DNA from: Planococcus lenghuensis
GTDB lineage: Bacteria; Bacillota; Bacilli; Bacillales_A; Planococcaceae
DNA length: 64,000 nucleotides
Assembly (NCBI RefSeq): GCF_001999905.1
Contig: NZ_CP019640.1
Span: forward strand, 1,530,001 to 1,594,000
Direction: 5' to 3'
Below the pieces are notes generated by a model. The model saw only the letters and a program-made list of their open reading frames with translations, searched no databases and was not told the DNA's origin. A program made the translations under genes and the position numbers. Shown in pieces: positions 1 through 64,000 of this stretch (position 1 is its first letter; the number at the start of each line of letters is the position of its first letter).

Positions 1-1
1 A

Positions 2-1021
2 GGGCTCGGGAAAACATCGGATTCTGAATTTCTCCTGGAAAATTCCCTGTATCCGCTCGGAGGCGGTGCTGTGTTTTTCACACATGGCGGTAATACGTAT
101 AACTCAATGGCGGAGAGCCTCGGAGAAGAAGGTTACTTTACAGCTGTACAGCATGCGAATTCCAAAAGTTTCTGGAATCGGGATTTGATGTATCAGTCAC
201 TCGGGATCGATAAATTCTATGATGTCGAAAGCTTTACAGTGGAAGAAGGCCAGGCAGTGAACTGGGGGATGAAAGATATCCCATTCCACGAACAGTCGGT
301 TGCCCAGATGGCAGAGATGCAGCAGCCGTTTTATTCCCGGCTTCTTACGCTGACAAATCACTTCCCGTTTTATCTGGATGAGGAAGATAAATTCATCACG
401 GAATATGATTCCGGGTCCAGCACGCTGAATCGTTATTTTCAGACTGCCCGTTATCTCGATGAGTCGATCAAGGTGCTGTTTGACGAACTGAAAGAAAAAG
501 GGCTTTATGAAAACTCGGTCATTGTCATGTACGGTGACCATTACGGGATTTCTGAAAACCATAACGGAGCGATGGCTCAATATCTCGGAAAAGAAGTGAC
601 GCCGTATGAATCGGCTCAGCTTCAGCGGGTTCCGCTATTTGTTCATATTCCAGGGTACGGGGAAGGCCATGTCGATGAAGAAATCGGCGGACAGATCGAT
701 CTGCGGCCGACGATCCTGAATCTGCTGGGTGTGGATGCAGAAAAAGACCTGCAGCTCGGTGGTGACTTGTTCTCAGAAGAGCATGAGGAGTTTGTGATCT
801 TCCGGGATGGACGGTTTGTAACTGAAGACGTCATCTATGCAGGGAACATCTGTTACGATGCGGAGACCGGAGAAGAGACGGACAGTACGCTCTGTGAGCC
901 GTATATCGACCGGGCATTCGAGGAACTTGGCTATTCTGATTCAGTTATCAACGGCGATCTGCTGCGTTTCTATAACGAAAAGACCGGGCAGTTGATCGAA
1001 CCGGAGAATACCGAAGAATAA
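2..1021 (+). CDS. Lipoteichoic acid synthase family protein, C-terminal part (5' end outside window)
   Basis: This is the extracellular sulfatase-fold end of an LtaS/YqgS-type enzyme, which transfers glycerophosphate from phosphatidylglycerol to the growing lipoteichoic acid chain outside the membrane. The frame is open from base 2, so the membrane helices and the catalytic threonine lie off the left edge. Visible family motifs are FFTHGGNTYNS near the start, TNHFPF (substrate-side histidine) and YGDHYGISE, whose Asp-His pair corresponds to metal ligands in LtaS. The small DUF2759 and MBL genes downstream match the yqgS-yqgW-yqgX neighbourhood of B. subtilis, so a YqgS-like paralogue is likely. 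A bidirectional terminator follows. Assignment to the family is secure; which paralogue it is remains inferred. Confidence 0.9.
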   Translation, partial: GLGKTSDSEFLLENSLYPLGGGAVFFTHGGNTYNSMAESLGEEGYFTAVQHANSKSFWNRDLMYQSLGIDKFYDVESFTVEEGQAVNWGMKDIPFHEQSVAQMAEMQQPFYSRLLTLTNHFPFYLDEEDKFITEYDSGSSTLNRYFQTARYLDESIKVLFDELKEKGLYENSVIVMYGDHYGISENHNGAMAQYLGKEVTPYESAQLQRVPLFVHIPGYGEGHVDEEIGGQIDLRPTILNLLGVDAEKDLQLGGDLFSEEHEEFVIFRDGRFVTEDVIYAGNICYDAETGEETDSTLCEPYIDRAFEELGYSDSVINGDLLRFYNEKTGQLIEPENTEE

Positions 1022-1072
1022 AGTGATGTGTTGAGACGGTTGCCTGCGGGTATCCGTCTTTTTGTGCATGCA

Positions 1073-1101
1073 AAAAGCCGATGCAGGAAGCATCGGCTTT
1101 T
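1073..1101. terminator. Bidirectional intrinsic terminator
   Basis: A 12-bp perfect stem (AAAAGCCGATGC / GCATCGGCTTTT) with a five-base loop ends in an A-run on one side and a T-run on the other. It can end both the LTA synthase transcript and the convergent small gene. Confidence 0.85.
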
Positions 1102-1105
1102 AAGC

Positions 1106-1285
1106 TTAATGAAGGCTTGGCGGATAGCCTTGGAAAATGACAGTGGCTGCTGTAAATGCGCCAAAGATCAGAAACGTCAGCAAGTTAAAAATTAATCCTA
1201 AAAATTCTTTTCGTTTAAACGTCTGAACGACACCGATTGCCGCGAATACGGCAACGAGCCCAAAAATGACCATCAGTAAATTCAA
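1106..1285 (-). CDS. DUF2759 family small membrane protein (YqgW-like)
   Basis: A 59-residue protein of unknown function with two predicted membrane helices, one at the N-terminus (LLMVIFGLVAVFAAIGVV) and one in the second half, ending in QGYPPSLH. Size and sequence style fit DUF2759, a small family found in Bacillales next to yqgX. The start is placed at a TTG because GGGAGTG lies 8 bases upstream. An earlier in-frame ATG at about 1327 has no comparable ribosome site. The gene has its own promoter (TCGACA, 17 bp, TACAAT). Nothing in the sequence indicates a biochemical role. Confidence 0.8.
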   Translation of the reverse strand: MNLLMVIFGLVAVFAAIGVVQTFKRKEFLGLIFNLLTFLIFGAFTAATVIFQGYPPSLH

Positions 1286-1335
1286 GTATGACACTCCCTT
1301 CGACAAGTACGCTGCGTGCAGTTTCATTCTCTTCT

Positions 1336-1364
1336 ATTGTAAAGAATGTCCTGATTTTTGTCGA
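1336..1364 (-). promoter_or_regulatory. Sigma-A promoter of the DUF2759 gene
   Basis: Read on the minus strand: TCGACA, 17-bp spacer, TACAAT. It lies about 50 bp upstream of the chosen TTG start. Confidence 0.6.
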
Positions 1365-1418
1365 GTGCCATTCGTGTCATTCTGTTGAACAGTGCTGTGC
1401 TACAATGGGATTGAGGTG

Positions 1419-2057
1419 ATGAATTTGCTGACAATCGACATATTGACGCTCGGGCCTGTCCAGACGAATTGCTATATTGTGGCACACGAAGATGGTAATT
1501 GTCTGATTATCGACCCGGGAGCAGAAAGTGAAAAAATCAAGGCACGGCTTGAAAAAAAGGGCTGGACTCCTCTGGCTGTGCTGCTGACCCATGCCCATTT
1601 TGATCATATCGGTGCAGTCGACGAAATGCGGGAGATGTACGACGTGCCGGTTTACGTGAGTGAACTGGAAAAAGACTGGCTCGGGAAGCCGGGACTGAAC
1701 GGTTCAGGGAAATATCCGATCATCGCCGACATGCGAATCAAGGAAGCTGACTTGCTGATTAGTGGGCGGGAACAGAAACTGGTGATTGGTCCGTTCCAGA
1801 TTCAATTGTTTCATACACCCGGCCATTCACCGGGCAGCATTACATTCGGGTTCCGGGATGCCGGATTCGCAGTGGTTGGTGATACGCTGTTCCGGGGAAG
1901 CATCGGCCGGACAGACCTGGTCGGCGGCAATCACGAGGAACTGATCACCTCCATCCGCAACTCGCTCCTGACATTGCCGGAAGGGACCCGCATCTATCCG
2001 GGGCACGGTCCGGCGACAACACCGGCGGCTGAACAGCGGACGAACCCATTTTTATAG
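1419..2057 (+). CDS. Metallo-beta-lactamase-fold hydrolase (YqgX-like, glyoxalase II family)
   Basis: About 212 residues covering a complete MBL fold. The metal-binding signature THAHFDH is near residue 55. Later ligands are in HTPGHSPGS, VGDTLFRGSIGR and YPGHGPAT, a set typical of the compact glyoxalase-II-like group (YcbL/YqgX). B. subtilis YqgX is thought to be a secondary glyoxalase II acting on S-D-lactoyl thiols; the substrate here is not shown. TTGAGGTG precedes both an ATG (1419, very close) and an in-frame TTG (1425, better spaced), so the start is uncertain by two codons. It is followed directly by a terminator and appears monocistronic. Confidence 0.85.
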   Translation: MNLLTIDILTLGPVQTNCYIVAHEDGNCLIIDPGAESEKIKARLEKKGWTPLAVLLTHAHFDHIGAVDEMREMYDVPVYVSELEKDWLGKPGLNGSGKYPIIADMRIKEADLLISGREQKLVIGPFQIQLFHTPGHSPGSITFGFRDAGFAVVGDTLFRGSIGRTDLVGGNHEELITSIRNSLLTLPEGTRIYPGHGPATTPAAEQRTNPFL

Positions 2058-2067
2058 GAAGACACAA

Positions 2068-2099
2068 AAAAAGCGACCGGAAGCCGGTCGCTTTTTTTT
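2068..2099. terminator. Bidirectional intrinsic terminator
   Basis: GCGACCGG / CCGGTCGC stem with a three-base loop, flanked by A-run and T-run. It separates the MBL gene from the convergent DUF2626 gene. Confidence 0.85.
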
Positions 2100-2108
2100 G
2101 CATATTCA

Positions 2109-2351
2109 TCAGTGGCCGCTGCCAGCTACATGGATGAAGGTTGTGTAGTAAGTGAAACCTACGAAAAATACAGTCAGGTAAGCTCCAAAAACGTACATGT
2201 ACATGCGCTCTGAAAGATTCAAGAACCCGAAAAGAATGAAGAAGCCGGTATTGCCAAGCATGATGAGTGAGACTTCCGGCATATCGCCCAAATAAAACAT
2301 GACTGAAAAAATTCCCGTCCAGAAGCCCATTAATTTAAACATATTATCCAT
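2109..2351 (-). CDS. DUF2626 family small membrane protein (YqgY-like)
   Basis: An 80-residue protein that is almost wholly hydrophobic, with two or three membrane helices. It contains the family-like phrases MGFWTGIFSVMFYLGDMP and LSERMYMYVFGAYLTVFF, which match my memory of B. subtilis YqgY (DUF2626). The ATG is fixed by an excellent AAAGGAGG seven to eight bases upstream; a longer in-frame reading adds an unconvincing N-terminus. A good promoter lies 44 bp upstream of the ATG. Function is unknown. The position between yqgX and comGA agrees with the Bacillus order. Confidence 0.85.
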   Translation of the reverse strand: MDNMFKLMGFWTGIFSVMFYLGDMPEVSLIMLGNTGFFILFGFLNLSERMYMYVFGAYLTVFFVGFTYYTTFIHVAGSGH

Positions 2352-2394
2352 GGGTTGTCCCTCCTTTGCGACCAAGCACAATAATCTCTTTCCC

Positions 2395-2424
2395 ATTATA
2401 TAAGAAACGGAACGGCTGTGTAAA
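2395..2424 (-). promoter_or_regulatory. Sigma-A promoter of the DUF2626 gene
   Basis: Minus strand TTTACA, 18-bp spacer, consensus TATAAT, 44 bp upstream of the start codon. Confidence 0.7.
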
Positions 2425-2577
2425 TAAAGAGTTCCCTTCGTTTTGTGACAAAGCCGTGGAAAAGGCGGGGAAAACGGGGATTTCAGCCATGCCACTTTCT
2501 CCGGATGGACGAAAATAACGCAAAAACATGGATTTCAGCCTATCAGGACCTTGAAAACAGGGACTTGGCAGAACCTC

Positions 2578-2606
2578 TTTCAATTGCCGGCAGCCCATCC
2601 TATACT
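2578..2606 (+). promoter_or_regulatory. Putative promoter of the comG operon
   Basis: TTTCAA, 17-bp spacer, TATACT, about 50 bp before comGA. The weak -35 would fit a gene needing an activator. I saw no clear pair of ComK boxes (AAAA-N5-TTTT) upstream. Confidence 0.45.
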
Positions 2607-2655
2607 GATGGAGAACAAAGAGGCGGTCTTTGTATTTCAGTAATCGGAGGTGTCC

Positions 2656-3699
2656 ATGCAGGCAATTATTGAGCGCCGCTGTCTCAGACTTTTGCAATCG
2701 GCCATTGATGCAGAGACAACGGACATACACATCAAACCTGAATTCGACAGTTATTCTGTCTCGTTCCGCAGTTTCCAAGCCATGCAAACCGTTTCCGTCA
2801 TCCCCTTTGATCTCGGCGATCGGATGATCGCTTACTTCAAATATCTTTCCCTGCTGGATATGAGTGAACGCCGAAAACCTCAGACCGGTTCATTTCAGCA
2901 GACAATCGATGAAGTCTCCTGCTTTTTCCGAATCTCGACTCTTCCGTCTGTTCTCACGCGAGAATCAATCGTCATCCGAATCGTCTCGGATAAAACGGCG
3001 CTTCCACTCGAGGAATTAGCCTTATTCAGGGATTCTGCCCGATTGCTCAAAAAATTGGCTGCTTCCCGCCAAGGGCTGTTTCTGCTGACTGGACCGACCG
3101 GGTGCGGAAAATCCACAACTTTGTACTCGCTCCTGAATCATTGCAACAGCCAGCTGAACCGAAATATCATAACGCTTGAAGACCCTGTAGAGCGTAAAAA
3201 CCAGACGATGCTGCAAATTCAAGTGAATGAAAAAGCCGGGCTCAGCTATGCGGCCGGCTTGAAAGCGATACTTCGGCATGATCCGGATATCATCATGATC
3301 GGGGAAATCCGGGATGCCGACACGGCGAAAATCGCTGTCCGGGCAGCGCTTACCGGACATCTGGTGTTTTCAACCATCCATGCCCGTAATGCAGCCGGCT
3401 GTCTTCACCGTCTGCACGACTTGGAAGTATCCTATGAAGACCTGTCTCACACGCTTGTAGCTATATCCGCCCAGCAGCTTGTCCCGGCATATCAGTCGGA
3501 AGAACCGGAACAGATCCGTCATGCCGCTCTGTTTGAAGTGTTATATGGAGCTTATTTGGAAGAGGCGACGGAAGCCGCCCGGAACCGGCGTCTGTACCGG
3601 CTGCCTGAGGAGCTGTCACTGACCGGCCAGGTCATGGAAGGGGTGAAGATCGGTGCGATTCCTCCACATTTCAGACCGGAAACCGTTCCGGATCCGTGA
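2656..3699 (+). CDS. comGA: ComGA, competence pseudopilus assembly ATPase
   Basis: A 347-residue secretion ATPase of the GspE/PilB family that powers assembly of the ComG pseudopilus for DNA uptake, acting at the cytoplasmic face of the membrane. Motifs in order: Walker A GPTGCGKSTT (about residue 145), TLEDPVE, the aspartate box HDPDIIMIGEIRD and the histidine box LTGHLVFSTIHA. The length suits the short ComGA form that lacks the N1 domain of PilB. GGAGG precedes the ATG; an upstream in-frame GTG overlaps that ribosome site and was rejected. It is the first gene of comGA-GG, and its end overlaps comGB by 47 bases. Confidence 0.95.
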   Translation: MQAIIERRCLRLLQSAIDAETTDIHIKPEFDSYSVSFRSFQAMQTVSVIPFDLGDRMIAYFKYLSLLDMSERRKPQTGSFQQTIDEVSCFFRISTLPSVLTRESIVIRIVSDKTALPLEELALFRDSARLLKKLAASRQGLFLLTGPTGCGKSTTLYSLLNHCNSQLNRNIITLEDPVERKNQTMLQIQVNEKAGLSYAAGLKAILRHDPDIIMIGEIRDADTAKIAVRAALTGHLVFSTIHARNAAGCLHRLHDLEVSYEDLSHTLVAISAQQLVPAYQSEEPEQIRHAALFEVLYGAYLEEATEAARNRRLYRLPEELSLTGQVMEGVKIGAIPPHFRPETVPDP

Positions 3700-4696
3700 G
3701 CGGACAGCATTTTTAAATCGGCTGGCCAAGCTAATGAAGGAAGGGTACTTGTTCCCTGCAGCGCTGCATCTGCTGCTGCCGGTCCATGCCGGAAAACCGG
3801 AAGAGGCGGCAGCAGGGGTCCATTCTGTGCTGAGCGGCGGCGGGACTGCGGCTGAAACACTTCAGCTGCTCGGGTTCCGGAAGGATGTGCTTTTTGCAGC
3901 TGAAATTGCTGAATACCACGGCCGGCTGGCAGAGTCTCTCGCATTAATCGCCGCCGGGTTCGACAGGACTGAAAAACTGCGGAAAAAATTCACATCGGTA
4001 CTCCTGTATCCCGTCTCTTTACTGCTATTTACATTCGTGCTGTTTTCCTTGTTCCGCACCCGCTATATTCCGGAACTCCATAAGCTGATTGCCACGGTCG
4101 GCAGTGAAGAAAGCGCATCTGCAGTGCCGGTACAGTTGCTGAAGCTGCCGGATCTGTTTCTCGGTCTTCTCTTGCTGGTCGTCGTTTCTGCAGTCAGTTT
4201 GGTCACATGGCAGAAAAAAAGGCCGGCTGAAGACCGGGCAAACACATGGCTGAAGATTCCGGTGGCCGGTCATATACTGCGCATGTATTGGTCCCATTTG
4301 TTTTCGCGTGAACTTGGCACGCTTCTGCATAGCGGCATCTCGCTTCAGGAGGCATTGACTTTCCTGAAGAATCAGGAACATGACCAAATGATCCAGCTTA
4401 TTGCGGATACGATTCATTCAGAGGTGATGACCGGGCAGCCGCTGTCGGTCGCCGTAAGTTTTCACCGGTACTTTCCGCATGATTTTCAATCGTTTATCAC
4501 TCACGGGGAAGCAGCGGGGCATCTCGGCAAGGAATTGCTGCTCTACAGTGAAGTGCTGCTTGAACGGCTTGAACGGCAGCTGGCGCAGGCCATGCGCATC
4601 ATTCAGCCGCTGTTTTTCCTGGTTATTGCTTTGTGCATCATCGGTGCATATTTAGCGATACTGCTGCCGATGTATAATCTCGTCCACACGATCTAA
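3653..4696 (+). CDS. comGB: ComGB, competence pseudopilus inner-membrane platform protein
   Basis: A 347-residue GspF/PilC-type membrane protein that anchors the pseudopilus machine and partners ComGA. Two T2SSF-like repeats are visible, each ending in strongly hydrophobic helices (around residues 120-140, 165-190 and at the C-terminus, ending in LAILLPMYNLVHTI). The start is a GTG inside comGA, preceded by GGAAGGGGTG at 8-base spacing. The next in-frame ATG would remove the conserved FLNRLAKLMKEG helix. The overlap suggests translational coupling to comGA. Confidence 0.93.
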   Translation: MRFLHISDRKPFRIRERTAFLNRLAKLMKEGYLFPAALHLLLPVHAGKPEEAAAGVHSVLSGGGTAAETLQLLGFRKDVLFAAEIAEYHGRLAESLALIAAGFDRTEKLRKKFTSVLLYPVSLLLFTFVLFSLFRTRYIPELHKLIATVGSEESASAVPVQLLKLPDLFLGLLLLVVVSAVSLVTWQKKRPAEDRANTWLKIPVAGHILRMYWSHLFSRELGTLLHSGISLQEALTFLKNQEHDQMIQLIADTIHSEVMTGQPLSVAVSFHRYFPHDFQSFITHGEAAGHLGKELLLYSEVLLERLERQLAQAMRIIQPLFFLVIALCIIGAYLAILLPMYNLVHTI

Positions 4697-4711
4697 GGAG
4701 GAAAAAGGAGA

Positions 4712-5038
4712 ATGAAACAATTAAAAAAACAAGGTGGATTCACACTTATTGAAATGCTGATTGTCCTCTTGATTATCTCAGTGCTGATTGCGATAGCGAT
4801 CCCGAACGTCACAAAGCAGACGGCATCGGTGGATGAAAAGGGCTGTAAGGCGTTCGTGCAAATGGTTCAGGGGCAAGTGGAATCCTACCGGATGGATCTC
4901 AAAAAAGTGCCGGCGATCACTGATCTTGTAAGCGGCGGTTATTTGAAGACAGATGAAACCAGCTGTCCGAACGGCACTGCCATTGCGATTGCAGCGGATG
5001 GAACGGTATCGGCTGTTGAAGCGGCTGCTGGGCAATAA
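4712..5038 (+). CDS. comGC: ComGC, major competence pseudopilin
   Basis: A 108-residue major pseudopilin. The prepilin peptidase site is QGGFTLIEML, with cleavage after the second Gly and methylation of Phe, followed by a 20-residue hydrophobic helix that packs in the fibre. Two cysteines (45 and 85) could form the intramolecular disulfide known for ComGC, which in B. subtilis needs BdbDC. AAGGAGG and a second GGAG lie directly upstream. ComC, the peptidase, is not in this window. Confidence 0.95.
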   Translation: MKQLKKQGGFTLIEMLIVLLIISVLIAIAIPNVTKQTASVDEKGCKAFVQMVQGQVESYRMDLKKVPAITDLVSGGYLKTDETSCPNGTAIAIAADGTVSAVEAAAGQ

Positions 5039-5453
5039 AGGATTTACACTTGTTGAAATGCTGGTGGTGCTCAGTCTGCTGATGACGATGGCATTTGCAA
5101 TTCCCATCTACACGGCAGCTGAAGAAGAAAGGACTGAACAGCGTTTTTTTCAGACATTGCTTGCTGATATTTATTTCATGCAAAGCGAGAGCTATAGAAG
5201 CGGGGAGTGGGTTCAGCTCACGTTCGGACCGGACGGCGGTTCGTACACCATTTCCCGGAACTACAGTGCGGCACTTGTCAGCCGGAACATGCCGGCCGGT
5301 GTCCGGATGGATAAGACAAGTTACCTGAAAAATATCCGGTTCAATCCGATCGGCAGCATTGAAACCGCCGGCACCATCCGGTTTCTTACACCGGAAGGCC
5401 CTAAGGTGCTGACGGTCCATCTGGGGAAAGGGAGAGTGGTGCTGTCTGGGTGA
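4998..5453 (+). CDS. comGD: ComGD, minor competence pseudopilin
   Basis: About 151 residues with a prepilin leader and cleavage motif NKGFTLVEMLVVLSLL, then a polar domain. It overlaps the end of comGC by 41 bases if the ATG at 4998 is used. A TTG at 5016 is equally possible and would shorten the leader by six residues. Neither start has a strong ribosome site, so translation is probably coupled to comGC. The family role is a minor pseudopilin needed for pseudopilus assembly. Confidence 0.88.
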   Translation: MERYRLLKRLLGNKGFTLVEMLVVLSLLMTMAFAIPIYTAAEEERTEQRFFQTLLADIYFMQSESYRSGEWVQLTFGPDGGSYTISRNYSAALVSRNMPAGVRMDKTSYLKNIRFNPIGSIETAGTIRFLTPEGPKVLTVHLGKGRVVLSG

Positions 5454-5730
5454 ACGGGGAATTTCATTTGCAGAAACCATGCTCAGTCTCACGATTGTAT
5501 TCATATTGTTCGGATCTCTTGTCCCGCTGATGCAAGGGATGCATACATCCCTTCAATTGAAAAAAGAGCGGGTTGCAGCGTACGAAACATTGTACGAGGG
5601 AGCCCGGCTTGGAACACCCGGCGGCACGCGGATGGCAGAAGGAATCCGCTTTACGTGGCAGATGACGGATCGGCTTTGTGTGTATTATGATAATTTCCGG
5701 AACGAGAAAGAAACAATATGCGCCGGCTGA
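5446..5730 (+). CDS. comGE: ComGE, minor competence pseudopilin (non-canonical start)
   Basis: A small minor pseudopilin. The prepilin motif ERGISFAETMLSLTIVF is intact in this frame, but there is no ATG, GTG or TTG upstream of it before a stop at 5410. The first standard start, ATG 5479, lies inside the motif and would remove the leader and cleavage site. The best candidate is CTG at 5446 (giving 94 residues), with GGGAAAGGGAG about ten bases upstream and overlapping the comGD stop. A one-base error or indel near 5450-5460 is the alternative, since GTG AAC at 5450 would make a normal leader if one base were added. Confidence 0.75.
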   Translation: MGERGISFAETMLSLTIVFILFGSLVPLMQGMHTSLQLKKERVAAYETLYEGARLGTPGGTRMAEGIRFTWQMTDRLCVYYDNFRNEKETICAG

Positions 5731-6161
5731 TGGACACCCGGCAGAATGGGTCCACATTCATCGGACTGCTGCTCGATTTAGCCATACTTTTGCTGCTGCT
5801 TCCGCTCATCGTGCTGTTTTTTCGATTGGCTGCCGCTTACTCTGCCGATCTGGATGTGAAGCATGCGGAATGGGAGCTGTTCACTTACGAACTCAGGACT
5901 TACTTGAATACCGGGAGCAATGTGGCAGTCATTAATGGCGGCAAAGGAATCCGGATGACGGAATCCGGCACATTACTGACCATTGAATGGTATTCGCCGA
6001 TCATCCGCAAGCAGCGTTCCGGTCAGGGGCACGAAGTCATGCTGACGGATGTGCAGCATGTCACATTTGCAATTGCCGGAGCCGTGTTGACGGCGCAGGT
6101 CGTTTTCCGGAACGGCATAAGGAAGGAGGAAACGTATGCAATTCCTCCGGCGCCTGGATGA
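5718..6161 (+). CDS. comGF: ComGF, minor competence pseudopilin
   Basis: A 147-residue protein with a short leader, a hydrophobic N-terminal helix (FIGLLLDLAILLLLLPLIVL) and a C-terminal domain containing SPIIRKQRSGQGHEV, which resembles the MIRKR-DGKGH stretch of B. subtilis ComGF. It overlaps comGE. An alternative ATG at 5730 overlaps the comGE stop as TGATG and would give a shorter leader. It acts with ComGC, ComGD and ComGE in the pseudopilus. Confidence 0.85.
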   Translation: MRRLMDTRQNGSTFIGLLLDLAILLLLLPLIVLFFRLAAAYSADLDVKHAEWELFTYELRTYLNTGSNVAVINGGKGIRMTESGTLLTIEWYSPIIRKQRSGQGHEVMLTDVQHVTFAIAGAVLTAQVVFRNGIRKEETYAIPPAPG

Positions 6162-6453
6162 ACGTGGAGCGCTGTATCCGGTGACGATTGTATTCTTTTT
6201 TGCCGCACTTTCCCTGCTGCTCCATACTGCCGTCCTCTATACGATTCAGTACCGCACATATGATGGATTGGAAAATACCTACCGTCGTGCTACGATACTG
6301 TTACTGGAATCATCGGATGTAAGTGCGGCATTTCAGGAACATGGGAACAGCAGGTGGTTGGATGAAGAGGATTTATTTAATCGGATTTATGGGATGCGGC
6401 AAGAGCGCGATCGGCAGGCGGCTGAGCTTCATGCTGAAACTGCCGTTTTATGA
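6136..6453 (+). CDS. comGG: ComGG-like pseudopilin, short C-terminus overlapping aroK
   Basis: 105 residues starting after a perfect GGAAGGAGG. The N-terminus DERGALYPVTIVFFF and the following helix are typical of ComGG in Bacillales, which lacks a canonical GFTLIE site. B. subtilis ComGG is about 124 residues. Here the last 30 codons lie inside aroK in another frame and look unlike a pseudopilin domain, so the true C-terminal domain seems to be missing. The protein may be shortened or non-functional. Confidence 0.75.
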   Translation: MQFLRRLDERGALYPVTIVFFFAALSLLLHTAVLYTIQYRTYDGLENTYRRATILLLESSDVSAAFQEHGNSRWLDEEDLFNRIYGMRQERDRQAAELHAETAVL

Positions 6454-6874
6454 CATGGACAAAGAAATCGTCCGCCGGGAAGGCAAAACGATTCCTGAAA
6501 TTTTCGAAGAGCACGGCGAACCGTATTTCCGGAGCCTGGAAGCCCGGTTTTTACGGGAGTTTAAAAGTGACTGCTGCATCATTTCAACAGGTGGCGGCAC
6601 CGCCATTAATGCAGAGAACCGCAAAATCATGCGGGAAACGGGCCTCGTGCTGTTTCTCGATGCACCGTTTCGGGACATTTGGCGGCGGATTCACCGCGAC
6701 CCGAACCGGCCGATTGTCAGACGGTCGACGAAAGAAGAAATTGAATCACTTTACCATCAGCGCCATTCAGCGTACAAGCGGGCAGCTCACATCAGTGTCC
6801 GGACGGAGCACCGATCGCTCCGGCAGATCACTGAATTCGTCGCTTTTCAAGTGCATCGTCTAAAAGGCGAATAA
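6362..6874 (+). CDS. aroK: Shikimate kinase
   Basis: A 170-residue enzyme phosphorylating shikimate to shikimate 3-phosphate in the chorismate pathway. The P-loop is GFMGCGKSAIG (about residues 8-18). Substrate-binding residues are in DMDKEIVRREGKTI and STGGGTAI, and the lid arginine region is DPNRPIV. The start is the ATG at 6362, placing the P-loop at its usual distance from the N-terminus, with AGGTGG four bases upstream. It lies at the end of the comG operon and overlaps comGG by 92 bases, so it may be read from comG transcripts as well as from another promoter. Confidence 0.93.
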   Translation: MKRIYLIGFMGCGKSAIGRRLSFMLKLPFYDMDKEIVRREGKTIPEIFEEHGEPYFRSLEARFLREFKSDCCIISTGGGTAINAENRKIMRETGLVLFLDAPFRDIWRRIHRDPNRPIVRRSTKEEIESLYHQRHSAYKRAAHISVRTEHRSLRQITEFVAFQVHRLKGE

Positions 6875-6926
6875 AAAAACATTTAGCCTAATTATCGTTC
6901 GTGTTTGATGACGTATCACAAAAAGA

Positions 6927-6955
6927 TTGCACGGATTTGTTCTGAATGTTAGGAT
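6927..6955 (+). promoter_or_regulatory. Likely promoter of the glycine riboswitch-gcv operon
   Basis: TTGCAC, 17-bp spacer, TAGGAT, placing the start of transcription about 50 bases before the riboswitch core. Confidence 0.5.
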
Positions 6956-7008
6956 ATAGTCAAAGAATTGAGTATTCTATACAGTCAGGACCATTGATTC
7001 TAATGGGC

Positions 7009-7176
7009 GGATGAGTGTGCGAGGAGAGAACGCAGCATTATTGCGTCGCCGAAGGAGCAAATAACAGCCGTTATGAATCTCTCAGGCAAAAAGACTCGTA
7101 CAGGACGCATCTCTGGAGAATGCTGCGCACGCAGCTGCCAACGAGGAAAACCGTCAAGGTAAACTTTCAGGCTCCA
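7009..7176 (+). ncRNA. Tandem glycine riboswitch
   Basis: The leader of gcvT carries two consecutive aptamers in the usual glycine riboswitch form. The first has GAGGAGAGA, GCCGAAGGAGCAA and CTCTCAGGCAAAAAGACTC, then the linker CAGGACGCATCTCTGGAGA. The second has GCCAACGAGG, a CGTCAAGGTAAAC segment and TTTCAGGCTCCAGGAC. The class is an ON switch in Bacillus: glycine binding favours antitermination and expression of the cleavage system. Boundaries are approximate, judged from motif positions rather than a covariance model. Confidence 0.88.
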
Positions 7177-7177
7177 G

Positions 7178-7219
7178 GACAGAGAATTCCCGAATACCGG
7201 GAGTACTCTGTCTTTTTTT
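7178..7219 (+). terminator. Riboswitch expression-platform terminator
   Basis: GACAGAG ... CTCTGTC with an inner AATTCCCG / CCGGGAGTA pairing, then seven T. It starts at the 3' edge of the second aptamer, as expected for a transcription-attenuating platform. Confidence 0.8.
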
Positions 7220-7254
7220 GTGTGATTGCAGCAGGAGAAGGGAGACGGCAGGAC

Positions 7255-8361
7255 ATGAGTGAGTTAAAGCGCACGCCGCTTTTTGAGTCGTATAAGAAGT
7301 ATGGCGGCAAAACGATTGATTTTGGCGGCTGGGAATTGCCGGTGCAGTTTTCAGGCATTAAACAGGAACATGAAGCAGTCCGGACGAAAGCAGGGTTGTT
7401 TGATGTGTCCCATATGGGAGAAATCACGGTTGAAGGGCCGGAAAGCCTGGCATATTTGCAACGAATGCTGACGAATGACGTATCGAAACTGAAAACTGGT
7501 CAGGCGCAGTATACGGTCTTATGTTATGAAGATGGCGGTACCGTTGATGATCTTCTTGTATACAAGCTGACGGATGAACGCTACTTGCTTGTCGTGAATG
7601 CAGCCAACATCGAGAAGGATTTTGATTGGCTGAAAGCGCATGCACAGGACGGGGCGGAAGTGGTGAACCGTTCAGAGGAATATGGACAGCTTGCGTTCCA
7701 AGGGCCGCTTGCTGAGTCTGTACTGCAGCGGCTGACCGATACGGATCTCACTGACATCAAGTTCTTCCGCTTTCAGGAAAATGTGGATGTTGCCGGGCGA
7801 AACGTTCTTGTGTCCCGTACCGGTTACACAGGGGAAGACGGATTTGAAATCTACGGTTCGCCGGAAGATATCATCGCTTTATGGGGTGCCATCCTTGAAG
7901 AAGGCAAGGAAGACGGAGCGGTGCCTGTCGGTTTAGGTGCCCGGGACACACTCCGCTTTGAAGCTTGCCTTGCATTGTATGGCCAGGAATTGACAAAGGA
8001 TATCTCGCCGCTTGAAGCGGGGATTGGGTTTGCGGTCAAACTGAAAAAAGATGCGGATTTCATTGGAAAAGAAGCGCTGCTGAAACAGAAAGAAGAAGGC
8101 ATTGTACGGAAATTGACCGGACTGGAAATGCTGGATAAAGGGATTCCGCGTCCCGGCTATAAAGTATTCAAAGACGGCGAGGAAATCGGGCACGTAACGA
8201 CAGGTACACAGTCGCCGACACTAGGGAAGAATATCGGTCTTGCACTCGTCGGAACAGAATTTACAGAGCCGGGAACCGAAGTGGAAGTCGAAGTGCGAAA
8301 CCGCCGCCTGAAAGCTGTGACAGTGGAAACTCCGTTCTATAAGCGTTCAACTAACTCATAA
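7255..8361 (+). CDS. gcvT: Glycine cleavage system T protein (aminomethyltransferase)
   Basis: A 368-residue tetrahydrofolate-dependent aminomethyltransferase. It takes the aminomethyl group from lipoyl-GcvH and releases ammonia and 5,10-methylene-THF. The N-terminus ([20 protein letters not shown]), [10 protein letters not shown], the folate-site region [12 protein letters not shown] and [12 protein letters not shown] are all family features. The ATG at 7255 is used. The frame stays open upstream through the riboswitch, but that part is RNA leader and not protein. It is first in gcvT-gcvPA-gcvPB, under glycine control. Confidence 0.96.
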
Positions 8362-8375
8362 AGGAGATTGACAGA

Positions 8376-9743
8376 ATGAAGCACCGCTACTTGCCGATGA
8401 CGGCACAAGACAAAGAAGCCATGCTCAAAACGATCGGCGTCGACTCGATCGAAGAACTCTTTTCCGATATTCCCGAAAAAGTGCGTTTCCAAGGCGAATA
8501 TGATCTTAAACCGGCAAAATCGGAATCCGCACTTTTGAAAGAACTGAGCCGGCTCGCTGCTAAAAATGCGGATCACCGGAATTATGCATCTTTCCTTGGT
8601 GCCGGCGTTTATGATCACTATAAGCCGGTGATTGTCGACCATGTCATTTCCCGTTCTGAATTTTATACCGCCTACACGCCGTATCAGCCCGAAATTTCCC
8701 AAGGGGAACTGCAGGCGATCTTTGAGTTCCAGACGATGATTGCGGAATTGACCGGCATGGACATCGCCAACTCGTCGATGTATGACGGCGGCACCGCGCT
8801 GGCGGAGGCAGGAATGCTTGCGGCCGGTCACACCAAGCGCAAAAAGATTCTTGTTTCGCGTGCCGTTCATCCGGAATCCCGTGAAGTGGTGCGCTCCTAT
8901 GCGCTCGGCCAATCGATCGATGTGCAGGAAGTGCCGCTGAAGGATGGTGTAACTGATGTGGAAGCACTCCGTTCGCTTCTGAACGAGGATGTTGCGGCTG
9001 TGATGGTCCAGTACCCGAATTTCTTCGGCCAGGTTGAGAACCTGAAAGAGCTGGAACCGGTCATCCATGGCAGTGGCGCGCTGTTCATCGTATCGGCCAA
9101 TCCACTCGCCCTTGGCGCACTTGAAGCGCCCGGCAAGCTCGGCGCGGATATCACCGTCGGCGATGCGCAGCCGTTCGGCATCCCTGAAGCATTCGGGGGC
9201 CCGCATTGCGGTTATTTCGCCGTGACGAAAAAGCTGATGCGCAAAGTGCCGGGACGTCTCGTTGGGGAAACCGTCGATGAAGACGGACGCCGCGGGTTTG
9301 TGCTGACACTCCAGGCGCGCGAGCAGCACATCCGTCGGGATAAAGCGACATCCAATATCTGTTCGAACCAAGCACTCAATGCGCTTGCGGCTTCTGTCGC
9401 CATGACGGCGCTCGGTAAAAAAGGAACAAAAGAAATGGCCGTGCAAAATATCGCCAAGACCCGCTACATGAAACAGCAGCTGGAAGCGGCAGGTCTGACC
9501 GTCGCGTTCGGAAATGCGCATTTCAATGAACTCACCGTTAAACTTGGCAAGTCCGTAAAGCAGTTGAACGACCGGCTTTTTGATCAGGGCGTCATCGGGG
9601 GCTATGATCTTGGCCGGACATATGAAGAACTGGCAGGACACGTTCTCATTGCTGTGACGGAACAGCGCACAAAAGAAGAAATCGATCTGTTCGTGCAGGA
9701 AATTGCTGCATTCACTCAGGAGAAGGAGGCCGCTCATGCGTAA
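8376..9743 (+). CDS. gcvPA: Glycine dehydrogenase (decarboxylating) subunit 1
   Basis: 455 residues forming the N-terminal half of the split P protein, which decarboxylates glycine and passes the aminomethyl group to lipoylated GcvH. It begins [20 protein letters not shown] and includes [10 protein letters not shown] and the signature [14 protein letters not shown]. It lacks the PLP lysine, which lies in the second subunit. AAGGAG precedes the ATG 14 bases after gcvT. The end overlaps gcvPB by 8 bases, which suggests coupled synthesis in equal amounts. Confidence 0.96.
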
Positions 9744-11202
9744 AGACGAAAACCAGCCGCTCATTTTTGAAGTATCCACAAAAGGCCGCATCGGCTATAG
9801 CTTGCCGGTGCTGGATGTGCCGGAAGTGGAATTGGATGATGTATTGCCGGCTGACCTGATCCGTTCGGAAGAGCCGGAGCTTCCGGAAGTGGCGGAACTC
9901 GATATCATGCGGCATTACACGGCGTTGTCAAACCGCAACCATGGCGTCGATTCCGGTTTTTATCCGCTCGGTTCCTGTACGATGAAATACAATCCGAAGA
10001 TCAATGAATCCGTCGCCCGGTTCCCGGGATTCGCTGATATTCACCCGCTGCAGGACGAATCGACGGTCCAGGGTGCGATGGAACTTATGTATGACCTGCA
10101 GGAGCATTTGAAGGAAATCACCGGCATGGATGAAGTAACGCTGCAGCCGGCGGCAGGCGCCCACGGGGAATGGACGGGTCTCATGATGATTCGCGCGTTC
10201 CATGAAGCGAATGGCGACTTCGAACGAACAAAAGTGATCGTACCGGATTCTGCCCATGGCACAAATCCGGCATCTGCGACGGTTGCCGGTTTTGACACGG
10301 TGACGGTGAAATCGGATGACAATGGCCTTGTCGACTTGGAAGACTTGAAGCGGGTTGTCGGACCGGATACGGCAGCGCTCATGCTGACGAACCCGAACAC
10401 CCTCGGTTTATTTGAAGAAAACATCCTGGAGATGGCGGCGATCATCCATGAAGTCGGCGGCAAGCTGTATTATGACGGTGCCAATTTGAATGCGGTCATG
10501 AATAAAGCGCGTCCCGGCGATATGGGCTTTGATGTGGTCCACTTGAACTTGCACAAAACGTTCACAGGCCCGCACGGCGGCGGCGGTCCGGGATCCGGTC
10601 CGGTCGGCGTGAAGAAGGGACTGCTCCCGTATTTACCAAAACCCGTTCTGATCAAGACAGACGACGGGTACACATTTGATGACAACCGTCCCGAGTCGAT
10701 CGGCCGCGTGAAGCCGTATTTCGGAAATTTCGGCATCAACGTGCGCGCATACACGTATATCCGTTCCATGGGGCCGGATGGGCTGAAGGCTGTGTCCGAA
10801 TATGCTGTACTGAATGCCAATTACATGATGCGCCGGCTCGCTCCGTATTTCGACTTGCCTTACGACCGCCACTGCAAGCATGAATTCGTGTTGAGCGGCC
10901 GCCGTCAGAAGAAACTCGGCGTGCGTACACTTGATATGGCGAAGCGGCTCCTCGATTTCGGCTATCACCCGCCGACGATCTACTTCCCGCTTAACGTGGA
11001 AGAAGGCATGATGATCGAACCAACGGAAACCGAATCGAAAGAGACGCTCGACGCGTTTTGTGATGCGATGATCCAAATTGCGAAGGAAGCGGAGACCAAT
11101 CCGGAAATCGTGCAGGAAGCGCCGCATACGACGGTCATCAGCCGGCTGGACGAAGCGCAGGCTGCGCGTAAGCCGGTTCTGCGGTATCAGAAAGCGGAAT
11201 AA
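9736..11202 (+). CDS. gcvPB: Glycine dehydrogenase (decarboxylating) subunit 2
   Basis: 488 residues carrying the PLP site of the P protein. The PLP lysine is at about residue 274 in [16 protein letters not shown]. Other landmarks are [24 protein letters not shown] and [11 protein letters not shown]. The start is ATG 9736 after AGGAGAAGGAGG, inside the end of gcvPA. An earlier in-frame start is possible but lacks a ribosome site. It forms the alpha2beta2 P protein with GcvPA. A strong terminator closes the operon. GcvH and the L protein are elsewhere. Confidence 0.96.
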
Positions 11203-11210
11203 GGAGAAAA

Positions 11211-11242
11211 GAGGCATGCCGGAAGTGGCATGCCTCTTTTTT
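11211..11242 (+). terminator. Intrinsic terminator of the gcv operon
   Basis: GAGGCATGCC / GGCATGCCTC perfect 10-bp stem, six-base loop, then six T. Confidence 0.9.
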
Positions 11243-11271
11243 GCGGTCGGGCGGTAGTGGAGTCAGTGAAT

Positions 11272-11334
11272 TCCACTAAAGTAATCGTGGGGTCCGCTAA
11301 TTTGGAGTTGAATTTCGCTAAACGGAACCGGAGT
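11272..11334. repeat. Three degenerate 21-nt intergenic repeats
   Basis: Three successive 21-nt units begin TCCACTAAA, TCCGCTAAT and TTCGCTAAA, giving the core TYCRCTAAW with a diverged remainder. They lie between two terminators in the gcvPB to rhodanese gap, so they are outside any gene. A related array lies at 14690-14794. Confidence 0.6.
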
Positions 11335-11339
11335 GGAAC

Positions 11340-11375
11340 AAAAATTAGAGGCCGACACGCTGAAGTGCCGGCCTC
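11340..11375 (-). terminator. Intrinsic terminator of the rhodanese-like gene
   Basis: Minus strand GAGGCCGGCAC / GTGTCGGCCTC stem with one G-T pair, six-base loop, followed by a T-rich tail. Confidence 0.8.
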
Positions 11376-11382
11376 ATTTATA

Positions 11383-11763
11383 TCATTTCGAGCGGACTTT
11401 ACCGGTCCAGGTTCTGAAGCCGCCTTTGAGCAGATAAAGGTCAGTGTAGCCCTTTTTCTTCAGGAACATGGCAACCCGTGAACCGTTGATGCCGTTTTGG
11501 TCATACAGATAGACCGGTTTATCCGGACGGATTTCCTTGAAGCGCTGACGGAGCTGCGACTGCGGGATGTTGCGGGCGCCGAGAATGTGGCCGGCGGCAT
11601 AATCTTTCGATTCACGCACATCGATCAACTGCGCTTTGCGGTAGCCTTCAATGAATTGCTCTTGTGTCAGAATCGTGACCGTCTTTTTTGTCCGGAAATA
11701 ATTGACCAGGATCAATACGGTCAGGATGAATAAAAAGCCGGCGATGATGTACAGAAATTCCAC
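11383..11763 (-). CDS. Membrane-anchored rhodanese-like protein lacking the catalytic Cys (YqhL-like)
   Basis: 126 residues: an N-terminal membrane helix (EFLYIIAGFLFILTVLILVN) and a rhodanese fold with QLIDVRESKDYAAGHILGA and LLKGGFRTW. In active rhodaneses the loop after the YLY strand begins with a cysteine. Here it reads YLYDQNGINGSR, so the sulfur-carrying residue is Asp and sulfurtransferase activity is not expected. The GTG start has AAAGGGG 8 bases upstream. A longer in-frame reading to 11841 adds a poor N-terminus. The position beside gcvPB matches B. subtilis yqhL. Confidence 0.85.
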   Translation of the reverse strand: MEFLYIIAGFLFILTVLILVNYFRTKKTVTILTQEQFIEGYRKAQLIDVRESKDYAAGHILGARNIPQSQLRQRFKEIRPDKPVYLYDQNGINGSRVAMFLKKKGYTDLYLLKGGFRTWTGKVRSK

Positions 11764-11974
11764 TGGTGTTGCCCCTTTCTTCAAGCCCGGTAATCCCGGA
11801 CCGTGAAGGCGCTTGTAGTTTGCCTTCTTTACCTTGTTCATTATAAAAGAAACAGAGCAGAGAATTCAATGCCGGATTTCACAAAGTCGAAGCTGAAAAT
11901 TTTTTTAGGCTGATTTTGCGGCGTCAAATCAACGTTCGACAAATAGCGACGCCGTTGTGAATGAAAAAAACCGA

Positions 11975-12004
11975 TTGACTGGAAGTTTCAATATATAGTA
12001 TGGT
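11975..12004 (+). promoter_or_regulatory. Promoter of nrdJ
   Basis: TTGACT, 18-bp spacer, TATGGT, with transcription expected to begin near 12011. An alternative -10, TATAAT, lies at 12011-12016. Confidence 0.55.
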
Positions 12005-12034
12005 GGGAACTATAATTAATACAACATGTTGTGT
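11986..12034 (+). promoter_or_regulatory. Candidate pair of NrdR boxes
   Basis: Two 16-bp sites resemble the NrdR box ACACWATATATWGTGT: TTTCAATATATAGTAT at 11986 (12 of 16) and ATACAACATGTTGTGT at 12019 (13 of 16). They start 33 bp apart, about three helical turns, as is usual for NrdR pairs. The first overlaps the promoter spacer and -10; the second lies just downstream of the start point. This arrangement suits repression. Confidence 0.5.
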
Positions 12035-12066
12035 TAATCCTATATAACATTAAGGAGGATTTGTCA

Positions 12067-14628
12067 ATGGTGCTTGTATCTCAAAACCAAAAACCGGCGC
12101 TCGATACCGGATCGCTGAACAAGGACATTCGTCTCTTCCCGCAGGTTCACCCCATCACTGATGACATGAAAACAGTGCATAAGGGTGTATCCCGGCTGGT
12201 GATGATTGACCGCTATTCATTTAAGGACACAGAAAAGAAAACGCTCAAACCGGGTGATTTCGTCGTCCTGACAGTGAAAGAGGATCCGAAATTCCCTGCC
12301 CGCGGCCTTGGCTTCATCAAGTCGATCGACAAGCAGGCGAACAAAGCGGAAGTATGGATTGAAGAGGATTACCGGAGTGCGATCGATGATGCGAAAGAAC
12401 AGGAAGCGGGAATTGTCAGACGGCCGCTCGACGTCATTGAAAAGCCTTTGGAAGTATACTACGAACAGATTGCCAAACGCAATGCGACTGGGCTTTCTTC
12501 CATCGAAAAAACACAGGAAAAGCGCGACGAGTGGTTTAACAAGTTTTATGAGCAGCTTGCAGACCTGAAGTTCATTCCGGCAGGACGCGTCATCTACGGA
12601 GCAGGTGCAGACACCGATGTTACATACTTCAATTGCTACGTGATGCCATTTGTGGCGGATTCACGGGAAGGCATTTCAGATCATAGAAAACAAGTCATGG
12701 AAATCATGAGCCGCGGCGGCGGTGTCGGCACGAACGGCTCGACACTTCGGCCGAGAAACACGCTCGCACGCGGTGTGAACGGTAAATCGTCCGGGTCGGT
12801 ATCATGGCTTGACGATATCGCGAAATTGACGCATCTCGTGGAACAGGGCGGAAGCCGCCGCGGGGCGCAGATGATTATGCTGGCGGACTGGCATCCGGAC
12901 ATCTGTGAATTCATCATTTCAAAAATGCAGAACCCGCGCATTTTGCGCTACCTCATCGAAAACACGGAAGATGAGACGATCAAGAAACTTGCAAACGACA
13001 AACTGAAATTCAAGCCACTGACAGAGCAGGAAGAAGCGATGTACACAGGGCTCCTGAACTACCGCGCAATCCCAGGGATGGGCGGCTTCAATGAAGGCAT
13101 CATGCGCGACGCGGAAACGAAATTGCGCGATGGCGGGACGTATTCGGTTCATAATGAAGAATTCCTGACAGGCGCGAACATTTCCGTAACCCTTACAAAA
13201 GATTTCATGGAAGCGGTCGAAGCGGATGCGGAATATGATCTGCGCTTCCCGGCAGTCGAGAACTACTCGCCGGAAGAAATGGCTGTCTACAATGAACAAT
13301 GGCACGAAGTGGGCGACGTGCGCGAATGGAAAAAAGCGGGTCATGAAGTCCGCGTCTATCGCACGATGAAAGCTCGTGAACTGTGGAATTTGATCAACGT
13401 CTGTGCGACTTATTCGGCAGAGCCGGGCATCTTCTTCATCGATAATGCCAACGAACAGACGAATGCACGTGCGTACGGACAGAAAGTTGTCGCGACGAAC
13501 CCGTGCGGTGAACAACCCCTTGCACCATACTCCGTCTGTAACCTTGCCGCAGTTAACCTGGCAAAATTTGCAGATATGCAAACACAGGAAGTGGATTTCG
13601 AAGGACTGAAAGAAACGGTCCGGATCGGTGTCCGCATGCAGGATAACGTCATCGACGCCACACCTTACTTCCTGGAAGAGAACCGCGTCCAGGCACTCGG
13701 TGAGCGCCGCGTCGGACTCGGCGTTATGGGTCTTGCCGATCTGTTGATCAATACAGGCAAGAAATACGGTTCGCCGGAAGGCAACGAACTCGTCGATAAA
13801 ATCTTTGAGACGATCGCCACTGCCGCTTACGAAGAATCAGCGAAGCTCGCCACAGAGCGCGGGAGCTTCCCGTTCCTCACTGGCAAAACGGACGAAGAAA
13901 CACAGGCGCTCCGCAAAGCATTCACGGAAACAGGATTCATGCAGAAAATGCCGGAGCATATCCGGAAAGCGGTGCTGGAAAACGGCATCCGCAACTCGCA
14001 TCTCCTGACTGTGGCACCGACTGGCTCAACCGGTACGATGGTCGGCGTGTCAACTGGTCTTGAGCCTTACTTCTCATTCACGTACTACCGTTCGGGCCGT
14101 CTCGGCAAGTTCATTGAAGTGAAAGCGGACATCGTCCAGGAGTACCTGAAGAACAATCCGGAAGCGGACGAGAACAACCTGCCGGAATATTTCATTTCTG
14201 CAATGGATCTTGCACCGGAAGCACATGCGGATGTCCAGTGTGTCATCCAGCGCTGGATCGATTCCTCGATCTCGAAGACCGTGAATGCCCCGCGCGGCTA
14301 CACTGTCGATCAGGTGGAAGGGATCTATGAGCGCCTTTACAAAGGTGGCGCGAAAGGCGGAACAGTATACGTCGACGGTTCACGCGACGCGCAAGTGCTG
14401 ACGCTGAAAGCGGAAGAAAACTCATTTGATGAAGTTCATGAAGAGCAAGTGACTGAAAAGCGGCCGGTCGTCCTGATCGACACGATCCAGGATCTCCGTT
14501 CCACTAACGTCACGATCGGTTCTGAAGTCGGTAACACCTGCCCGGTTTGCCGCAAAGGAACCGTTCAGGAAGCGGGCGGCTGCAACACATGCACAAATTG
14601 CGGCGCGCAGCTGAAATGCGGTCTTTAA
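12067..14628 (+). CDS. nrdJ: Adenosylcobalamin-dependent (class II) ribonucleoside-diphosphate reductase
   Basis: An 853-residue class II reductase making deoxyribonucleotides with coenzyme B12, without a separate radical subunit. Landmarks are FNCYVMP (first active-site Cys region), SRGGGVGTNGSTLRPR, NPCGEQPLAPYSVCNL (the thiyl-radical Cys region), APTGSTGTMVGVSTGLEPYF and a C-terminal zinc-like tail (TCPVCRKG ... CNTCTNCGAQLKCGL). AAGGAGG lies before ATG 12067. It is inserted between yqhL and aroQ, where B. subtilis has lipM, mntR and other genes. Confidence 0.93.
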   Translation: MVLVSQNQKPALDTGSLNKDIRLFPQVHPITDDMKTVHKGVSRLVMIDRYSFKDTEKKTLKPGDFVVLTVKEDPKFPARGLGFIKSIDKQANKAEVWIEEDYRSAIDDAKEQEAGIVRRPLDVIEKPLEVYYEQIAKRNATGLSSIEKTQEKRDEWFNKFYEQLADLKFIPAGRVIYGAGADTDVTYFNCYVMPFVADSREGISDHRKQVMEIMSRGGGVGTNGSTLRPRNTLARGVNGKSSGSVSWLDDIAKLTHLVEQGGSRRGAQMIMLADWHPDICEFIISKMQNPRILRYLIENTEDETIKKLANDKLKFKPLTEQEEAMYTGLLNYRAIPGMGGFNEGIMRDAETKLRDGGTYSVHNEEFLTGANISVTLTKDFMEAVEADAEYDLRFPAVENYSPEEMAVYNEQWHEVGDVREWKKAGHEVRVYRTMKARELWNLINVCATYSAEPGIFFIDNANEQTNARAYGQKVVATNPCGEQPLAPYSVCNLAAVNLAKFADMQTQEVDFEGLKETVRIGVRMQDNVIDATPYFLEENRVQALGERRVGLGVMGLADLLINTGKKYGSPEGNELVDKIFETIATAAYEESAKLATERGSFPFLTGKTDEETQALRKAFTETGFMQKMPEHIRKAVLENGIRNSHLLTVAPTGSTGTMVGVSTGLEPYFSFTYYRSGRLGKFIEVKADIVQEYLKNNPEADENNLPEYFISAMDLAPEAHADVQCVIQRWIDSSISKTVNAPRGYTVDQVEGIYERLYKGGAKGGTVYVDGSRDAQVLTLKAEENSFDEVHEEQVTEKRPVVLIDTIQDLRSTNVTIGSEVGNTCPVCRKGTVQEAGGCNTCTNCGAQLKCGL

Positions 14629-14644
14629 GCAACTATACTGACAG

Positions 14645-14674
14645 AACCCGGTCTGCTGATGCAGGCCGGGTTTT
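14645..14674 (+). terminator. Intrinsic terminator of nrdJ
   Basis: AACCCGGTCTGC / GCAGGCCGGGTT stem with one G-T pair and a four-base loop, then TTTT. Confidence 0.75.
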
Positions 14675-14689
14675 CCTGTTGCAGCTGTC

Positions 14690-14794
14690 CTGCAAGTAAA
14701 AGGACCAATTTCGCAAGTAACACGCCCGACATCGCAAATAAACCCAGGGGATTCGCAGGTAACGGATCCGACTTCCTTAAACCCTGTCCTCCGC
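14690..14794. repeat. Degenerate 21-nt tandem array, about five units
   Basis: Units start at 14690, 14711, 14732, 14753 and 14774 with cores TGCAAGTAA, TCGCAAGTAA, TCGCAAATAA, TCGCAGGTAA and TCCTTAAAC. The period is exactly 21 nt, so any reading frame through it yields a seven-residue repeat and creates false small proteins. It lies between the nrdJ terminator and the aroQ promoter. Confidence 0.7.
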
Positions 14795-14805
14795 ATAGGC
14801 CAAGT

Positions 14806-14840
14806 TTGCATATTGCCGGGAAACGCCGTTATGTTAGAAT
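14806..14840 (+). promoter_or_regulatory. Putative aroQ promoter
   Basis: TTGCAT, 18 bp, TATGTT, or alternatively TTGCCG, 16 bp, TAGAAT. The two possibilities overlap and cannot be separated by eye. Confidence 0.4.
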
Positions 14841-14868
14841 GAGAAAGATACGAATGGAGGTGCTGATT

Positions 14869-15315
14869 ATGCGGATTCTTTGTCTGAATGGCCCGAACCT
14901 GAACCGGCTCGGCAAACGGGAAAAAGAAGCATACGGAACATTCACGCTCGCTGAACTCGAGCAGGACCTGAAAGCGGTGGCAGAAACAGCAGGTGTGACG
15001 CTGGAATGCCGGCAGTCAAACCACGAAGGGGAATTGATTGACTGGATCCACGGAGCGGAGGATGAAGAGATGGCCGGCATTATTCTGAATGCCGGCGCGT
15101 ATACACATACGAGCGTCGCAATCCGGGACGCCATCGCATCGGTCAAAGTGCCGGTCATCGAAGTGCATATATCGAATATCCATGCACGGGAGGAGTTCCG
15201 GCATCATTCCTACATCGCCCCTGTGGCGGCCGGGCAGATCGCCGGATTCGGACAGGATGTATATGAATTGGCACTTCACGCATTTATTCTAAAACGGAAG
15301 AGGGAACAGGGATGA
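14869..15315 (+). CDS. aroQ: Type II 3-dehydroquinate dehydratase
   Basis: A 148-residue enzyme of the shikimate pathway converting 3-dehydroquinate to 3-dehydroshikimate. It shows the type II sequence pattern: [12 protein letters not shown] near the N-terminus, [27 protein letters not shown] and [19 protein letters not shown]. The enzyme normally works as a dodecamer. ATG 14869 follows GGAGGTG at seven bases; a start five codons upstream is possible. The gene overlaps the next one by four bases, as in Bacillus (yqhS-yqhT). Confidence 0.95.
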
Positions 15316-16370
15316 AAATCGAAAAACTGCGCAATGAATTTGAACAGCACGGAATCGATGCAATGCTCCTGACAAGTACATATAATCTGCGCTACATGAC
15401 CGGATTCACAGGTTCTGCAGGCGCAGCGGTCGTAACAAAAGATAAAGCGGTATTCGTGACGGATTTCCGCTATATCGAACAGGCGGGCAAGCAGGCAAAA
15501 GGCTATGAAGTGCGCCAGGCGACTAAAGGCTTGGTCGATGAAATCGCGGCAGTCCTGAAAGAACTTGGCGTTCGCCAGCTTGGATTTGAGCAGGACCATA
15601 TGACGTATGCCCTGCACAGTAAATTCAGCGGGCAAGTGGAAGCGGCGTTGGTGCCGGTCAGCGGGCTCGCTGAAAAAATCCGGATGATCAAAACAGCGGA
15701 TGAACTTGCGGTGCTGAAAAAAGCCGCTGAAATCGCAGATGCGGCGTTCGAACATATCACAAAATTCATCGCACCGGGAAAAACCGAATTGGAAGTTTCC
15801 AACGAACTTGAATTCTTCATGCGCAAGCAAGGAGCGACATCATCGTCATTCGACATCATTGTGGCGTCCGGCACGCGTTCAGCGCTGCCGCATGGTGTGG
15901 CAAGCGATAAAGTCATCGAAACCGGAGATTTCGTCACGCTGGATTTCGGTGCCCTCTATGATGGTTATGTATCCGATATCACTCGAACGGTGGCTGTCGG
16001 TGAACCGTCAGATCAATTAAAAGAAATTTATAATATCGTCCTTGAAGCGCAAGTAACCGCCCTCGAAAAAATTAAGCCGGGCATGACCGGCAAAGAAGCG
16101 GATGCCATTTCACGGGACATCATCAAAGCGAAAGGCTACGGCGATGCGTTCGGCCACTCACTCGGCCATGGCATCGGTCTGGAAGTACACGAAGGACCGG
16201 GACTTTCCCATCTGTCTGATACCGTGCTGCAGGAGGGCATGACAGTCACAGTTGAACCTGGCATTTATTTGCCGGGGGTTGGCGGAGTCCGCATCGAAGA
16301 TGATATAATCATTACCGGGACAGGGAATGAGCGGTTGACCCATTCGACAAAAGACCTGCTTATTTTATAA
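15312..16370 (+). CDS. M24 family Xaa-Pro dipeptidase (YqhT/PepQ-like)
   Basis: A 352-residue metallopeptidase with a creatinase-like N-terminal domain and a pita-bread catalytic domain. Metal ligands are visible in [18 protein letters not shown] (two Asp), [12 protein letters not shown] (His), [10 protein letters not shown] (Glu) and VRIEDD (Glu). It cleaves X-Pro dipeptides in the cytoplasm. It starts in an ATGA overlap with aroQ after GAGGGAACAGGG and is followed 17 bases later by efp, so aroQ, this gene and efp probably form one unit. Confidence 0.92.
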
Positions 16371-16387
16371 TAATTGGAGGAACAAAC

Positions 16388-16945
16388 ATGATATCAGTTA
16401 ACGATTTTAAAACAGGACTTACCATCGAAGTGGACGGCGACATCTGGCGTGTCATGGATTTCCAGCATGTCAAGCCGGGGAAAGGCGCGGCATTCGTCCG
16501 CTCCAAGCTCCGCAACTTGCGCACGGGCGCAGTCAATGAAAAAACGTTCCGTGCAGGTGAAAAAGTGGCGAAAGCCCAAATCGATAACCGCCGTATGCAG
16601 TACTTGTATGCAAATGGCGATATGCATGCCTTCATGGATACAGAGACGTATGACCAGATCGAACTTCCGGAAAAAAACCTGGCATACGAATTGAAGTTCC
16701 TGAAGGAAAACATGGATGTACAGGTCATTCAGTATGAAAGCGAAGTGCTTGGTGTCGAATTGCCGAATACGGTTGAATTGAAAGTGACGGAAACAGACCC
16801 CGGCATCAAAGGAGATACGGCAAGCGGGGGCTCAAAACCGGCAACACTTGAGACAGGGCTGGTCGTGCAAGTGCCTTTCTTTATCAACGAAGGTGACGTC
16901 TTGATCGTCAATACGACAGATTCATCATATGTGTCACGCGCATAA
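16388..16945 (+). CDS. efp: Elongation factor P
   Basis: A 185-residue three-domain factor that rescues ribosomes stalled at polyproline. The tip loop [10 protein letters not shown] carries Lys32, the residue modified by 5-aminopentanol in B. subtilis. The family C-terminal domain ends [20 protein letters not shown] lies before the ATG. In sporulating Bacillus the spoIIIA operon follows efp (after yqhV); here accB follows after only 44 bases. Confidence 0.97.
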
Positions 16946-16989
16946 ATTGCATATGGAACGGACAATATCTGCATGGGAGTGAAGTAAAG

Positions 16990-17481
16990 TTGAAAATCCA
17001 GGAAATCAGAGAAATGATCAAATTGGTGGATCAGTCATCCATTGAAGAGTTTGTATATGAAAGTGAAGGCACGAAAGTGAAAATGAAGAAAACAGGGGGA
17101 GCTGTTCAAGCGGCGGCAGCGCCTGCACCGACCCCGGCGGCAGCTCCTGCCCCAGCTCCGGCGCCGGCTCCGGCAGCGAAGCCTGAACCCGAAACAGAGG
17201 CAGTTCCGGCTGATACCGCTTCTTCATCATCATCGGATTCGCTTACTGAAATCCCGTCTCCGATGGTTGGGACTTTTTACCAATCTCCATCTCCGGAAGA
17301 GCCGGCCTTTGTAAAAGTCGGTGATAAAGTCTCGGCAGAAACTGTGGTGTGCATCGTCGAAGCAATGAAATTATTCAATGAAATCGAGGCGGAGACAGAA
17401 GGGGAAATCGCTGAAATTCTCGTCAAAGACGGTCAGCTTGTGGAGTACGGCCAGCCTCTGTTCCTCGTTAAAACTAAGTAA
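16990..17481 (+). CDS. accB: Acetyl-CoA carboxylase biotin carboxyl carrier protein
   Basis: A 163-residue biotin carrier. A short N-terminal segment is followed by a long Ala/Pro linker (about residues 35-65) and the biotinyl domain, with the biotin lysine at about residue 127 in VEAMKLFNE. The start is TTG 16990 with GGGAGTG upstream. The protein shuttles carboxyl-biotin between AccC and AccAD in fatty-acid synthesis. It may also serve the carboxylase beta subunit at 50.2 kb; that is inference. It is cotranscribed with accC. Confidence 0.95.
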
Positions 17482-17494
17482 GGGAGGAATCAGC

Positions 17495-18847
17495 ATGCTG
17501 AAGAAAGTACTCATCGCAAACCGCGGGGAAATCGCTGTGCGGATTATCCGCGCATGCAAGGAAATGAATGTGAAAACGGTCGCTGTTTACTCGCAGGCAG
17601 ACCGGGAGGCCCTTCATGTACAAATGGCGGATGAAGCATACTGCATCGGTCCGACTGCATCGAAAGACAGCTACTTGAATTTCTCGAACATCATTTCAGT
17701 CGCCAGGCTCACCGATTGTGACGGCATTCATCCCGGCTACGGCTTCCTGGCGGAGAATTCCAGTTTCGCTGAGCTGTGCGAGCAAGTGGATATCACATTC
17801 ATCGGACCGACCTCAAGCGCCATATCGAAGATGGGCACAAAAGACGTCGCCCGTGAAACGATGCGCAAAGCCGGTGTGCCGGTTGTGCCGGGTTCACAAG
17901 GCATTGTGGACGGGGTGGAAGACGCGCTCGACATTGCTGAAGGCATCGGTTACCCGGTCATCATCAAAGCGACAGCAGGCGGCGGAGGCAAAGGGATCCG
18001 CGTCGCGCGTTCGAAAGAAGAACTCATAAAAGGCATCCAGGTGACCCAGAAAGAAGCGGCTGCTGCGTTTGGCAATCCGGGCGTCTATCTGGAGAAATTT
18101 ATTGAGGATTTCCGGCATGTCGAGATCCAGGTGCTGGCGGATAATTACGGAAATGCCATCCACCTGGGTGAACGGGACTGTTCAATTCAGCGGCGCATGC
18201 AAAAACTTGTGGAAGAAGCTCCTTCTCCTGCACTCACACCGGACATACGGCATGCAATGGGATATGCGGCAGTGAAAGCTGCCCAGGCAGTCGACTACCG
18301 CGGAGCCGGCACGGTTGAATTCATCTTCGATGTAGGCGAACAGAAATTCTACTTCATGGAAATGAACACCCGCATTCAAGTGGAACATCCGGTGACGGAA
18401 ATGATTACCGGCATCGACCTTATTCAGCAGCAGCTGAAAGTGGCATCGGGTGAAAAGCTGGCATTCGCCCAGGAAGACATCGAGTTCCGGGGATGGGCGA
18501 TTGAGTGCCGCATCAATGCTGAAAACCCTGAAAAGAACTTCATGCCATCTGCCGGAACGATCGATATGTATCTGCCGCCGGGCGGTTTTGGTGTGCGGGT
18601 CGATTCAGCCGTCTATCCAGGCTACACCATCCCGCCTTATTACGATTCTATGGTGGCCAAGTTGATCACGTATGCGGATACGCGGGAAGAAGCCGTCGCC
18701 AAAATGAAACGGGCACTTGACGAGTTCGTCGTTGAAGGCGTATTCACGACGATTCCGTTCCATGCACGGCTCATGGATCATGAAGTGTTCAAGTCAGGCG
18801 ACTTCAATACGAAATTCCTGGAGAAGTATAACGTACTGAATCCATAG
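17495..18847 (+). CDS. accC: Acetyl-CoA carboxylase biotin carboxylase subunit
   Basis: A 450-residue ATP-grasp enzyme that carboxylates biotin. It begins MLKKVLIANRGEIAVRIIRA. The glycine-rich loop KATAGGGGKGIRVA, HLGERDCSIQRRMQKLVEEA and FYFMEMNTRIQVEHPVTE are classic biotin carboxylase motifs. ATG 17495 follows GGGAGG at 13 bases after accB. A longer frame into accB was rejected. No AccA or AccD gene is in this window. Confidence 0.97.
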   Translation: MLKKVLIANRGEIAVRIIRACKEMNVKTVAVYSQADREALHVQMADEAYCIGPTASKDSYLNFSNIISVARLTDCDGIHPGYGFLAENSSFAELCEQVDITFIGPTSSAISKMGTKDVARETMRKAGVPVVPGSQGIVDGVEDALDIAEGIGYPVIIKATAGGGGKGIRVARSKEELIKGIQVTQKEAAAAFGNPGVYLEKFIEDFRHVEIQVLADNYGNAIHLGERDCSIQRRMQKLVEEAPSPALTPDIRHAMGYAAVKAAQAVDYRGAGTVEFIFDVGEQKFYFMEMNTRIQVEHPVTEMITGIDLIQQQLKVASGEKLAFAQEDIEFRGWAIECRINAENPEKNFMPSAGTIDMYLPPGGFGVRVDSAVYPGYTIPPYYDSMVAKLITYADTREEAVAKMKRALDEFVVEGVFTTIPFHARLMDHEVFKSGDFNTKFLEKYNVLNP

Positions 18848-18860
18848 AGGGGGGCTATCC

Positions 18861-19265
18861 ATGGCAGAAAAACCACTGACTTATGTGAAAATGCAGCAGC
18901 CGGCCGGCAAGGAACCGATCGGCAGTATTGAAGCTGCAGCGGAAGTGCTTGAAATCATCGCCAGCATTGCTGCAAATGAAATCAACGGCGTTGCGGCGAT
19001 GCGCGGGAATTTCGCTTCCGGAGTAGCGGAACGGCTCGGCAAAAAAGTGCATGGCAAAGGCGTCAAGACTGAATTGCATGAAGACAGCCTGGCCATCGAT
19101 GTGTTTCTCGTCGTCAATTACGGTGTCTCCATTCCGGATACGGCACGGAAAGTGCAGCAGCAAGTCCGGCAGGCACTGTTTAATATGACGTCACTGCAGA
19201 CGCAGGAAGTGAACGTGCACATTACGGGCATTCAATTCGAACAGCTGCAGCCCCAAGCTGAATAA
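18861..19265 (+). CDS. Asp23/Gls24 family protein (YqhY-like)
   Basis: A 134-residue soluble protein of the DUF322 family. The segments IASIAANEINGVAAMRG and VNYGVSIPDTARKVQQQV are characteristic. In B. subtilis YqhY lies with accB-accC and has been linked to control of acetyl-CoA carboxylase; the same position here, 13 bases after accC, supports the same role. A terminator follows, closing an accB-accC-yqhY unit. Confidence 0.9.
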   Translation: MAEKPLTYVKMQQPAGKEPIGSIEAAAEVLEIIASIAANEINGVAAMRGNFASGVAERLGKKVHGKGVKTELHEDSLAIDVFLVVNYGVSIPDTARKVQQQVRQALFNMTSLQTQEVNVHITGIQFEQLQPQAE

Positions 19266-19271
19266 CAAGCA

Positions 19272-19298
19272 GGCACTGCCATCCAGGCAGTGCTTTTT
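19272..19298 (+). terminator. Intrinsic terminator of the acc operon
   Basis: GCACTGCC / GGCAGTGC stem with a five-base loop, then TTTTT. Confidence 0.85.
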
Positions 19299-19377
19299 GA
19301 CTGAACAATCTAAACACGGAACTTCCGAACAATCCACGTTATAATGGGACAAAATGAACGGAAATGAGGTTCGCACG

Positions 19378-19770
19378 ATGAAACGACATGAAGCGCGGGA
19401 AAAAGCATTCCAGACGCTTTTCCAGCTGGACAGCACTGAAATGACAGTGGAAGAAGCAACGGACCATATCATGGAAGGAAAGACGGACCAGTTTTTCAAT
19501 CTGCTCGTGGAAGGAACGTTCCGCAACCGGGCGGCGATTGATGAAAAACTGCGTGCCAATCTGGAGAAATGGTCGCTTGACCGGCTTCCGAAAGCGGAAC
19601 GGACCATTCTCCGGCTTGCCGTATTCGAGCTGGAATATCTTGAAGACGCACCGGACCGGGTCGTGCTGAATGAAGCGATTGAATTGAGCAAATCTTACGG
19701 GGATGATCGGTCGCCGAAATTTGTCAATGGGGTACTTTCGAAATTCACCGATAAGGGAATCACCGACTGA
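19378..19770 (+). CDS. nusB: Transcription antitermination factor NusB
   Basis: A 130-residue all-helical protein that binds boxA RNA with S10 (NusE) during rRNA antitermination. It begins [18 protein letters not shown] and contains [18 protein letters not shown] and [13 protein letters not shown], all family features. ATG 19378 has GAGGT seven bases upstream. A TATAAT at 19340-19345 may be its -10, though I could not identify a convincing -35. folD starts 13 bases downstream. Confidence 0.93.
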
Positions 19771-19783
19771 GGGAGGAACAAGG

Positions 19784-20662
19784 ATGACAGCGAAACTGAT
19801 GGATGGCAAAAAAGTGGCGGCGGCTATACGGGAAGACGTCGGGAAACGGGTGGAAAAACTGGCTGCCCGAGGTGTGACACCGGGTCTTGCCGTCATTCTT
19901 GTTGGAGAAGATCCGGCATCGCAGACATATGTCAAAAGCAAGCAGCGGACTTGCGAGAAACTCGGCATGCGCTCTGATCTTCTGGAATTTCCGGACACGC
20001 TGTCAGAGACAGACTTGCTGGCAGCAATTGATAAGCTGAACCGGGATCCAGGCATCCACGGCATTCTCGTCCAGCTTCCGCTGCCGGCCCATATTGATGA
20101 AACCCATGTGATTTTAGCCATTGATCCGACGAAGGATGTGGATGGTTTTCATCCGATCAGCGCCGGTCGCCTGCTGATCGGTGAAGACGGATTCGTCCCG
20201 TGCACACCGAACGGCATCATGCGGCTGCTGGATTATTATGAAATCGATCCGGCAGGAAAGCACGCGGTGATCATCGGTCGCAGCACCATCGTCGGTAAGC
20301 CGGCAGGTCTCCTTCTGCTGCAGCGGAACGCGACGGTCACGTTCTGTCACTCGAAAACCGAAAACCTCGAACAGTATACGCAATCGGCAGACATCGTTAT
20401 TGCAGCTGTCGGCCGGCCGGGTATGCTGAAAGCGCATCACATCAAAGCCGGTGCAGTTGTCATCGATGTCGGCATTAATCGCGGAACCGACGGCAAATTG
20501 ACCGGTGATGCGGCGTTTGATGAATTGCAGGACAAGGCATCCTTTATCACGCCGGTGCCCGGCGGTGTCGGTCCGATGACCATCGCGATGCTGATGGACA
20601 ATACGGTCCGCTCCGCAGAGTGGGCCGCTGAAGGACAAACAGCCGGCAACGGTGTAAAATAA
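19784..20662 (+). CDS. folD: Bifunctional methylenetetrahydrofolate dehydrogenase/cyclohydrolase
   Basis: A 292-residue FolD. Catalytic segments are [17 protein letters not shown] (Lys and Tyr of the cyclohydrolase site), [13 protein letters not shown] and the NADP-binding [15 protein letters not shown], with [12 protein letters not shown] near the C-terminus. It interconverts 5,10-methylene-THF and 10-formyl-THF, using one-carbon units that the glycine cleavage system also feeds. The ATG lies after GGGAGG. Confidence 0.96.
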
Positions 20663-20726
20663 GAAAAAGCGGGCTGTTTTTCGAAAGAAAGACAGCTTTT
20701 CCAATTCAGCTGAAGGAGATGACAAT

Positions 20727-22097
20727 GTGAGCGCTGATTCTTATTTATCTGTCAGGGCGCTGACAAAATACATAAAGCGCAAATTCGATGCAGATCCTTA
20801 CCTTCGGGATGTTCATATAAAAGGTGAACTGTCGAATGTTAAAATCCATACGAGCGGCCATATTTATTTTACGCTGAAAGACAATGCGGCGCGGCTGTCC
20901 GGCATCATGTTCGCGGCTCAGGCGAATAAAGTGAAGTTCCGGCCTGAAAGCGGAATGACGGTACTGATCCGCGGCGATGTTACGGTGTATGAAACGAGCG
21001 GCCAATACCAATTGTACGCCCAGATTATGCAGGCTGACGGCATCGGGGATTATTACCTGGCATTCGAACAGCTGAAAGAAAAGCTGGCGAAAGAAGGACT
21101 GTTCGAAGCGGGACGAAAGAGGCGGCTGCCGCGCTTCCCGAAAGAAATCGCGGTCATTACAGCGCCGACCGGAGCGGCCGTTCGGGATATTGTTACAACG
21201 CTGAACCGGCGCTATCCGCTTGCGAAGGTCATCATTTATCCGACACTCGTTCAGGGCGGCCAAGCGGCGGCGTCAATTGTCGGATCCATTCAGGCGGCGA
21301 ACCGTAACGGCCATGACGTGATCATCGCCGGGCGCGGCGGGGGATCGATTGAAGATCTGTGGGCGTTCAATGAAGAAGCGGTGGCCCGTGCCATCGTGGA
21401 CTCCCGCATACCTGTCATCTCGGCAGTCGGCCATGAAACGGATACAACGATCGCTGATTTTGCAGCTGATCTGCGGGCACCGACGCCGACTGCCGCTGCA
21501 GAACTTGCCGTTCCGAGCCGCCAGGAGCTGCTTGAACGGCTCCTGGGCGCGAAGAGCTGGTTGTATAAGCAATCGGCTGCCCGACTTGAGCAGGAGCACA
21601 AAGCGCTCGACCGGCTCCGATCTTCTTTTCCGCTCGCGCATCCCGACCGGCTGTACCGGCCGTTCATCGAGCGGGCAGACCGGGCAGAAGATGCATTGAG
21701 ACGCGCGATGCAGCAGCACTTGGGCGAACAGCAGGACGGATATGCCAATTTACGTTATAAGCTGGGGCGCCTGTCACCCGGCGTGAAAGTGACCGGCCTG
21801 CAGCAGGAACTTGGCTATTTGGAGAAGCGGCTCAGCCGCCAGATGGCGGTGCTGCACCGAGAACGGAAAGCTCAGCTGTCCGGAGCGATCCGGACGCTCG
21901 ACGCCCTCAGTCCGCTTAAAATCATGGACCGGGGCTATTCCATCACTTATTTGGACAATGAATTGATCAAAAGTGCCGATCAGGCGAAACCAGGAGACGA
22001 GCTGGAGATCCGGCTGCATGATGGTTCCCTGAAAGCGGAAGTGAAAGAAAAAACAGTAAAAGACGATAAAGGAGCGAACCAGCATGGCAGAAAATGA
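20727..22097 (+). CDS. xseA: Exodeoxyribonuclease VII large subunit
   Basis: A 456-residue large subunit of the single-strand-specific exonuclease. An N-terminal OB fold (DVHIKGELSNVKIHTSGHIY) is followed by the catalytic region with TAPTGAAVRDIVTTL, GRGGGSIEDLWAFN and SAVGHETDTTIADFAADLRA, then a long coiled coil. The GTG start at 20727 follows AAGGAG. The 3' end overlaps xseB by 14 bases. Confidence 0.95.
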   Translation: MSADSYLSVRALTKYIKRKFDADPYLRDVHIKGELSNVKIHTSGHIYFTLKDNAARLSGIMFAAQANKVKFRPESGMTVLIRGDVTVYETSGQYQLYAQIMQADGIGDYYLAFEQLKEKLAKEGLFEAGRKRRLPRFPKEIAVITAPTGAAVRDIVTTLNRRYPLAKVIIYPTLVQGGQAAASIVGSIQAANRNGHDVIIAGRGGGSIEDLWAFNEEAVARAIVDSRIPVISAVGHETDTTIADFAADLRAPTPTAAAELAVPSRQELLERLLGAKSWLYKQSAARLEQEHKALDRLRSSFPLAHPDRLYRPFIERADRAEDALRRAMQQHLGEQQDGYANLRYKLGRLSPGVKVTGLQQELGYLEKRLSRQMAVLHRERKAQLSGAIRTLDALSPLKIMDRGYSITYLDNELIKSADQAKPGDELEIRLHDGSLKAEVKEKTVKDDKGANQHGRK

Positions 22098-22320
22098 GTT
22101 ATTATTCAATGAAGCAATGGAACAGCTTGAGGATATCGTTCGCCGGTTGGAAATGGGGGATGTGCCGCTTGAGGAGTCACTGAAGCTTTATCAGAAGGGC
22201 ATGGAATTGTCCAAGGTATGCCATGATAAATTGCAGCATGCCGAAAAACAGCTGGTCACGATGATGGATGACGGGAAAGAAGTGCCGTTTTCAGCAGACG
22301 GGGACGGGCGGGAAGCATGA
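22084..22320 (+). CDS. xseB: Exodeoxyribonuclease VII small subunit
   Basis: A 78-residue helical-hairpin protein with the family core FNEAMEQLEDIVRRLEMGD and LEESLKLYQKGMEL. Several copies bind each XseA coiled coil. It overlaps both neighbours (14 bases with xseA, an ATGA with ispA), so synthesis is probably coupled. Confidence 0.95.
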   Translation: MAENELLFNEAMEQLEDIVRRLEMGDVPLEESLKLYQKGMELSKVCHDKLQHAEKQLVTMMDDGKEVPFSADGDGREA

Positions 22321-23195
22321 AGCTGACCGAATTCAGACAGCAGAAGGAAATTGCGGTTCAAGAGGAATTGGGCCGTCAGATTCAGGCTCTTGCGATTCCC
22401 GCCGTGCTGAAAGAGTCGATGAATTATTCGCTGCAGGCCGGCGGAAAGCGCATCCGGCCGATTCTGCTGCTGGCCGTTCTGGAAGAAAAAGGCGTGCAGC
22501 ATCCGGATGCGCTGAAAGTCGCTTGCGCAATCGAGATGATCCACACGTATTCACTCATCCATGATGACTTGCCAAGCATGGATAATGATGATCTGCGGCG
22601 CGGACAGCCGACGAATCATAAAGTTTACGGGGAAGCGGCGGCGATCCTTGCAGGCGACGCATTGTTGACCTATAGTTTCGGGCTGATTGCCCGCCTTGAA
22701 ACCGTGCCGGCAGAAGACCGCCTCCGGCTGATCGACCTGCTCAGCACAGCGGCCGGTGCAGAAGGAATGGTCGGCGGACAGGTGCTGGATATGGAAGGGG
22801 AGGAACGAAAACTTTCGCTTGAGGAGCTCGAACAGGTGCATCAGATGAAAACAGGCGCGCTGCTGACCTACAGCATTGTGGCCGGGGCTGTGCTCGCCGG
22901 CTGTCCGCCGGGGGAAATTCCGGTGTATGCAGCGTTTGGCCGGCATCTCGGACTCGCCTTCCAGATCCAGGATGACATTCTGGATGTCACGGGTTCTTCC
23001 GCAGAACTCGGCAAGACGGCCGGGAAGGATGCTGCGAGCGATAAAAGCACATATCCGGGTCTGCTGACACTGCCCAAAGCGCAGGAGAAGCTCGTCCACC
23101 ATGCGGAAGCGGCAAAAACAGCGCTTCAGAAACTGCCGGGAGACCATCTGCTGCTGGAGCAGTTGACGGATCTTATCGTGCACCGCACCAGCTGA
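22317..23195 (+). CDS. ispA: Farnesyl diphosphate synthase
   Basis: A 292-residue polyprenyl synthase that condenses IPP with DMAPP and GPP to farnesyl diphosphate for quinones and cell-wall carrier lipids. The first Asp-rich motif is DDLPSMDNDD, the second is QDDILD, and the substrate-binding GGKRIRP precedes them. It starts in an ATGA overlap with xseB. dxs, the entry enzyme of the same pathway, follows after a promoter. Confidence 0.95.
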   Translation: MKLTEFRQQKEIAVQEELGRQIQALAIPAVLKESMNYSLQAGGKRIRPILLLAVLEEKGVQHPDALKVACAIEMIHTYSLIHDDLPSMDNDDLRRGQPTNHKVYGEAAAILAGDALLTYSFGLIARLETVPAEDRLRLIDLLSTAAGAEGMVGGQVLDMEGEERKLSLEELEQVHQMKTGALLTYSIVAGAVLAGCPPGEIPVYAAFGRHLGLAFQIQDDILDVTGSSAELGKTAGKDAASDKSTYPGLLTLPKAQEKLVHHAEAAKTALQKLPGDHLLLEQLTDLIVHRTS

Positions 23196-23210
23196 AGCGG
23201 GACTTCCAGT

Positions 23211-23238
23211 TTGTACAATCGAAATTCGCTGTTATAAT
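23211..23238 (+). promoter_or_regulatory. Sigma-A promoter of dxs
   Basis: TTGTAC, 16-bp spacer, consensus TATAAT, about 50 bp before dxs. It allows expression independent of xse-ispA. Confidence 0.7.
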
Positions 23239-23288
23239 AAAGTTAATATAAAACTTGGCAAATTTTTAATTAAAGGTGTGTGACAGCG

Positions 23289-25193
23289 ATGGATCTTCTA
23301 TCGATAACTAGCCCGGCTTTTGTCAAAAAGCTGGATCATAAACAGCTGGAACAGCTCAGCGCCGATGTTCGGCGCTTTCTGATTGAAAACCTCTCCAAAA
23401 CCGGCGGCCATATCGGTCCGAATCTTGGCGTGGTGGAACTTACCATCGCCCTGCATAGGGTGTTTAATTCTCCTCAGGATAAAATCATCTGGGATGTCGG
23501 CCATCAGGCATATGTGCATAAAATACTGACGGGCCGTGCCGGGCAGTTTGAAACGCTGCGTCAGTTCAAAGGACTATGCGGATTTCCGAAGCGCAATGAG
23601 AGCAGCCATGATGTCTGGGAAACCGGCCATAGTTCCACGTCGCTGTCGGCGGCAATGGGGATGGCGGCGGCGCGCGACATCAAAAACGAAAGCAATCACG
23701 TGATTCCGGTCATTGGAGACGGCGCGCTGACCGGCGGTATGGCGCTTGAAGCGCTGAATCATATCGGTCATGAACAGACGAACATGACCGTCATTTTGAA
23801 TGACAATGAAATGTCGATCGCGCCGAATGTCGGCGCGCTTCACAACGTACTCGGCCGCCTTCGCACAGCCGGCAAGTACAATAAAGCCAAAGATGAACTG
23901 GAAGATTTGCTGAAAAAAGTACCGGCTGTCGGCGGAAAGCTGGCACAGACAGCTGAACGGGTAAAAGACAGCCTGAAGTATTTGCTTGTTTCCGGCGTGT
24001 TTTTTGAAGAGCTCGGGTTTACGTATCTCGGACCGATCGACGGCCATGATTTCGAAGACCTTGAAGCGAACCTGGAATATGCCAAAAAAGTGGAAGGACC
24101 TGTCCTTCTGCATGTCATTACGAAAAAAGGCAAGGGCTATCAGCCGGCTGAAAACGACAAAATCGGCACATGGCACGGAACCGGGCCCTATAAAACAGAT
24201 ACCGGCGACTTTGAAAAATCAGCGGCTAAAGCACCATCGTGGAGCGGGCTTATTGCAGAAACTGTGCGGAAACTTGCCCGCACTGACGGGCGAATCGTGG
24301 CAATCACACCGGCAATGCCGGTCGGTTCCAAGCTTGAAGGGTTTGCTTCCGAATTCCCGAATCGCATGTTTGACGTCGGGATTGCCGAACAGCATGCCAC
24401 AACAATGGCGGCAGGACTCGCTACCCAGGAAATGAAACCGTTCCTGGCGATCTATTCGACCTTCCTTCAGCGGGCTTACGACCAGATGCTGCATGATGTC
24501 AGCCGGCAGAATCTGAACGTCTTCATCGGCATTGACCGGGCTGGATTGGTCGGAGCAGACGGAGAAACCCATCAGGGCGTGTTTGATATTGCGTTTCTGC
24601 GCCCGCTGCCGAATATGGTGATCATGATGCCGAAAGATGAGAACGAAGGGCAGCACATGGTTAAAACAGCGATTGATTACAATGACGGCCCGATCGCTCT
24701 CCGGTATCCGAGAGGAAACGGAGTGGGTGTGCCGATGGATACGGAATTGAAAGCTTTGCCGATCGGTTCATGGGAAGTGCTTGAAAAAGGGACGGACGCT
24801 GTGATCCTGACGTTCGGCACAACGATTCCTTTGGCGCAAGAAGCGGCTGAACAGCTTCGGCGGGACGGCATTTCAGCGGAAGTCGTCAATGCCCGGTTCA
24901 TCAAACCGATGGATACAGCGATGCTTCATAATATCATGAAGCGTGGAGTGCCGGTGCTGACGATTGAAGAAGCGGTGCTTGAGGGCGGTTTCGGAAGCGG
25001 CGTTCTGGAATTCGCCAGCGACAACGGTTACGACAGCGCAGTCATCGATCGGCTCGGAATTCCGGATCAATTTATTGAACATGGCAGCGTGAAAGAATTA
25101 TTGGCTGAAATCGGGCTGACGAGCACAGAAGCGGCGGATCGCATCCGCAGCCATGTCTCTCCGAAGCGGAAATCAGGATTTAAAGCGCTATGA
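23289..25193 (+). CDS. dxs: 1-deoxy-D-xylulose-5-phosphate synthase
   Basis: A 634-residue thiamine-diphosphate enzyme making DXP from pyruvate and glyceraldehyde 3-phosphate, the first step of the MEP isoprenoid pathway. Visible are the TPP-binding region [15 protein letters not shown] ... [28 protein letters not shown] and [21 protein letters not shown] 23289 is used; a GTG three codons earlier is possible. It overlaps the next gene by a few bases. Confidence 0.96.
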
Positions 25194-26011
25194 TGAAAGT
25201 GAAAAAAGAACGGGTGGACGTCCTGCTTGTGGAACGGGGCTTGTGTGAAACCCGAGAAGCGGCAAAACGCGCCATCATGGCAGGCATTGTCTACACGGAG
25301 ACAGAGCGTCTGGAGAAGCCGGGAGTGAAAATCCCGGCTGATTCGCCGCTCACCGTAAAAGGCAATGCCTCTAAATATGTGAGCCGGGGCGGACTGAAAC
25401 TCGAAAAAGCGCTCGACGTTTTTGATGTGGAAGTGCAGGGGAAGCTGTTATTGGATATCGGTGCATCGACCGGCGGCTTTACAGACTGTGCACTGCAGAA
25501 CGGAGCGCGGCACAGCTATGCACTGGATGTCGGCTATAACCAGCTCGCCTGGAAAATGCGGCAGGATCCGCGCGTGACCGTCATGGAACGCTTTAATTTC
25601 CGTCACGCCAAGCCGGAAGATTTCACAGAAGGACTGCCGGAAGTGGCCACGATCGATGTCTCGTTCATTTCGCTTCGACTGATTCTGCCGGTACTTCATA
25701 CCGTGCTTGTTCCGGGCGGGGACGTCATCGCCCTGGTGAAACCGCAGTTCGAGGCGGGAAAGGACCGGGTCGGAAAAAAAGGCATCGTCCGGGATCCGAA
25801 AGTGCATGAAGAAGTGCTCGCCGTAATCGCCTCCTTCGCAGAAGAAACGGGATTCGGGTTAATGGATGCCGCCTATTCACCGATCACCGGAGGAGAAGGC
25901 AATATTGAGTTTCTTTTTCATTTAAAATCAGGAACCCGTTCCGGACAAGCTGAAGACCGCTCGCCTGAATCATTCAGGCGCCTGGTGACCGAAGCCCATA
26001 ACGCCTTGTAG
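25190..26011 (+). CDS. TlyA family rRNA 2'-O-methyltransferase/hemolysin-like (YqxC-like)
   Basis: 273 residues with an N-terminal S4 RNA-binding domain ([22 protein letters not shown]) followed by an FtsJ-type SAM-dependent domain with [30 protein letters not shown] and VKPQFEAGK. Relatives methylate ribose positions in ribosomal RNA. It begins at tandem ATGs overlapping the dxs stop. The dxs-yqxC-argR-recN order is that of B. subtilis. Confidence 0.9.
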
Positions 26012-26058
26012 GGACTTGCGCTTCGCTCCAGCCGGACCGGCCATTCCTGAATGAAAGA

Positions 26059-26111
26059 ACCTATGCTTATTCTGCAGATCGACTGCCGGAATAAGCACGG
26101 GTTTTTCTTTT
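26059..26111 (+). terminator. Intrinsic terminator after the TlyA-like gene
   Basis: CCTATGCTTATTC / GAATAAGCACGGG with one mismatch, a 16-base loop and a T-rich tail. The large loop lowers certainty. Confidence 0.6.
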
Positions 26112-26219
26112 TGCCGACTGGCAGGATCGGTTGGCGGAAGCTGCTGTACAGCAACCCGGTTCAAACGAAATATGTTTTCTTGTATTTCCACATAGGACAC
26201 GTTAAGATGAATAAAGGAC

Positions 26220-26233
26220 TGTATAATTATTCA
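26220..26233 (+). promoter_or_regulatory. ARG box overlapping the argR -10
   Basis: TGTATAATTATTCA matches the ArgR box TGAATWWWWATTCA at 13 of 14 positions and contains a TATAAT (26222-26227). A further half-site, TGAATAA, lies at 26208. ArgR binding here would block its own promoter. Confidence 0.65.
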
Positions 26234-26249
26234 TTTTCGGAGGAATTAC

Positions 26250-26699
26250 ATGAACAAGGGACAGCGTCATATTAAAATACGGGATATCATCTCGAATATG
26301 GAAATTGAGACACAGGACGATCTTGTCCACCAGTTGAAATCGTCCGGATACGATGTCACACAGGCAACAGTATCCCGGGACATCAAAGAAATGCATTTAG
26401 TGAAAGTGCCGCTTCAGGACGGACGCTATAAATACAGCCTGCCGGCGGATCAGCGGTTCAATCCCGAGCAGAAACTGCACCGGGCAATGACGGATGCGTT
26501 CGTCAGTATCAATGGCGCAAATCATTTTCTGGTGATGAAGACATTGCCGGGTAACGCGCATGCCATCGGCTCATTGATCGATCTGCTCGGCTGGGAAGAA
26601 ATTCTCGGCACGATCTGCGGCGATGATACGTGCCTGATTATTTGCCGGACACAGGATGAACGGGAACCTTTGAAACAGCGGCTTATTGAAATGCTTTAA
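26250..26699 (+). CDS. argR: Arginine repressor/activator ArgR (AhrC)
   Basis: A 149-residue arginine-responsive regulator that works as a hexamer. The winged helix-turn-helix has the recognition stretch [19 protein letters not shown]. The C-terminal oligomerisation domain carries [11 protein letters not shown], where arginine binds between subunits. GGAGG precedes the ATG, and an ARG box overlaps its promoter. A likely target in this window is argGH at 60.7 kb. Confidence 0.95.
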
Positions 26700-26719
26700 G
26701 CGGGAAAGGTGAGGAATTC

Positions 26720-28435
26720 ATGCTCAGGGAATTGGATATACGGAATTTCGCAATTATCCAGGAGCTGTCTGTCGGATTCACAGACGGGCTGACCGTGCTG
26801 ACAGGTGAAACAGGAGCCGGTAAATCGATCATCATCGATGCGGTCCAGCTGCTGGCCGGCGGACGCGGCAGCCAGGAATTCATCCGCCACGGTGCGAAAA
26901 AGGCGGAAATTGAAGGATTGTTCTCACTCGAGACGGACAGCCATCCGGTATTCAGTAAACTGGAGGAGTTCGGCATTCCGCATGAGGACGGCGATATCCT
27001 GCTCCGCCGGGAAATCAATGACAAAGGGAAAACGGTCTGCCGGGTGAACGGCAAGCTCGTCACCATCGCGATTTTGCGGGAAGTGGGGGCGGCCCTCATT
27101 GATATCCATGGCCAGCATGAAACGCAGGAACTCATGGATGAAAAAAAGCACATCCGGCTGCTTGACCAATTCGCCGGTTCACGGCTGGACCAGGCGAAGG
27201 AAAGCTATACGAAGACGTACGATAATTACATGAAACTGAAGCGGGAGTTTTCTTCCTATAATGAGAACGAACAGCAGATCGCCCAGCGTATCGATTTGCT
27301 GACATTCCAGCTGGATGAGATAAATGCGGCCGGCCTTCAGCCGGGCGAAGAAGAAACGCTGCTTGCTGACCGCAAGCGGCTGCAGAACTTCACGAGAATC
27401 TATGAAGGCCTGTCGCAAGCCTATGAAGCGATCCAAGGGGAATCCAAAGGGCTGGACTGGATCGGCAACGCCATGTCGGAACTTGAACATGCGGCAGCGG
27501 TCGATGACGAGTTCCAGGAGACCGCCGAATCGCTCTCCGGTGCCTTTTATCAGATTCAGGACACAGCAACCGTCGTCAAACGCTCACTGGATTCCATGGA
27601 ATTCGATCCCGAGCGGCTGAATGAAATCGAAGACCGGCTATCAGCGATCCAGTCACTCAAGCGGAAATACGGGGCTTCAATTAAAGAGATCTTGCAATAT
27701 GCGGACAAACAGGCCGATGAACTTGACCGGCTTGTCAATCGGGATAAACGGATTCAGCTGGATCAGGAACGGCTGAGCCAATTGGCGGCGGATCTGACCG
27801 TTGAGGCGGAAGAACTGACCGTGCTCCGGAAAAAGACAGCGAAAGAGCTGGAGAGCGCCATCATGGAGCAATTGACGGCTCTTCATATGGGAAAAGCGGC
27901 ATTTCAAGTGCAATTTGATGAGCTGCCGGAAGGCAAATTCGACCGGAATGGACGGGACGCCATCTCGTTCCGGATTTCAACAAACGTCGGAGAGCCGTTG
28001 AAGGCGCTGACGAAAGTGGCATCCGGCGGCGAACTATCCCGGATGATGCTTGCCTTGAAAACCATTTTCTCCCGGCACCAAGGCATCACCTCCATCATTT
28101 TTGATGAAGTCGATACGGGCGTGAGCGGCCGGGTGGCTCAGGCGATTGCCGAGAAGATTGCAGCCATCTCCATGCATTCCCAAGTATTGTGTATTTCTCA
28201 TTTACCGCAAGTGGCCGCTATGGCAGATCAGCATTTATTCATCGAGAAAAAAGTGGAACAGGAGCGGACTGTGACTTCTGTGGAAGAATTGGACGGTGCG
28301 GAACGGACAAAAGAAATGAGCCGCATGCTGTCCGGGGCAGAAATTACCGAATTGACGCTGCAGCATGCCGAGGAGCTGCTGACACTGGCAGACGAGCGGA
28401 AGTCAGGCATGCGGGCGGCAGCCGGAACGATGTGA
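26720..28435 (+). CDS. recN: DNA repair protein RecN
   Basis: A 571-residue SMC-like ATPase recruited early to double-strand breaks. Walker A is TGETGAGKSIIIDAV near the N-terminus. A long coiled-coil middle (about residues 150-370) is followed by the ABC signature KVASGGELSRMMLALK and Walker B TSIIFDEVDTGVSG. The ATG follows AAAGGTGAGG 20 bases after argR. spo0A follows after 16 bases. Confidence 0.96.
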   Translation: MLRELDIRNFAIIQELSVGFTDGLTVLTGETGAGKSIIIDAVQLLAGGRGSQEFIRHGAKKAEIEGLFSLETDSHPVFSKLEEFGIPHEDGDILLRREINDKGKTVCRVNGKLVTIAILREVGAALIDIHGQHETQELMDEKKHIRLLDQFAGSRLDQAKESYTKTYDNYMKLKREFSSYNENEQQIAQRIDLLTFQLDEINAAGLQPGEEETLLADRKRLQNFTRIYEGLSQAYEAIQGESKGLDWIGNAMSELEHAAAVDDEFQETAESLSGAFYQIQDTATVVKRSLDSMEFDPERLNEIEDRLSAIQSLKRKYGASIKEILQYADKQADELDRLVNRDKRIQLDQERLSQLAADLTVEAEELTVLRKKTAKELESAIMEQLTALHMGKAAFQVQFDELPEGKFDRNGRDAISFRISTNVGEPLKALTKVASGGELSRMMLALKTIFSRHQGITSIIFDEVDTGVSGRVAQAIAEKIAAISMHSQVLCISHLPQVAAMADQHLFIEKKVEQERTVTSVEELDGAERTKEMSRMLSGAEITELTLQHAEELLTLADERKSGMRAAAGTM

Positions 28436-28451
28436 GACGTGGAGGAATAGC

Positions 28452-29210
28452 ATGAGTAAAATACGGGTAGGAATAGCGGACGATAACCGCGAACTCGCGG
28501 CGCTGATCAAAGAGTATGTGGAAGGCCATCCGGAAATGGAAGTCAGTTTCATAGCGCATAATGGGAAAACGTGTATTAAGCACCTGGGGGAGCAGCAGGT
28601 CGATGTGCTGCTGCTTGATGTCATTATGCCTTATCTGGACGGCATCGCTGTACTGGATGCCATTCAGGGAGACGGCAGTTTATCCGATCTTCAGGTGATC
28701 ATGCTGACAGCATTCGGCCAGGAAAGCGTCATGAGCCAGGCGGCGGAAAACGGAGCCGCTTATTTTATGCTGAAACCATTTGAGATGGATCGCCTGGGGG
28801 TGCAGATTAAGCACGCTGCAAAAGGGGCACGGACCGGCAGGGAAGCCGGACCGTCTCTGCTCGATAAACTGATAACAGACCGGGTGAAAGAAATCGGTGT
28901 GCCACCGCATATTAAAGGCTATGCCTACCTGAAGAAAGCGATAGAACTCGGGCTGGCGGACCCTGCTGTGCTCAATTCGGTTACAAAAGTGCTGTACCCG
29001 TCAGTTGCTGAATGCTTCGGAACAACTGCTCCGCGAGTCGAGCGGGCCATCCGCCACGCCATCGAAGTGACGTGGAACAGAGGGGATATGGACCAGCTGT
29101 CGAAACTGTTCGGCTATGATGCCATTCATTTGAAGAACAAACCGACCAATTCGGAATTTATCGCGATGGTCACGGATCAGATCAGTTCCGAAATGGGCAG
29201 CTATCGCTGA
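28452..29210 (+). CDS. spo0A: Response regulator Spo0A
   Basis: 252 residues. The receiver domain has Asp10/Asp11, phosphoacceptor Asp56 in LLLDVIMPYLDG, Thr86 and Lys108. The C-terminal Spo0A DNA-binding domain includes the recognition helix region PRVERAIRHAIEV and the conserved KPTNSEFIAMV. No key residue appears lost, so the protein should be able to take phosphate and bind 0A boxes. GTGGAGG lies before the ATG. spoIVB, its usual upstream neighbour, is missing, and there is no room for the normal promoters, so transcription probably comes through recN. In this apparent non-sporulator it may control other stationary-phase traits. Confidence 0.95.
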   Translation: MSKIRVGIADDNRELAALIKEYVEGHPEMEVSFIAHNGKTCIKHLGEQQVDVLLLDVIMPYLDGIAVLDAIQGDGSLSDLQVIMLTAFGQESVMSQAAENGAAYFMLKPFEMDRLGVQIKHAAKGARTGREAGPSLLDKLITDRVKEIGVPPHIKGYAYLKKAIELGLADPAVLNSVTKVLYPSVAECFGTTAPRVERAIRHAIEVTWNRGDMDQLSKLFGYDAIHLKNKPTNSEFIAMVTDQISSEMGSYR

Positions 29211-29227
29211 TGTTCTCCTATGGGGTT

Positions 29228-29262
29228 AGACTGCCGGCTTTTCTGCCGGCAGTCTTTTTCTT
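29228..29262 (+). terminator. Intrinsic terminator after spo0A
   Basis: AGACTGCCGGC / GCCGGCAGTCT perfect 11-bp stem, six-base loop, then a T-rich tail. Confidence 0.9.
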
Positions 29263-29323
29263 TTTCTTTTAAAAAAAGTACGAAATTACTAAAGGTAAAA
29301 TAAAAATCAACCCCAAACTAAGG

Positions 29324-29352
29324 TGTAAAGCAGCAAAACCAGCCGCTATAAT
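29324..29352 (+). promoter_or_regulatory. Putative promoter of the DUF2500 gene
   Basis: Consensus TATAAT (29347) with only a weak TGTAAA 17 bp upstream. The expected transcript would start just before the ribosome site. Confidence 0.4.
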
Positions 29353-29376
29353 GGAAATAACAGGAGGTGAAAGACG

Positions 29377-29748
29377 GTGTCAGACGGATTTAGTGGATTT
29401 CTTTTTCAAAGCGCCCCGATTTTCATTGCGGCAATCTTCATTATCGTAATAAGTGTTATTGCATTCATGGCGATGAAAGGGATTGTGACATGGTCGCGCA
29501 ATAACGCACAGCCGGAGCAAGTGAAAGAAGCGAAGGTGGCGACGAAGAGGACGGATGTGCGAGGAGGCGGCGAAACGCAGGCTCGGAGTATATACTACGT
29601 CACATTCAAAACCGGCGAGGGGGATCGGCTTGAATTCAGAGTGAATGGCCGGGAGAGCGGACAGCTTATCGAAGGCGACCAAGGAGAACTGCGATTCCAA
29701 GGGACCCGTTACCGGGGATTTGCCCGAAAGAAATTAATACATAGTTAA
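29377..29748 (+). CDS. DUF2500 domain-containing membrane protein
   Basis: A 123-residue protein with one N-terminal membrane helix (about residues 13-33, FIAAIFIIVISVIAFMAMKG) and a small beta-rich domain with RSIYYVTFKTGEGDRLEFRV and GDQGELRFQGTRYRGF, typical of DUF2500. Function is unknown. The GTG start follows an ideal AGGAGGTG. It is monocistronic. Confidence 0.85.
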   Translation: MSDGFSGFLFQSAPIFIAAIFIIVISVIAFMAMKGIVTWSRNNAQPEQVKEAKVATKRTDVRGGGETQARSIYYVTFKTGEGDRLEFRVNGRESGQLIEGDQGELRFQGTRYRGFARKKLIHS

Positions 29749-29760
29749 GCCATGAAAAAG

Positions 29761-29798
29761 AGAGCCCCGTTCAAATCGATCGATTTGAACGGGGCTCT
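29761..29798 (-). terminator. Perfect 38-bp palindrome acting as terminator
   Basis: A 19-bp arm (AGAGCCCCGTTCAAATCGA) is followed at once by its exact reverse complement with no spacer. On the minus strand CTTTTTC follows, so it can terminate the DUF2627 gene. On the plus strand there is no T-run. Confidence 0.75.
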
Positions 29799-29827
29799 GT
29801 TGTGCTGTTGAATATGTGCGCATTATA

Positions 29828-30061
29828 TTATTTCACAAATCGCTTTTGGACTTTTCCGCGTTTGCGGTCCCGGTGCAGCAAAAATCCTGCAAAAAACCAG
29901 AGGCTTACCGTCAGGAAAAGTGCACCCGTGATGAACTGCAGCCACAATGCCGGAAATGGAGCAAGCAGATCGGCGAATAAGGTATCTCGCATGAATTTGA
30001 TCCCTGCCGCTGCCATGATGCCCGGAATAAGCAGGACAAGAAATGCTAAGAATCTGGCCAT
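29828..30061 (-). CDS. DUF2627 family small membrane protein (YqzF-like)
   Basis: A 77-residue protein with two membrane helices (ARFLAFLVLLIPGIMAAAG and a second around residues 40-62) and a basic tail RDRKRGKVQKRF. ATG 30061 has AAGGAGGAG six to seven bases upstream; longer readings were rejected. DUF2627 genes sit beside bkdR in B. subtilis (yqzF), as here. Function is unknown. Confidence 0.85.
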   Translation of the reverse strand: MARFLAFLVLLIPGIMAAAGIKFMRDTLFADLLAPFPALWLQFITGALFLTVSLWFFAGFLLHRDRKRGKVQKRFVK

Positions 30062-30104
30062 GATTCTCCTCCTTCTATCCATATTGTTCCCCCTTAGTCC
30101 ATAG

Positions 30105-30133
30105 TTGTCAAGAGAAGTTGACTGCGCTATGCT
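30105..30133 (+). promoter_or_regulatory. Sigma-A promoter of bkdR
   Basis: TTGTCA, 17-bp spacer, TATGCT, with start near 30140. TTGCA repeats begin three bases later. Confidence 0.6.
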
Positions 30134-30142
30134 GAAACTGAC

Positions 30143-30189
30143 TTGCATGTTATTGCACGCTTAACAGAAGGGTATGAACAAATTTGCAA
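30143..30189 (+). promoter_or_regulatory. TTGCA repeats over the bkdR leader
   Basis: TTGCAT (30143), TTGCAC (30153) and TTGCAA (30184) are spaced 10 and 31 bp apart, on one helical face. The last includes the TTG start codon. They match the array upstream of ptb and may be an autoregulatory operator. Confidence 0.5.
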
Positions 30190-32232
30190 AATGTATTGAT
30201 TGTTGGCGGAGGCAGTGGCGGTTCTGCGATTTTAAACTTGCTTTTGGAATCAGAGTATTTGACGGTGGTCGGCGTAGTGGATAAGGATTTAAAAGCTCCG
30301 GCGCCTCAAACTGCCCGGGAAAATGGAATTCCGGTATTCACCGATTTCACAGAAGCGACCGGTGACCGAGTGGATATTGTCTTTAATGTGACAGGTAACG
30401 GGCGGATGCAGCAGGAGCTCGTGAATTATTTTCCGGCAGAATCGGTCGTGATTCCTGGAAGCATTGCCACCGTGCTGTTCAAATTGCTGACAGAAAAAGA
30501 GCATTTCATCACGAGGCTAAGTGAAGAAGCCCATAAAACGAACACGATTTTTAATTCCATTGAAGAGGGCATGATTGGCATTGATAAAAAGCGCAAGGTT
30601 ACGTTCATCAATAAAAGCGCTGCCAGAATGACAGGCGTATCCGTTGAAGAAGCGCTCGGCAAGCCGATTTATGAGGTCATTCCGGAAAGCAGCCTGCCCC
30701 GGATCATGGAATCCGGCCGGACGGAAATCAACAAAAAGCTGCAGCTTGGAACGGGCATCAGCATTGTGTCATCCCGCTTTCCGATGATCGATGAACAAGG
30801 AGAAGTGTTTGGTGCGGTTTCCGTATTCAAAGACATCACGGAAGTGGTGACGCTTGCTGAAGAAATCACGAACATGAAAGAGATTCAGACAATGCTTGAA
30901 GCGATCATTCAGTCGAGTGATGATGCCATTTCTGTAGTGGATGAAAATGGCAACGGACTGCTGATCAATCCTGCGTATACCCGCATTACAGGTTTGGAGA
31001 CAGAAGCTGTGATCGGCCAGCCGGCGACTGCAGACATCACGGAAGGTGAAAGCATGCACATGAAAGCTCTCCAGCAGCGCAAGCCGATTCGCGGCGTTAA
31101 TATGAAAGTGGGACCGGCCAAACGGGATGTGATCGTCAATGTAGCACCTATCATAGTGGGTGGAAAGCTGAAAGGAAGCGTCGGTGTCATCCATGATATG
31201 ACAGAAATCCGGACGCTGATGAAAGAGCTTGACCGGGCCCGGAGTATCATCCGGACATTGGAGACAAAGTATACATTCAACGACATCATTGGTCAGTCTG
31301 CCGAATTGCAGCTGTCGCTCCAACAGGCGAAACTGGCCGCGGAAACCCAGGCGATCGTGCTGCTCCGCGGAGAGTCAGGCACCGGGAAGGAATTATTTGC
31401 TCATGCGATCCATTCAGCGAGCGGCCGTAAATTCAATAAGTTCATCCGGGTTAATTGCGCCGCGCTTACAGAAGAACTGCTTGAAACCGAGTTGTTCGGT
31501 TTTGAAGAAGGGGCGTTCGACCATAGCCGGAGCAGCCGGAAAGGGATGTTTGAAGAAGCGGACAACGGCAGTATCTTTCTTGATGAAATCGGGGAGTTAT
31601 CACTTGCGGCCCAAGCAAAATTACTGCGCGTTCTGGAAGAACATGAAGTGTTGCGGATCGGGGGCACAAAACCAATACCGATCAATGTCCGCGTGATTGC
31701 TGCAACGAACATAAATATGGAACAGGCCCTGCTGAAAGGGACTTTTCGGGAAGACTTGTATTACCGGCTCAACCGCATGCCGATCCATCTGCCGCCGCTC
31801 AAAAAGCGGAAGCAGGACATTCCCCTCATCGCTGACCGGCTGCTCTTGAAACTCAATCAGGAGTACGGCCGCAATATCCAGGCGCTGTCCGACCGGGCAG
31901 TCCAGCTCCTGAAGATTTATGACTGGCCCGGAAATGTCCGGGAACTTGAGAATGTGCTCAGTCGGGCAATGATTTTCATGCCGGCGCAGGAAAGCATCAT
32001 GACTGACCGGCACATCCCGCTTAACATGATTAAAGGTGATGAAAAGCAGCAGGGGGCAGCGCTTCAATTGCAAACTGCCGTACCGCTGCAGGAGCAGATG
32101 GATACGGTGGAACGGCGAATCCTCGAGCATACGATGGAGGAATGTGAAGGCAATAAAACCCAAGCAGCACGCCAGCTCGATATCTCGCTCCGGTCACTCT
32201 ATTACAAACTTGAAAAACACGGTCTCGCATGA
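30184..32232 (+). CDS. bkdR: BkdR-like regulator of branched-chain keto-acid catabolism (bacterial enhancer-binding protein family)
   Basis: 682 residues. A nucleotide-binding-like N-terminus (NVLIVGGGSGGSAIL) is followed by two PAS domains (about 119-225 and 236-345), an AAA+ domain (about 364-600) and a Fis-type helix-turn-helix (about 649-680, NKTQAARQLDISLRSLYYKL). Walker A RGESGTGKE, Walker B SIFLDEIGE and REDLYYRLN are present. The sigma-54-contact loop, normally GAFTGA, reads GAFDHS at about residue 442, so sigma-54 activation is doubtful. The start is TTG, matching the MQKVLIVG-like start of relatives. It lies directly upstream of the bkd operon, whose B. subtilis version is BkdR/SigL-dependent and induced by Ile and Val. 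Confidence 0.9.
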   Translation: MQNVLIVGGGSGGSAILNLLLESEYLTVVGVVDKDLKAPAPQTARENGIPVFTDFTEATGDRVDIVFNVTGNGRMQQELVNYFPAESVVIPGSIATVLFKLLTEKEHFITRLSEEAHKTNTIFNSIEEGMIGIDKKRKVTFINKSAARMTGVSVEEALGKPIYEVIPESSLPRIMESGRTEINKKLQLGTGISIVSSRFPMIDEQGEVFGAVSVFKDITEVVTLAEEITNMKEIQTMLEAIIQSSDDAISVVDENGNGLLINPAYTRITGLETEAVIGQPATADITEGESMHMKALQQRKPIRGVNMKVGPAKRDVIVNVAPIIVGGKLKGSVGVIHDMTEIRTLMKELDRARSIIRTLETKYTFNDIIGQSAELQLSLQQAKLAAETQAIVLLRGESGTGKELFAHAIHSASGRKFNKFIRVNCAALTEELLETELFGFEEGAFDHSRSSRKGMFEEADNGSIFLDEIGELSLAAQAKLLRVLEEHEVLRIGGTKPIPINVRVIAATNINMEQALLKGTFREDLYYRLNRMPIHLPPLKKRKQDIPLIADRLLLKLNQEYGRNIQALSDRAVQLLKIYDWPGNVRELENVLSRAMIFMPAQESIMTDRHIPLNMIKGDEKQQGAALQLQTAVPLQEQMDTVERRILEHTMEECEGNKTQAARQLDISLRSLYYKLEKHGLA

Positions 32233-32234
32233 CT

Positions 32235-32281
32235 TTGCAAAGAATTGCAAGGTTTTGCAAGTATTTGCACTGCTCTTGCGT
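32235..32281 (+). promoter_or_regulatory. Helically phased TTGCA array upstream of the bkd operon
   Basis: TTGCAA at 32235, 32245 and 32255, TTGCAC at 32265 and TTGCGT at 32276 give spacings of 10, 10, 10 and 11 bp, starting two bases after the bkdR stop. The last two also fit the -24/-12 spacing of sigma-54 promoters (TTGCAC-N5-TTGCG against TGGCAC-N5-TTGCW), with one G missing. ptb begins 84 bases downstream. Confidence 0.65.
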
Positions 32282-32364
32282 TGAAACCTATGAAAACCTT
32301 TACATTAAGACTGTATTTAATTGCAGGATATTGATTAAATTAGAGGTGGTAAAGGGGTGACAGC

Positions 32365-33270
32365 ATGCTGAAATTGGATGATCTTATCAATCCTGAAATG
32401 CCGCAGGCAACCCGCACAGTCTCTATAGCAGCTGCAGCAGACAGTGCAGTGCTTGAGACGGTTAGCTTAGCGGTCGGACAGGGACTGTGCACATTTCTGC
32501 TGATTGATGACAGGCAGGAATTGGCGAGTCTGATGGCGGATGATTTCCCGCATCTGGTAAATCATGCTGATGTGCGTACTTCTCATGCGAGGGATTTTAC
32601 GGACGCGGCAGCACAGGCAGTGAAGGCAGTCCGGGAAAATGATGCTGCGGTGCTCATGAAAGGCCGGATTCCGACAGCCCTGCTGATGAAAGCGGTATTG
32701 CATGCAGAGAAGGGGCTGCGGATCGGCCGGACGCTTTCACACGTGGCAGCTTTTGAAGTGGCCGGATACGACCGGCTGATTTTCATCACGGATGCAGGGA
32801 TGAATCCTGAGCCGGATTTGAACAGCAAAGCGGCCATCATACAAAATGCAGTGGAGATTGCACAAAAGCTGGGGATTGAAAAGCCGGTTGTTGCACCGCT
32901 TGCTGCCGTGGAGATCGTGAATCCGAAAATGCAGGCAACACTGGATGCCGCGGCTCTTGTTGCCATGAATGTCCGGGGACAGATCACCGGCTGCATCGTG
33001 GATGGCCCGCTCGCGCTGGATAATGCGGTTTCAGTTGAAGCGGCCCGCCATAAGGGGCTGACCGGCGAAACAGCCGGACGGGCAGATATCCTTCTCGTCC
33101 CGAATATCGAATCAGGAAACATCCTGTATAAATCGCTTGTCTATTTCGCCAAGGCGAAAGTAGGTGCGGTCATCACAGGCGCAAAGGCGCCGATCGTCCT
33201 GACATCACGCTCCGACAGCGCACAAAGCAAATTATATTCATTGGGTCTTGCACTGCACGCATCCGATTAA
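32365..33270 (+). CDS. ptb: Phosphate butyryltransferase (YqiS)
   Basis: A 301-residue phosphotransacylase. It converts branched-chain or butyryl-CoA to the acyl phosphate, which Buk uses to make ATP. Family segments are AAVLMKGRIPTALLMKAVL, SHVAAFEV and DGPLALDNAVS. AAAGGGGTG lies before ATG 32365. It is the first gene of the bkd operon, after a 132-base gap from bkdR. Confidence 0.94.
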   Translation: MLKLDDLINPEMPQATRTVSIAAAADSAVLETVSLAVGQGLCTFLLIDDRQELASLMADDFPHLVNHADVRTSHARDFTDAAAQAVKAVRENDAAVLMKGRIPTALLMKAVLHAEKGLRIGRTLSHVAAFEVAGYDRLIFITDAGMNPEPDLNSKAAIIQNAVEIAQKLGIEKPVVAPLAAVEIVNPKMQATLDAAALVAMNVRGQITGCIVDGPLALDNAVSVEAARHKGLTGETAGRADILLVPNIESGNILYKSLVYFAKAKVGAVITGAKAPIVLTSRSDSAQSKLYSLGLALHASD

Positions 33271-33297
33271 TCACTGATAATCAGGGAGGAAATGAAA

Positions 33298-34392
33298 ATG
33301 GAAATCTTCAAAAGAATGGAAAGCCAAGACTATGAACAACTGGTGTTTTGCCAGGATAAAACATCCGGCCTGAAAGCGATCATCTGCATCCATGACACAA
33401 CACTCGGTCCGGCGCTTGGCGGAACCCGGATGTGGAATTATGAATCAGAAGAAGAAGCGATTGAAGATGCCATCCGTCTTGGCCGGGGAATGACATACAA
33501 AAATGCGGCAGCCGGTCTGAATCTCGGCGGGGGGAAAACCGTAATCATCGGCGATCCGCTGAAAGATAAGAATGAAGAAATGTTCCGGGCATTCGGCCGG
33601 TTCATTCAAGGACTGAACGGCCGTTATATAACAGCGGAGGATGTCGGCACTACAGTTGCAGATATGGACCTGATCCATGAGGAAACCGATTTCGTGACAG
33701 GCATCTCACCTGCATTCGGTTCTTCGGGTAATCCGTCTCCAGTCACTGCGTATGGCTGCTACCTCGGTATGAAAGCGGCAGCGAAGGAAGCTTTCGGCGA
33801 CGATTCACTGGAAGGTAAAACAATTGCTGTCCAGGGAGTCGGCAATGTGGCTTTCACATTATGCCGCTATCTTCATGAAGAAGGCGCGAAGCTGATCGTG
33901 ACCGATATCAACCAGCAGGCTGTGCAGCGGGCAGTGGATGAGTTCGGTGCAACAGCAGTCGGCATCAATGAGATATATTCCCAGGAAGCGGATATTTTTG
34001 CACCATGTGCCCTCGGGGCGATCATCAATGACGAAACAATCCCGCAGCTGAAAGTGAAAGTCGTGGCCGGATCCGCAAACAACCAGTTGAAGGAAGAGCG
34101 CCACGGGGATATGCTCGAAGAGCGCGGCATCGTTTATGCGCCGGATTTTGTTATCAACGCGGGCGGTGTGATCAACGTTGCGGATGAATTAAATGGCTAT
34201 AACCAGGAACGGGCCATGAAGCGGGTGGAAACGATTTATGACAGCATTTCACGGATTTTCGAAATTGCAAAGCGGGATGGAATTCCAAGCTATCAGGCTG
34301 CAGACCGCATGGCGGAAGAACGGATCGATCGCGTCTGCAGATCGAGAAGCCAATTCCTCCGCAACGAACATAATATCTTGAGCCGCCGCTAA
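33298..34392 (+). CDS. bcd: Leucine (branched-chain amino acid) dehydrogenase
   Basis: A 364-residue NAD-dependent dehydrogenase deaminating Leu, Val and Ile to 2-keto acids. The catalytic segments [10 protein letters not shown] and [20 protein letters not shown] contain the Lys residues of the family. The Rossmann motif is [10 protein letters not shown] start at the second ATG (33298) gives the ribosome-site spacing and the usual 364-residue length. Confidence 0.96.
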
Positions 34393-34415
34393 AGACGGTT
34401 AAGGAGGAGAGCGGA

Positions 34416-35498
34416 ATGCGGGATACTCTCTGCAGGATTCTTGTCATCAATCCAGGGTCCACGTCGACAAAAATCGGTGTTTACGATAATGAAGCGATGA
34501 TCATGGAGAAGACCATTCGCCATGCACCGGAAGAAATCAGTCATTTCTCATCCATCATTGAGCAGTATGATTACCGGAAACAGACGGTTCTTGAAGCGCT
34601 GGATGAAGAAGGCATCAACCTGTCGAAGCTGTCAGCAGTCTGCGGCCGCGGAGGTCTTCTCCGGCCGATCGAAGGCGGTACGTATGCGGTGAATGAAGCG
34701 ATGCTTCAGGATCTCCGGATCGGCTATTCCGGCCAGCACGCGTCGAATCTCGGCGGCATCATTGCCTATGAGATCGCTGAAGCGCTAAATATTCCTTCTT
34801 ATATTGTAGATCCGGTTGTCGTGGATGAACTGGATGATATCGCCCGGGTTTCCGGGTTCCCGATGATTGAGCGGAAATCCATCTTTCATGCACTGAACCA
34901 AAAAGCGGTCGCCCGCCGCTTTGCGGCTTCTGCCGGCAGACGCTACAGCGATCTCCGGCTTATTGTGGCGCATATGGGCGGCGGAATCACAGTCGGCGTG
35001 CATAAGCATGGCCGCGTTACCGATGTCAATAACGGATTACACGGCGATGGTCCGTTCAGTCCGGAACGGGCCGGGACAATACCGGCCGGTGATCTGGTTG
35101 AACTCTGTTTCTCCGGCCAGTACTACCGGCAGGAGATCATGCGGATGGTCGTCGGTAAAGGCGGGCTGGCCGGCTATCTCGGCACGAGTGATGCCGTAGC
35201 GGTCGAAAATAGGATTGCACGGGGAGACGGCGAAGCGGGACTGATATATGAAGCGATGGCGTATCAAGTCGCAAAAGAGATCGGTTCCGCAAGCGCTGCG
35301 CTTGAAGGTGAAGTGGATGCAATTCTGCTGACAGGCGGGCTGGCATACGGCAAATTGTTCACAGAGGCGATCAGCAGAAAAATCAGCTGGATAGCGGACG
35401 TCATTGTCCTGCCCGGTGAAAATGAACTTCAGGCACTTGCTGAAGGTGCAGCCCGGGTACTGAACGGAGAAGAACAGGCAAAGACTTACCCGATGTGA
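34416..35498 (+). CDS. buk: Butyrate kinase
   Basis: A 360-residue acyl kinase of the ASKHA fold. It makes ATP from butyryl, isobutyryl or isovaleryl phosphate formed by Ptb. Signatures are [28 protein letters not shown] and [16 protein letters not shown] lies before the ATG. With Ptb it recovers energy from acyl-CoA made by the Bkd complex or supplies branched acids. Confidence 0.96.
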
Positions 35499-35526
35499 CA
35501 GCGGATACTTAAGGAGGATAAATGAT

Positions 35527-36954
35527 ATGGCACAGGATTATGATCTCGTCATACTCGGCGGTGGAACAGGCGGCTACGTGGCTGCCATCCGAGCAGCCCA
35601 GCTGGGTCTGAAGACGGCAGTCGTGGAGAAAGGCAATCTTGGCGGCACATGTCTCCACAAAGGCTGCATTCCAAGCAAAGCGCTGCTCCGAAGCGCAGAA
35701 GTTTTCAGGACTGCCAAGCATCACGCCGCGGATTTTGGTGTGAAAACCGGCGAAGTGACGCTCGAGTTCGGACGCGTGCAGGAGCGCAAACAGGACGTTG
35801 TTAATCAGCTGTACAAAGGCGTGCAGGCATTGATGAAAAAAGGGAAGATTGATGTGTATGAAGGATTCGGCCGCATTCTGGGGCCTTCCATCTTTTCTCC
35901 AATGCCCGGCACCGTTTCGGTTGAAATGACGAACGGGGAAGAAAATGAAATGCTCATTCCCAAAAATGTGATTATCGCAACAGGTTCCCGGCCCCGCACA
36001 TTGCCGGGGCTCGATATTGATGGCGACCGCATCATGAGTTCCGATGAAGCGCTGTCGCTTGAAGAGCTTCCAAGCTCGATTCTAATCGTTGGAGGCGGTG
36101 TGATCGGCATTGAATGGGCATCGATGCTCCATGATTTCGGCGTCGATGTAACGGTTATTGAATATGCTGACCGCATCCTGCCGACGGAAGATGAAGACAT
36201 TTCAAAAGAAATGCTGAAACTGCTGAAGAAAAAAGGCATCAAGTTCGCCACAGGGGCCAAAGTGATGGGCGATACACTTCAAAAAGATGAAGAAAGTGTT
36301 ACCATCCAGGCAGAACTAGGCGGTAAGAGCCAGACATTCACGGCTGAGAAAATGCTTGTCTCCGTCGGCCGCCAGGCGAATGTTGAAAACATCGGACTTG
36401 AAAACACTGAAATTCAGACGGATAAAGGATTCATCCAAGTGAAAAGGACATTCCAGACAAAAGAGGCCCATATCTACGCGATTGGGGATGTGATCGGCGG
36501 TCTGCAATTGGCACATGTGGCTTCTCATGAAGGCATTGCAGCAGTGGAGCACATCCATACGGAAACTGCCCATTCGATTAATTATGATCACGTCTCCCGC
36601 TGTATTTATTCCAGTCCGGAAGCCGCGAGTGTCGGGATCACCGAAGCGCAGGCGAAAGAGCAGGGATATGATGTGAAAATCGGGAAGTTCCCGTTTACAG
36701 CAATCGGAAAAGCGCTTGTATACGGCGAATCAGACGGCTTCGTAAAAATCATTTCTGATAAAGCGACAAATGACCTGCTCGGTGTCCATATGATCGGTCC
36801 GCATGTGACGGATATGATTTCAGAAGCGGGCCTTGCAATGGTGCTTGATGCTACTCCTTGGGAAGTCGCAGAAACCATTCACCCGCACCCGTCCCTGTCC
36901 GAAGTGATCGGGGAAGCGGCACTTGCCGTTGACGACAAAGCAATCCATATGTAG
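35527..36954 (+). CDS. lpdV: Dihydrolipoyl dehydrogenase, E3 of the branched-chain complex
   Basis: A 475-residue FAD enzyme reoxidising dihydrolipoyl-BkdB. The redox disulfide is in GGTCLHKGCIPSKALL, the FAD motif is ILGGGTGGYVAAIRAAQLG, the NAD motif is VGGGVIGIEWASML, and the C-terminal catalytic His is in HPHPSLSEV. AAGGAGG lies before ATG 35527. A pair of repeats separates it from bkdAA. Confidence 0.95.
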   Translation: MAQDYDLVILGGGTGGYVAAIRAAQLGLKTAVVEKGNLGGTCLHKGCIPSKALLRSAEVFRTAKHHAADFGVKTGEVTLEFGRVQERKQDVVNQLYKGVQALMKKGKIDVYEGFGRILGPSIFSPMPGTVSVEMTNGEENEMLIPKNVIIATGSRPRTLPGLDIDGDRIMSSDEALSLEELPSSILIVGGGVIGIEWASMLHDFGVDVTVIEYADRILPTEDEDISKEMLKLLKKKGIKFATGAKVMGDTLQKDEESVTIQAELGGKSQTFTAEKMLVSVGRQANVENIGLENTEIQTDKGFIQVKRTFQTKEAHIYAIGDVIGGLQLAHVASHEGIAAVEHIHTETAHSINYDHVSRCIYSSPEAASVGITEAQAKEQGYDVKIGKFPFTAIGKALVYGESDGFVKIISDKATNDLLGVHMIGPHVTDMISEAGLAMVLDATPWEVAETIHPHPSLSEVIGEAALAVDDKAIHM

Positions 36955-36958
36955 ACAG

Positions 36959-37044
36959 AAAAGCGAAGGCACCCCCTAGCCCTGACAGACGCTGGAGAAT
37001 CTGCCGAAATGGCGTCTTTCGCCATCGAGACGGATGTGAAGCGA
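36959..37044 (+). repeat. Intergenic repeat copy 1 (hairpin element)
   Basis: An 86-base unit from AAAAGCGAAGGCACCCC to GATGTGAAGCGA, containing the hairpin ATGGCG-TCTTT-CGCCAT. It differs from copy 2 by five transitions and one missing base. Confidence 0.85.
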
Positions 37045-37079
37045 CCCAGAAGGGCTGGGTGACAGAGTCTGGACAAAAG

Positions 37080-37166
37080 AAAAGCGAAGGCACCCCGCTA
37101 GCCCTGACAGGCGCTGGAGGATCTGCTGAAATGGCGTCTTTCGCCATCGAGGCGGATATGAAGCGA
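37080..37166 (+). repeat. Intergenic repeat copy 2 (hairpin element)
   Basis: An 87-base unit 121 bp after copy 1, in the same orientation, with the same internal hairpin. The short spacer between copies has its own CCCAG / CTGGG hairpin. Both lie inside the bkd operon, so they will appear in its mRNA. Confidence 0.85.
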
Positions 37167-37220
37167 TTTTTACTTAAAGAGACACAATGCCTTTAAGATT
37201 TTTATAAAGGAGGAAGAGCA

Positions 37221-38225
37221 ATGGCGAATCGTCATGAAGAATTAGGTTTATCGAACGATGATGTGCTGAAAATGTATGAGACGATGCTGATGGCCCGCCG
37301 GGTGGATGAACGGATGTGGCTGCTGAATCGCGCAGGGAAAATCCCATTCGTTATTTCCTGTCAGGGACAGGAAGCGACACAGGTCGGAGCGGCATATGCG
37401 CTCGATAACACAAAAGATTATATTGCACCGTATTACCGCGATCTCGGCGTTGTCCTGCATTTCGGCATGACGCCGCAGGACTTGATGCTGTCGGCATTTG
37501 CGAAAGCGGAAGATCCCAACTCAGGCGGCCGGCAGATGCCCGGGCATTTCGGCCAGAAGAAAAACCGGATTCTGACCGGATCATCGCCTGTTACGACCCA
37601 GCTGCCGCATGCCGTCGGTGTTGCGCTCGCCGGGAAAATGACCGGGGAAGATTTCATCACGTTCACCACGCTTGGCGAAGGATCTTCCAATCAGGGGGAT
37701 TTTCATGAAGGGCTGAACTTCGCGGGTGTCCATAAACTGCCGGTCGTCACGGTAGTCGAGAATAATAAATATGCAATTTCTGTACCGCTTGACCGGCAGG
37801 TGGCTGCCAAACAGGTTTCGGACCGCGCGGCCGGGTACGGCATGCCGGGTGAGACAGTGGACGGCAACGATCCGCTTGAAGTCTACCGTTCTGTAAAAGC
37901 TGCGGCGGACCGCGCGCGCCGCGGGGAAGGACCGAGCCTTATTGAAGCGGTATCTTCCCGGATGACTGCCCACTCGTCAGACGATGACCACCGGGCTTAC
38001 CGGTCAGCGGATGAGCTGGAAGCACAAAAATCATCCGATCCGGTCCTGACATTTGCAGCGTACTTGACGGAAGCCGGTGTACTGGACGACGATCTGGCAA
38101 AAGAAATCAACGACCGGGTTATGAAAACAGTCAATGAAGCCACGGATTATGCAGAAAATGCACCGTATGCAGATCCGGAATCCGCGCTTGATTACGTATA
38201 TGCTGAAGAAGGAGGGGACGAATAA
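37221..38225 (+). CDS. bkdAA: Branched-chain 2-oxoacid dehydrogenase E1 alpha subunit
   Basis: A 334-residue thiamine-diphosphate-binding subunit that decarboxylates branched-chain 2-keto acids. Visible are ISCQGQEATQVGAAYAL, GRQMPGHFG, LGEGSSNQGDFHEGLNFA (the GDG-like TPP motif region) and SRMTAHSSDDD. AAAGGAGG lies before the ATG. Its stop overlaps the bkdAB start as TAATG. Confidence 0.95.
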   Translation: MANRHEELGLSNDDVLKMYETMLMARRVDERMWLLNRAGKIPFVISCQGQEATQVGAAYALDNTKDYIAPYYRDLGVVLHFGMTPQDLMLSAFAKAEDPNSGGRQMPGHFGQKKNRILTGSSPVTTQLPHAVGVALAGKMTGEDFITFTTLGEGSSNQGDFHEGLNFAGVHKLPVVTVVENNKYAISVPLDRQVAAKQVSDRAAGYGMPGETVDGNDPLEVYRSVKAAADRARRGEGPSLIEAVSSRMTAHSSDDDHRAYRSADELEAQKSSDPVLTFAAYLTEAGVLDDDLAKEINDRVMKTVNEATDYAENAPYADPESALDYVYAEEGGDE

Positions 38226-39208
38226 TGCCGGTAATGTCTTATATCAATGCGATTACGCTCGCAATGAAAGAAGAAATGGAGCGGGATGACCGGGTATTCG
38301 TTCTCGGTGAAGATGTCGGAAAAAAAGGCGGCGTTTTCAAAGCGACAGCAGGGCTGTATGACCAATTCGGTGAATACCGGGCACTCGATACGCCCCTTGC
38401 AGAATCGGCAATTGCCGGTGTCGGGATAGGCGCCGCCATGTATGGCATGCGGCCAATCGCTGAATTCCAATTTGCCGATTTCATTATGCCGGCGGTCAAT
38501 CAGATCATCTCGGAAGCATCGCGCATCCGTTACCGCTCCAATAACGACTGGTCATGTCCGATCGTGTTCCGGGCTCCCTTCGGCGGCGGTGTGCACGGCG
38601 CGCTGTATCATTCCCAGTCGGTGGAAGCGGTTTTCGCAAACCAGCCGGGCCTTAAAATTGTCATCCCGTCAACGCCGTATGACGCAAAAGGACTCCTGAA
38701 AGCCGCGATCCGCGATCCGGATCCGGTCATGTTCTTTGAGCATAAACGGGCGTACCGGCTCATTAAAGGCGAAGTGCCGGAAGACGATTATACAATCGAA
38801 ATCGGCAAAGCCGACGTGAAGCGGGAAGGCGAAGATATCACAGTCATTACATATGGTCTGGCTGTTCATTTCGCACTTCAGGCTGCAGAACGTCTCGCAG
38901 AGGATGGTATTTCCGTTCATGTGCTGGATCTGCGCACGATTTATCCGCTCGATAAAGCAGGCATCATTGAGGCAGCAAAGAAAACCGGGAAAGTTCTTCT
39001 TGTGACTGAGGACAACAAGGAAGGGAGCATCATCGGGGAAGTCGCGGCAATCATTGCCGAAAATTGCCTGTTTGACCTGGATGCGCCGATTCAGCGCCTT
39101 GCCGGTCCGGATGTGCCGGCGATGCCATACGCTCCGACGATGGAGAAATTCTTCATGATCAATCCGGATAAAGTCGAAAAAGCGATGCGTGATCTGGCGG
39201 AATTCTGA
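38225..39208 (+). CDS. bkdAB: Branched-chain 2-oxoacid dehydrogenase E1 beta subunit
   Basis: A 327-residue partner of BkdAA in the alpha2beta2 E1. Conserved stretches are FVLGEDVGKKGGVFKATAGL, DTPLAESAIAGVGIGAA, EFQFADFIMPA and APFGGGVHGALYHSQS. A GGAGGGG lies at the end of bkdAA, and translation is coupled by the one-base overlap. Confidence 0.95.
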   Translation: MPVMSYINAITLAMKEEMERDDRVFVLGEDVGKKGGVFKATAGLYDQFGEYRALDTPLAESAIAGVGIGAAMYGMRPIAEFQFADFIMPAVNQIISEASRIRYRSNNDWSCPIVFRAPFGGGVHGALYHSQSVEAVFANQPGLKIVIPSTPYDAKGLLKAAIRDPDPVMFFEHKRAYRLIKGEVPEDDYTIEIGKADVKREGEDITVITYGLAVHFALQAAERLAEDGISVHVLDLRTIYPLDKAGIIEAAKKTGKVLLVTEDNKEGSIIGEVAAIIAENCLFDLDAPIQRLAGPDVPAMPYAPTMEKFFMINPDKVEKAMRDLAEF

Positions 39209-39236
39209 TCAGCATAAAGAACAGGAGGCGATTCCT

Positions 39237-40583
39237 TTGGCGATAGAAAAAATTACGATGCCCCAGCTCGGGGAGAGTGTGACAGAAGGAACCATTGAAA
39301 AATGGCTGGTTGCACCGGGCGATCACGTCAATAAGTACGATCCGCTGGCGGAAGTCAATACGGACAAAGTAACGGCTGAAGTTCCGTCATCGTTTACCGG
39401 TGTGATCAAGGAACTGAAAGCGGAAGAAGGCGATACGCTTGCTGTCGGTGATCTTGTCTGTACCATCGAGACAGAAGGCGGTGACGGGGCAGAAGAAGTG
39501 ACCGACGCAAAACCGGCAGCCGGTGAAGAAGCGAACGAGCAGCCTGTCGCTGGCGGTCAGCAGGAAGTGGAATTGAGCGGCACGAAAGGCTCATCCAAAC
39601 CCGCGGCACCCACTGGAGCAAAAGGCCGTTATTCTCCTGCCGTACTGCGACTTTCGCAAGAAAATGACATTGACCTGTCACAGGTTGAAGGGTCAGGACG
39701 CGATGGCCGGATCACCCGTAAAGATCTGATGAAACTGATTGAAAGCGGCAATATTCCAAAGCCGGGCGAACCGTCTGCAAAGGCATCAGCGTCCCAGCCG
39801 GCGCCGCAAGCGCAGGAATCCGCTGCCCCGGCCGCCCCGTCTCAGCAGCCAGCCGCCTCACCGGCGATCGAGTCCGCACCAGGTGATATTGAAGTTCCGG
39901 TGACCGGCGTCCGCAAGGCGATTGCAGCGAACATGGTGAAAAGCAAGCACGAAGCACCGCATGCCTGGACGATGACGGAAGTGGATGTGACGAATCTCGT
40001 TCAGTACCGGGATTCCCTGAAAACGGAGTTCAAGCAGCGGGAAGGGTTTAACCTTACGTATTTCGCATTTTTCGTCAAAGCGGTATCCCAGGCACTGAAG
40101 GAATTCCCGATGATGAATTCCATGTGGGCCGGCGATAAAATCATTCAGAAAAAAGATATCAATATCTCAATCGCTGTGGCGACTGAAGAAGCGCTGTACG
40201 TGCCAGTCATCAAAAATGCTGATGAGAAATCGATTAAAGGCATTGCCCGGGAAATCAACGACCTGGCAGCGAAAGTCCGGGCAGGCAAACTGAAAGCCGA
40301 CGACATGAAAGGCGGCACATTCACCGTCAACAATACAGGCTCATTCGGTTCTGTTCAGTCGATGGGCATCATCAATCATCCGCAGGCGGCCATTCTGCAG
40401 GTGGAATCGATTGTGAAGCGGCCGGTCATCCTGAATGGCGGTATGATCGCTCCTCGCGATATGGTGAATCTGTGCCTGTCGCTTGATCACCGGGTGCTCG
40501 ATGGTCTGGTGTGCGGCCGTTTTCTGGCACGGGTCAAAGAAATTCTTGAAAACATTTCGAAAGAGAACACATCTGTGTACTAA
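39237..40583 (+). CDS. bkdB: Branched-chain 2-oxoacid dehydrogenase E2 (lipoyl acyltransferase)
   Basis: 448 residues. A lipoyl domain carries the lipoyl Lys at about residue 44 (NTDKVTAEV), followed by an acidic/Ala-Pro linker and the E1/E3-binding domain (SPAVLRLSQENDIDLSQVEG). A second Ala/Pro linker leads to the acyltransferase core ending in the catalytic DHRVLDG. It transfers the branched acyl group to CoA and forms the complex core. The TTG start at 39237 follows AGGAGG at six bases. It is the last gene of the operon. Confidence 0.94.
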   Translation: MAIEKITMPQLGESVTEGTIEKWLVAPGDHVNKYDPLAEVNTDKVTAEVPSSFTGVIKELKAEEGDTLAVGDLVCTIETEGGDGAEEVTDAKPAAGEEANEQPVAGGQQEVELSGTKGSSKPAAPTGAKGRYSPAVLRLSQENDIDLSQVEGSGRDGRITRKDLMKLIESGNIPKPGEPSAKASASQPAPQAQESAAPAAPSQQPAASPAIESAPGDIEVPVTGVRKAIAANMVKSKHEAPHAWTMTEVDVTNLVQYRDSLKTEFKQREGFNLTYFAFFVKAVSQALKEFPMMNSMWAGDKIIQKKDINISIAVATEEALYVPVIKNADEKSIKGIAREINDLAAKVRAGKLKADDMKGGTFTVNNTGSFGSVQSMGIINHPQAAILQVESIVKRPVILNGGMIAPRDMVNLCLSLDHRVLDGLVCGRFLARVKEILENISKENTSVY

Positions 40584-40593
40584 GTCTCTAATG

Positions 40594-40625
40594 ACCGGTA
40601 CCGGCAGTTGCCGGTACCGGTTTTT
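40594..40625 (+). terminator. Intrinsic terminator of the bkd operon
   Basis: ACCGGTACCGGCA / TGCCGGTACCGGT perfect 13-bp stem with a two-base loop, then TTTTT. Confidence 0.92.
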
Positions 40626-40626
40626 C

Positions 40627-40655
40627 TTTCAAGTGACAGAAGCTTGCAGTAAAAT
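40627..40655 (+). promoter_or_regulatory. Putative promoter of the methylmalonyl-CoA mutase operon
   Basis: TTTCAA, 17-bp spacer, TAAAAT, about 40 bp upstream of the mutase small-subunit gene and just after the bkd terminator. Confidence 0.5.
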
Positions 40656-40692
40656 AAAAGGGAATGAACTGAAGCGCAGGAGGAGGATGGAC

Positions 40693-42408
40693 GTGTCAAT
40701 TGAAAGGATGAAACAGCAGCAATTCACTGATGTCACTTATGGTGAATGGAAGCAGCATGCAGAAGCTGTCCTGAAAGGGAAACCGTTTGACAGCCTGCAG
40801 ACCCGGACGGCAGAAGATGTTGAACTGCAACCGCTTTATACTAAGGAAACAGCTGAAGCGCTAGGGGATGCGCTCGAACGCCAAGTGCGGGCGATGCGGC
40901 TCTCGAAAACGGCTCGGGATTTTCTGATTGCCCAGGAAGCGAACGGACAGCCGGCGGTAAATGCGGAAAAGCTCCTGAAGAAAATCCGCGACAGCCTGGA
41001 CAGAGGCAATGAAATGATCGTTTATACGCACGCGGAAGGGCTTGATTGGACCGCGGATAATCTTGACGAGTTCCGGGAGCTGCTTGCCCGTTACCCGTTT
41101 TATTTGAAAACAAGAGGAGACGGCAAGTTCGTCCGTCAGCTGCTGGATGAAATGACAACTGAGCAGGCTGAAAATGTATCCGGTGTCATTTTATCGGATA
41201 AACCGATTGAAGCGCCCCGCGGTGTGCGGAACAAATGTGCGGATACGGTTCCGGTTCATCTGGCCGGAGGATCGGCAGTGCAGGAAATTGCCGTTGCGCT
41301 GAGTTTGCTGGCTGAAAAAGCAGACGCAGACAACTTTGAAGAAAGTGCTGCCAGTCTCTGGGTGCGTTTTGCTGTAAATACTGATTTCTTCTCTGAGATT
41401 GCAAAACTTCGGGCATTCCGCACTGTATGGGCGGCATTTTGTTCAGCCTACGGTTCGGCAGTTCCATCCATACCGGTGTTTACGGAAACTTCCCTCCGCT
41501 CGTATTCAAAAGCGGATCCTTACGTCAATCTGCTCAGAGCCGGCAATTCCGCGTTCTCTGCAGTGCTGGGCGGGAGTGATGCACACACCGTCCTGCCGCA
41601 CGACATTTTAACAGGTTCCACACCGGCCAGCTTGCGGGTCGCCCGCAATGTGCAGCTGATCATCCGGGAAGAGACGCATACCCGGCATGTACAGGACGCT
41701 GCAGCCGGTTCGTTCTTCATTGAACAACTGACTCATGACTATGCCGAAGCCGCGTGGGCGCATTTTCTGAAGATCGAAGAAGCCGGCGGGTACTCGGAAG
41801 TGATCCGGAGCGGCTGGCTGGCAGATGAACTCCAGGCGAAATGGCAGGAACGGGAACACCGGGCAGCCATCAGAAAAGAAGTGCTGGTCGGCACTAATAA
41901 GTACGCAGACCCGGAAGAGCGGATGCAGGAAGTGGATTTGGAATCGAAAGCGGAAATCATGACTGCCAAACGGCTTGCACAACCATTCGAACAAGTCCGG
42001 GAACGGCTCAGCCGGACCTCGCTTAAAACGGCGATCCTGCACCTTGGCCCATTGAAGGAAGTTAAAGTGAAATCGGATTTCGTGAAAGGTGTGCTGGCAG
42101 TCGGCGGCCTGATTCCGGAAGACAGTCCGGAAAACACAGATGGCCCGGCAGCTTCTGCGTTTATCCGGAAGCACGGAATTCAATATGCAGTTCTCGTCGG
42201 CAGCGAAGAAGAAATTGAACGCGCGGTCCTGCACTTGGCGTCAGCCGGGGCTGTTCTTGATGTGGCGGGCCGGTACGGGGCGGGTCAACTGGCGCAATGG
42301 AGAGGCCAGGGGATCAGTGGTTCTGTATTTACAGGGCAGAACATACTGGAAAAACTGGAACAGCTGGCAGCAATCGGACAGGGAGGCGAGCAGAATGACG
42401 AAACCTGA
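40693..42408 (+). CDS. mutA: Methylmalonyl-CoA mutase small (beta) subunit
   Basis: A 571-residue non-catalytic partner of the large subunit. It keeps the mutase barrel-like sequence ([48 protein letters not shown]) but lacks the DxHxxG B12 motif at its C-terminal Rossmann domain, as expected for the small subunit. The GTG at 40693 lies six bases after AGGAGGAGG; an ATG two codons earlier touches that ribosome site. It overlaps mutB by 14 bases. Confidence 0.92.
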
Positions 42409-44542
42409 TTTTTCTAAAGTGGATATTAATGCGATAACGGTTCCGGAACCTGAACAGCAGGAGACAGAACCGTTCCAGACCAATGAAGGCATCCCGGTGA
42501 AATCCTTTTACTCAAAAGAAGATGGGGAAGGAATGACTGCCGGCATGCCCGGCAGCCCGCCGAATGTCCGAGGGCCGTATCCGACGATGTATGTAACCCG
42601 TCCATGGACGGTTCGTCAGTACGCCGGTTTTTCAACAGCCGAGGAATCGAATGCGTTTTACCGGCGAAACCTCGCAATGGGGCAGAAAGGACTGTCCGTG
42701 GCATTCGATTTGGCGACGCACCGCGGATATGATTCCGACCACCCCCGAGTGAAAGGAGATGTCGGGAAAGCGGGCGTTGCCATCGATTCCGTCGAGGATA
42801 TGAAAATCTTATTCGACGGCATCCCGCTTGACCAAATGTCAGTGTCGATGACGATGAACGGTGCGGTCATTCCGATCCTCGCTTTTTATATCGTGGCGGC
42901 GGAAGAGCAGGGCGTGCCGCCGGAAAAACTGACCGGCACGATTCAAAATGACATTTTAAAAGAATATATGGTGCGCAATACCTATATTTATCCGCCGGAC
43001 ATGTCAATGCGGATCATCGCAGATATTTTCGATTTTACTTCCCGTAATATGCCGAAATTCAATTCCATCTCCATCTCGGGCTATCATATGCAGGAAGCGG
43101 GGGCGACAGCCGACATCGAATTGGCGTATACGCTGGCGGATGGACTCGAATACGTCCGGACCGGACTTCAGGCCGGCATCGGCATTGATTCGTTTGCCCC
43201 GCGGCTGTCATTTTTCTGGGCGATCGGCATGAATTATTTCATGGAAATCGCCAAAATGCGGGCAGCCCGGGCTATATGGGCGAAAATGATGGCCTCGTTC
43301 GATCCGCAGAATCCGAAGTCCCTGGCGCTCCGTACCCATTCGCAAACATCCGGCTGGAGTTTGACGGAACAGGATCCATTCAATAACGTGACCCGGACAC
43401 TGATCGAAGCGAATGCGGCGGCCATGGGGCATACGCAATCGCTCCACACCAATGCGCTGGACGAAGCGATTGCTTTGCCGACGGATTTTTCGGCCCGGAT
43501 CGCCCGGAATACGCAATTATTCCTCCAGGAAGAGACCAAAATGACGAACGTGATCGATCCATGGGGCGGCTCGTACTACGTTGAAGCCCTGACAGCCCAG
43601 CTGACAGAAAAAGCATGGGAACTCATCGAGGAAGTGGAGAATCTCGGCGGCATGGCCAAAGCGATTGAAACCGGTCTTCCGAAGATGCGCATTGAGGAAG
43701 CCGCAGCCAGACGGCAGGCCCAGATTGATTCGGGCAAAGAAACGATTATCGGCGTCAATCGCTACCGGCTTGATGAGGAAGACCCGATTGATATTCTGAA
43801 CATCGATAACCCGGCCGTCCGCAAAAAGCAGATTGAGCGAATCGAGCAGGTCCGCAGCAGCCGCAATGAATCCGATGTCCAGGCAGCATTGCGTCAGCTG
43901 ACGGAAACGTCGAGGGGAACAGAAGACAATTTGCTTGCGGCTGCCGTAGAAGCGGCCCGGCACCGGGCGACGCTCGGTGAAATATCCGATGCCATCGAAG
44001 CGGCATCCGGCCGGCATAAAGCAGTAATCCGTTCGATAAGCGGTGTGTACAGCGCCAATTTCTCCAATCAGGAAGAGATCGGGACAGTAAAAGAAATGGC
44101 GGAAGAATTCCTGGAGAACGAAGGGCGGCGGCCACGTATCCTGATTGCCAAAATGGGACAGGATGGCCATGACCGCGGCGCGAAAGTGATTTCGACCGCG
44201 TTTGCGGACCTCGGGTTTGATGTGGATATCGGACCGCTGTTCCAGACGCCCGCGGAAACGGCCCAGCAGGCAGCAGAGAATGACGTGCATGTCATTGGCG
44301 TCAGTTCCCTCGCTGCAGGTCATAAAACACTCGTCCCGGAACTTCGGGATGAACTGAATGCTATCGGCCGCAGCGATATCCTGATTGTGGTCGGCGGCGT
44401 CATCCCGGCTCAGGATTATCACTTCCTGCGCGAAAACGGGGCGAGTGCTATTTTCGGCCCGGGCACGGTTATACCGGTGGCTGCTCAAAAAGTGATTGAA
44501 GAGATCTATTCGCGGCTCGGTTACGAGGAAGTGCAGGGCTGA
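42395..44542 (+). CDS. mutB: Methylmalonyl-CoA mutase large (alpha) subunit
   Basis: A 715-residue adenosylcobalamin-dependent mutase converting (R)-methylmalonyl-CoA to succinyl-CoA. The barrel includes [39 protein letters not shown] and [19 protein letters not shown]. The B12-binding domain has [13 protein letters not shown] with the cobalt-ligand His at about residue 592. GGGAGG precedes the ATG, and the stop overlaps meaB. Confidence 0.96.
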
Positions 44543-45609
44543 TGCAGGAGCAAAACGGTTCACGACGCGTCATGGATGGTGTACGGGAAGCACATGATGG
44601 CATGAATTCCCGGCCGCGGCGGCGTTTTCGGAAACGCGCGGAATCTCCTTTATCACCGGATGCGCTTGCCCGGGAAATTGAAGCGGGCTCCAGGCAGCAT
44701 TTAAGCAAAGCGATTACACTCATTGAAAGCGCGGATCCCGATCATCAGCGGAACGGCCAGGAGCTCCTGAACCGGCTGCTGCCAAAAACCGGCAACAGCA
44801 TCCGGATCGGTATCACCGGTGTACCTGGGGCTGGCAAGAGCACTTTCATCGAGACATTCGGCACCATGCTGACGGAGCGGGGCCACCGGGTAGCTGTTCT
44901 CGCTATTGATCCGAGCTCTACCGTGACGGGCGGCAGCATACTGGGGGATAAAACCCGGATGGAGCAGCTCGCCCGCAATCCGCGCGCATTTATCCGTCCG
45001 TCTCCGACTGCCGGCACACTCGGCGGTGTTCACAAAAAAACCCGGGAAACGATGCTCTTGTGTGAAGCGGCAGGTTATGATGTCATATTAGTGGAAACGG
45101 TCGGCGTCGGGCAGAGCGAAACGATTGTGCGCGGCATGGTCGATTTGTATCTGCTGCTTGTTCTGACAGGTGCAGGGGATGAACTGCAGGGAATGAAAAA
45201 AGGGATCATGGAACTGGCGGATGCCATTGTCGTGCATAAAGCGGATGGACCGAATGAAAAACTGGCAAAGAAAACCGTCTCTGAATACAAACAGATGCTG
45301 AAATTTCTGCAGCCGGCGACGCCTGGATGGGTGACGTCGGCAATCAGCGCATCTTCTGTAACGGGAAATGGAATCGAGGATATCTGGAATCTTGTCCAGC
45401 GATTCAAAGAGACCGGCACAGCATCGGGAAGTTTCGAAGAGCGGCGTAGAAGCCAAACGAAAGACTGGTTCCATGCGATGATCCAAGATGAACTGTTTCG
45501 GCGATTTTATGCCGAAGACCGGCGGAAATCGCAAGTGAAGTCGCTCGAAGCGGCCATTTTGAATGATGAACTGACGGTGTCCCAGGCCATCCGTGATCTT
45601 TTCGATTAG
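44542..45609 (+). CDS. meaB: MeaB/ArgK family G-protein chaperone of methylmalonyl-CoA mutase
   Basis: A 355-residue P-loop GTPase that protects and loads the mutase with adenosylcobalamin. Walker A is GVPGAGKSTFIETF (about residue 93), with switch regions IDPSSTVTGGSILGDKTRM and ETVGVGQSE, and base recognition near VVHKADG. The N-terminus has about 30 extra basic residues before the usual helical start; an internal ATG at 44605 is an alternative start. It is coupled to mutB through TGATG. Confidence 0.93.
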   Translation: MQEQNGSRRVMDGVREAHDGMNSRPRRRFRKRAESPLSPDALAREIEAGSRQHLSKAITLIESADPDHQRNGQELLNRLLPKTGNSIRIGITGVPGAGKSTFIETFGTMLTERGHRVAVLAIDPSSTVTGGSILGDKTRMEQLARNPRAFIRPSPTAGTLGGVHKKTRETMLLCEAAGYDVILVETVGVGQSETIVRGMVDLYLLLVLTGAGDELQGMKKGIMELADAIVVHKADGPNEKLAKKTVSEYKQMLKFLQPATPGWVTSAISASSVTGNGIEDIWNLVQRFKETGTASGSFEERRRSQTKDWFHAMIQDELFRRFYAEDRRKSQVKSLEAAILNDELTVSQAIRDLFD

Positions 45610-45614
45610 TTTTT

Positions 45615-45643
45615 TTGCGCTAATCCCGTCCACCTGATATGAT
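45615..45643 (+). promoter_or_regulatory. Sigma-A promoter of brxB
   Basis: TTGCGC, 17-bp spacer, TATGAT, 31 bp before the start codon. Confidence 0.65.
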
Positions 45644-45673
45644 AAAAACAGGAAAACGTAAGGAGTGACGACG

Positions 45674-46114
45674 ATGAACATGGATTTCGATCTGTTGATG
45701 AATGATATAGTCAGACAAGCCCGTCAGGAATTGGTGACTGGTGGATACGAAGAACTGCGGACGCCGGAAGAAGTCGAGCAGGCATTTGCTGAAAAAGGAA
45801 CAAGCCTTGTCATGATAAACTCGGTATGCGGCTGTGCCGGCGGGATTGCACGTCCGGCAGCGCTTCATTCGCTTCATTATGATAAGCGTCCGGATCATCT
45901 GTATACAGTGTTTGCGGGACAGGATAAAGAAGCGACAGCACAGGCACGCGCTTTGTTCGGCGAAGACCATTTGCCGTCATCCCCGTCTTTTGCACTTCTG
46001 AAAGATGGCCAGGTCGTCGCGGAAGTCGGACGGCATGAAATCGAAGGCCACGACCCGATGTCGGTTATTACACATCTGCAGGCATTGATGGAAGAGCATT
46101 GCGAAGAAGTATGA
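45674..46114 (+). CDS. brxB: Bacilliredoxin BrxB (YqiW-like)
   Basis: A 146-residue thioredoxin-fold protein of the YphP/YqiW family that removes bacillithiol from S-bacillithiolated proteins. The active site is the unusual CGC of [14 protein letters not shown]. Other family parts are SLVMINS and [15 protein letters not shown] 45674 follows AAGGAGTG; the upstream GTG overlaps that site. It is monocistronic between its promoter and a terminator. Confidence 0.92.
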
Positions 46115-46116
46115 TG

Positions 46117-46145
46117 GAAAAATGCCCCTTATAGGGGCATTTTTC
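46117..46145. terminator. Intrinsic terminator after brxB
   Basis: GAAAAATGCCCC / GGGGCATTTTTC stem with a short TTATA loop region. It is close to the next ribosome site, so some readthrough may feed the downstream gene. Confidence 0.8.
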
Positions 46146-46166
46146 ATTTTCAGGAAGGAGTCATGT

Positions 46167-47168
46167 ATGAAGCTGAAACCTTTTTCGATCGGCTACCGGA
46201 CCTTAAAAACGGCAGTCGGGGCGCCGGTCGCCATCTATATTGCATTGCTGCTGGATCTTGAATATTATGTCTCCGCCGGCATCCTGGCGATCTTGTGCAT
46301 CCAGCCGACGAAACGGCGATCAGTGCGTGCCGTTTTCTCCCGCTTTGCAGCTTCACTCATTGCGATTCTGTATGCGTTCTTGTTTTTCGAAGCCTTCGCC
46401 TACGAGCCATTCGTGCTCGGTCTCATACTGGTGTTGTTCATTCCTGTCCTTGTCTCGCTTGGACTGACGGATGGCTTCATATCCAGCACGGTCATTTTGC
46501 TGCATATTCTCAATTTCGGCAGTCTGACGTGGAGTTTTTTCGGCAATGAACTGCTTTTAATGATCATCGGTTTCGGCACAGCGCTTCTCGTTAATCTTTA
46601 TATGCCAAGCATTGATAGAAAACTAGAGCAGTACCGGATTCGGCTGGAAGATTATTATTCCACCATTTTCCGGGAAGTGGCGACTTATCTCCATAAAGGG
46701 GAATCGATGTGGGATGGCCGGGAGCTTACGGAAGTGGAACAACTGCTGTCGAAAGCAAAAGCGTTGGCTTACCAGGATGTTGAAAATCATTTGGCGCGGA
46801 AAGAAAACCGTTACTATATGTATTTTGATATGCGTGAACGGCAATTTGAAATCATTGAACGGGTACTGCCGGCAATCACGACGCTGCCGGTCATCGTCGG
46901 CCAGTCGCATCTCATTGCGGAATTCATGGAAGACATTTCAGAACATGTGCATTCCGGCAATACGGCCGGCGATTACCTTGAAAAACTGAACCGGGTCAAG
47001 AAGGAATTTGCTGAAATGCCGCTCCCGAAAAATCACGAAACTTTTATCGCAATGGCGGGACTGTACCGATTCATCGGTGAAATGGAAGAATATTTAGAGA
47101 TCAAACAATCATATAAAGGGTTTGAACCGAAAAAATCCATGCCTCTTGCCAATGCGGCAACCTCCTGA
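46167..47168 (+). CDS. Aromatic acid exporter (ArAE) family membrane protein (YqjA-like)
   Basis: 333 residues: about five or six N-terminal membrane helices (residues 10-150) followed by a soluble helical domain (about 160-320). The N-terminus IGYRTLKTAVGAPVAIYIAL and CIQPTKRRSVRAVFSRF are typical of the ArAE_1 group represented by B. subtilis YqjA, which follows brxB (yqiW) there too. Its substrate is unknown. ATG 46167 follows AGGAAGGAG at about seven bases; the reading from 46122 runs through the terminator and was rejected. Confidence 0.88.
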   Translation: MKLKPFSIGYRTLKTAVGAPVAIYIALLLDLEYYVSAGILAILCIQPTKRRSVRAVFSRFAASLIAILYAFLFFEAFAYEPFVLGLILVLFIPVLVSLGLTDGFISSTVILLHILNFGSLTWSFFGNELLLMIIGFGTALLVNLYMPSIDRKLEQYRIRLEDYYSTIFREVATYLHKGESMWDGRELTEVEQLLSKAKALAYQDVENHLARKENRYYMYFDMRERQFEIIERVLPAITTLPVIVGQSHLIAEFMEDISEHVHSGNTAGDYLEKLNRVKKEFAEMPLPKNHETFIAMAGLYRFIGEMEEYLEIKQSYKGFEPKKSMPLANAATS

Positions 47169-47185
47169 GTGTCGGGTGTTTTACT

Positions 47186-47214
47186 TTGCATAATTAAAGA
47201 TTCTTCTTTATTTA
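47186..47214 (+). promoter_or_regulatory. Putative promoter of the 39-residue lipoprotein gene
   Basis: TTGCAT, 17-bp spacer, TATTTA in an AT-rich gap. The leader would be about 150 bases long and I saw no known riboswitch in it. Confidence 0.35.
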
Positions 47215-47373
47215 ATCAGAAAATTTAGATAAATTAAAAGTGGAATAATAAGAGATGCATACCTTTTGGCCACAATTGAATTCCCCTGAAAACGAACTGC
47301 AGCACAGTGGTGTTTCTTATGTTTGCTTGCCGGTGACCGAGCACTTGCAAACTGATGAACAGGGGTGGGTGAA

Positions 47374-47493
47374 GTGAAAAAACTGGTTCTGTTGATTCTG
47401 TCAGCGGGACTGCTGCTTACCGGGTGCGGAGATGGCGGAGACGGAGGATACAGTATGGAAATGAGGGAAGAATTGAGAGCGGTTATGCAGTAA
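47374..47493 (+). CDS. Small predicted lipoprotein, 39 residues
   Basis: A GTG start after AGGGGTGGG, then a basic N-terminus (MKKL), a hydrophobic stretch (VLLILSAGLLL) and the lipobox LTGC. Cleavage would leave a 22-residue lipid-anchored peptide, starting CGDGGDGG and ending EMREELRAVMQ. It has its own terminator and possibly its own promoter, so it looks like a real gene. I do not recognise a family. It could also be a decayed longer lipoprotein gene or a source of a signal-peptide-derived peptide; both are speculation. Confidence 0.65.
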   Translation: MKKLVLLILSAGLLLTGCGDGGDGGYSMEMREELRAVMQ

Positions 47494-47497
47494 ATAG

Positions 47498-47527
47498 AAA
47501 ACGCTGATCCAAATGGGTCGGCGTTTT
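47498..47527 (+). terminator. Intrinsic terminator after the small lipoprotein
   Basis: AAAACGCTGATCC / GGGTCGGCGTTTT 13-bp stem with two wobble pairs and an AAAT loop, then a pyrimidine tail. Confidence 0.8.
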
Positions 47528-47553
47528 CCTTTATGCAAAGGCCGAAATTGCTG

Positions 47554-47585
47554 AAAAACCGCCGGTCCGATGATCGGACTGGCGG
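47554..47585 (-). terminator. Intrinsic terminator of the PP2C phosphatase gene
   Basis: Minus strand CCGCCAGTCCGAT / ATCGGACCGGCGG with one mismatch, then TTTTTC. Confidence 0.82.
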
Positions 47586-47596
47586 TCTGCAGTTTC

Positions 47597-49504
47597 TTAC
47601 ACCTGAGATTCTTTCCCGGCAGCCCGGCGGTTTTCCATCTTTTTAAGCACAGCAATTGTCTGATCATCCGTAGCAGGTGCAATTTTATTGGCCTGTACAT
47701 AATCCAGCAAATTTTCAGCAACGATCCGGGCGGGCAGGCTCCGGTCCACTTGGAGCATTCCTGCTTTCAGTACATCAGGTGAATCGATTTCTTCACGTCC
47801 CCGGTCTTCTGAAATGCCATCTGTATACAGCACGACAAAATCACCATCAAAGAGGCGGGTGAATCTTGTTTCATACGTTGGTGTTTCTATGAATCCGAGA
47901 CCTGCTCCTTTTGTCTGCAGCTCTTCAATTTCCCCGGTAGCCGCCCGGTATACAAGCGCCGGTTCATGGCCGCCTGAACTATAGGCAAGCTCGCCGGTAA
48001 GTTCATTGAAGAAACAGATGAACATCGTGATGAAATTGGTATCAGCTGTATAGCGGCTGACGAAATGATTAAGCGAGCCGAGCACTTCATGCGGCTCTTC
48101 GATCATCGGGTTGCTCTGTTCCATGGCGTATGTAATCATGGACATCTGAATGGCAGCCGGTATCCCTTTGCCGCTGACATCCGCCACGGAAAACAGCGTG
48201 TAATTGCGGGTGACATTGATATCATAGAAATCACCGTTCAGCTGCCGGTACGGGATGCTGATGACGCCGATATGGTCATGCTGATTGTGCGTATTGGACT
48301 GCAGGAGGGAATTCTGGACGGCGGCAGCAGTTTTCAGTTCAAATTCCAGCTGCTGCTGTTCTTTTTCCATTTCCTCCTGCCGGATAGCATCCGTCAAATC
48401 CCGCATGGTGTATACATAACCGGTGACGCGCCCTTTTTCCATAAGCGGGAACCGTTCCACTTCTGCGGGGAACTGCTCCCCGTTTGTGCGTTTCATCGTC
48501 GTGAAATCATGGACGTTTTCGCCGGCTGCGTTAAATGTATACACAGACTTGCCGAGCCCCTGCTGATCGGATGTCTGAAGGGCAAGCTTTGCCGGGATAT
48601 TGAGAAAACGGATCACCCCATGGGCGTCAGTCTCGATCATGCCGATATCCACCGTATTCAAAATGCTGCGGTTGCGGTCATGCAGCAATTTGATTTTCAG
48701 GAAAGGTTCTTCGATATTCCGCAAGTACACGACCCGCATGATGGCTACATAACCGATCGCTTTAAAAATATGGCCGGACAAGCTGAAGAAATCCGTGGTC
48801 GTACTGTAACTCATAAAAAAGATGGAAGCGAAAATAATTGCAACGGAAGCGATGAAAAATTCGCCCGGAACATTCCGCTTTTCATGGCGCACCTGCCGGA
48901 ACAGGACGAAAATCGCTGTCAGGTGCAAAACGGCAACTATGGTTTCCAACAGCACTTTCAATTGATTTGGTCCATTTTCGCCAAGAAGCTGCGGAAGGAA
49001 AAAAGATTCTGAAAAAATCACATATGAAACAAAAACAGTGTAAGCGGCCGCCAATAAAAACAAGTTATGGCTCGGTTTTTGTTGTTTCCGGCTGAGCAGG
49101 GAAGCACTTGCCAGGAAAACAACCGCTTCCGTCAGGCGGGCCACTGTCCAGAACCACGTGGAATTATGGTTATTGACTTCACCGAAAAATTCGGGCATTC
49201 CCATAAACGTAAACGCGTGGAATAAATCAAAAACAGCGACTGCTAAAAAGAATGCCGGCAAAAGCGGCGGGATTTCCTGCTCCATATGCCGGGTCGAGAC
49301 CCAGCCATATAAGGCGATACTGAAAGAGGTGAAAATGGCGGTTATTTCAAACAGCAAGTGAATGGAGATGAAACTGTCTTTCACCAATGAAAAAAAAGAT
49401 TCAAATAAAGGCGGAAAGAAAAAAGTCAGCACAAAGAGCACAACAAGCAGCGCTATGATGGCACCCGTGCGGAAAGATGAGCGTCTGTAGACTTGTGATA
49501 GCAT
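47597..49504 (-). CDS. MASE3-PAS-PP2C (SpoIIE/RsbU-type) sensor phosphatase
   Basis: 635 residues: an N-terminal MASE3-like sensor with about eight membrane helices (residues 15-260, including FFGEVNNHNSTWFWTVAR), a PAS domain (about 285-400), a short coiled coil, and a PP2C-type serine phosphatase (about 430-620). The phosphatase has LNGDFYDI (metal-binding Asp), VADVSGKGIPAA, YSSGGHEPALVYR and VVLYTDGISED. Such proteins dephosphorylate anti-sigma-factor antagonists in partner-switching pathways. The partner is not visible here. The PAS and MASE3 domains suggest it senses a membrane or redox signal. Confidence 0.88.
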   Translation of the reverse strand: MLSQVYRRSSFRTGAIIALLVVLFVLTFFFPPLFESFFSLVKDSFISIHLLFEITAIFTSFSIALYGWVSTRHMEQEIPPLLPAFFLAVAVFDLFHAFTFMGMPEFFGEVNNHNSTWFWTVARLTEAVVFLASASLLSRKQQKPSHNLFLLAAAYTVFVSYVIFSESFFLPQLLGENGPNQLKVLLETIVAVLHLTAIFVLFRQVRHEKRNVPGEFFIASVAIIFASIFFMSYSTTTDFFSLSGHIFKAIGYVAIMRVVYLRNIEEPFLKIKLLHDRNRSILNTVDIGMIETDAHGVIRFLNIPAKLALQTSDQQGLGKSVYTFNAAGENVHDFTTMKRTNGEQFPAEVERFPLMEKGRVTGYVYTMRDLTDAIRQEEMEKEQQQLEFELKTAAAVQNSLLQSNTHNQHDHIGVISIPYRQLNGDFYDINVTRNYTLFSVADVSGKGIPAAIQMSMITYAMEQSNPMIEEPHEVLGSLNHFVSRYTADTNFITMFICFFNELTGELAYSSGGHEPALVYRAATGEIEELQTKGAGLGFIETPTYETRFTRLFDGDFVVLYTDGISEDRGREEIDSPDVLKAGMLQVDRSLPARIVAENLLDYVQANKIAPATDDQTIAVLKKMENRRAAGKESQV

Positions 49505-49527
49505 CTGATCCTCCAGAACTGAAAATG

Positions 49528-49561
49528 AAAAGCAGGGGAGCAGTAAAGCGACCCTGCTTTT
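49528..49561. terminator. Terminator between the Prli42-like and PP2C genes
   Basis: AAAAGCAGGG / CCCTGCTTTT 10-bp stem with a 14-base loop. On the minus strand T-rich sequence follows, so it ends the Prli42-like transcript. Confidence 0.75.
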
Positions 49562-49583
49562 ATCATATATACGTACTCATTAC

Positions 49584-49679
49584 TTACAGGATGAAACTGA
49601 TCCCGAACAGCAAGCTCGAGAGAACCATGATACCGATCATCATATAAATGATGAATGTACGGAAATTTTTGTTTCGCAT
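49584..49679 (-). CDS. Prli42-like stressosome-associated mini-protein (DUF4044), 31 residues
   Basis: A 31-residue single-helix membrane protein with a basic N-terminus (MRNKNFRTFIIYMM) and a hydrophobic helix ending FGISFIL. It resembles Listeria Prli42, which tethers the stressosome protein RsbR to the membrane and is conserved in Firmicutes. AAAGGAG lies 12 bases upstream; an overlapping out-of-frame ATG is nearer but encodes only 15 residues. It is transcribed in the same direction as, and just ahead of, the PP2C phosphatase gene, with a terminator between. Confidence 0.8.
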   Translation of the reverse strand: MRNKNFRTFIIYMMIGIMVLSSLLFGISFIL

Positions 49680-49814
49680 GCGGTCATTCTACTCCTTTAC
49701 GTTCGATTCCTGACAAAATCATACCACATAACGGGAGGAAGTTAAAAGCGGAGTGGCGAATTGCACATTGAATCAGTACAATGAAAAGAGAGAACAGCAG
49801 GAGGTGGAAGGGAA

Positions 49815-50231
49815 ATGGAACGTGTTGATCATATCGGCATTGCTGTAAAAAACCTGGACGAAGCAGTTTCCTATTATACGGATACGTTCGGCTGTCCGCT
49901 GCTGAAGATTGAAGAAGTGGAATCCGAGCAAGTGCGGGTAGCCTTCATCGATGCAGGCAATGTTAAACTTGAACTGCTGGAACCCATGAGTGAAACAAGT
50001 GCGATTTACAAATTCATTGAGAAAAAAGGGGAAGGTGTGCATCATATCGCCTTCGGGGTCAATGATATTGACAGCCGGATGGAAGAATTGCGCGGCAACG
50101 GGGTTCAGCTATTGAATGAGGTGCCGAAAAAAGGGGCAGGCGGTGCGCTTGTTGCATTTCTTCACCCGAAATCCTCAAAAGGCGTCCTTTACGAATTATG
50201 TGAAAAAAGCGGCGAAAAGGAGAAACGGTAA
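49815..50231 (+). CDS. mce: Methylmalonyl-CoA epimerase
   Basis: A 138-residue vicinal-oxygen-chelate protein interconverting the (S)- and (R)-methylmalonyl-CoA epimers. Metal and catalytic residues are in VDHIGIAVKNLDEA, VKLELLEP and GVHHIAFGV, with LYELCE at the end. It corresponds to B. subtilis yqjC. GGAGGTGG lies upstream, and it overlaps the carboxylase gene by one base (TAATG). It links the carboxylase product to the mutase. Confidence 0.93.
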   Translation: MERVDHIGIAVKNLDEAVSYYTDTFGCPLLKIEEVESEQVRVAFIDAGNVKLELLEPMSETSAIYKFIEKKGEGVHHIAFGVNDIDSRMEELRGNGVQLLNEVPKKGAGGALVAFLHPKSSKGVLYELCEKSGEKEKR

Positions 50232-51772
50232 TGGACATTTACGAAAAGATCAATGAATTGTATGACCGTAAAACGAAAATCGAACTCGGCGGCGGCAGCG
50301 ACCGGATTGACAAACAGCATGAAAAAGGCAAACTGACAGCCCGGGAACGGATCGATTTACTGGTGGATGAAGGATCATTTGTCGAACTCAGTCCATTCGT
50401 CGAGCACCGGACGACAGACTTCGGAATGGGCGAAGGACCGGGTGAAGGTGTCGTGACCGGTTACGGGAAGGTGGATGGCCGGCCCATCTATTTGTTCTCA
50501 CAGGACTTTACCGTATTCGGCGGTGCGCTTGGTGAAATGCATGCGCAAAAAATTGCCAATGTCATGGATCTGGCTGCGAAAAATGGCGCTCCGTTCATCG
50601 GCTTGAATGACTCGGGCGGCGCCCGTATCCAGGAAGGCGTCCTGTCACTTGATGGCTATGGCCACATTTTTTACCGCAATGCGATTTATTCCGGTGTCAT
50701 GCCGCAAATTTCGGTTATTATGGGGCCGTGTGCGGGCGGAGCGGTGTATTCACCGGCCATCACGGATTTCGTGTTCATGGTCGATAAAACGAGCCAGATG
50801 TTCATCACCGGTCCGAAAGTGATTGAAACGGTCACAGGCGAGAAGATTTCATCCGAAGATCTGGGTGGTTCCAAAGTACATAACGCCATCAGTGGCAATG
50901 CGCATTTCCGGGCGGAAACAGAAGAAGAAGCTTTGGAGCAGGTGCGGCAGCTAATCAGCTACTTGCCACAGAACAATGAAGAAAAACCGCCGCGGCTCGA
51001 CGGCGGACAGACCGATGATTACCGGCCGGATCTAGCGGATCTCGTGCCATATGAAGCGACGCGACCGTATGATGTGCGCAACGTGATCCGGGAAGTGGCC
51101 GATGCCGATTCCTTCATGGAAGTGCAGAAGGAATTTGCCCGCAATATTGTTGTCGGTTTCGCCCGCATCAAAGGTGAAACGGTCGGATTGGTGTGCAACC
51201 AGCCAAAAGTGATGGCCGGCGGTCTGGATATTGATTCATCGGATAAGGCGGCCCGCTTCATCCGCTTCTGTGATTCATTCAATGTGCCGATTATCACATT
51301 TGAAGATGTCACCGGTTTTTTCCCGGGCATCAAGCAGGAACATGGCGGCATTATCCGCCACGGCGCAAAAATCCTGTACGCGTATTCGGAAGCGACGGTT
51401 CCGAAGATGACGGTGATCACGCGCAAAGCCTATGGTGGTGCGTATGTCGCACTGAACTCGAAATCAATCGGGGCGGATCTCGTGTTCGCTTGGCCGAATG
51501 CGGAAATCGCCGTCATGGGGCCGAACGGGGCGGCGAATATCATTTTTGCCCGGGATATCCAAAAAAGCGATAACCCGGAAGAAACCCGGGCCCAGAAAAT
51601 CGAAGAGTATCGGGAGAAGTTCGCCAATCCCTATGTCGCAGCATCCCGAGGCATGGTGGATGATGTCATCGATCCGCGCGACACCCGGATCAAACTGATC
51701 CAGGGGCTGGAGATGATGCGCAATAAAAAAGAGAGCCGGCCATTCAAAAAACACGGCAATATTCCATTATAA
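50231..51772 (+). CDS. Acyl-CoA (propionyl-/methylmalonyl-CoA) carboxylase or carboxyltransferase beta subunit (YqjD-like)
   Basis: A 513-residue crotonase-fold carboxyltransferase. Both CoA-binding halves are present: ENDSGGARIQEG-like LNDSGGARIQEGVLSLDGYG and FEDVTGFFPGIKQEHGGIIRHGAK, followed by AYGGAYVALNSKSIGAD. In this context it most likely makes (S)-methylmalonyl-CoA from propionyl-CoA. It has no biotin domain, so it needs a carrier and biotin carboxylase encoded elsewhere, for example the AccB/AccC at 17 kb or dedicated homologues. The name mmdA/pccB is undecided. Confidence 0.9.
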   Translation: MDIYEKINELYDRKTKIELGGGSDRIDKQHEKGKLTARERIDLLVDEGSFVELSPFVEHRTTDFGMGEGPGEGVVTGYGKVDGRPIYLFSQDFTVFGGALGEMHAQKIANVMDLAAKNGAPFIGLNDSGGARIQEGVLSLDGYGHIFYRNAIYSGVMPQISVIMGPCAGGAVYSPAITDFVFMVDKTSQMFITGPKVIETVTGEKISSEDLGGSKVHNAISGNAHFRAETEEEALEQVRQLISYLPQNNEEKPPRLDGGQTDDYRPDLADLVPYEATRPYDVRNVIREVADADSFMEVQKEFARNIVVGFARIKGETVGLVCNQPKVMAGGLDIDSSDKAARFIRFCDSFNVPIITFEDVTGFFPGIKQEHGGIIRHGAKILYAYSEATVPKMTVITRKAYGGAYVALNSKSIGADLVFAWPNAEIAVMGPNGAANIIFARDIQKSDNPEETRAQKIEEYREKFANPYVAASRGMVDDVIDPRDTRIKLIQGLEMMRNKKESRPFKKHGNIPL

Positions 51773-51806
51773 GGAAATTTTTAACCAGACTTAATGAGGT
51801 GACAGG

Positions 51807-52922
51807 ATGAATAAAGAACGGTTGCTCCAGGAATTTCTGGAGCTGGTCCAAATCGATTCGGAAACAAAACAGGAGGCGGAAATTTCAGCCGTCCTGCAGA
51901 AGAAACTGGCAGATCTCGGATTTGATGTAACGGAAGACGACGCGGCGTCCCGAAACGGGCACGCATCCGGCAACTTGATCGCAACGCTTGCGGCGACGAA
52001 AGATGAAGCGGATTCAATCTATTTCACCGTCCACATGGACACAGTCGTACCAGGAAAAGGCGTGAAGCCCTCGGTGAAAGACGGTTATGTGGTGACGGAC
52101 GGCACAACGATTCTGGGTGCGGATGACAAAGCGGGGATTGCCGCGTTATTTGAAATGGCCCGTGTGCTTAAAGAGCAGAAGATCGATCATGGGAAAATTC
52201 AGTTCGTCATCACAGCGGGGGAGGAAAGCGGCCTCGCCGGTGCAAGAGAACTGGACCGGTCGCTCGTGGAAGCTGAGTATGGCTACGCCGTGGACAGTGA
52301 CGGCAAAGTCGGCGGCATTGTGACGGCTGCGCCGTATCAGGCGAAGCTTCACACAACAATTTACGGCAAAACCGCTCATGCCGGTGTGGCACCGGAAAAA
52401 GGTGTATCGGCCATCACGCTGGCAGCCAAAGGGATTTCAGCGATGAAACTCGGACGCATCGATGAGGAAACGACCGCAAATATCGGCCGGTTTGAAGGCG
52501 GTCAGGCAACGAATATCGTTTGTGAGGAAGCATACGTACTGTCCGAGGCCCGTTCGATCAATCCGGACAAACTGAATAAGCAAACGGACCATATAGTGCA
52601 GGCGTTCAGCGAAGCGGCCGAAAAATTCGGCGGCCGGGCTGAAACGGATGTGCAGCTCATGTACCCGGGTTTCCGCTTTGAAGAAGGCGCCCGGGTTGTG
52701 GAAGTGGCGAAACAGGCGGCGGCGGCGATCGGCCGTCCGTCACCGATCCTGACGAGCGGCGGCGGGAGTGACGCCAACATCATTGCCGGGTTCGGCATCC
52801 CGACTGTCAATTTATGCGTCGGCTATGAAGAAATCCATACAAAAAATGAACGCATGCCGGTGAAAGAACTTGAAAAACTGGCGGATCTGCTTGTGGAAGT
52901 TGTAAAAGCGGCAGCTGAATAA
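51807..52922 (+). CDS. M20 family peptidase, PepT-like (YqjE)
   Basis: A 371-residue zinc exopeptidase. Metal ligands are in YFTVHMDTV (His and Asp), GADDKAG (bridging Asp), TAGEESGLAGARELD (catalytic Glu plus ligand) and HTKNERM (His). A lid domain is inserted at about 180-290. The family cleaves tri- and dipeptides in the cytoplasm. Order mce-carboxylase-M20 matches yqjC-yqjD-yqjE. GAGGTG precedes the ATG. A repeat element lies directly downstream. Confidence 0.9.
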   Translation: MNKERLLQEFLELVQIDSETKQEAEISAVLQKKLADLGFDVTEDDAASRNGHASGNLIATLAATKDEADSIYFTVHMDTVVPGKGVKPSVKDGYVVTDGTTILGADDKAGIAALFEMARVLKEQKIDHGKIQFVITAGEESGLAGARELDRSLVEAEYGYAVDSDGKVGGIVTAAPYQAKLHTTIYGKTAHAGVAPEKGVSAITLAAKGISAMKLGRIDEETTANIGRFEGGQATNIVCEEAYVLSEARSINPDKLNKQTDHIVQAFSEAAEKFGGRAETDVQLMYPGFRFEEGARVVEVAKQAAAAIGRPSPILTSGGGSDANIIAGFGIPTVNLCVGYEEIHTKNERMPVKELEKLADLLVEVVKAAAE

Positions 52923-53139
52923 GAGATATTCTGAATGAGGCTGTCCAAAAAGCCCTTAGACTTATCTTGCCCAGATGTTCTTCCATAACGGAACGGCTTC
53001 TGCTGCGTAAACACTCGCTTGCTCCTGCGCAAGCTCGTCGCAAATAGCAGCGGCAACGGCTTTGCCGCTGCTGTTCGCTGGCTTCCGCTGTTCCGTGCCA
53101 GGCCAGTGAAAGAGACAACCATAATAAAAAATGTATAAA

Positions 53140-53177
53140 GGCGGGAAGAGGGTTCCAATCCTCTTCCCGCCCTTTTT
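53140..53177 (+). terminator. Strong intrinsic terminator inside the repeat region
   Basis: GGCGGGAAGAGG / CCTCTTCCCGCC perfect 12-bp stem, eight-base loop, then CTTTTT. It may be the original terminator of the M20 peptidase gene, now about 220 bp from its stop. Confidence 0.88.
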
Positions 53178-53251
53178 AATCTACTATTTGCTGATCCCAT
53201 TCACTGAAACGGTGAGATACGCGTTTTTCTGATCTGCCCCTGTCTCTTAAG

Positions 53252-53375
53252 CCGGGATGGACAGGAAACCGGCGACTCCGGCGGAAGAACGGGTGGCCGA
53301 GACCCTCGCCGTGAAGCATGAGCGGCGGTGGCTCGGACGTCCGTCCGCGGAAAGCGTCCGGTTTCCCCATCCCGG
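53252..53375. repeat. Long imperfect hairpin element
   Basis: The outer arms CCGGGATGG ... GAAACCGG pair with CCGGTTTCC-CCATCCCGG. The interior (GACTCCGGCGGAAG ... CCGCGGAAAGCGTCC) resembles a dispersed non-coding element that I recall in many Bacillales genomes. Confidence 0.6.
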
Positions 53376-53509
53376 GCCGAGAGGTGCCGTCAACGAATCT
53401 TTTGACCTTTTCGGACAGCCCCTTTTTGTGTTGGGTGGAATAGCGCTGAAGTATATAGAAAAACAAAAATTTGGTACACTGAAGAAAACACTGCATTGGA
53501 GCGATTAGC

Positions 53510-54745
53510 ATGGCGGGACGGGTGATTTTCCATATCGATATGAACAGTTTTTATGCTTCGGTCGAGCAATCCCATGATCCCTCCCTAAAGGGAAAAGCGC
53601 TCGCGATAGCCGGAAATCCGAAAGAACGCCGGGGAATCATCGTAACGTGTTCCTATGAGGCGCGGGCCCATGGCATCTATACGACGATGCCGGTGTTTGA
53701 AGCAAAGCGCAAATATCCCGAACTGTTGATTTTGCCGCCGAATTTTGACCGGTATCGGGCTGCCTCCAAAGCGATCTTCGATTTGCTGCGTTCTTACACC
53801 CCGTTTGTTGAACCGGTATCGATTGATGAAGGATATCTCGATATCACGGAATTGGCGCAAACCCGCCATGCGATTGGAATCGCGGAAGAAATCCAGCAGC
53901 GCATCAAGTCTGAGCTCGACCTCCCCTGCTCCATCGGCATCGCTCCTAATAAATTTTTGGCAAAGACAGCGTCGGATATGAAAAAACCAATGGGCATCAC
54001 AGTCCTCAGAAAGCGGGATATCGAAGAAAAGCTGTGGCCGCTTGAGGTCATTGAAATGCACGGCGTCGGTGAAAGCACTGCCCGGAAATTGAATGAGCTG
54101 CGCATTAAAACCATCGGCGATCTGGCCGGGGCCAATGAAGGACAGATTAAAGAGAAGCTCGGCAAGTACGGCACCCGGCTCCGGAAACGGGCGAACGGCA
54201 TCGACGGACGGGACGTTGATCCGGAATCCGTCTATGATACGAAAAGTATCGGCGCGTCGACAACACTGCCGATGGATGAAACGGAGGATGCCCGGCTTCA
54301 TGAAACACTCCGGTCACTCAGCCGGACCGTGGCCCGCCGGCTCGATGCCAAAGAACTGGCCGGTCCGACCGTTACAGTTCATATGCGCACGGCCGACTGG
54401 CAAAACCGGACGCGCAGCGTCACACTCAGAAATCTTGTTTATGCGGAAGAGGCCATCGCAAAAGAAGCGATTTCGCTGTTCGACCGCCATTGGGATGGAG
54501 AACCGCTTCGTTTGCTCGGCGTTACTATATCTAATGTGACAGAGAAGCAGAGCGCGACGGAACAGCTGTCGCTTTTTGATTATGAAAAGCATGCAAAAGA
54601 CGAGCCGATCCTAGATGTCATGACCAGCCTTGAAGCGAAATTCGGCAAAAAGATGCTCCGAAAAGGAACGGCACATAAACGGCCGGCAACAGGATCGGAG
54701 ACAAGTTTCAGTAAGGATTTTCTGGATGATCATGAGAGGAAGTAA
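53510..54745 (+). CDS. dinB: DNA polymerase IV (Y-family)
   Basis: A 411-residue translesion polymerase. Catalytic acidic residues are in FHIDMNSFYASVEQ and PVSIDEGYLDIT. The steric-gate region is DMNSFYASVE, a helix-hairpin-helix lies near EMHGVGESTARKL, and the C-terminal beta-clamp motif is QLSLFDY. TTGGAG lies before ATG 53510. It corresponds to yqjW. I saw no LexA box in the 100 bases upstream. Confidence 0.95.
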   Translation: MAGRVIFHIDMNSFYASVEQSHDPSLKGKALAIAGNPKERRGIIVTCSYEARAHGIYTTMPVFEAKRKYPELLILPPNFDRYRAASKAIFDLLRSYTPFVEPVSIDEGYLDITELAQTRHAIGIAEEIQQRIKSELDLPCSIGIAPNKFLAKTASDMKKPMGITVLRKRDIEEKLWPLEVIEMHGVGESTARKLNELRIKTIGDLAGANEGQIKEKLGKYGTRLRKRANGIDGRDVDPESVYDTKSIGASTTLPMDETEDARLHETLRSLSRTVARRLDAKELAGPTVTVHMRTADWQNRTRSVTLRNLVYAEEAIAKEAISLFDRHWDGEPLRLLGVTISNVTEKQSATEQLSLFDYEKHAKDEPILDVMTSLEAKFGKKMLRKGTAHKRPATGSETSFSKDFLDDHERK

Positions 54746-54751
54746 AAAACT

Positions 54752-55693
54752 ATGCAATTACTGTTTTTAGGCACCGGCGGCGGCATGCCGTCGAAAGAAC
54801 GCAATACGAGCGCACTTGCGATGAAACTGCTCGAGGAGCGAGGAGCGGTCTGGCTCTTTGACTGCGGGGAAGCGACCCAGCATCAGATTCTCCGGACGAC
54901 CCTGAAGCCCAGGAAAATAGAAAAGATCTTCATCACCCATATGCATGGGGATCATATCTTTGGACTGCCCGGGCTGCTCGGCTCCCGGTCATTTCTTGGC
55001 GGCAGTGAACCGCTGACACTATACGGACCCAAAGGGCTTGAGGAGTGGGTGCTTGCGACGCTCCGGCTCAGCCGGACGCATCTGTCTTATCCGCTGGAGT
55101 TCGTGGAAGCGGAGGACGGAGTGGTCTTTGAAGACGATATGTTTTCGGTGGAAGCGCATCTGTTGGAACATGTGATTCCATGCTATGGCTACCGGATCCG
55201 TCAGAAGCCGCTGCCGCCTGTGCTGCTTGCAGAGAAAGCCCGCGAACTGGGTGTGCCGAAAGGGCCGCTTCTCGGCCGGCTGAAGAACGGGGAGGATGTA
55301 ACACTTGAAAATGGAGTGATCATCAGAAGCGCAGAAGTGACAGCTCCGGGCAAGGACGGATTTACTGTTGCGATCCTCGGCGATACCCGGTATACCGAAG
55401 CGGCTGTGAAGCTCGCCCGGAATGCAGATGTTCTCGTCCATGAAGGGACATTCGATCAGACAACAGCGGACCTGGCCCGGGACTACGGTCATTCGACGGT
55501 GAAAGAAGCAGCCGAAACCGCCCGGCAGGCAGGCGCTAAAGCCCTGATCATTAACCACCTGAGTGCCCGGTTTTTGCCCAGCGATCATAGGGAGCTCCTT
55601 GGGGAAGCGGGATCTGTATTCAACCCGGTGTATATCGCGGAAGATTTCCGGGAATTTTACTGGAATAAAGACCGGCTGCTTCCGGATGAATAA
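54752..55693 (+). CDS. rnz: Ribonuclease Z
   Basis: A 313-residue tRNA 3'-processing endonuclease of the MBL fold. The N-terminus MQLLFLGTGGGMPSKERNTS, the metal motif THMHGDHIFGLPG and the late ligands in LGDTRYTE and INHLSARF are family features. The exosite-arm region lies around KPLPPVLLAEKAREL. It starts six bases after dinB with GAGAGGAAG upstream. Confidence 0.95.
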   Translation: MQLLFLGTGGGMPSKERNTSALAMKLLEERGAVWLFDCGEATQHQILRTTLKPRKIEKIFITHMHGDHIFGLPGLLGSRSFLGGSEPLTLYGPKGLEEWVLATLRLSRTHLSYPLEFVEAEDGVVFEDDMFSVEAHLLEHVIPCYGYRIRQKPLPPVLLAEKARELGVPKGPLLGRLKNGEDVTLENGVIIRSAEVTAPGKDGFTVAILGDTRYTEAAVKLARNADVLVHEGTFDQTTADLARDYGHSTVKEAAETARQAGAKALIINHLSARFLPSDHRELLGEAGSVFNPVYIAEDFREFYWNKDRLLPDE

Positions 55694-55729
55694 AAAAGCT
55701 GGTTCCTTTTGGGGGAACCAGCTTTTTTT
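55692..55729. terminator. Bidirectional terminator between rnz and namA
   Basis: AAAAGCTGGTTCC / GGAACCAGCTTTT 13-bp stem with a seven-base loop. A-run and T-run flank the stem, serving two convergent genes. Confidence 0.9.
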
Positions 55730-55732
55730 ACG

Positions 55733-56749
55733 TCACGACCAGCCGCGCACATATGGCACAGGTACGTCGATGTCCGCCTTCAATTCTTTTGCTGCCCGGT
55801 TCGGCCAGTACGGATCCCGCAGCAGTTCCCGGGCAAGGAAGATGAGATCCGCCCGGTCGTTTTTCAGGATTTCCTCGGCCTGGACCGGTTCTGTGATCAG
55901 GCCGACAGCCCCGGTGGCAATCGGTGTGCCGTGCTTGATGGTCTCGGAGAATGGCACCTGGTAACCCGGGTACGCATCGATTTTCGCAGGTACTACAGCG
56001 CCGGAGGATACATCGATCAGGTCAACACCCTGTTCTTTCATCCATTTGGTCATCTGTACATAATCCTCCGGAGTCATGCCGCCTTCTGTCCAGTCCGATG
56101 CGGAAATCCGGACGAACAGCACCCCGTCCCACACTGAACGGACTGCATCCGTGACTTCCCGGAGGAAGCGGTAACGGTTTTCAGCACTTCCGCCGTAATC
56201 ATCCTTCCGCTTGTTCGTGAGTGGGGACAGGAATTGATTGATCAGGTAGCCGTGGGCCGCATGCAGTTCAATCACATCAAAACCGGCTTTCTCTGAACGC
56301 ACAGCTGCTTTTTTAAATGCCTCGATTGTTGCTTTAATGTCATCGGCCGTCATTGCAGCCGGTGTTTTATAATTATCGCTGAATGCTTCAGCACTCGGTG
56401 CATGGATTGTGCCATCGACTGTTGCCTTGCGGCCGGCGTGGGCAAGCTGGATTCCGGCTTTGGCGCCGTGTGCCTGAACAAGGCGCACAACATCAGCCAG
56501 GCCTTCGATATGTTCATCGGCCCAGATGCCGAGATCCTGTGAAGAAATCCGGCCTTCCGGCTGAACAGCGGTCGCTTCCAGGATGACGAGTCCCGCTTGG
56601 CCGACGGCGCGTGTCGCGTAATGGATGCGATGCCAGTCGGTGACGATCCCATCTTCTTCAAATACTTCATACATGCACATCGGTGCCATCACGATGCGGT
56701 TTTTGAATGTGACGTTCCGGATTGTATACGGTTCAAATAATTTTACCAT
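55733..56749 (-). CDS. namA: NADPH dehydrogenase, old yellow enzyme family (YqjM-like)
   Basis: A 338-residue FMN flavoprotein reducing activated C=C bonds and other electrophiles, and linked to oxidative stress in B. subtilis. It shows the YqjM-type features: [10 protein letters not shown] (redox-modulating Cys25), [25 protein letters not shown] (the His pair at the flavin), [13 protein letters not shown] and the C-terminal arginine finger PYVRGWS. It is transcribed after proI on the same strand, beyond proI's terminator; TATAAT near 56833 may be its own -10. Confidence 0.95.
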
Positions 56750-56941
56750 TCTGTTTTCCTCCTCTGACTGTGCAGACGCTTCTGTGATTTTATGGAATGA
56801 AACCTGCAGGACGCAGCAAATATTCCGATTCTATTATAGACAGTTCTTTCACGGCGACGCAGTAAAAATGCCTGATTGATTCTGATACCATGTAGCTGAC
56901 AGGTGCGGTTTTTTGCAGCCCCGGACAAAAAAGCAAACGAT

Positions 56942-56976
56942 AAAAAAACAGAAGGCAGCTGTTTAGCTGCCTTCTG
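56942..56976 (-). terminator. Intrinsic terminator of proI
   Basis: Minus strand CAGAAGGCAGCT / AGCTGCCTTCTG perfect 12-bp stem with an AAAC loop, then seven T. Confidence 0.92.
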
Positions 56977-56984
56977 AGCGTTCA

Positions 56985-57788
56985 TTAATTATATTCCTGG
57001 CCAAGTTCTTTCGAGCGGGCCACGGCACTGCGGACACCTTCATGGACGGTCTCTTTAAAACCGTTTTCAATCAGGGCGTTCAATCCCGCAGCTGTTGTGC
57101 CGTTCGGACTCGTGATTCTCTTGCGGAGCACGCTGAAGTCGTCATGCTGCATCATATCGGCAGCACCGAGGAATGTCTGCCGGACGAGCCGCATCGCATC
57201 GGCATGTTCAAGGCCGCTTTCCATTCCCGCTTCCACCATCGCTTCTGCCATCAGATACAGGTAAGCAGGCCCGCTGCCGGCGATTCCGGTTACGCCGTGC
57301 AGTTTGTCTTCAGGAACAACGGTCACACTCCCGATGGAATTGAGCAGGTCCCGGATCTCGTACTGCTGTTCTTTTGTAACCGCTTTGCTCCAGACGACCC
57401 CTGTCGCCGACTTCCCGACGTGTGCCGATGTATTCGGCATCGTGCGGGCCACGGCAATATTGCCGGCTGCTTCCTGAATGGAATCGATCGATACACCGGC
57501 AACGACCGATAGAATAACCGCATCCGGCCGGATGAATTCCCGGACCGCAGACAGCGCGACTTTTACATCTTTCGGTTTGACGGCTAAAAGGATGAACGGC
57601 GCTTCTTCGAGCATGCTCATTTCGTCATTCACTTGCCTCACGCCATATTCGTGTGTAAGATAATCCAGCCGATCTTCATCTGACTTGTTCATGACCGCAA
57701 TATCGCCCGGCCGTAAAATCCGCTTCCGGATCCAGCCGTTGATCATGGCTTCGGCCATCGATCCTGCACCTACGCATACAATTTTCAT
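56985..57788 (-). CDS. proI: Pyrroline-5-carboxylate reductase ProI
   Basis: A 267-residue NAD(P)H-dependent enzyme for the last step of proline synthesis. It begins MKIVCVGAGSMAEAMINGW (Rossmann motif). SVVAGVSID, RTMPNTSAHVG and the C-terminal signature GVTGIAGSGPAYLYL ... SPNGTTAAGL follow. ATG 57788 has GGAGTG seven bases upstream; the longer reading runs back into RNA leader. Its T-box leader and position beside namA match B. subtilis proI (yqjO), which serves the proline demand of translation. Confidence 0.95.
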   Translation of the reverse strand: MKIVCVGAGSMAEAMINGWIRKRILRPGDIAVMNKSDEDRLDYLTHEYGVRQVNDEMSMLEEAPFILLAVKPKDVKVALSAVREFIRPDAVILSVVAGVSIDSIQEAAGNIAVARTMPNTSAHVGKSATGVVWSKAVTKEQQYEIRDLLNSIGSVTVVPEDKLHGVTGIAGSGPAYLYLMAEAMVEAGMESGLEHADAMRLVRQTFLGAADMMQHDDFSVLRKRITSPNGTTAAGLNALIENGFKETVHEGVRSAVARSKELGQEYN

Positions 57789-57808
57789 CTTTTTCACTCC
57801 TTCAAAAT

Positions 57809-58040
57809 AAAAAGCGGTTCCATCCTTGAATAACCCTTCAAGGACGAAAACGCTTTGTTTCCGCGGTACCACCTGAATTTGTCCGCAGCGGGACACGCTC
57901 AAAAGCCCTTAACGCGGACAGTCGGCCATGTTTCCATGGCGGCTCAAAAGCAGGTTCGGGACATGATAGGAGACGGCTTTCTCAGCTGCGGGCCGTTCTC
58001 TGTGCACCTTCATCGTCCGTACTGGTCTTTTTCAGTGCCT
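57809..58040 (-). ncRNA. T-box leader RNA of proI
   Basis: On the minus strand the antiterminator T-box sequence AGGTGGTACCGCGG (57860-57873) is followed by an intrinsic terminator (TCCTTGAA / TTCAAGGA inside an AAAGCG / CGCTTT stem, then a T-rich tail, 57809-57857). The 5' half contains AGTA and GGTGCACAGAGAA segments typical of stem I. A GAACCTGC stretch offers CCT as a proline specifier codon. Uncharged tRNA-Pro should switch on proI. The specifier assignment was made by eye. Confidence 0.88.
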
Positions 58041-58055
58041 TATATAGTCAAAAGG

Positions 58056-58084
58056 ATTATACGGGGAATAGCTGTGTTTGTCAA
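58056..58084 (-). promoter_or_regulatory. Fully consensus sigma-A promoter of the T-box-proI unit
   Basis: Minus strand TTGACA, 17-bp spacer, TATAAT: an exact match at both hexamers and spacing. Control must therefore be mainly by the T-box attenuator. Confidence 0.88.
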
Positions 58085-58106
58085 ACGGCGGCCGGCACTG
58101 TACACT
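58078..58106 (+). promoter_or_regulatory. Divergent promoter of the MBL-SDR unit
   Basis: TTGTCA, 17-bp spacer, TACACT. Its -35 shares six bases with the -35 of the proI promoter on the other strand, so the two cannot bind polymerase at once. Confidence 0.65.
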
Positions 58107-58142
58107 GAGTGAATAAGCATTCATTTTGAGAGGATGAGCAGT

Positions 58143-59090
58143 ATGCCTATACATAAAATCGTGATCCCGACGCCGTTCGCAGTTGGAGATGTCAATTCCT
58201 ATCTGATGGAAGGGGATATGCTGACCCTTGTGGATGCCGGGCCGAAAACCCCGGATGCATGGAAGGCTTTGAAAAAGGGAATAGAACAGGCAGGATTCCG
58301 TACAGAAGACGTGGAGCAGGTGGTTCTGACGCATCATCATCCGGACCATGCAGGCTGGGTGGATGGATTCCCTGATGCCCGGCTATACGGTCACATTTAT
58401 AATGATGCTTGGCTGAAGCGCGATGAAGCGTTTCTTCAGTATCATGATGCATTTTACAGCGACCGGCTGCACGAGGAAGGCGTGCCGGGTGAAGCAATGC
58501 ATTGGGTGGAGAAGATGAAACGGCCGGTTCAGCTGATCGGCAGCAAACCCCTCGACGGATATCTAAAAGAAGAGGATCAGCTGCCGGGCCATCCCGAATG
58601 GCTTGTCATGGAGACACCCGGCCATGCGCAAAGCCATTTGGCATTCTGGAACCCCGTGTCCGGGGAATTGATCGGCGGGGATAATGTGCTGGCGACAGTA
58701 TCTTCCAATCCGCTTATCGAACCGCCGCTTGACCCGGAAGACGGCCGGCCGAAATCGCTGATTCAATATAACAGCGTGCTGAAGCGCCTGCTTGAAATGC
58801 CGGTCAATATTGTCTACAGCGGACATGGAATCGATGTCCGGAATATTCACGAATTGATCGCTGCCCGCCTGGTGAATCAGCACGAGCGGGCTATGAAAGT
58901 GTATGGCATGCTGGCAGATGAAAAAGCGACGACATATGAACTTGCGAAGCGCTTGTTCCCCCGAAAATATGAAAAAGAATTGGGACTGACTTTGTCTGAA
59001 ACAATCGGCCAGCTTGATTATCTGCTCGAAGACGGGCTTATTACCGAACAGACGGATGACCGGGGAGTACTGTGGTATGCCCGGGCGTAA
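58143..59090 (+). CDS. MBL-fold metallohydrolase (YqjP-like)
   Basis: A 315-residue protein with an MBL domain and an extra C-terminal winged-helix-like domain (about 235-315), as in the LACTB2/YqjP group. Metal motifs are LTHHHPDHAGW, ETPGHAQSHLAF, GGDNV and YSGHG. The substrate is unknown. ATG 58143 is preferred because the upstream ATG (58134) overlaps the GAGAGG ribosome site. It overlaps the SDR gene by 14 bases. Confidence 0.87.
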   Translation: MPIHKIVIPTPFAVGDVNSYLMEGDMLTLVDAGPKTPDAWKALKKGIEQAGFRTEDVEQVVLTHHHPDHAGWVDGFPDARLYGHIYNDAWLKRDEAFLQYHDAFYSDRLHEEGVPGEAMHWVEKMKRPVQLIGSKPLDGYLKEEDQLPGHPEWLVMETPGHAQSHLAFWNPVSGELIGGDNVLATVSSNPLIEPPLDPEDGRPKSLIQYNSVLKRLLEMPVNIVYSGHGIDVRNIHELIAARLVNQHERAMKVYGMLADEKATTYELAKRLFPRKYEKELGLTLSETIGQLDYLLEDGLITEQTDDRGVLWYARA

Positions 59091-59817
59091 AACCGTGCTC
59101 GTGACAGGCGCCACCGGTGGAATCGGGAAAGCGCTGGCATTGCAGCTTCTGGCAGCTGGCCACCGGGTCATTGCAGCTGGCCGCAGTGAAACGGAATTGG
59201 GGCAATTGGCGGCAGCCGGAGCAGAGACCATCCAGGCGGATTTCCGGCACAGCCGGGACACAGACCGGCTCCTTGCCAGCCTGCCGGTACTTGATGCGGT
59301 TGTGTTCGGAGCGGGCATCGGTTTTTTTCAGTATGCCGAAACCCAGGCCGAAGAAGAGATGCGGGACACGTTTGAAGTGAATGTGCTGTCAGTTATGACG
59401 ATGACCGGTCATCTGCTGAAAACGAATCCCGGAATTCATTTGATTTATATCGCGTCGCTGGCCGGCAAGGTGGCAACACCGAAAGCATCGGTGTATGCTG
59501 CGAGCAAACATGCGCTGCTCGGCTATGCAAGCGCAGTGCGGATGGAGACGGAAGGACGCGCAGTGGTGACGGTAGTCAACACCGGGCCGGTGGATACGGG
59601 ATTTCTCGATTTGGCGGATACTACCGGCCGTTACCGGCAGAGCGCAGGCCGTTTTCTCTTGAAACCTGAAACAGTTGCCCGTAAAATCGTCAGTGTATTG
59701 GAACAACCGGTAAGGGAAGTCAATCTTCCGCGGCTCTCAGGTGCAGGCGCGAAGCTTCATCAATTGCTGCCACGGCTTTCAGAACGGTTCGGAAGGCGGT
59801 TTTTTGATAAAAAATGA
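59077..59817 (+). CDS. Short-chain dehydrogenase/reductase (YqjQ-like)
   Basis: A 246-residue classical SDR. The cofactor motif is TGATGGIGKALA. The catalytic set is visible as the Ser in IYIASLAGK and the YAASK pair (Tyr-x3-Lys), with NTGPVDTGF after it. The substrate is unknown. ATG 59077 lies inside the preceding gene after GGGGAG. The MBL-SDR pair matches yqjP-yqjQ. Confidence 0.88.
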   Translation: MPGRKTVLVTGATGGIGKALALQLLAAGHRVIAAGRSETELGQLAAAGAETIQADFRHSRDTDRLLASLPVLDAVVFGAGIGFFQYAETQAEEEMRDTFEVNVLSVMTMTGHLLKTNPGIHLIYIASLAGKVATPKASVYAASKHALLGYASAVRMETEGRAVVTVVNTGPVDTGFLDLADTTGRYRQSAGRFLLKPETVARKIVSVLEQPVREVNLPRLSGAGAKLHQLLPRLSERFGRRFFDKK

Positions 59818-59832
59818 AAAGGAGGATGACCG

Positions 59833-60546
59833 ATGAAAAAATGGACATTGATCGCAATCACTGCGTTATTCCTGTCGGCCTGTGCAGATGAAACTGCACC
59901 TGAAGAGGAAACAGTCGAAGAAGAAGTGGTAACAGAAGAAGAAGTAGTCGAAGAGGCTGCACCTGAAGAGGAACCAGTCGAAGAAGCGGTGGAAGAAGAA
60001 GAGACGGTCGAAGAAGAGACTACTGTGGAGCCGGATGAAGAACTGCAGGCTTTTGAAGAAGAAGGCTTTGTAACACAAGTGACCGCAGAAGGATTCCTCG
60101 TGAATAACGTTTTCTTTTCCGTCGGGGAAGAAACCGAAGTGTTTGCAGACGACGGATCTGAAGTGACTGAATCGGCATTGAACCAGATTGCGGCCGGACA
60201 GAAAGTGCTTGTAGAATATGAAGGCACGCCGAGCGGTCAGTTCCCGCTTGAAGCGGAAGCTGGAACCATCACGATTCTCGAAGATGAAGAGTCTGCCAGA
60301 CAGGCTGCCGCCCTTGAAGCGTTCATTCAAGGCGAAGAACTGGCACGACTTGCCATTCTCGGTCAGCCGATCGTCCGGGAAGATGAGATCGGCTTCCTGT
60401 TCACCAATTTTGAGAATGGCAAAATAGCCGAAGTCCGGATCAATCTTGAAACGCACGAGTATACGATTGACGGAGAAGCGATTTCTGCAGAAGAAGAAGC
60501 TGGAACAGAAGCGGAAACCGAGACGGAAACAGATACAGCTGAATAA
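59833..60546 (+). CDS. Acidic repeat lipoprotein
   Basis: A 237-residue predicted lipoprotein: a basic start (MKKW), a hydrophobic helix and lipobox LSAC with Cys18. Residues 19-70 are almost only Glu, Val, Thr, Pro and Ala and contain a 21-residue imperfect duplication (63 bases, 59894-60019). A compact domain follows (about 75-150, EEEGFVTQVTAEGFLVNN to GTITIL) that could be a small OB-type fold like DUF3221, then a helix, a beta stretch and another acidic tail. AAAAGGAGG lies before the ATG. I do not know its function. Confidence 0.75.
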   Translation: MKKWTLIAITALFLSACADETAPEEETVEEEVVTEEEVVEEAAPEEEPVEEAVEEEETVEEETTVEPDEELQAFEEEGFVTQVTAEGFLVNNVFFSVGEETEVFADDGSEVTESALNQIAAGQKVLVEYEGTPSGQFPLEAEAGTITILEDEESARQAAALEAFIQGEELARLAILGQPIVREDEIGFLFTNFENGKIAEVRINLETHEYTIDGEAISAEEEAGTEAETETETDTAE

Positions 60547-60570
60547 GCAATGGGAAGCTGACAAGCAAAA

Positions 60571-60602
60571 GGATGGAATACCAATATTCCATTCTTTTTT
60601 TT
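60571..60602 (+). terminator. Intrinsic terminator after the acidic lipoprotein
   Basis: GGATGGAATA / TATTCCATTC stem with one wobble and a CCAA loop, then eight T. Confidence 0.85.
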
Positions 60603-60659
60603 GAGGTTTTTAATGAAAGGGCATTCAAAAAGTTTTTTTAAATATGCATGCTTATTCGG

Positions 60660-60688
60660 TTGAATCATTAATTATGCCGTGTTATACT
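60660..60688 (+). promoter_or_regulatory. Sigma-A promoter of argGH
   Basis: TTGAAT, 17-bp spacer, TATACT. The -35 is part of a weaker ARG-box-like site (TGAATCATTAATTA, 60661-60674). Confidence 0.75.
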
Positions 60689-60706
60689 CCTTTCATTGAT
60701 TAAATA

Positions 60707-60720
60707 TGAATAAAAATTCA
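60707..60720 (+). promoter_or_regulatory. Perfect ARG box (ArgR operator) of argGH
   Basis: TGAATAAAAATTCA matches TGAATWWWWATTCA at every position. It lies 18 bp after the -10 and directly before the ribosome site, so bound ArgR would block transcription start or early elongation. Confidence 0.85.
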
Positions 60721-60735
60721 AAGGAGTGTTTGTTT

Positions 60736-61941
60736 ATGAAAAAGAAAGTAGTGCTGGCCTATTCGGGCGGCTTGGATACATCCGTTGCAATTCCGTGGCT
60801 TGTGGAAAAAGGATATGAGGTCATTGCTGTCTGTCTGGATGTTGGTGAAGGAAAAGACTTGGCGGCCATCAAGCAGAAGGCGTTAACGATCGGCGCTTCT
60901 GAGAGCCTGATGGTGGATGCGAAAGACGAATTCGCTGAACAGTTTGCGCTCACCGCACTGCAGTCGCACGCTTTATATGAAGGCAAGTATCCGCTTGTGT
61001 CTGCGCTGTCCCGTCCGCTCATCTCTAAGAAACTTGTGGAAATCGCAGAAGAATACAAAGCGGATGCGGTCGCGCATGGCTGCACAGGGAAAGGGAACGA
61101 CCAGGTTCGCTTTGAAGTTTCCGTTAAAGCGCTGAATCCATCACTTGAAGTGTTGGCACCGGTGCGTGAATGGGGCTGGACGCGTGATGAAGAAATCAAT
61201 TATGCAAAAGAACATGATATCCCGATTCCGATAAACCTGGATAGCCCGTTCTCGATTGATATGAATCTATGGGGCCGTTCCAATGAATGCGGGATTCTTG
61301 AAAATCCTTGGATTGCACCGCCTGCTGAAGCTTACGCGCTGACAGTGCCGCTGGAAGAAACGCCGGATGTGCCGGATGTCGTAGAGATCGGATTTGAAAA
61401 AGGCGTACCGGTTTCGCTCAATGGCATTCCATATAAGCTTGCTGATCTGATTGGCGCATTGAATGGGGTTGCCGGCAAACATGGTGTCGGGCGTATCGAT
61501 CACGTCGAGAACCGCCTCATCGGCATCAAATCCCGTGAAATTTATGAGTGCCCGGGGGCAATCACACTTCTCACGGCCCATAAGGAACTGGAAGATTTGA
61601 CGCTCGTTAAAGAGCTGGCGCATTTCAAGCCGGTAATCGAGAAAAAATTGACGGAATTGATTTATGAGGGACTGTGGTTCTCCGCGCTCACTCCCGCATT
61701 GACAGCGTTCCTCGATGAAACCCAGCAATACGTGAACGGAACAGTCCGCGTGAAGCTGTTTAAAGGCCATGCCATCGTGGAAGGCCGCAAATCACCGAAT
61801 TCCCTGTACGACGAAAACTTGGCGACGTATTCTGCAGGTGATGCGTTCAATCACGAATCAGCGCCTGGATTCATTGAATTATGGGGACTGCCGACTGTCG
61901 TCCATTCAAGCGTTCATGCCAAGGAAAAGGTGAAAGCATGA
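60736..61941 (+). CDS. argG: Argininosuccinate synthase
   Basis: A 401-residue ATP-dependent ligase joining citrulline and aspartate. The P-loop-like motif is [12 protein letters not shown]. Further signatures are [14 protein letters not shown] and [16 protein letters not shown] 60736 follows AAAGGAG; an earlier in-frame ATG (60706) lies within the ARG box and was rejected. It ends in an ATGA overlap with argH. Confidence 0.97.
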
Positions 61942-63320
61942 CCAAAAAACTGTGGGGCGGGCGTTTTCAGAAGTCGGCAGAGGAATGGGTGGATGAATTC
62001 GGCGCCTCCATTTCGTTTGACCAAAAGCTCGCCGCAGAAGATATTGAAGGAAGCATCGCGCACGTAACGATGCTTGAACAATGCAAGATATTATCGCAGG
62101 AAGATGCGCAAGTGATCCGGGCGGGACTCAGCCGGCTGCAAGAAAAAGCGGCAGCCGGTGATCTTGCTTATTCAGCGGCACAGGAAGATATCCACCTGAA
62201 TTTGGAGAAGCACCTGATTGATGATGTCGGACCGGTCGGCGGCAAGCTGCATACCGCCCGGAGCCGGAATGATCAAGTCGCGACAGATATGCATTTGTAT
62301 TTGAAACGCAACGTGCAGGAAATCACTGAATTGATCGGCGGCTTCCAGGAAGCGCTGATCAGCCAGGCTGAGCAGCATGTGGAAACACTGGCACCGGGAT
62401 ATACGCATCTTCAACGGGCCCAGCCCGTTTCATTCGCCCATCATCTGATGGCGTATTTCTGGATGCTTCAGCGCGACCGGGAACGTTTGACGGAATCACT
62501 GAAGCGCATCGACGTATCGCCCCTTGGGGCCGGCGCGATGGCCGGGACGACATTCCCGATCGACCGGGAGCTGTCGGCTGAACTGCTCGGCTTCTCGGAC
62601 ATTTATCCGAACAGCATTGACGCGGTGAGCGATCGGGATTTCATCCTGGAATTCCTGTCTGATGCTTCAATTCTCATGATGCATTTGTCGCGTCTGGCCG
62701 AAGAGATCATCTTATGGTCGAGCGAAGAATTCCGGTTCATTGAACTGGATGATGCCTTTTCAACCGGATCGAGCATTATGCCGCAGAAGAAGAATCCGGA
62801 TATGGCGGAATTGATCCGCGGGAAGACCGGCCGCGTTTACGGCAATTTGATCGGGTTGCTAACAATATTAAAAGGGCTGCCGCTTGCCTATAATAAGGAC
62901 ATGCAGGAAGACAAGGAAGGCATGTTCGATACGGTGGAAACACTGAAGGGCTCATTGCGGATTTTCGAAGGGATGGTCAGCACGATGACCGTGCAGACTG
63001 AACGGCTGACAGCAGCCGTCCATTCGGATTTTTCGAATGCGACCGAGCTCGCGGATTATCTGGCGGCAAAAGGGATGCCGTTCCGCGAAGCGCATGATGT
63101 GACGGGCCGCTTGGTCTTTACGTGCATTCAGCGGGGAATTTACTTGAAAGACCTGCCGCTTTCCGAACTGCAGGAAGCAAGTCCGCTGTTCGGGACGGAT
63201 ATTTATGAAGCCCTCGCACCAGAGAATGCCGTGGCGAGACGAAATTCCGCTGGCGGTACAGGATTCGAACAAGTTCGCCGACAGCTTGAGCAAGCGAAAG
63301 CCAATTTAACGGGTGCCTGA
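61938..63320 (+). CDS. argH: Argininosuccinate lyase
   Basis: A 460-residue member of the fumarase/aspartase superfamily cleaving argininosuccinate to arginine and fumarate. Signatures are [21 protein letters not shown]-like [17 protein letters not shown] and the catalytic-loop [12 protein letters not shown]. The ATG overlaps the argG stop. A strong terminator follows, closing argGH. Confidence 0.97.
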
Positions 63321-63326
63321 AAAGAC

Positions 63327-63371
63327 AGAGCCGAACATTTCTCTATTGCAGAGAAATGTCCGGCTCTTTTT
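63327..63371 (+). terminator. Intrinsic terminator of argGH
   Basis: AGAGCCG-ACATTTCTCT / AGAGAAATGT-CGGCTCT with one internal mismatch and a five-base loop, then TTTTT. Confidence 0.9.
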
Positions 63372-63517
63372 GGTTTGCTTCCGGGTCGTCATTTTTAATA
63401 GTAGGAAATTACAAAAGAAAATAAAATTCAACAATAAAAAAATAATAAACAAGGACTTGCTGTCGGTCATTTGCTAAAATAGACAGGTTGAGAAACTTTG
63501 AAACAAGGAGATAGCAT

Positions 63518-64000
63518 ATGCGCGTGTTCTTGGATTTAAGCTGGTTTTTTAAAGAACGAAAAAAGCAGTATATCATCGGTGTCATCATGCTGCTGCTTGT
63601 CGCATTGCTGCAGCTCTTGCCGCCGAAAATCATCGGGTTTGTCGTCGATGAAATCAGTGCCGGATCCCTGACTTCTTCGTTTCTGATCAGCTGGCTTGGC
63701 ATTCTGGCAGCGGCAGCGGCAGGTATGTATGTGCTGCGCTATTGGTGGCGTCAGATGATATTTGGTTCATCGCTCGTGCTGGCAAGGAATTTACGGCGGG
63801 ACCTGTACCATCATTTCACCCAGATGTCACCGGCATTTTATCAGAAACGGCGGGTCGGCGATCTCATGGCACATGCCACGAACGATTTGCAGGCAGTTCA
63901 GCAGACTGCGAGTGCGGGTGTGCTGACACTGGTCGACTCGATTGTCACCGGCGGGTTTGTCATTGCTGCGATGGCTATTACAATCAATTGGAAGCTGACC
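63518..64000 (+). CDS. ABC exporter, membrane plus ATPase type (YheI-like), 5' part
   Basis: 161 codons are open to the right edge. The product starts MRVFLDLSWFFKERKKQY and shows the first membrane helices of an ABC type-1 transmembrane domain, with LPPKIIGFVVDEISAG, LRRDLYHHFTQM and the coupling-helix region RRVGDLMAHATNDLQAV. This resembles B. subtilis YheI, half of the YheIH heterodimeric multidrug exporter. The ATPase domain is off the window. AAGGAG lies before the ATG, and TGCTAAAAT upstream may be an extended -10 (63472-63480). Confidence 0.88.
   Translation, partial: MRVFLDLSWFFKERKKQYIIGVIMLLLVALLQLLPPKIIGFVVDEISAGSLTSSFLISWLGILAAAAAGMYVLRYWWRQMIFGSSLVLARNLRRDLYHHFTQMSPAFYQKRRVGDLMAHATNDLQAVQQTASAGVLTLVDSIVTGGFVIAAMAITINWKLT

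Follow-up and report, generated by a model that had tools for sequence, protein, structure and literature searches.

The window analysed here is a 64,000-nucleotide stretch of the Planococcus lenghuensis genome (NZ_CP019640.1, positions 1,530,001 to 1,594,000) and contains bkdR followed on the same strand by the ptb-bkd operon (Table 1). Between the bkdR stop codon (32230-32232) and the ptb start (32365), TTGC begins at window positions 32235, 32245, 32255, 32265 and 32276, that is, in steps of 10, 10, 10 and 11 bp. On the bkdR side it begins at 30143 and 30153 (a step of 10) and then, 31 bp on, at 30184. These positions and spacings all match those in an earlier note on this DNA, which had described a phased TTGC array at ptb and the same motif at bkdR. 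None of 20,000 dinucleotide-preserving shuffles of 32233-32364 reproduced four equally spaced TTGCA, and likewise none gave five close TTGC. The pattern TTGCA-N5-TTGCA-N5-TTGCA, searched without mismatch, has its sole match in the 4.15-Mb genome at the array before ptb. By itself the hexamer TTGCAA shows no enrichment in the window (18 occurrences versus 31 expected); the unusual feature is the arrangement only, not the frequency of the hexamer.

Table 1. Features of the bkdR-ptb region in window coordinates.
Feature	Position	Strand	Basis or remark
bkdR sigma-A promoter, TTGTCA-N17-TATGCT	30105..30133	+	
Putative autoregulatory dyad TGCATGTTATTGCA, ~+4 to +18 of bkdR	30144..30157	+	Dyad position conserved in relatives
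bkdR: Rossmann-like N-terminus, two PAS domains, AAA+ sigma-54-activator-type domain, Fis-type HTH	30184..32232	+	
TTGCAA at bkdR start	30184..30189	+	TTG start codon + Gln codon; judged no operator
Degenerate L1 loop codons, GAFDHS	31510..31527	+	GAFTGA in sigma-54-active relatives
Fis-type helix-turn-helix, BkdR residues 640-678, candidate reader of dyads	32101..32217	+	PF02954
Putative operator dyad 1, TGCAAAGAATTGCA (array units 1+2)	32236..32249	+	TGCA cores 100% in 30/30 g1+g8 loci, spacer variable; A....T spacer as in bkdR upstream dyad
Putative operator dyad 2, TGCAAGTATTTGCA (array units 3+4)	32256..32269	+	Conservation, dyad register
Fifth 'unit', TTGCGT	32276..32281	+	Judged outside operator; absent from relatives
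Degenerate cre-like (catabolite-response-element-like) site, TGAAAACCTTTACA	32291..32304	+	Alignment; relatives ATAAA(A/G)CGCTT(T/A)CA
Very weak -35 (TGTATT) of inferred sigma-A ptb promoter	32312..32317	+	17 bp before -10; 2/6 consensus matches
Inferred extended -10 of ptb, TGATTAAAT, at ancestral sigma-54 -12 position	32332..32340	+	Alignment with Paenisporosarcina TTGGCACACTTTATGCTTAAAT
Operon presumed to be controlled: ptb, leucine-dehydrogenase-like gene, buk, lipoamide dehydrogenase, two E1 subunits, E2	32365..40583	+	ORFs; E1 and E2 from ORF translations

A search of 250 family genomes yielded bkdR orthologs in 137, and a class-wide sample of 145 genera yielded them in 91; the window protein shares 50-82% full-length identity with most of these orthologs, and ptb is the neighbouring gene. 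Genera are referred to by code where needed: g1 is the window's genus (two genomes), g8 Planococcus/Planomicrobium, g12 Paenisporosarcina and g6 Viridibacillus. The earlier note had staked its array on conservation of motif and spacing in relatives, and both are conserved: four TGCA cores at 10-10-10 directly follow the bkdR stop in 30/30 loci (both g1 genomes and 28 Planococcus loci). Across these loci the cores are 100% conserved and spacer 1 only 68%. Spacers 1 and 3 have the pattern A....T with a variable interior, spacer 2 is mostly NGGTTT, and the single dyad upstream of bkdR repeats the first pattern (first base A in 65/68, last base T in 68/68). Since spacers 1 and 3 and the bkdR upstream dyad share one spacer pattern, the dyad unit is TGCAA-N4-TTGCA. 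Units 1+2 form one such 14-bp dyad and units 3+4 a second, in tandem with it, and this is the better description of the array. Their centres are 20 bp apart and therefore lie on the same helix face. The steps are 10-9-10 in 9/9 Paenisporosarcina loci (two with one mismatch) and likewise in Viridibacillus, so that the inter-dyad gap is 9 in these outgroup genera versus 10 in the window. The fifth unit (TTGCG, 32276) is missing in the sister species and in all 28 Planococcus loci and is private to the window. A uniform five-unit array bound by an oligomer was rejected on account of this unconserved unit and the gap of 9 or 10; what survives of the phased array as first described is its four exact 10-bp cores, organised as two dyads.

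Equal steps are typical of tandem repeats, and the array might be imagined as a functionless product of chance or slippage; given the shuffles, and cores that are invariant while the spacers differ within and between species, we regard this as having almost no chance of being right. It is also very improbable that the repeats act in RNA, as a hairpin or terminator ending the bkdR transcript. A strong hairpin is possible in some relatives (L009, z -5.4; L037, z -4.1) and spacers 1 and 3 show a complementarity excess (4.10 versus 3.71 of 6, p 0.004, relatedness not removed), but palindromic cores alone yield such folds, the fold in the window is ordinary (z -1.2) and no terminator-like site was called at the array. 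Moreover, a hairpin needs neither exact 10-bp steps nor a fixed distance to the promoter, and the same dyad also occurs in the bkdR leader.

That the ptb and bkdR promoters have a motif in common, as the earlier note proposed, holds for the dyad, which is present at both and conserved in relatives. A single dyad upstream of bkdR is found in nearly all family loci outside genus g17, versus about 0.3 expected by chance in total. It lies 39-41 nt after the -35 (TTGTCA) in nearly all dyad-bearing loci of g1, g2, g3, g4, g5, g8 and g12, and 45-46 nt after it in g6. In g2-g5 this dyad is retained and the array before ptb is absent; most Bacillaceae loci have fewer or imperfect dyads. The position of the leader dyad at about +4 of the inferred bkdR start suggests autorepression. 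The third site that had been proposed, the TTGCAA at 30184, was rejected as an operator: its letters are the initiation codon (TTG) and Gln2 (CAA), and where bkdR begins with ATG the hexamer becomes ATGCAA. The promoter of the divergent DUF2627 gene (TTGACA-N17-AACAAT, window 30083-30111, minus strand) overlaps the bkdR -35 via a palindromic TTGTCAA; the two promoters may compete for polymerase, and the arrangement is apparently conserved in Planococcus.

BkdR itself matches the AAA+ sigma-54 activator domain (PF00158, 7e-65) and the Fis-type HTH (PF02954, 6e-14), and is most likely the protein that reads the dyads. A regulator other than BkdR recognising TTGCA at both promoters is improbable, since almost every genus examined has the dyad beside bkdR, at either or both of the promoters, and in sigma-54-type relatives it occupies the place in which BkdR should have its upstream activating sequence. 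BkdR remains the best candidate for the single regulator of operon and bkdR that had been suggested; what had been missed is the sigma-54 ancestry of the system and the loss of its sigma-54 features in this genome. Residues 1-109 (window 30184-30510) form a Rossmann-like domain, with PF01408 barely above its cut-off, and BkdR may sense a dinucleotide or CoA-type ligand besides whatever its PAS domains detect; the Rossmann-like N-terminus and the two PAS domains together make a plausible sensor.

BkdR works as a sigma-54 activator in most Bacilli, where these dyads precede a promoter of the form TTGGCAC-N5-TTGCA. A canonical -24/-12 promoter occupies the gap after bkdR in the class sample and in the named Bacillaceae, dyads adjoin such promoters across Bacilli, and in several sigma-54-type relatives the same dyads lie 57-58 bp upstream of the -24 GG. 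In B. thuringiensis the ptb promoter needs sigma-54, and deletion of bkdR lowers its activity (PMC4428206). The window departs from this state in gene, loop and promoter. The sigma-54 gene, rpoN, was not found by PF04552 and TIGR02395 in the window's 100%-complete genome, where controls were positive, and by the same two models, with working controls, it is absent from the sister genome of the genus. The GAFTGA motif of the L1 loop, essential for contact with sigma-54 (PMC3162934), is degenerate in the window BkdR, and the loop has a pLDDT below 50 in the predicted structure; Walker A, Walker B, the arginine fingers and sensor II are all intact. Planococcus loops read GALPG, GAIPG and similar, echoing a preference for proline in defective loops reportedly noted by Francke and colleagues. 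The only other clear enhancer-binding-protein-like regulator of the genome (L002, G000:C1:1209996-1211261; PAS, AAA+ and Fis HTH) is also without GAFTGA, as expected because the genome is without sigma-54, and GAFTGA is likewise absent from its relatives in the sister species and two Planococcus genomes.

At ptb, the best sigma-54 matrix score is 8.9, at an unconserved site, compared with 13.7-27 for canonical named loci. This best match falls on units 4+5 (TTTGCACTGCTCTTGCG), whose 11-bp step and TTGC fit the -24/-12 geometry and could make BkdR an ordinary sigma-54 activator. We consider that scarcely credible: the complete genome has no rpoN, GAFTGA is lost, and the site is unconserved in the sister species and off the ancestral promoter position. 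The match was accordingly rejected as chance mimicry.

In 164 of 166 loci the strict motif (G[AS]F[TS]GA) is present or absent together with a sigma-54 promoter after bkdR, although these loci are related by descent and are not independent. The two exceptions both come from Paenisporosarcina genomes that yielded no rpoN. The GAFTGA state changes at least four times on a tree from which the loop columns were not removed, and a phylogenetic pairs test of motif against promoter (three same, none opposite, one tie) has too few pairs for significance and is consistent but underpowered. Genomic rpoN has been lost more often than the loop, with no close tracking between them: at 11 of 28 Planococcus loci the genome keeps rpoN and the BkdR loop is already lost. 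That the disappearance of rpoN from a genome drives the loss of GAFTGA is thus unsupported as a tight rule. In one Paenisporosarcina locus (L115, G090) GAFTGA and the -24/-12 promoter are intact and no rpoN was found in the 360-contig assembly; either the gene was lost recently or the contig carrying it is missing. In another family of the class, L139 (G370) has independently lost GAFTGA, the arginine fingers and the -24/-12 promoter, with rpoN kept.

Alignment of the ptb promoters suggests how the conversion may have occurred. Paenisporosarcina has a -24/-12 site, TTGGCAC-N5-ATGC, followed directly by TTAAAT, so that the TGC of the -12 element doubles as the TGN of an extended -10. A hexamer resembling TTGATA/TTGTTA precedes the TTAAAT by 18 bp. 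Planococcus reads TG(T/C/G)TTTAAT at the homologous place; its -35 is poor and the -24 element is absent. The sequence at ptb in the window has the conserved extended -10 of a putative sigma-A promoter at the right place, with a weak -35, and would start transcription at about 32347. Unit 4 and the -10 are 68 apart in 28/28 Planococcus loci, across a spacer of 66% mean identity, and the distance from the bkdR stop to unit 1 varies there from 2 to 8 nt. For the two genomes of the window's genus the former distance takes the values 69 and 70, and for Paenisporosarcina 71. Between array and promoter most relatives carry a cre-like sequence, which is degenerate in the window.

Among GAFTGA-less BkdRs, presence of the array goes with intact arginine fingers. 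Array-bearing g1, g8 and g12 have GAFTGA-less BkdRs with Walker A, Walker B, both arginine fingers and sensor II; loss of the array in g2, g3, g5 and a class outlier is accompanied by loss of at least one of the two arginine fingers. In g4 the fingers are present and the array is absent. Counted over GAFTGA-less BkdRs, 34 have both the array and intact fingers, 26 neither, four the fingers only and none the array only, the independent events behind these counts being few. This suggests that an ATP-driven assembly still serves the two-dyad site.

Taken together, we favour, at a probability of about 0.68 and on the strength of sequence comparison, the reading that the array is an ancestral BkdR operator at ptb, kept after sigma-54 was lost, that the promoter was rebuilt for sigma-A, and that BkdR activates ptb and represses itself. 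The dyads would have been the upstream activating sequence of a sigma-54-dependent operon, each 14-bp dyad taking one Fis-type HTH dimer of BkdR. As the lineage lost sigma-54 and the sigma-54-contacting GAFTGA loop of BkdR, the -24/-12 promoter would have been remodelled where it stood into a sigma-A promoter that has an extended -10 and a poor -35. Dimers at about -83 and -103 of the ptb start, on one face of the helix, would then activate sigma-A polymerase and switch on branched-chain amino-acid breakdown, and a dimer on the single dyad just downstream of the bkdR start would limit expression of BkdR's own gene.

It is unlikely that BkdR instead binds the array as a repressor or loose tuner of ptb, with no activator site there. 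GAFTGA-less relatives such as TyrR can repress, and g2-g5 retain only the autoregulatory dyad, placed where a repressor would sit. The ptb dyads, by comparison, precede the inferred start by about 83 and 103 bp, which is too far for blocking; the very poor -35 is typical of activator-dependent promoters, the array-to--10 spacing is fixed in Planococcus, and the array is retained only alongside intact arginine fingers. A more far-reaching form of the activator reading is possible, and we advance it tentatively, as somewhat less probable than not. BkdR would be an ATP-hydrolysing enhancer-binding protein that swapped its partner from sigma-54 to sigma-A and kept its enhancer, while the bkd promoter was rebuilt base over base, from -12 to extended -10. 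Paenisporosarcina would preserve a dual sigma-54/sigma-A stage (TTGATA-N18-TTAAAT overlapping TTGGCAC-N5-ATGC), and BkdR of g2, g3 and g5 would have decayed further, losing arginine fingers and array, to a one-dyad autoregulator.

The nearest known system is control of bkd by BkdR and sigma-L in B. subtilis and B. thuringiensis, with an orthologous activator next to the ptb-bkd operon, the same neighbouring gene and, in many Bacilli, the same type of dyad downstream of bkdR. Bacillus, however, has sigma-54, GAFTGA/GAFSGA and TTGGCAC-N5-TTGC(A/T), whereas all three are lacking here and the promoter has an extended -10. Because GAFTGA, the sigma-54 gene and a -24/-12 promoter were each looked for and not found, we do not class the window BkdR as a sigma-54-dependent activator; its most likely place is among the enhancer-binding proteins without GAFTGA that have switched to sigma-70. 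TyrR, DhaR, VpsR and, in R. capsulatus, NtrC and HupR are such GAFTGA-less proteins, thought or shown to regulate housekeeping promoters (PMC3162934, PMC10274813), and they share with BkdR the AAA+ enhancer-binding-protein architecture and a degraded sigma-54-contacting loop. What sets bkd apart from them is that a single orthologous operon still displays the sigma-54-type ancestor state, the intermediates and the converted promoter, and that the array-bearing BkdR branch keeps its ATPase arginine fingers. Caulobacter NtrC, which has a loop without GAFTGA and is predicted to bind and hydrolyse ATP at sigma-70 promoters (PMC10274813), resembles BkdR in both the loop and the predicted use of ATP. 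It is, however, a nitrogen-control response regulator of Alphaproteobacteria with many sites, whereas BkdR is of PAS type and is seen at two adjacent promoters.

GAFTGA-less activators are themselves already known; what seems new here is the graded series at one orthologous operon with the operator constant. The literature searched held no report of such a graded bkd series or of sigma switching, although one may exist elsewhere, and no BkdR binding site, which the 1999 work on B. subtilis bkdR could describe. The analysis supplies a specific putative definition of that site, TGCAA-N4-TTGCA. The joint exit of a promoter and its activator from sigma-54 is usually inferred from isolated end products, for example TyrR. 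The bkd operon offers apparent ancestral, dual and converted states in related species with a constant operator, and so makes the order of events (promoter, loop, sigma factor) and the role of ATP hydrolysis at a sigma-A promoter directly testable.
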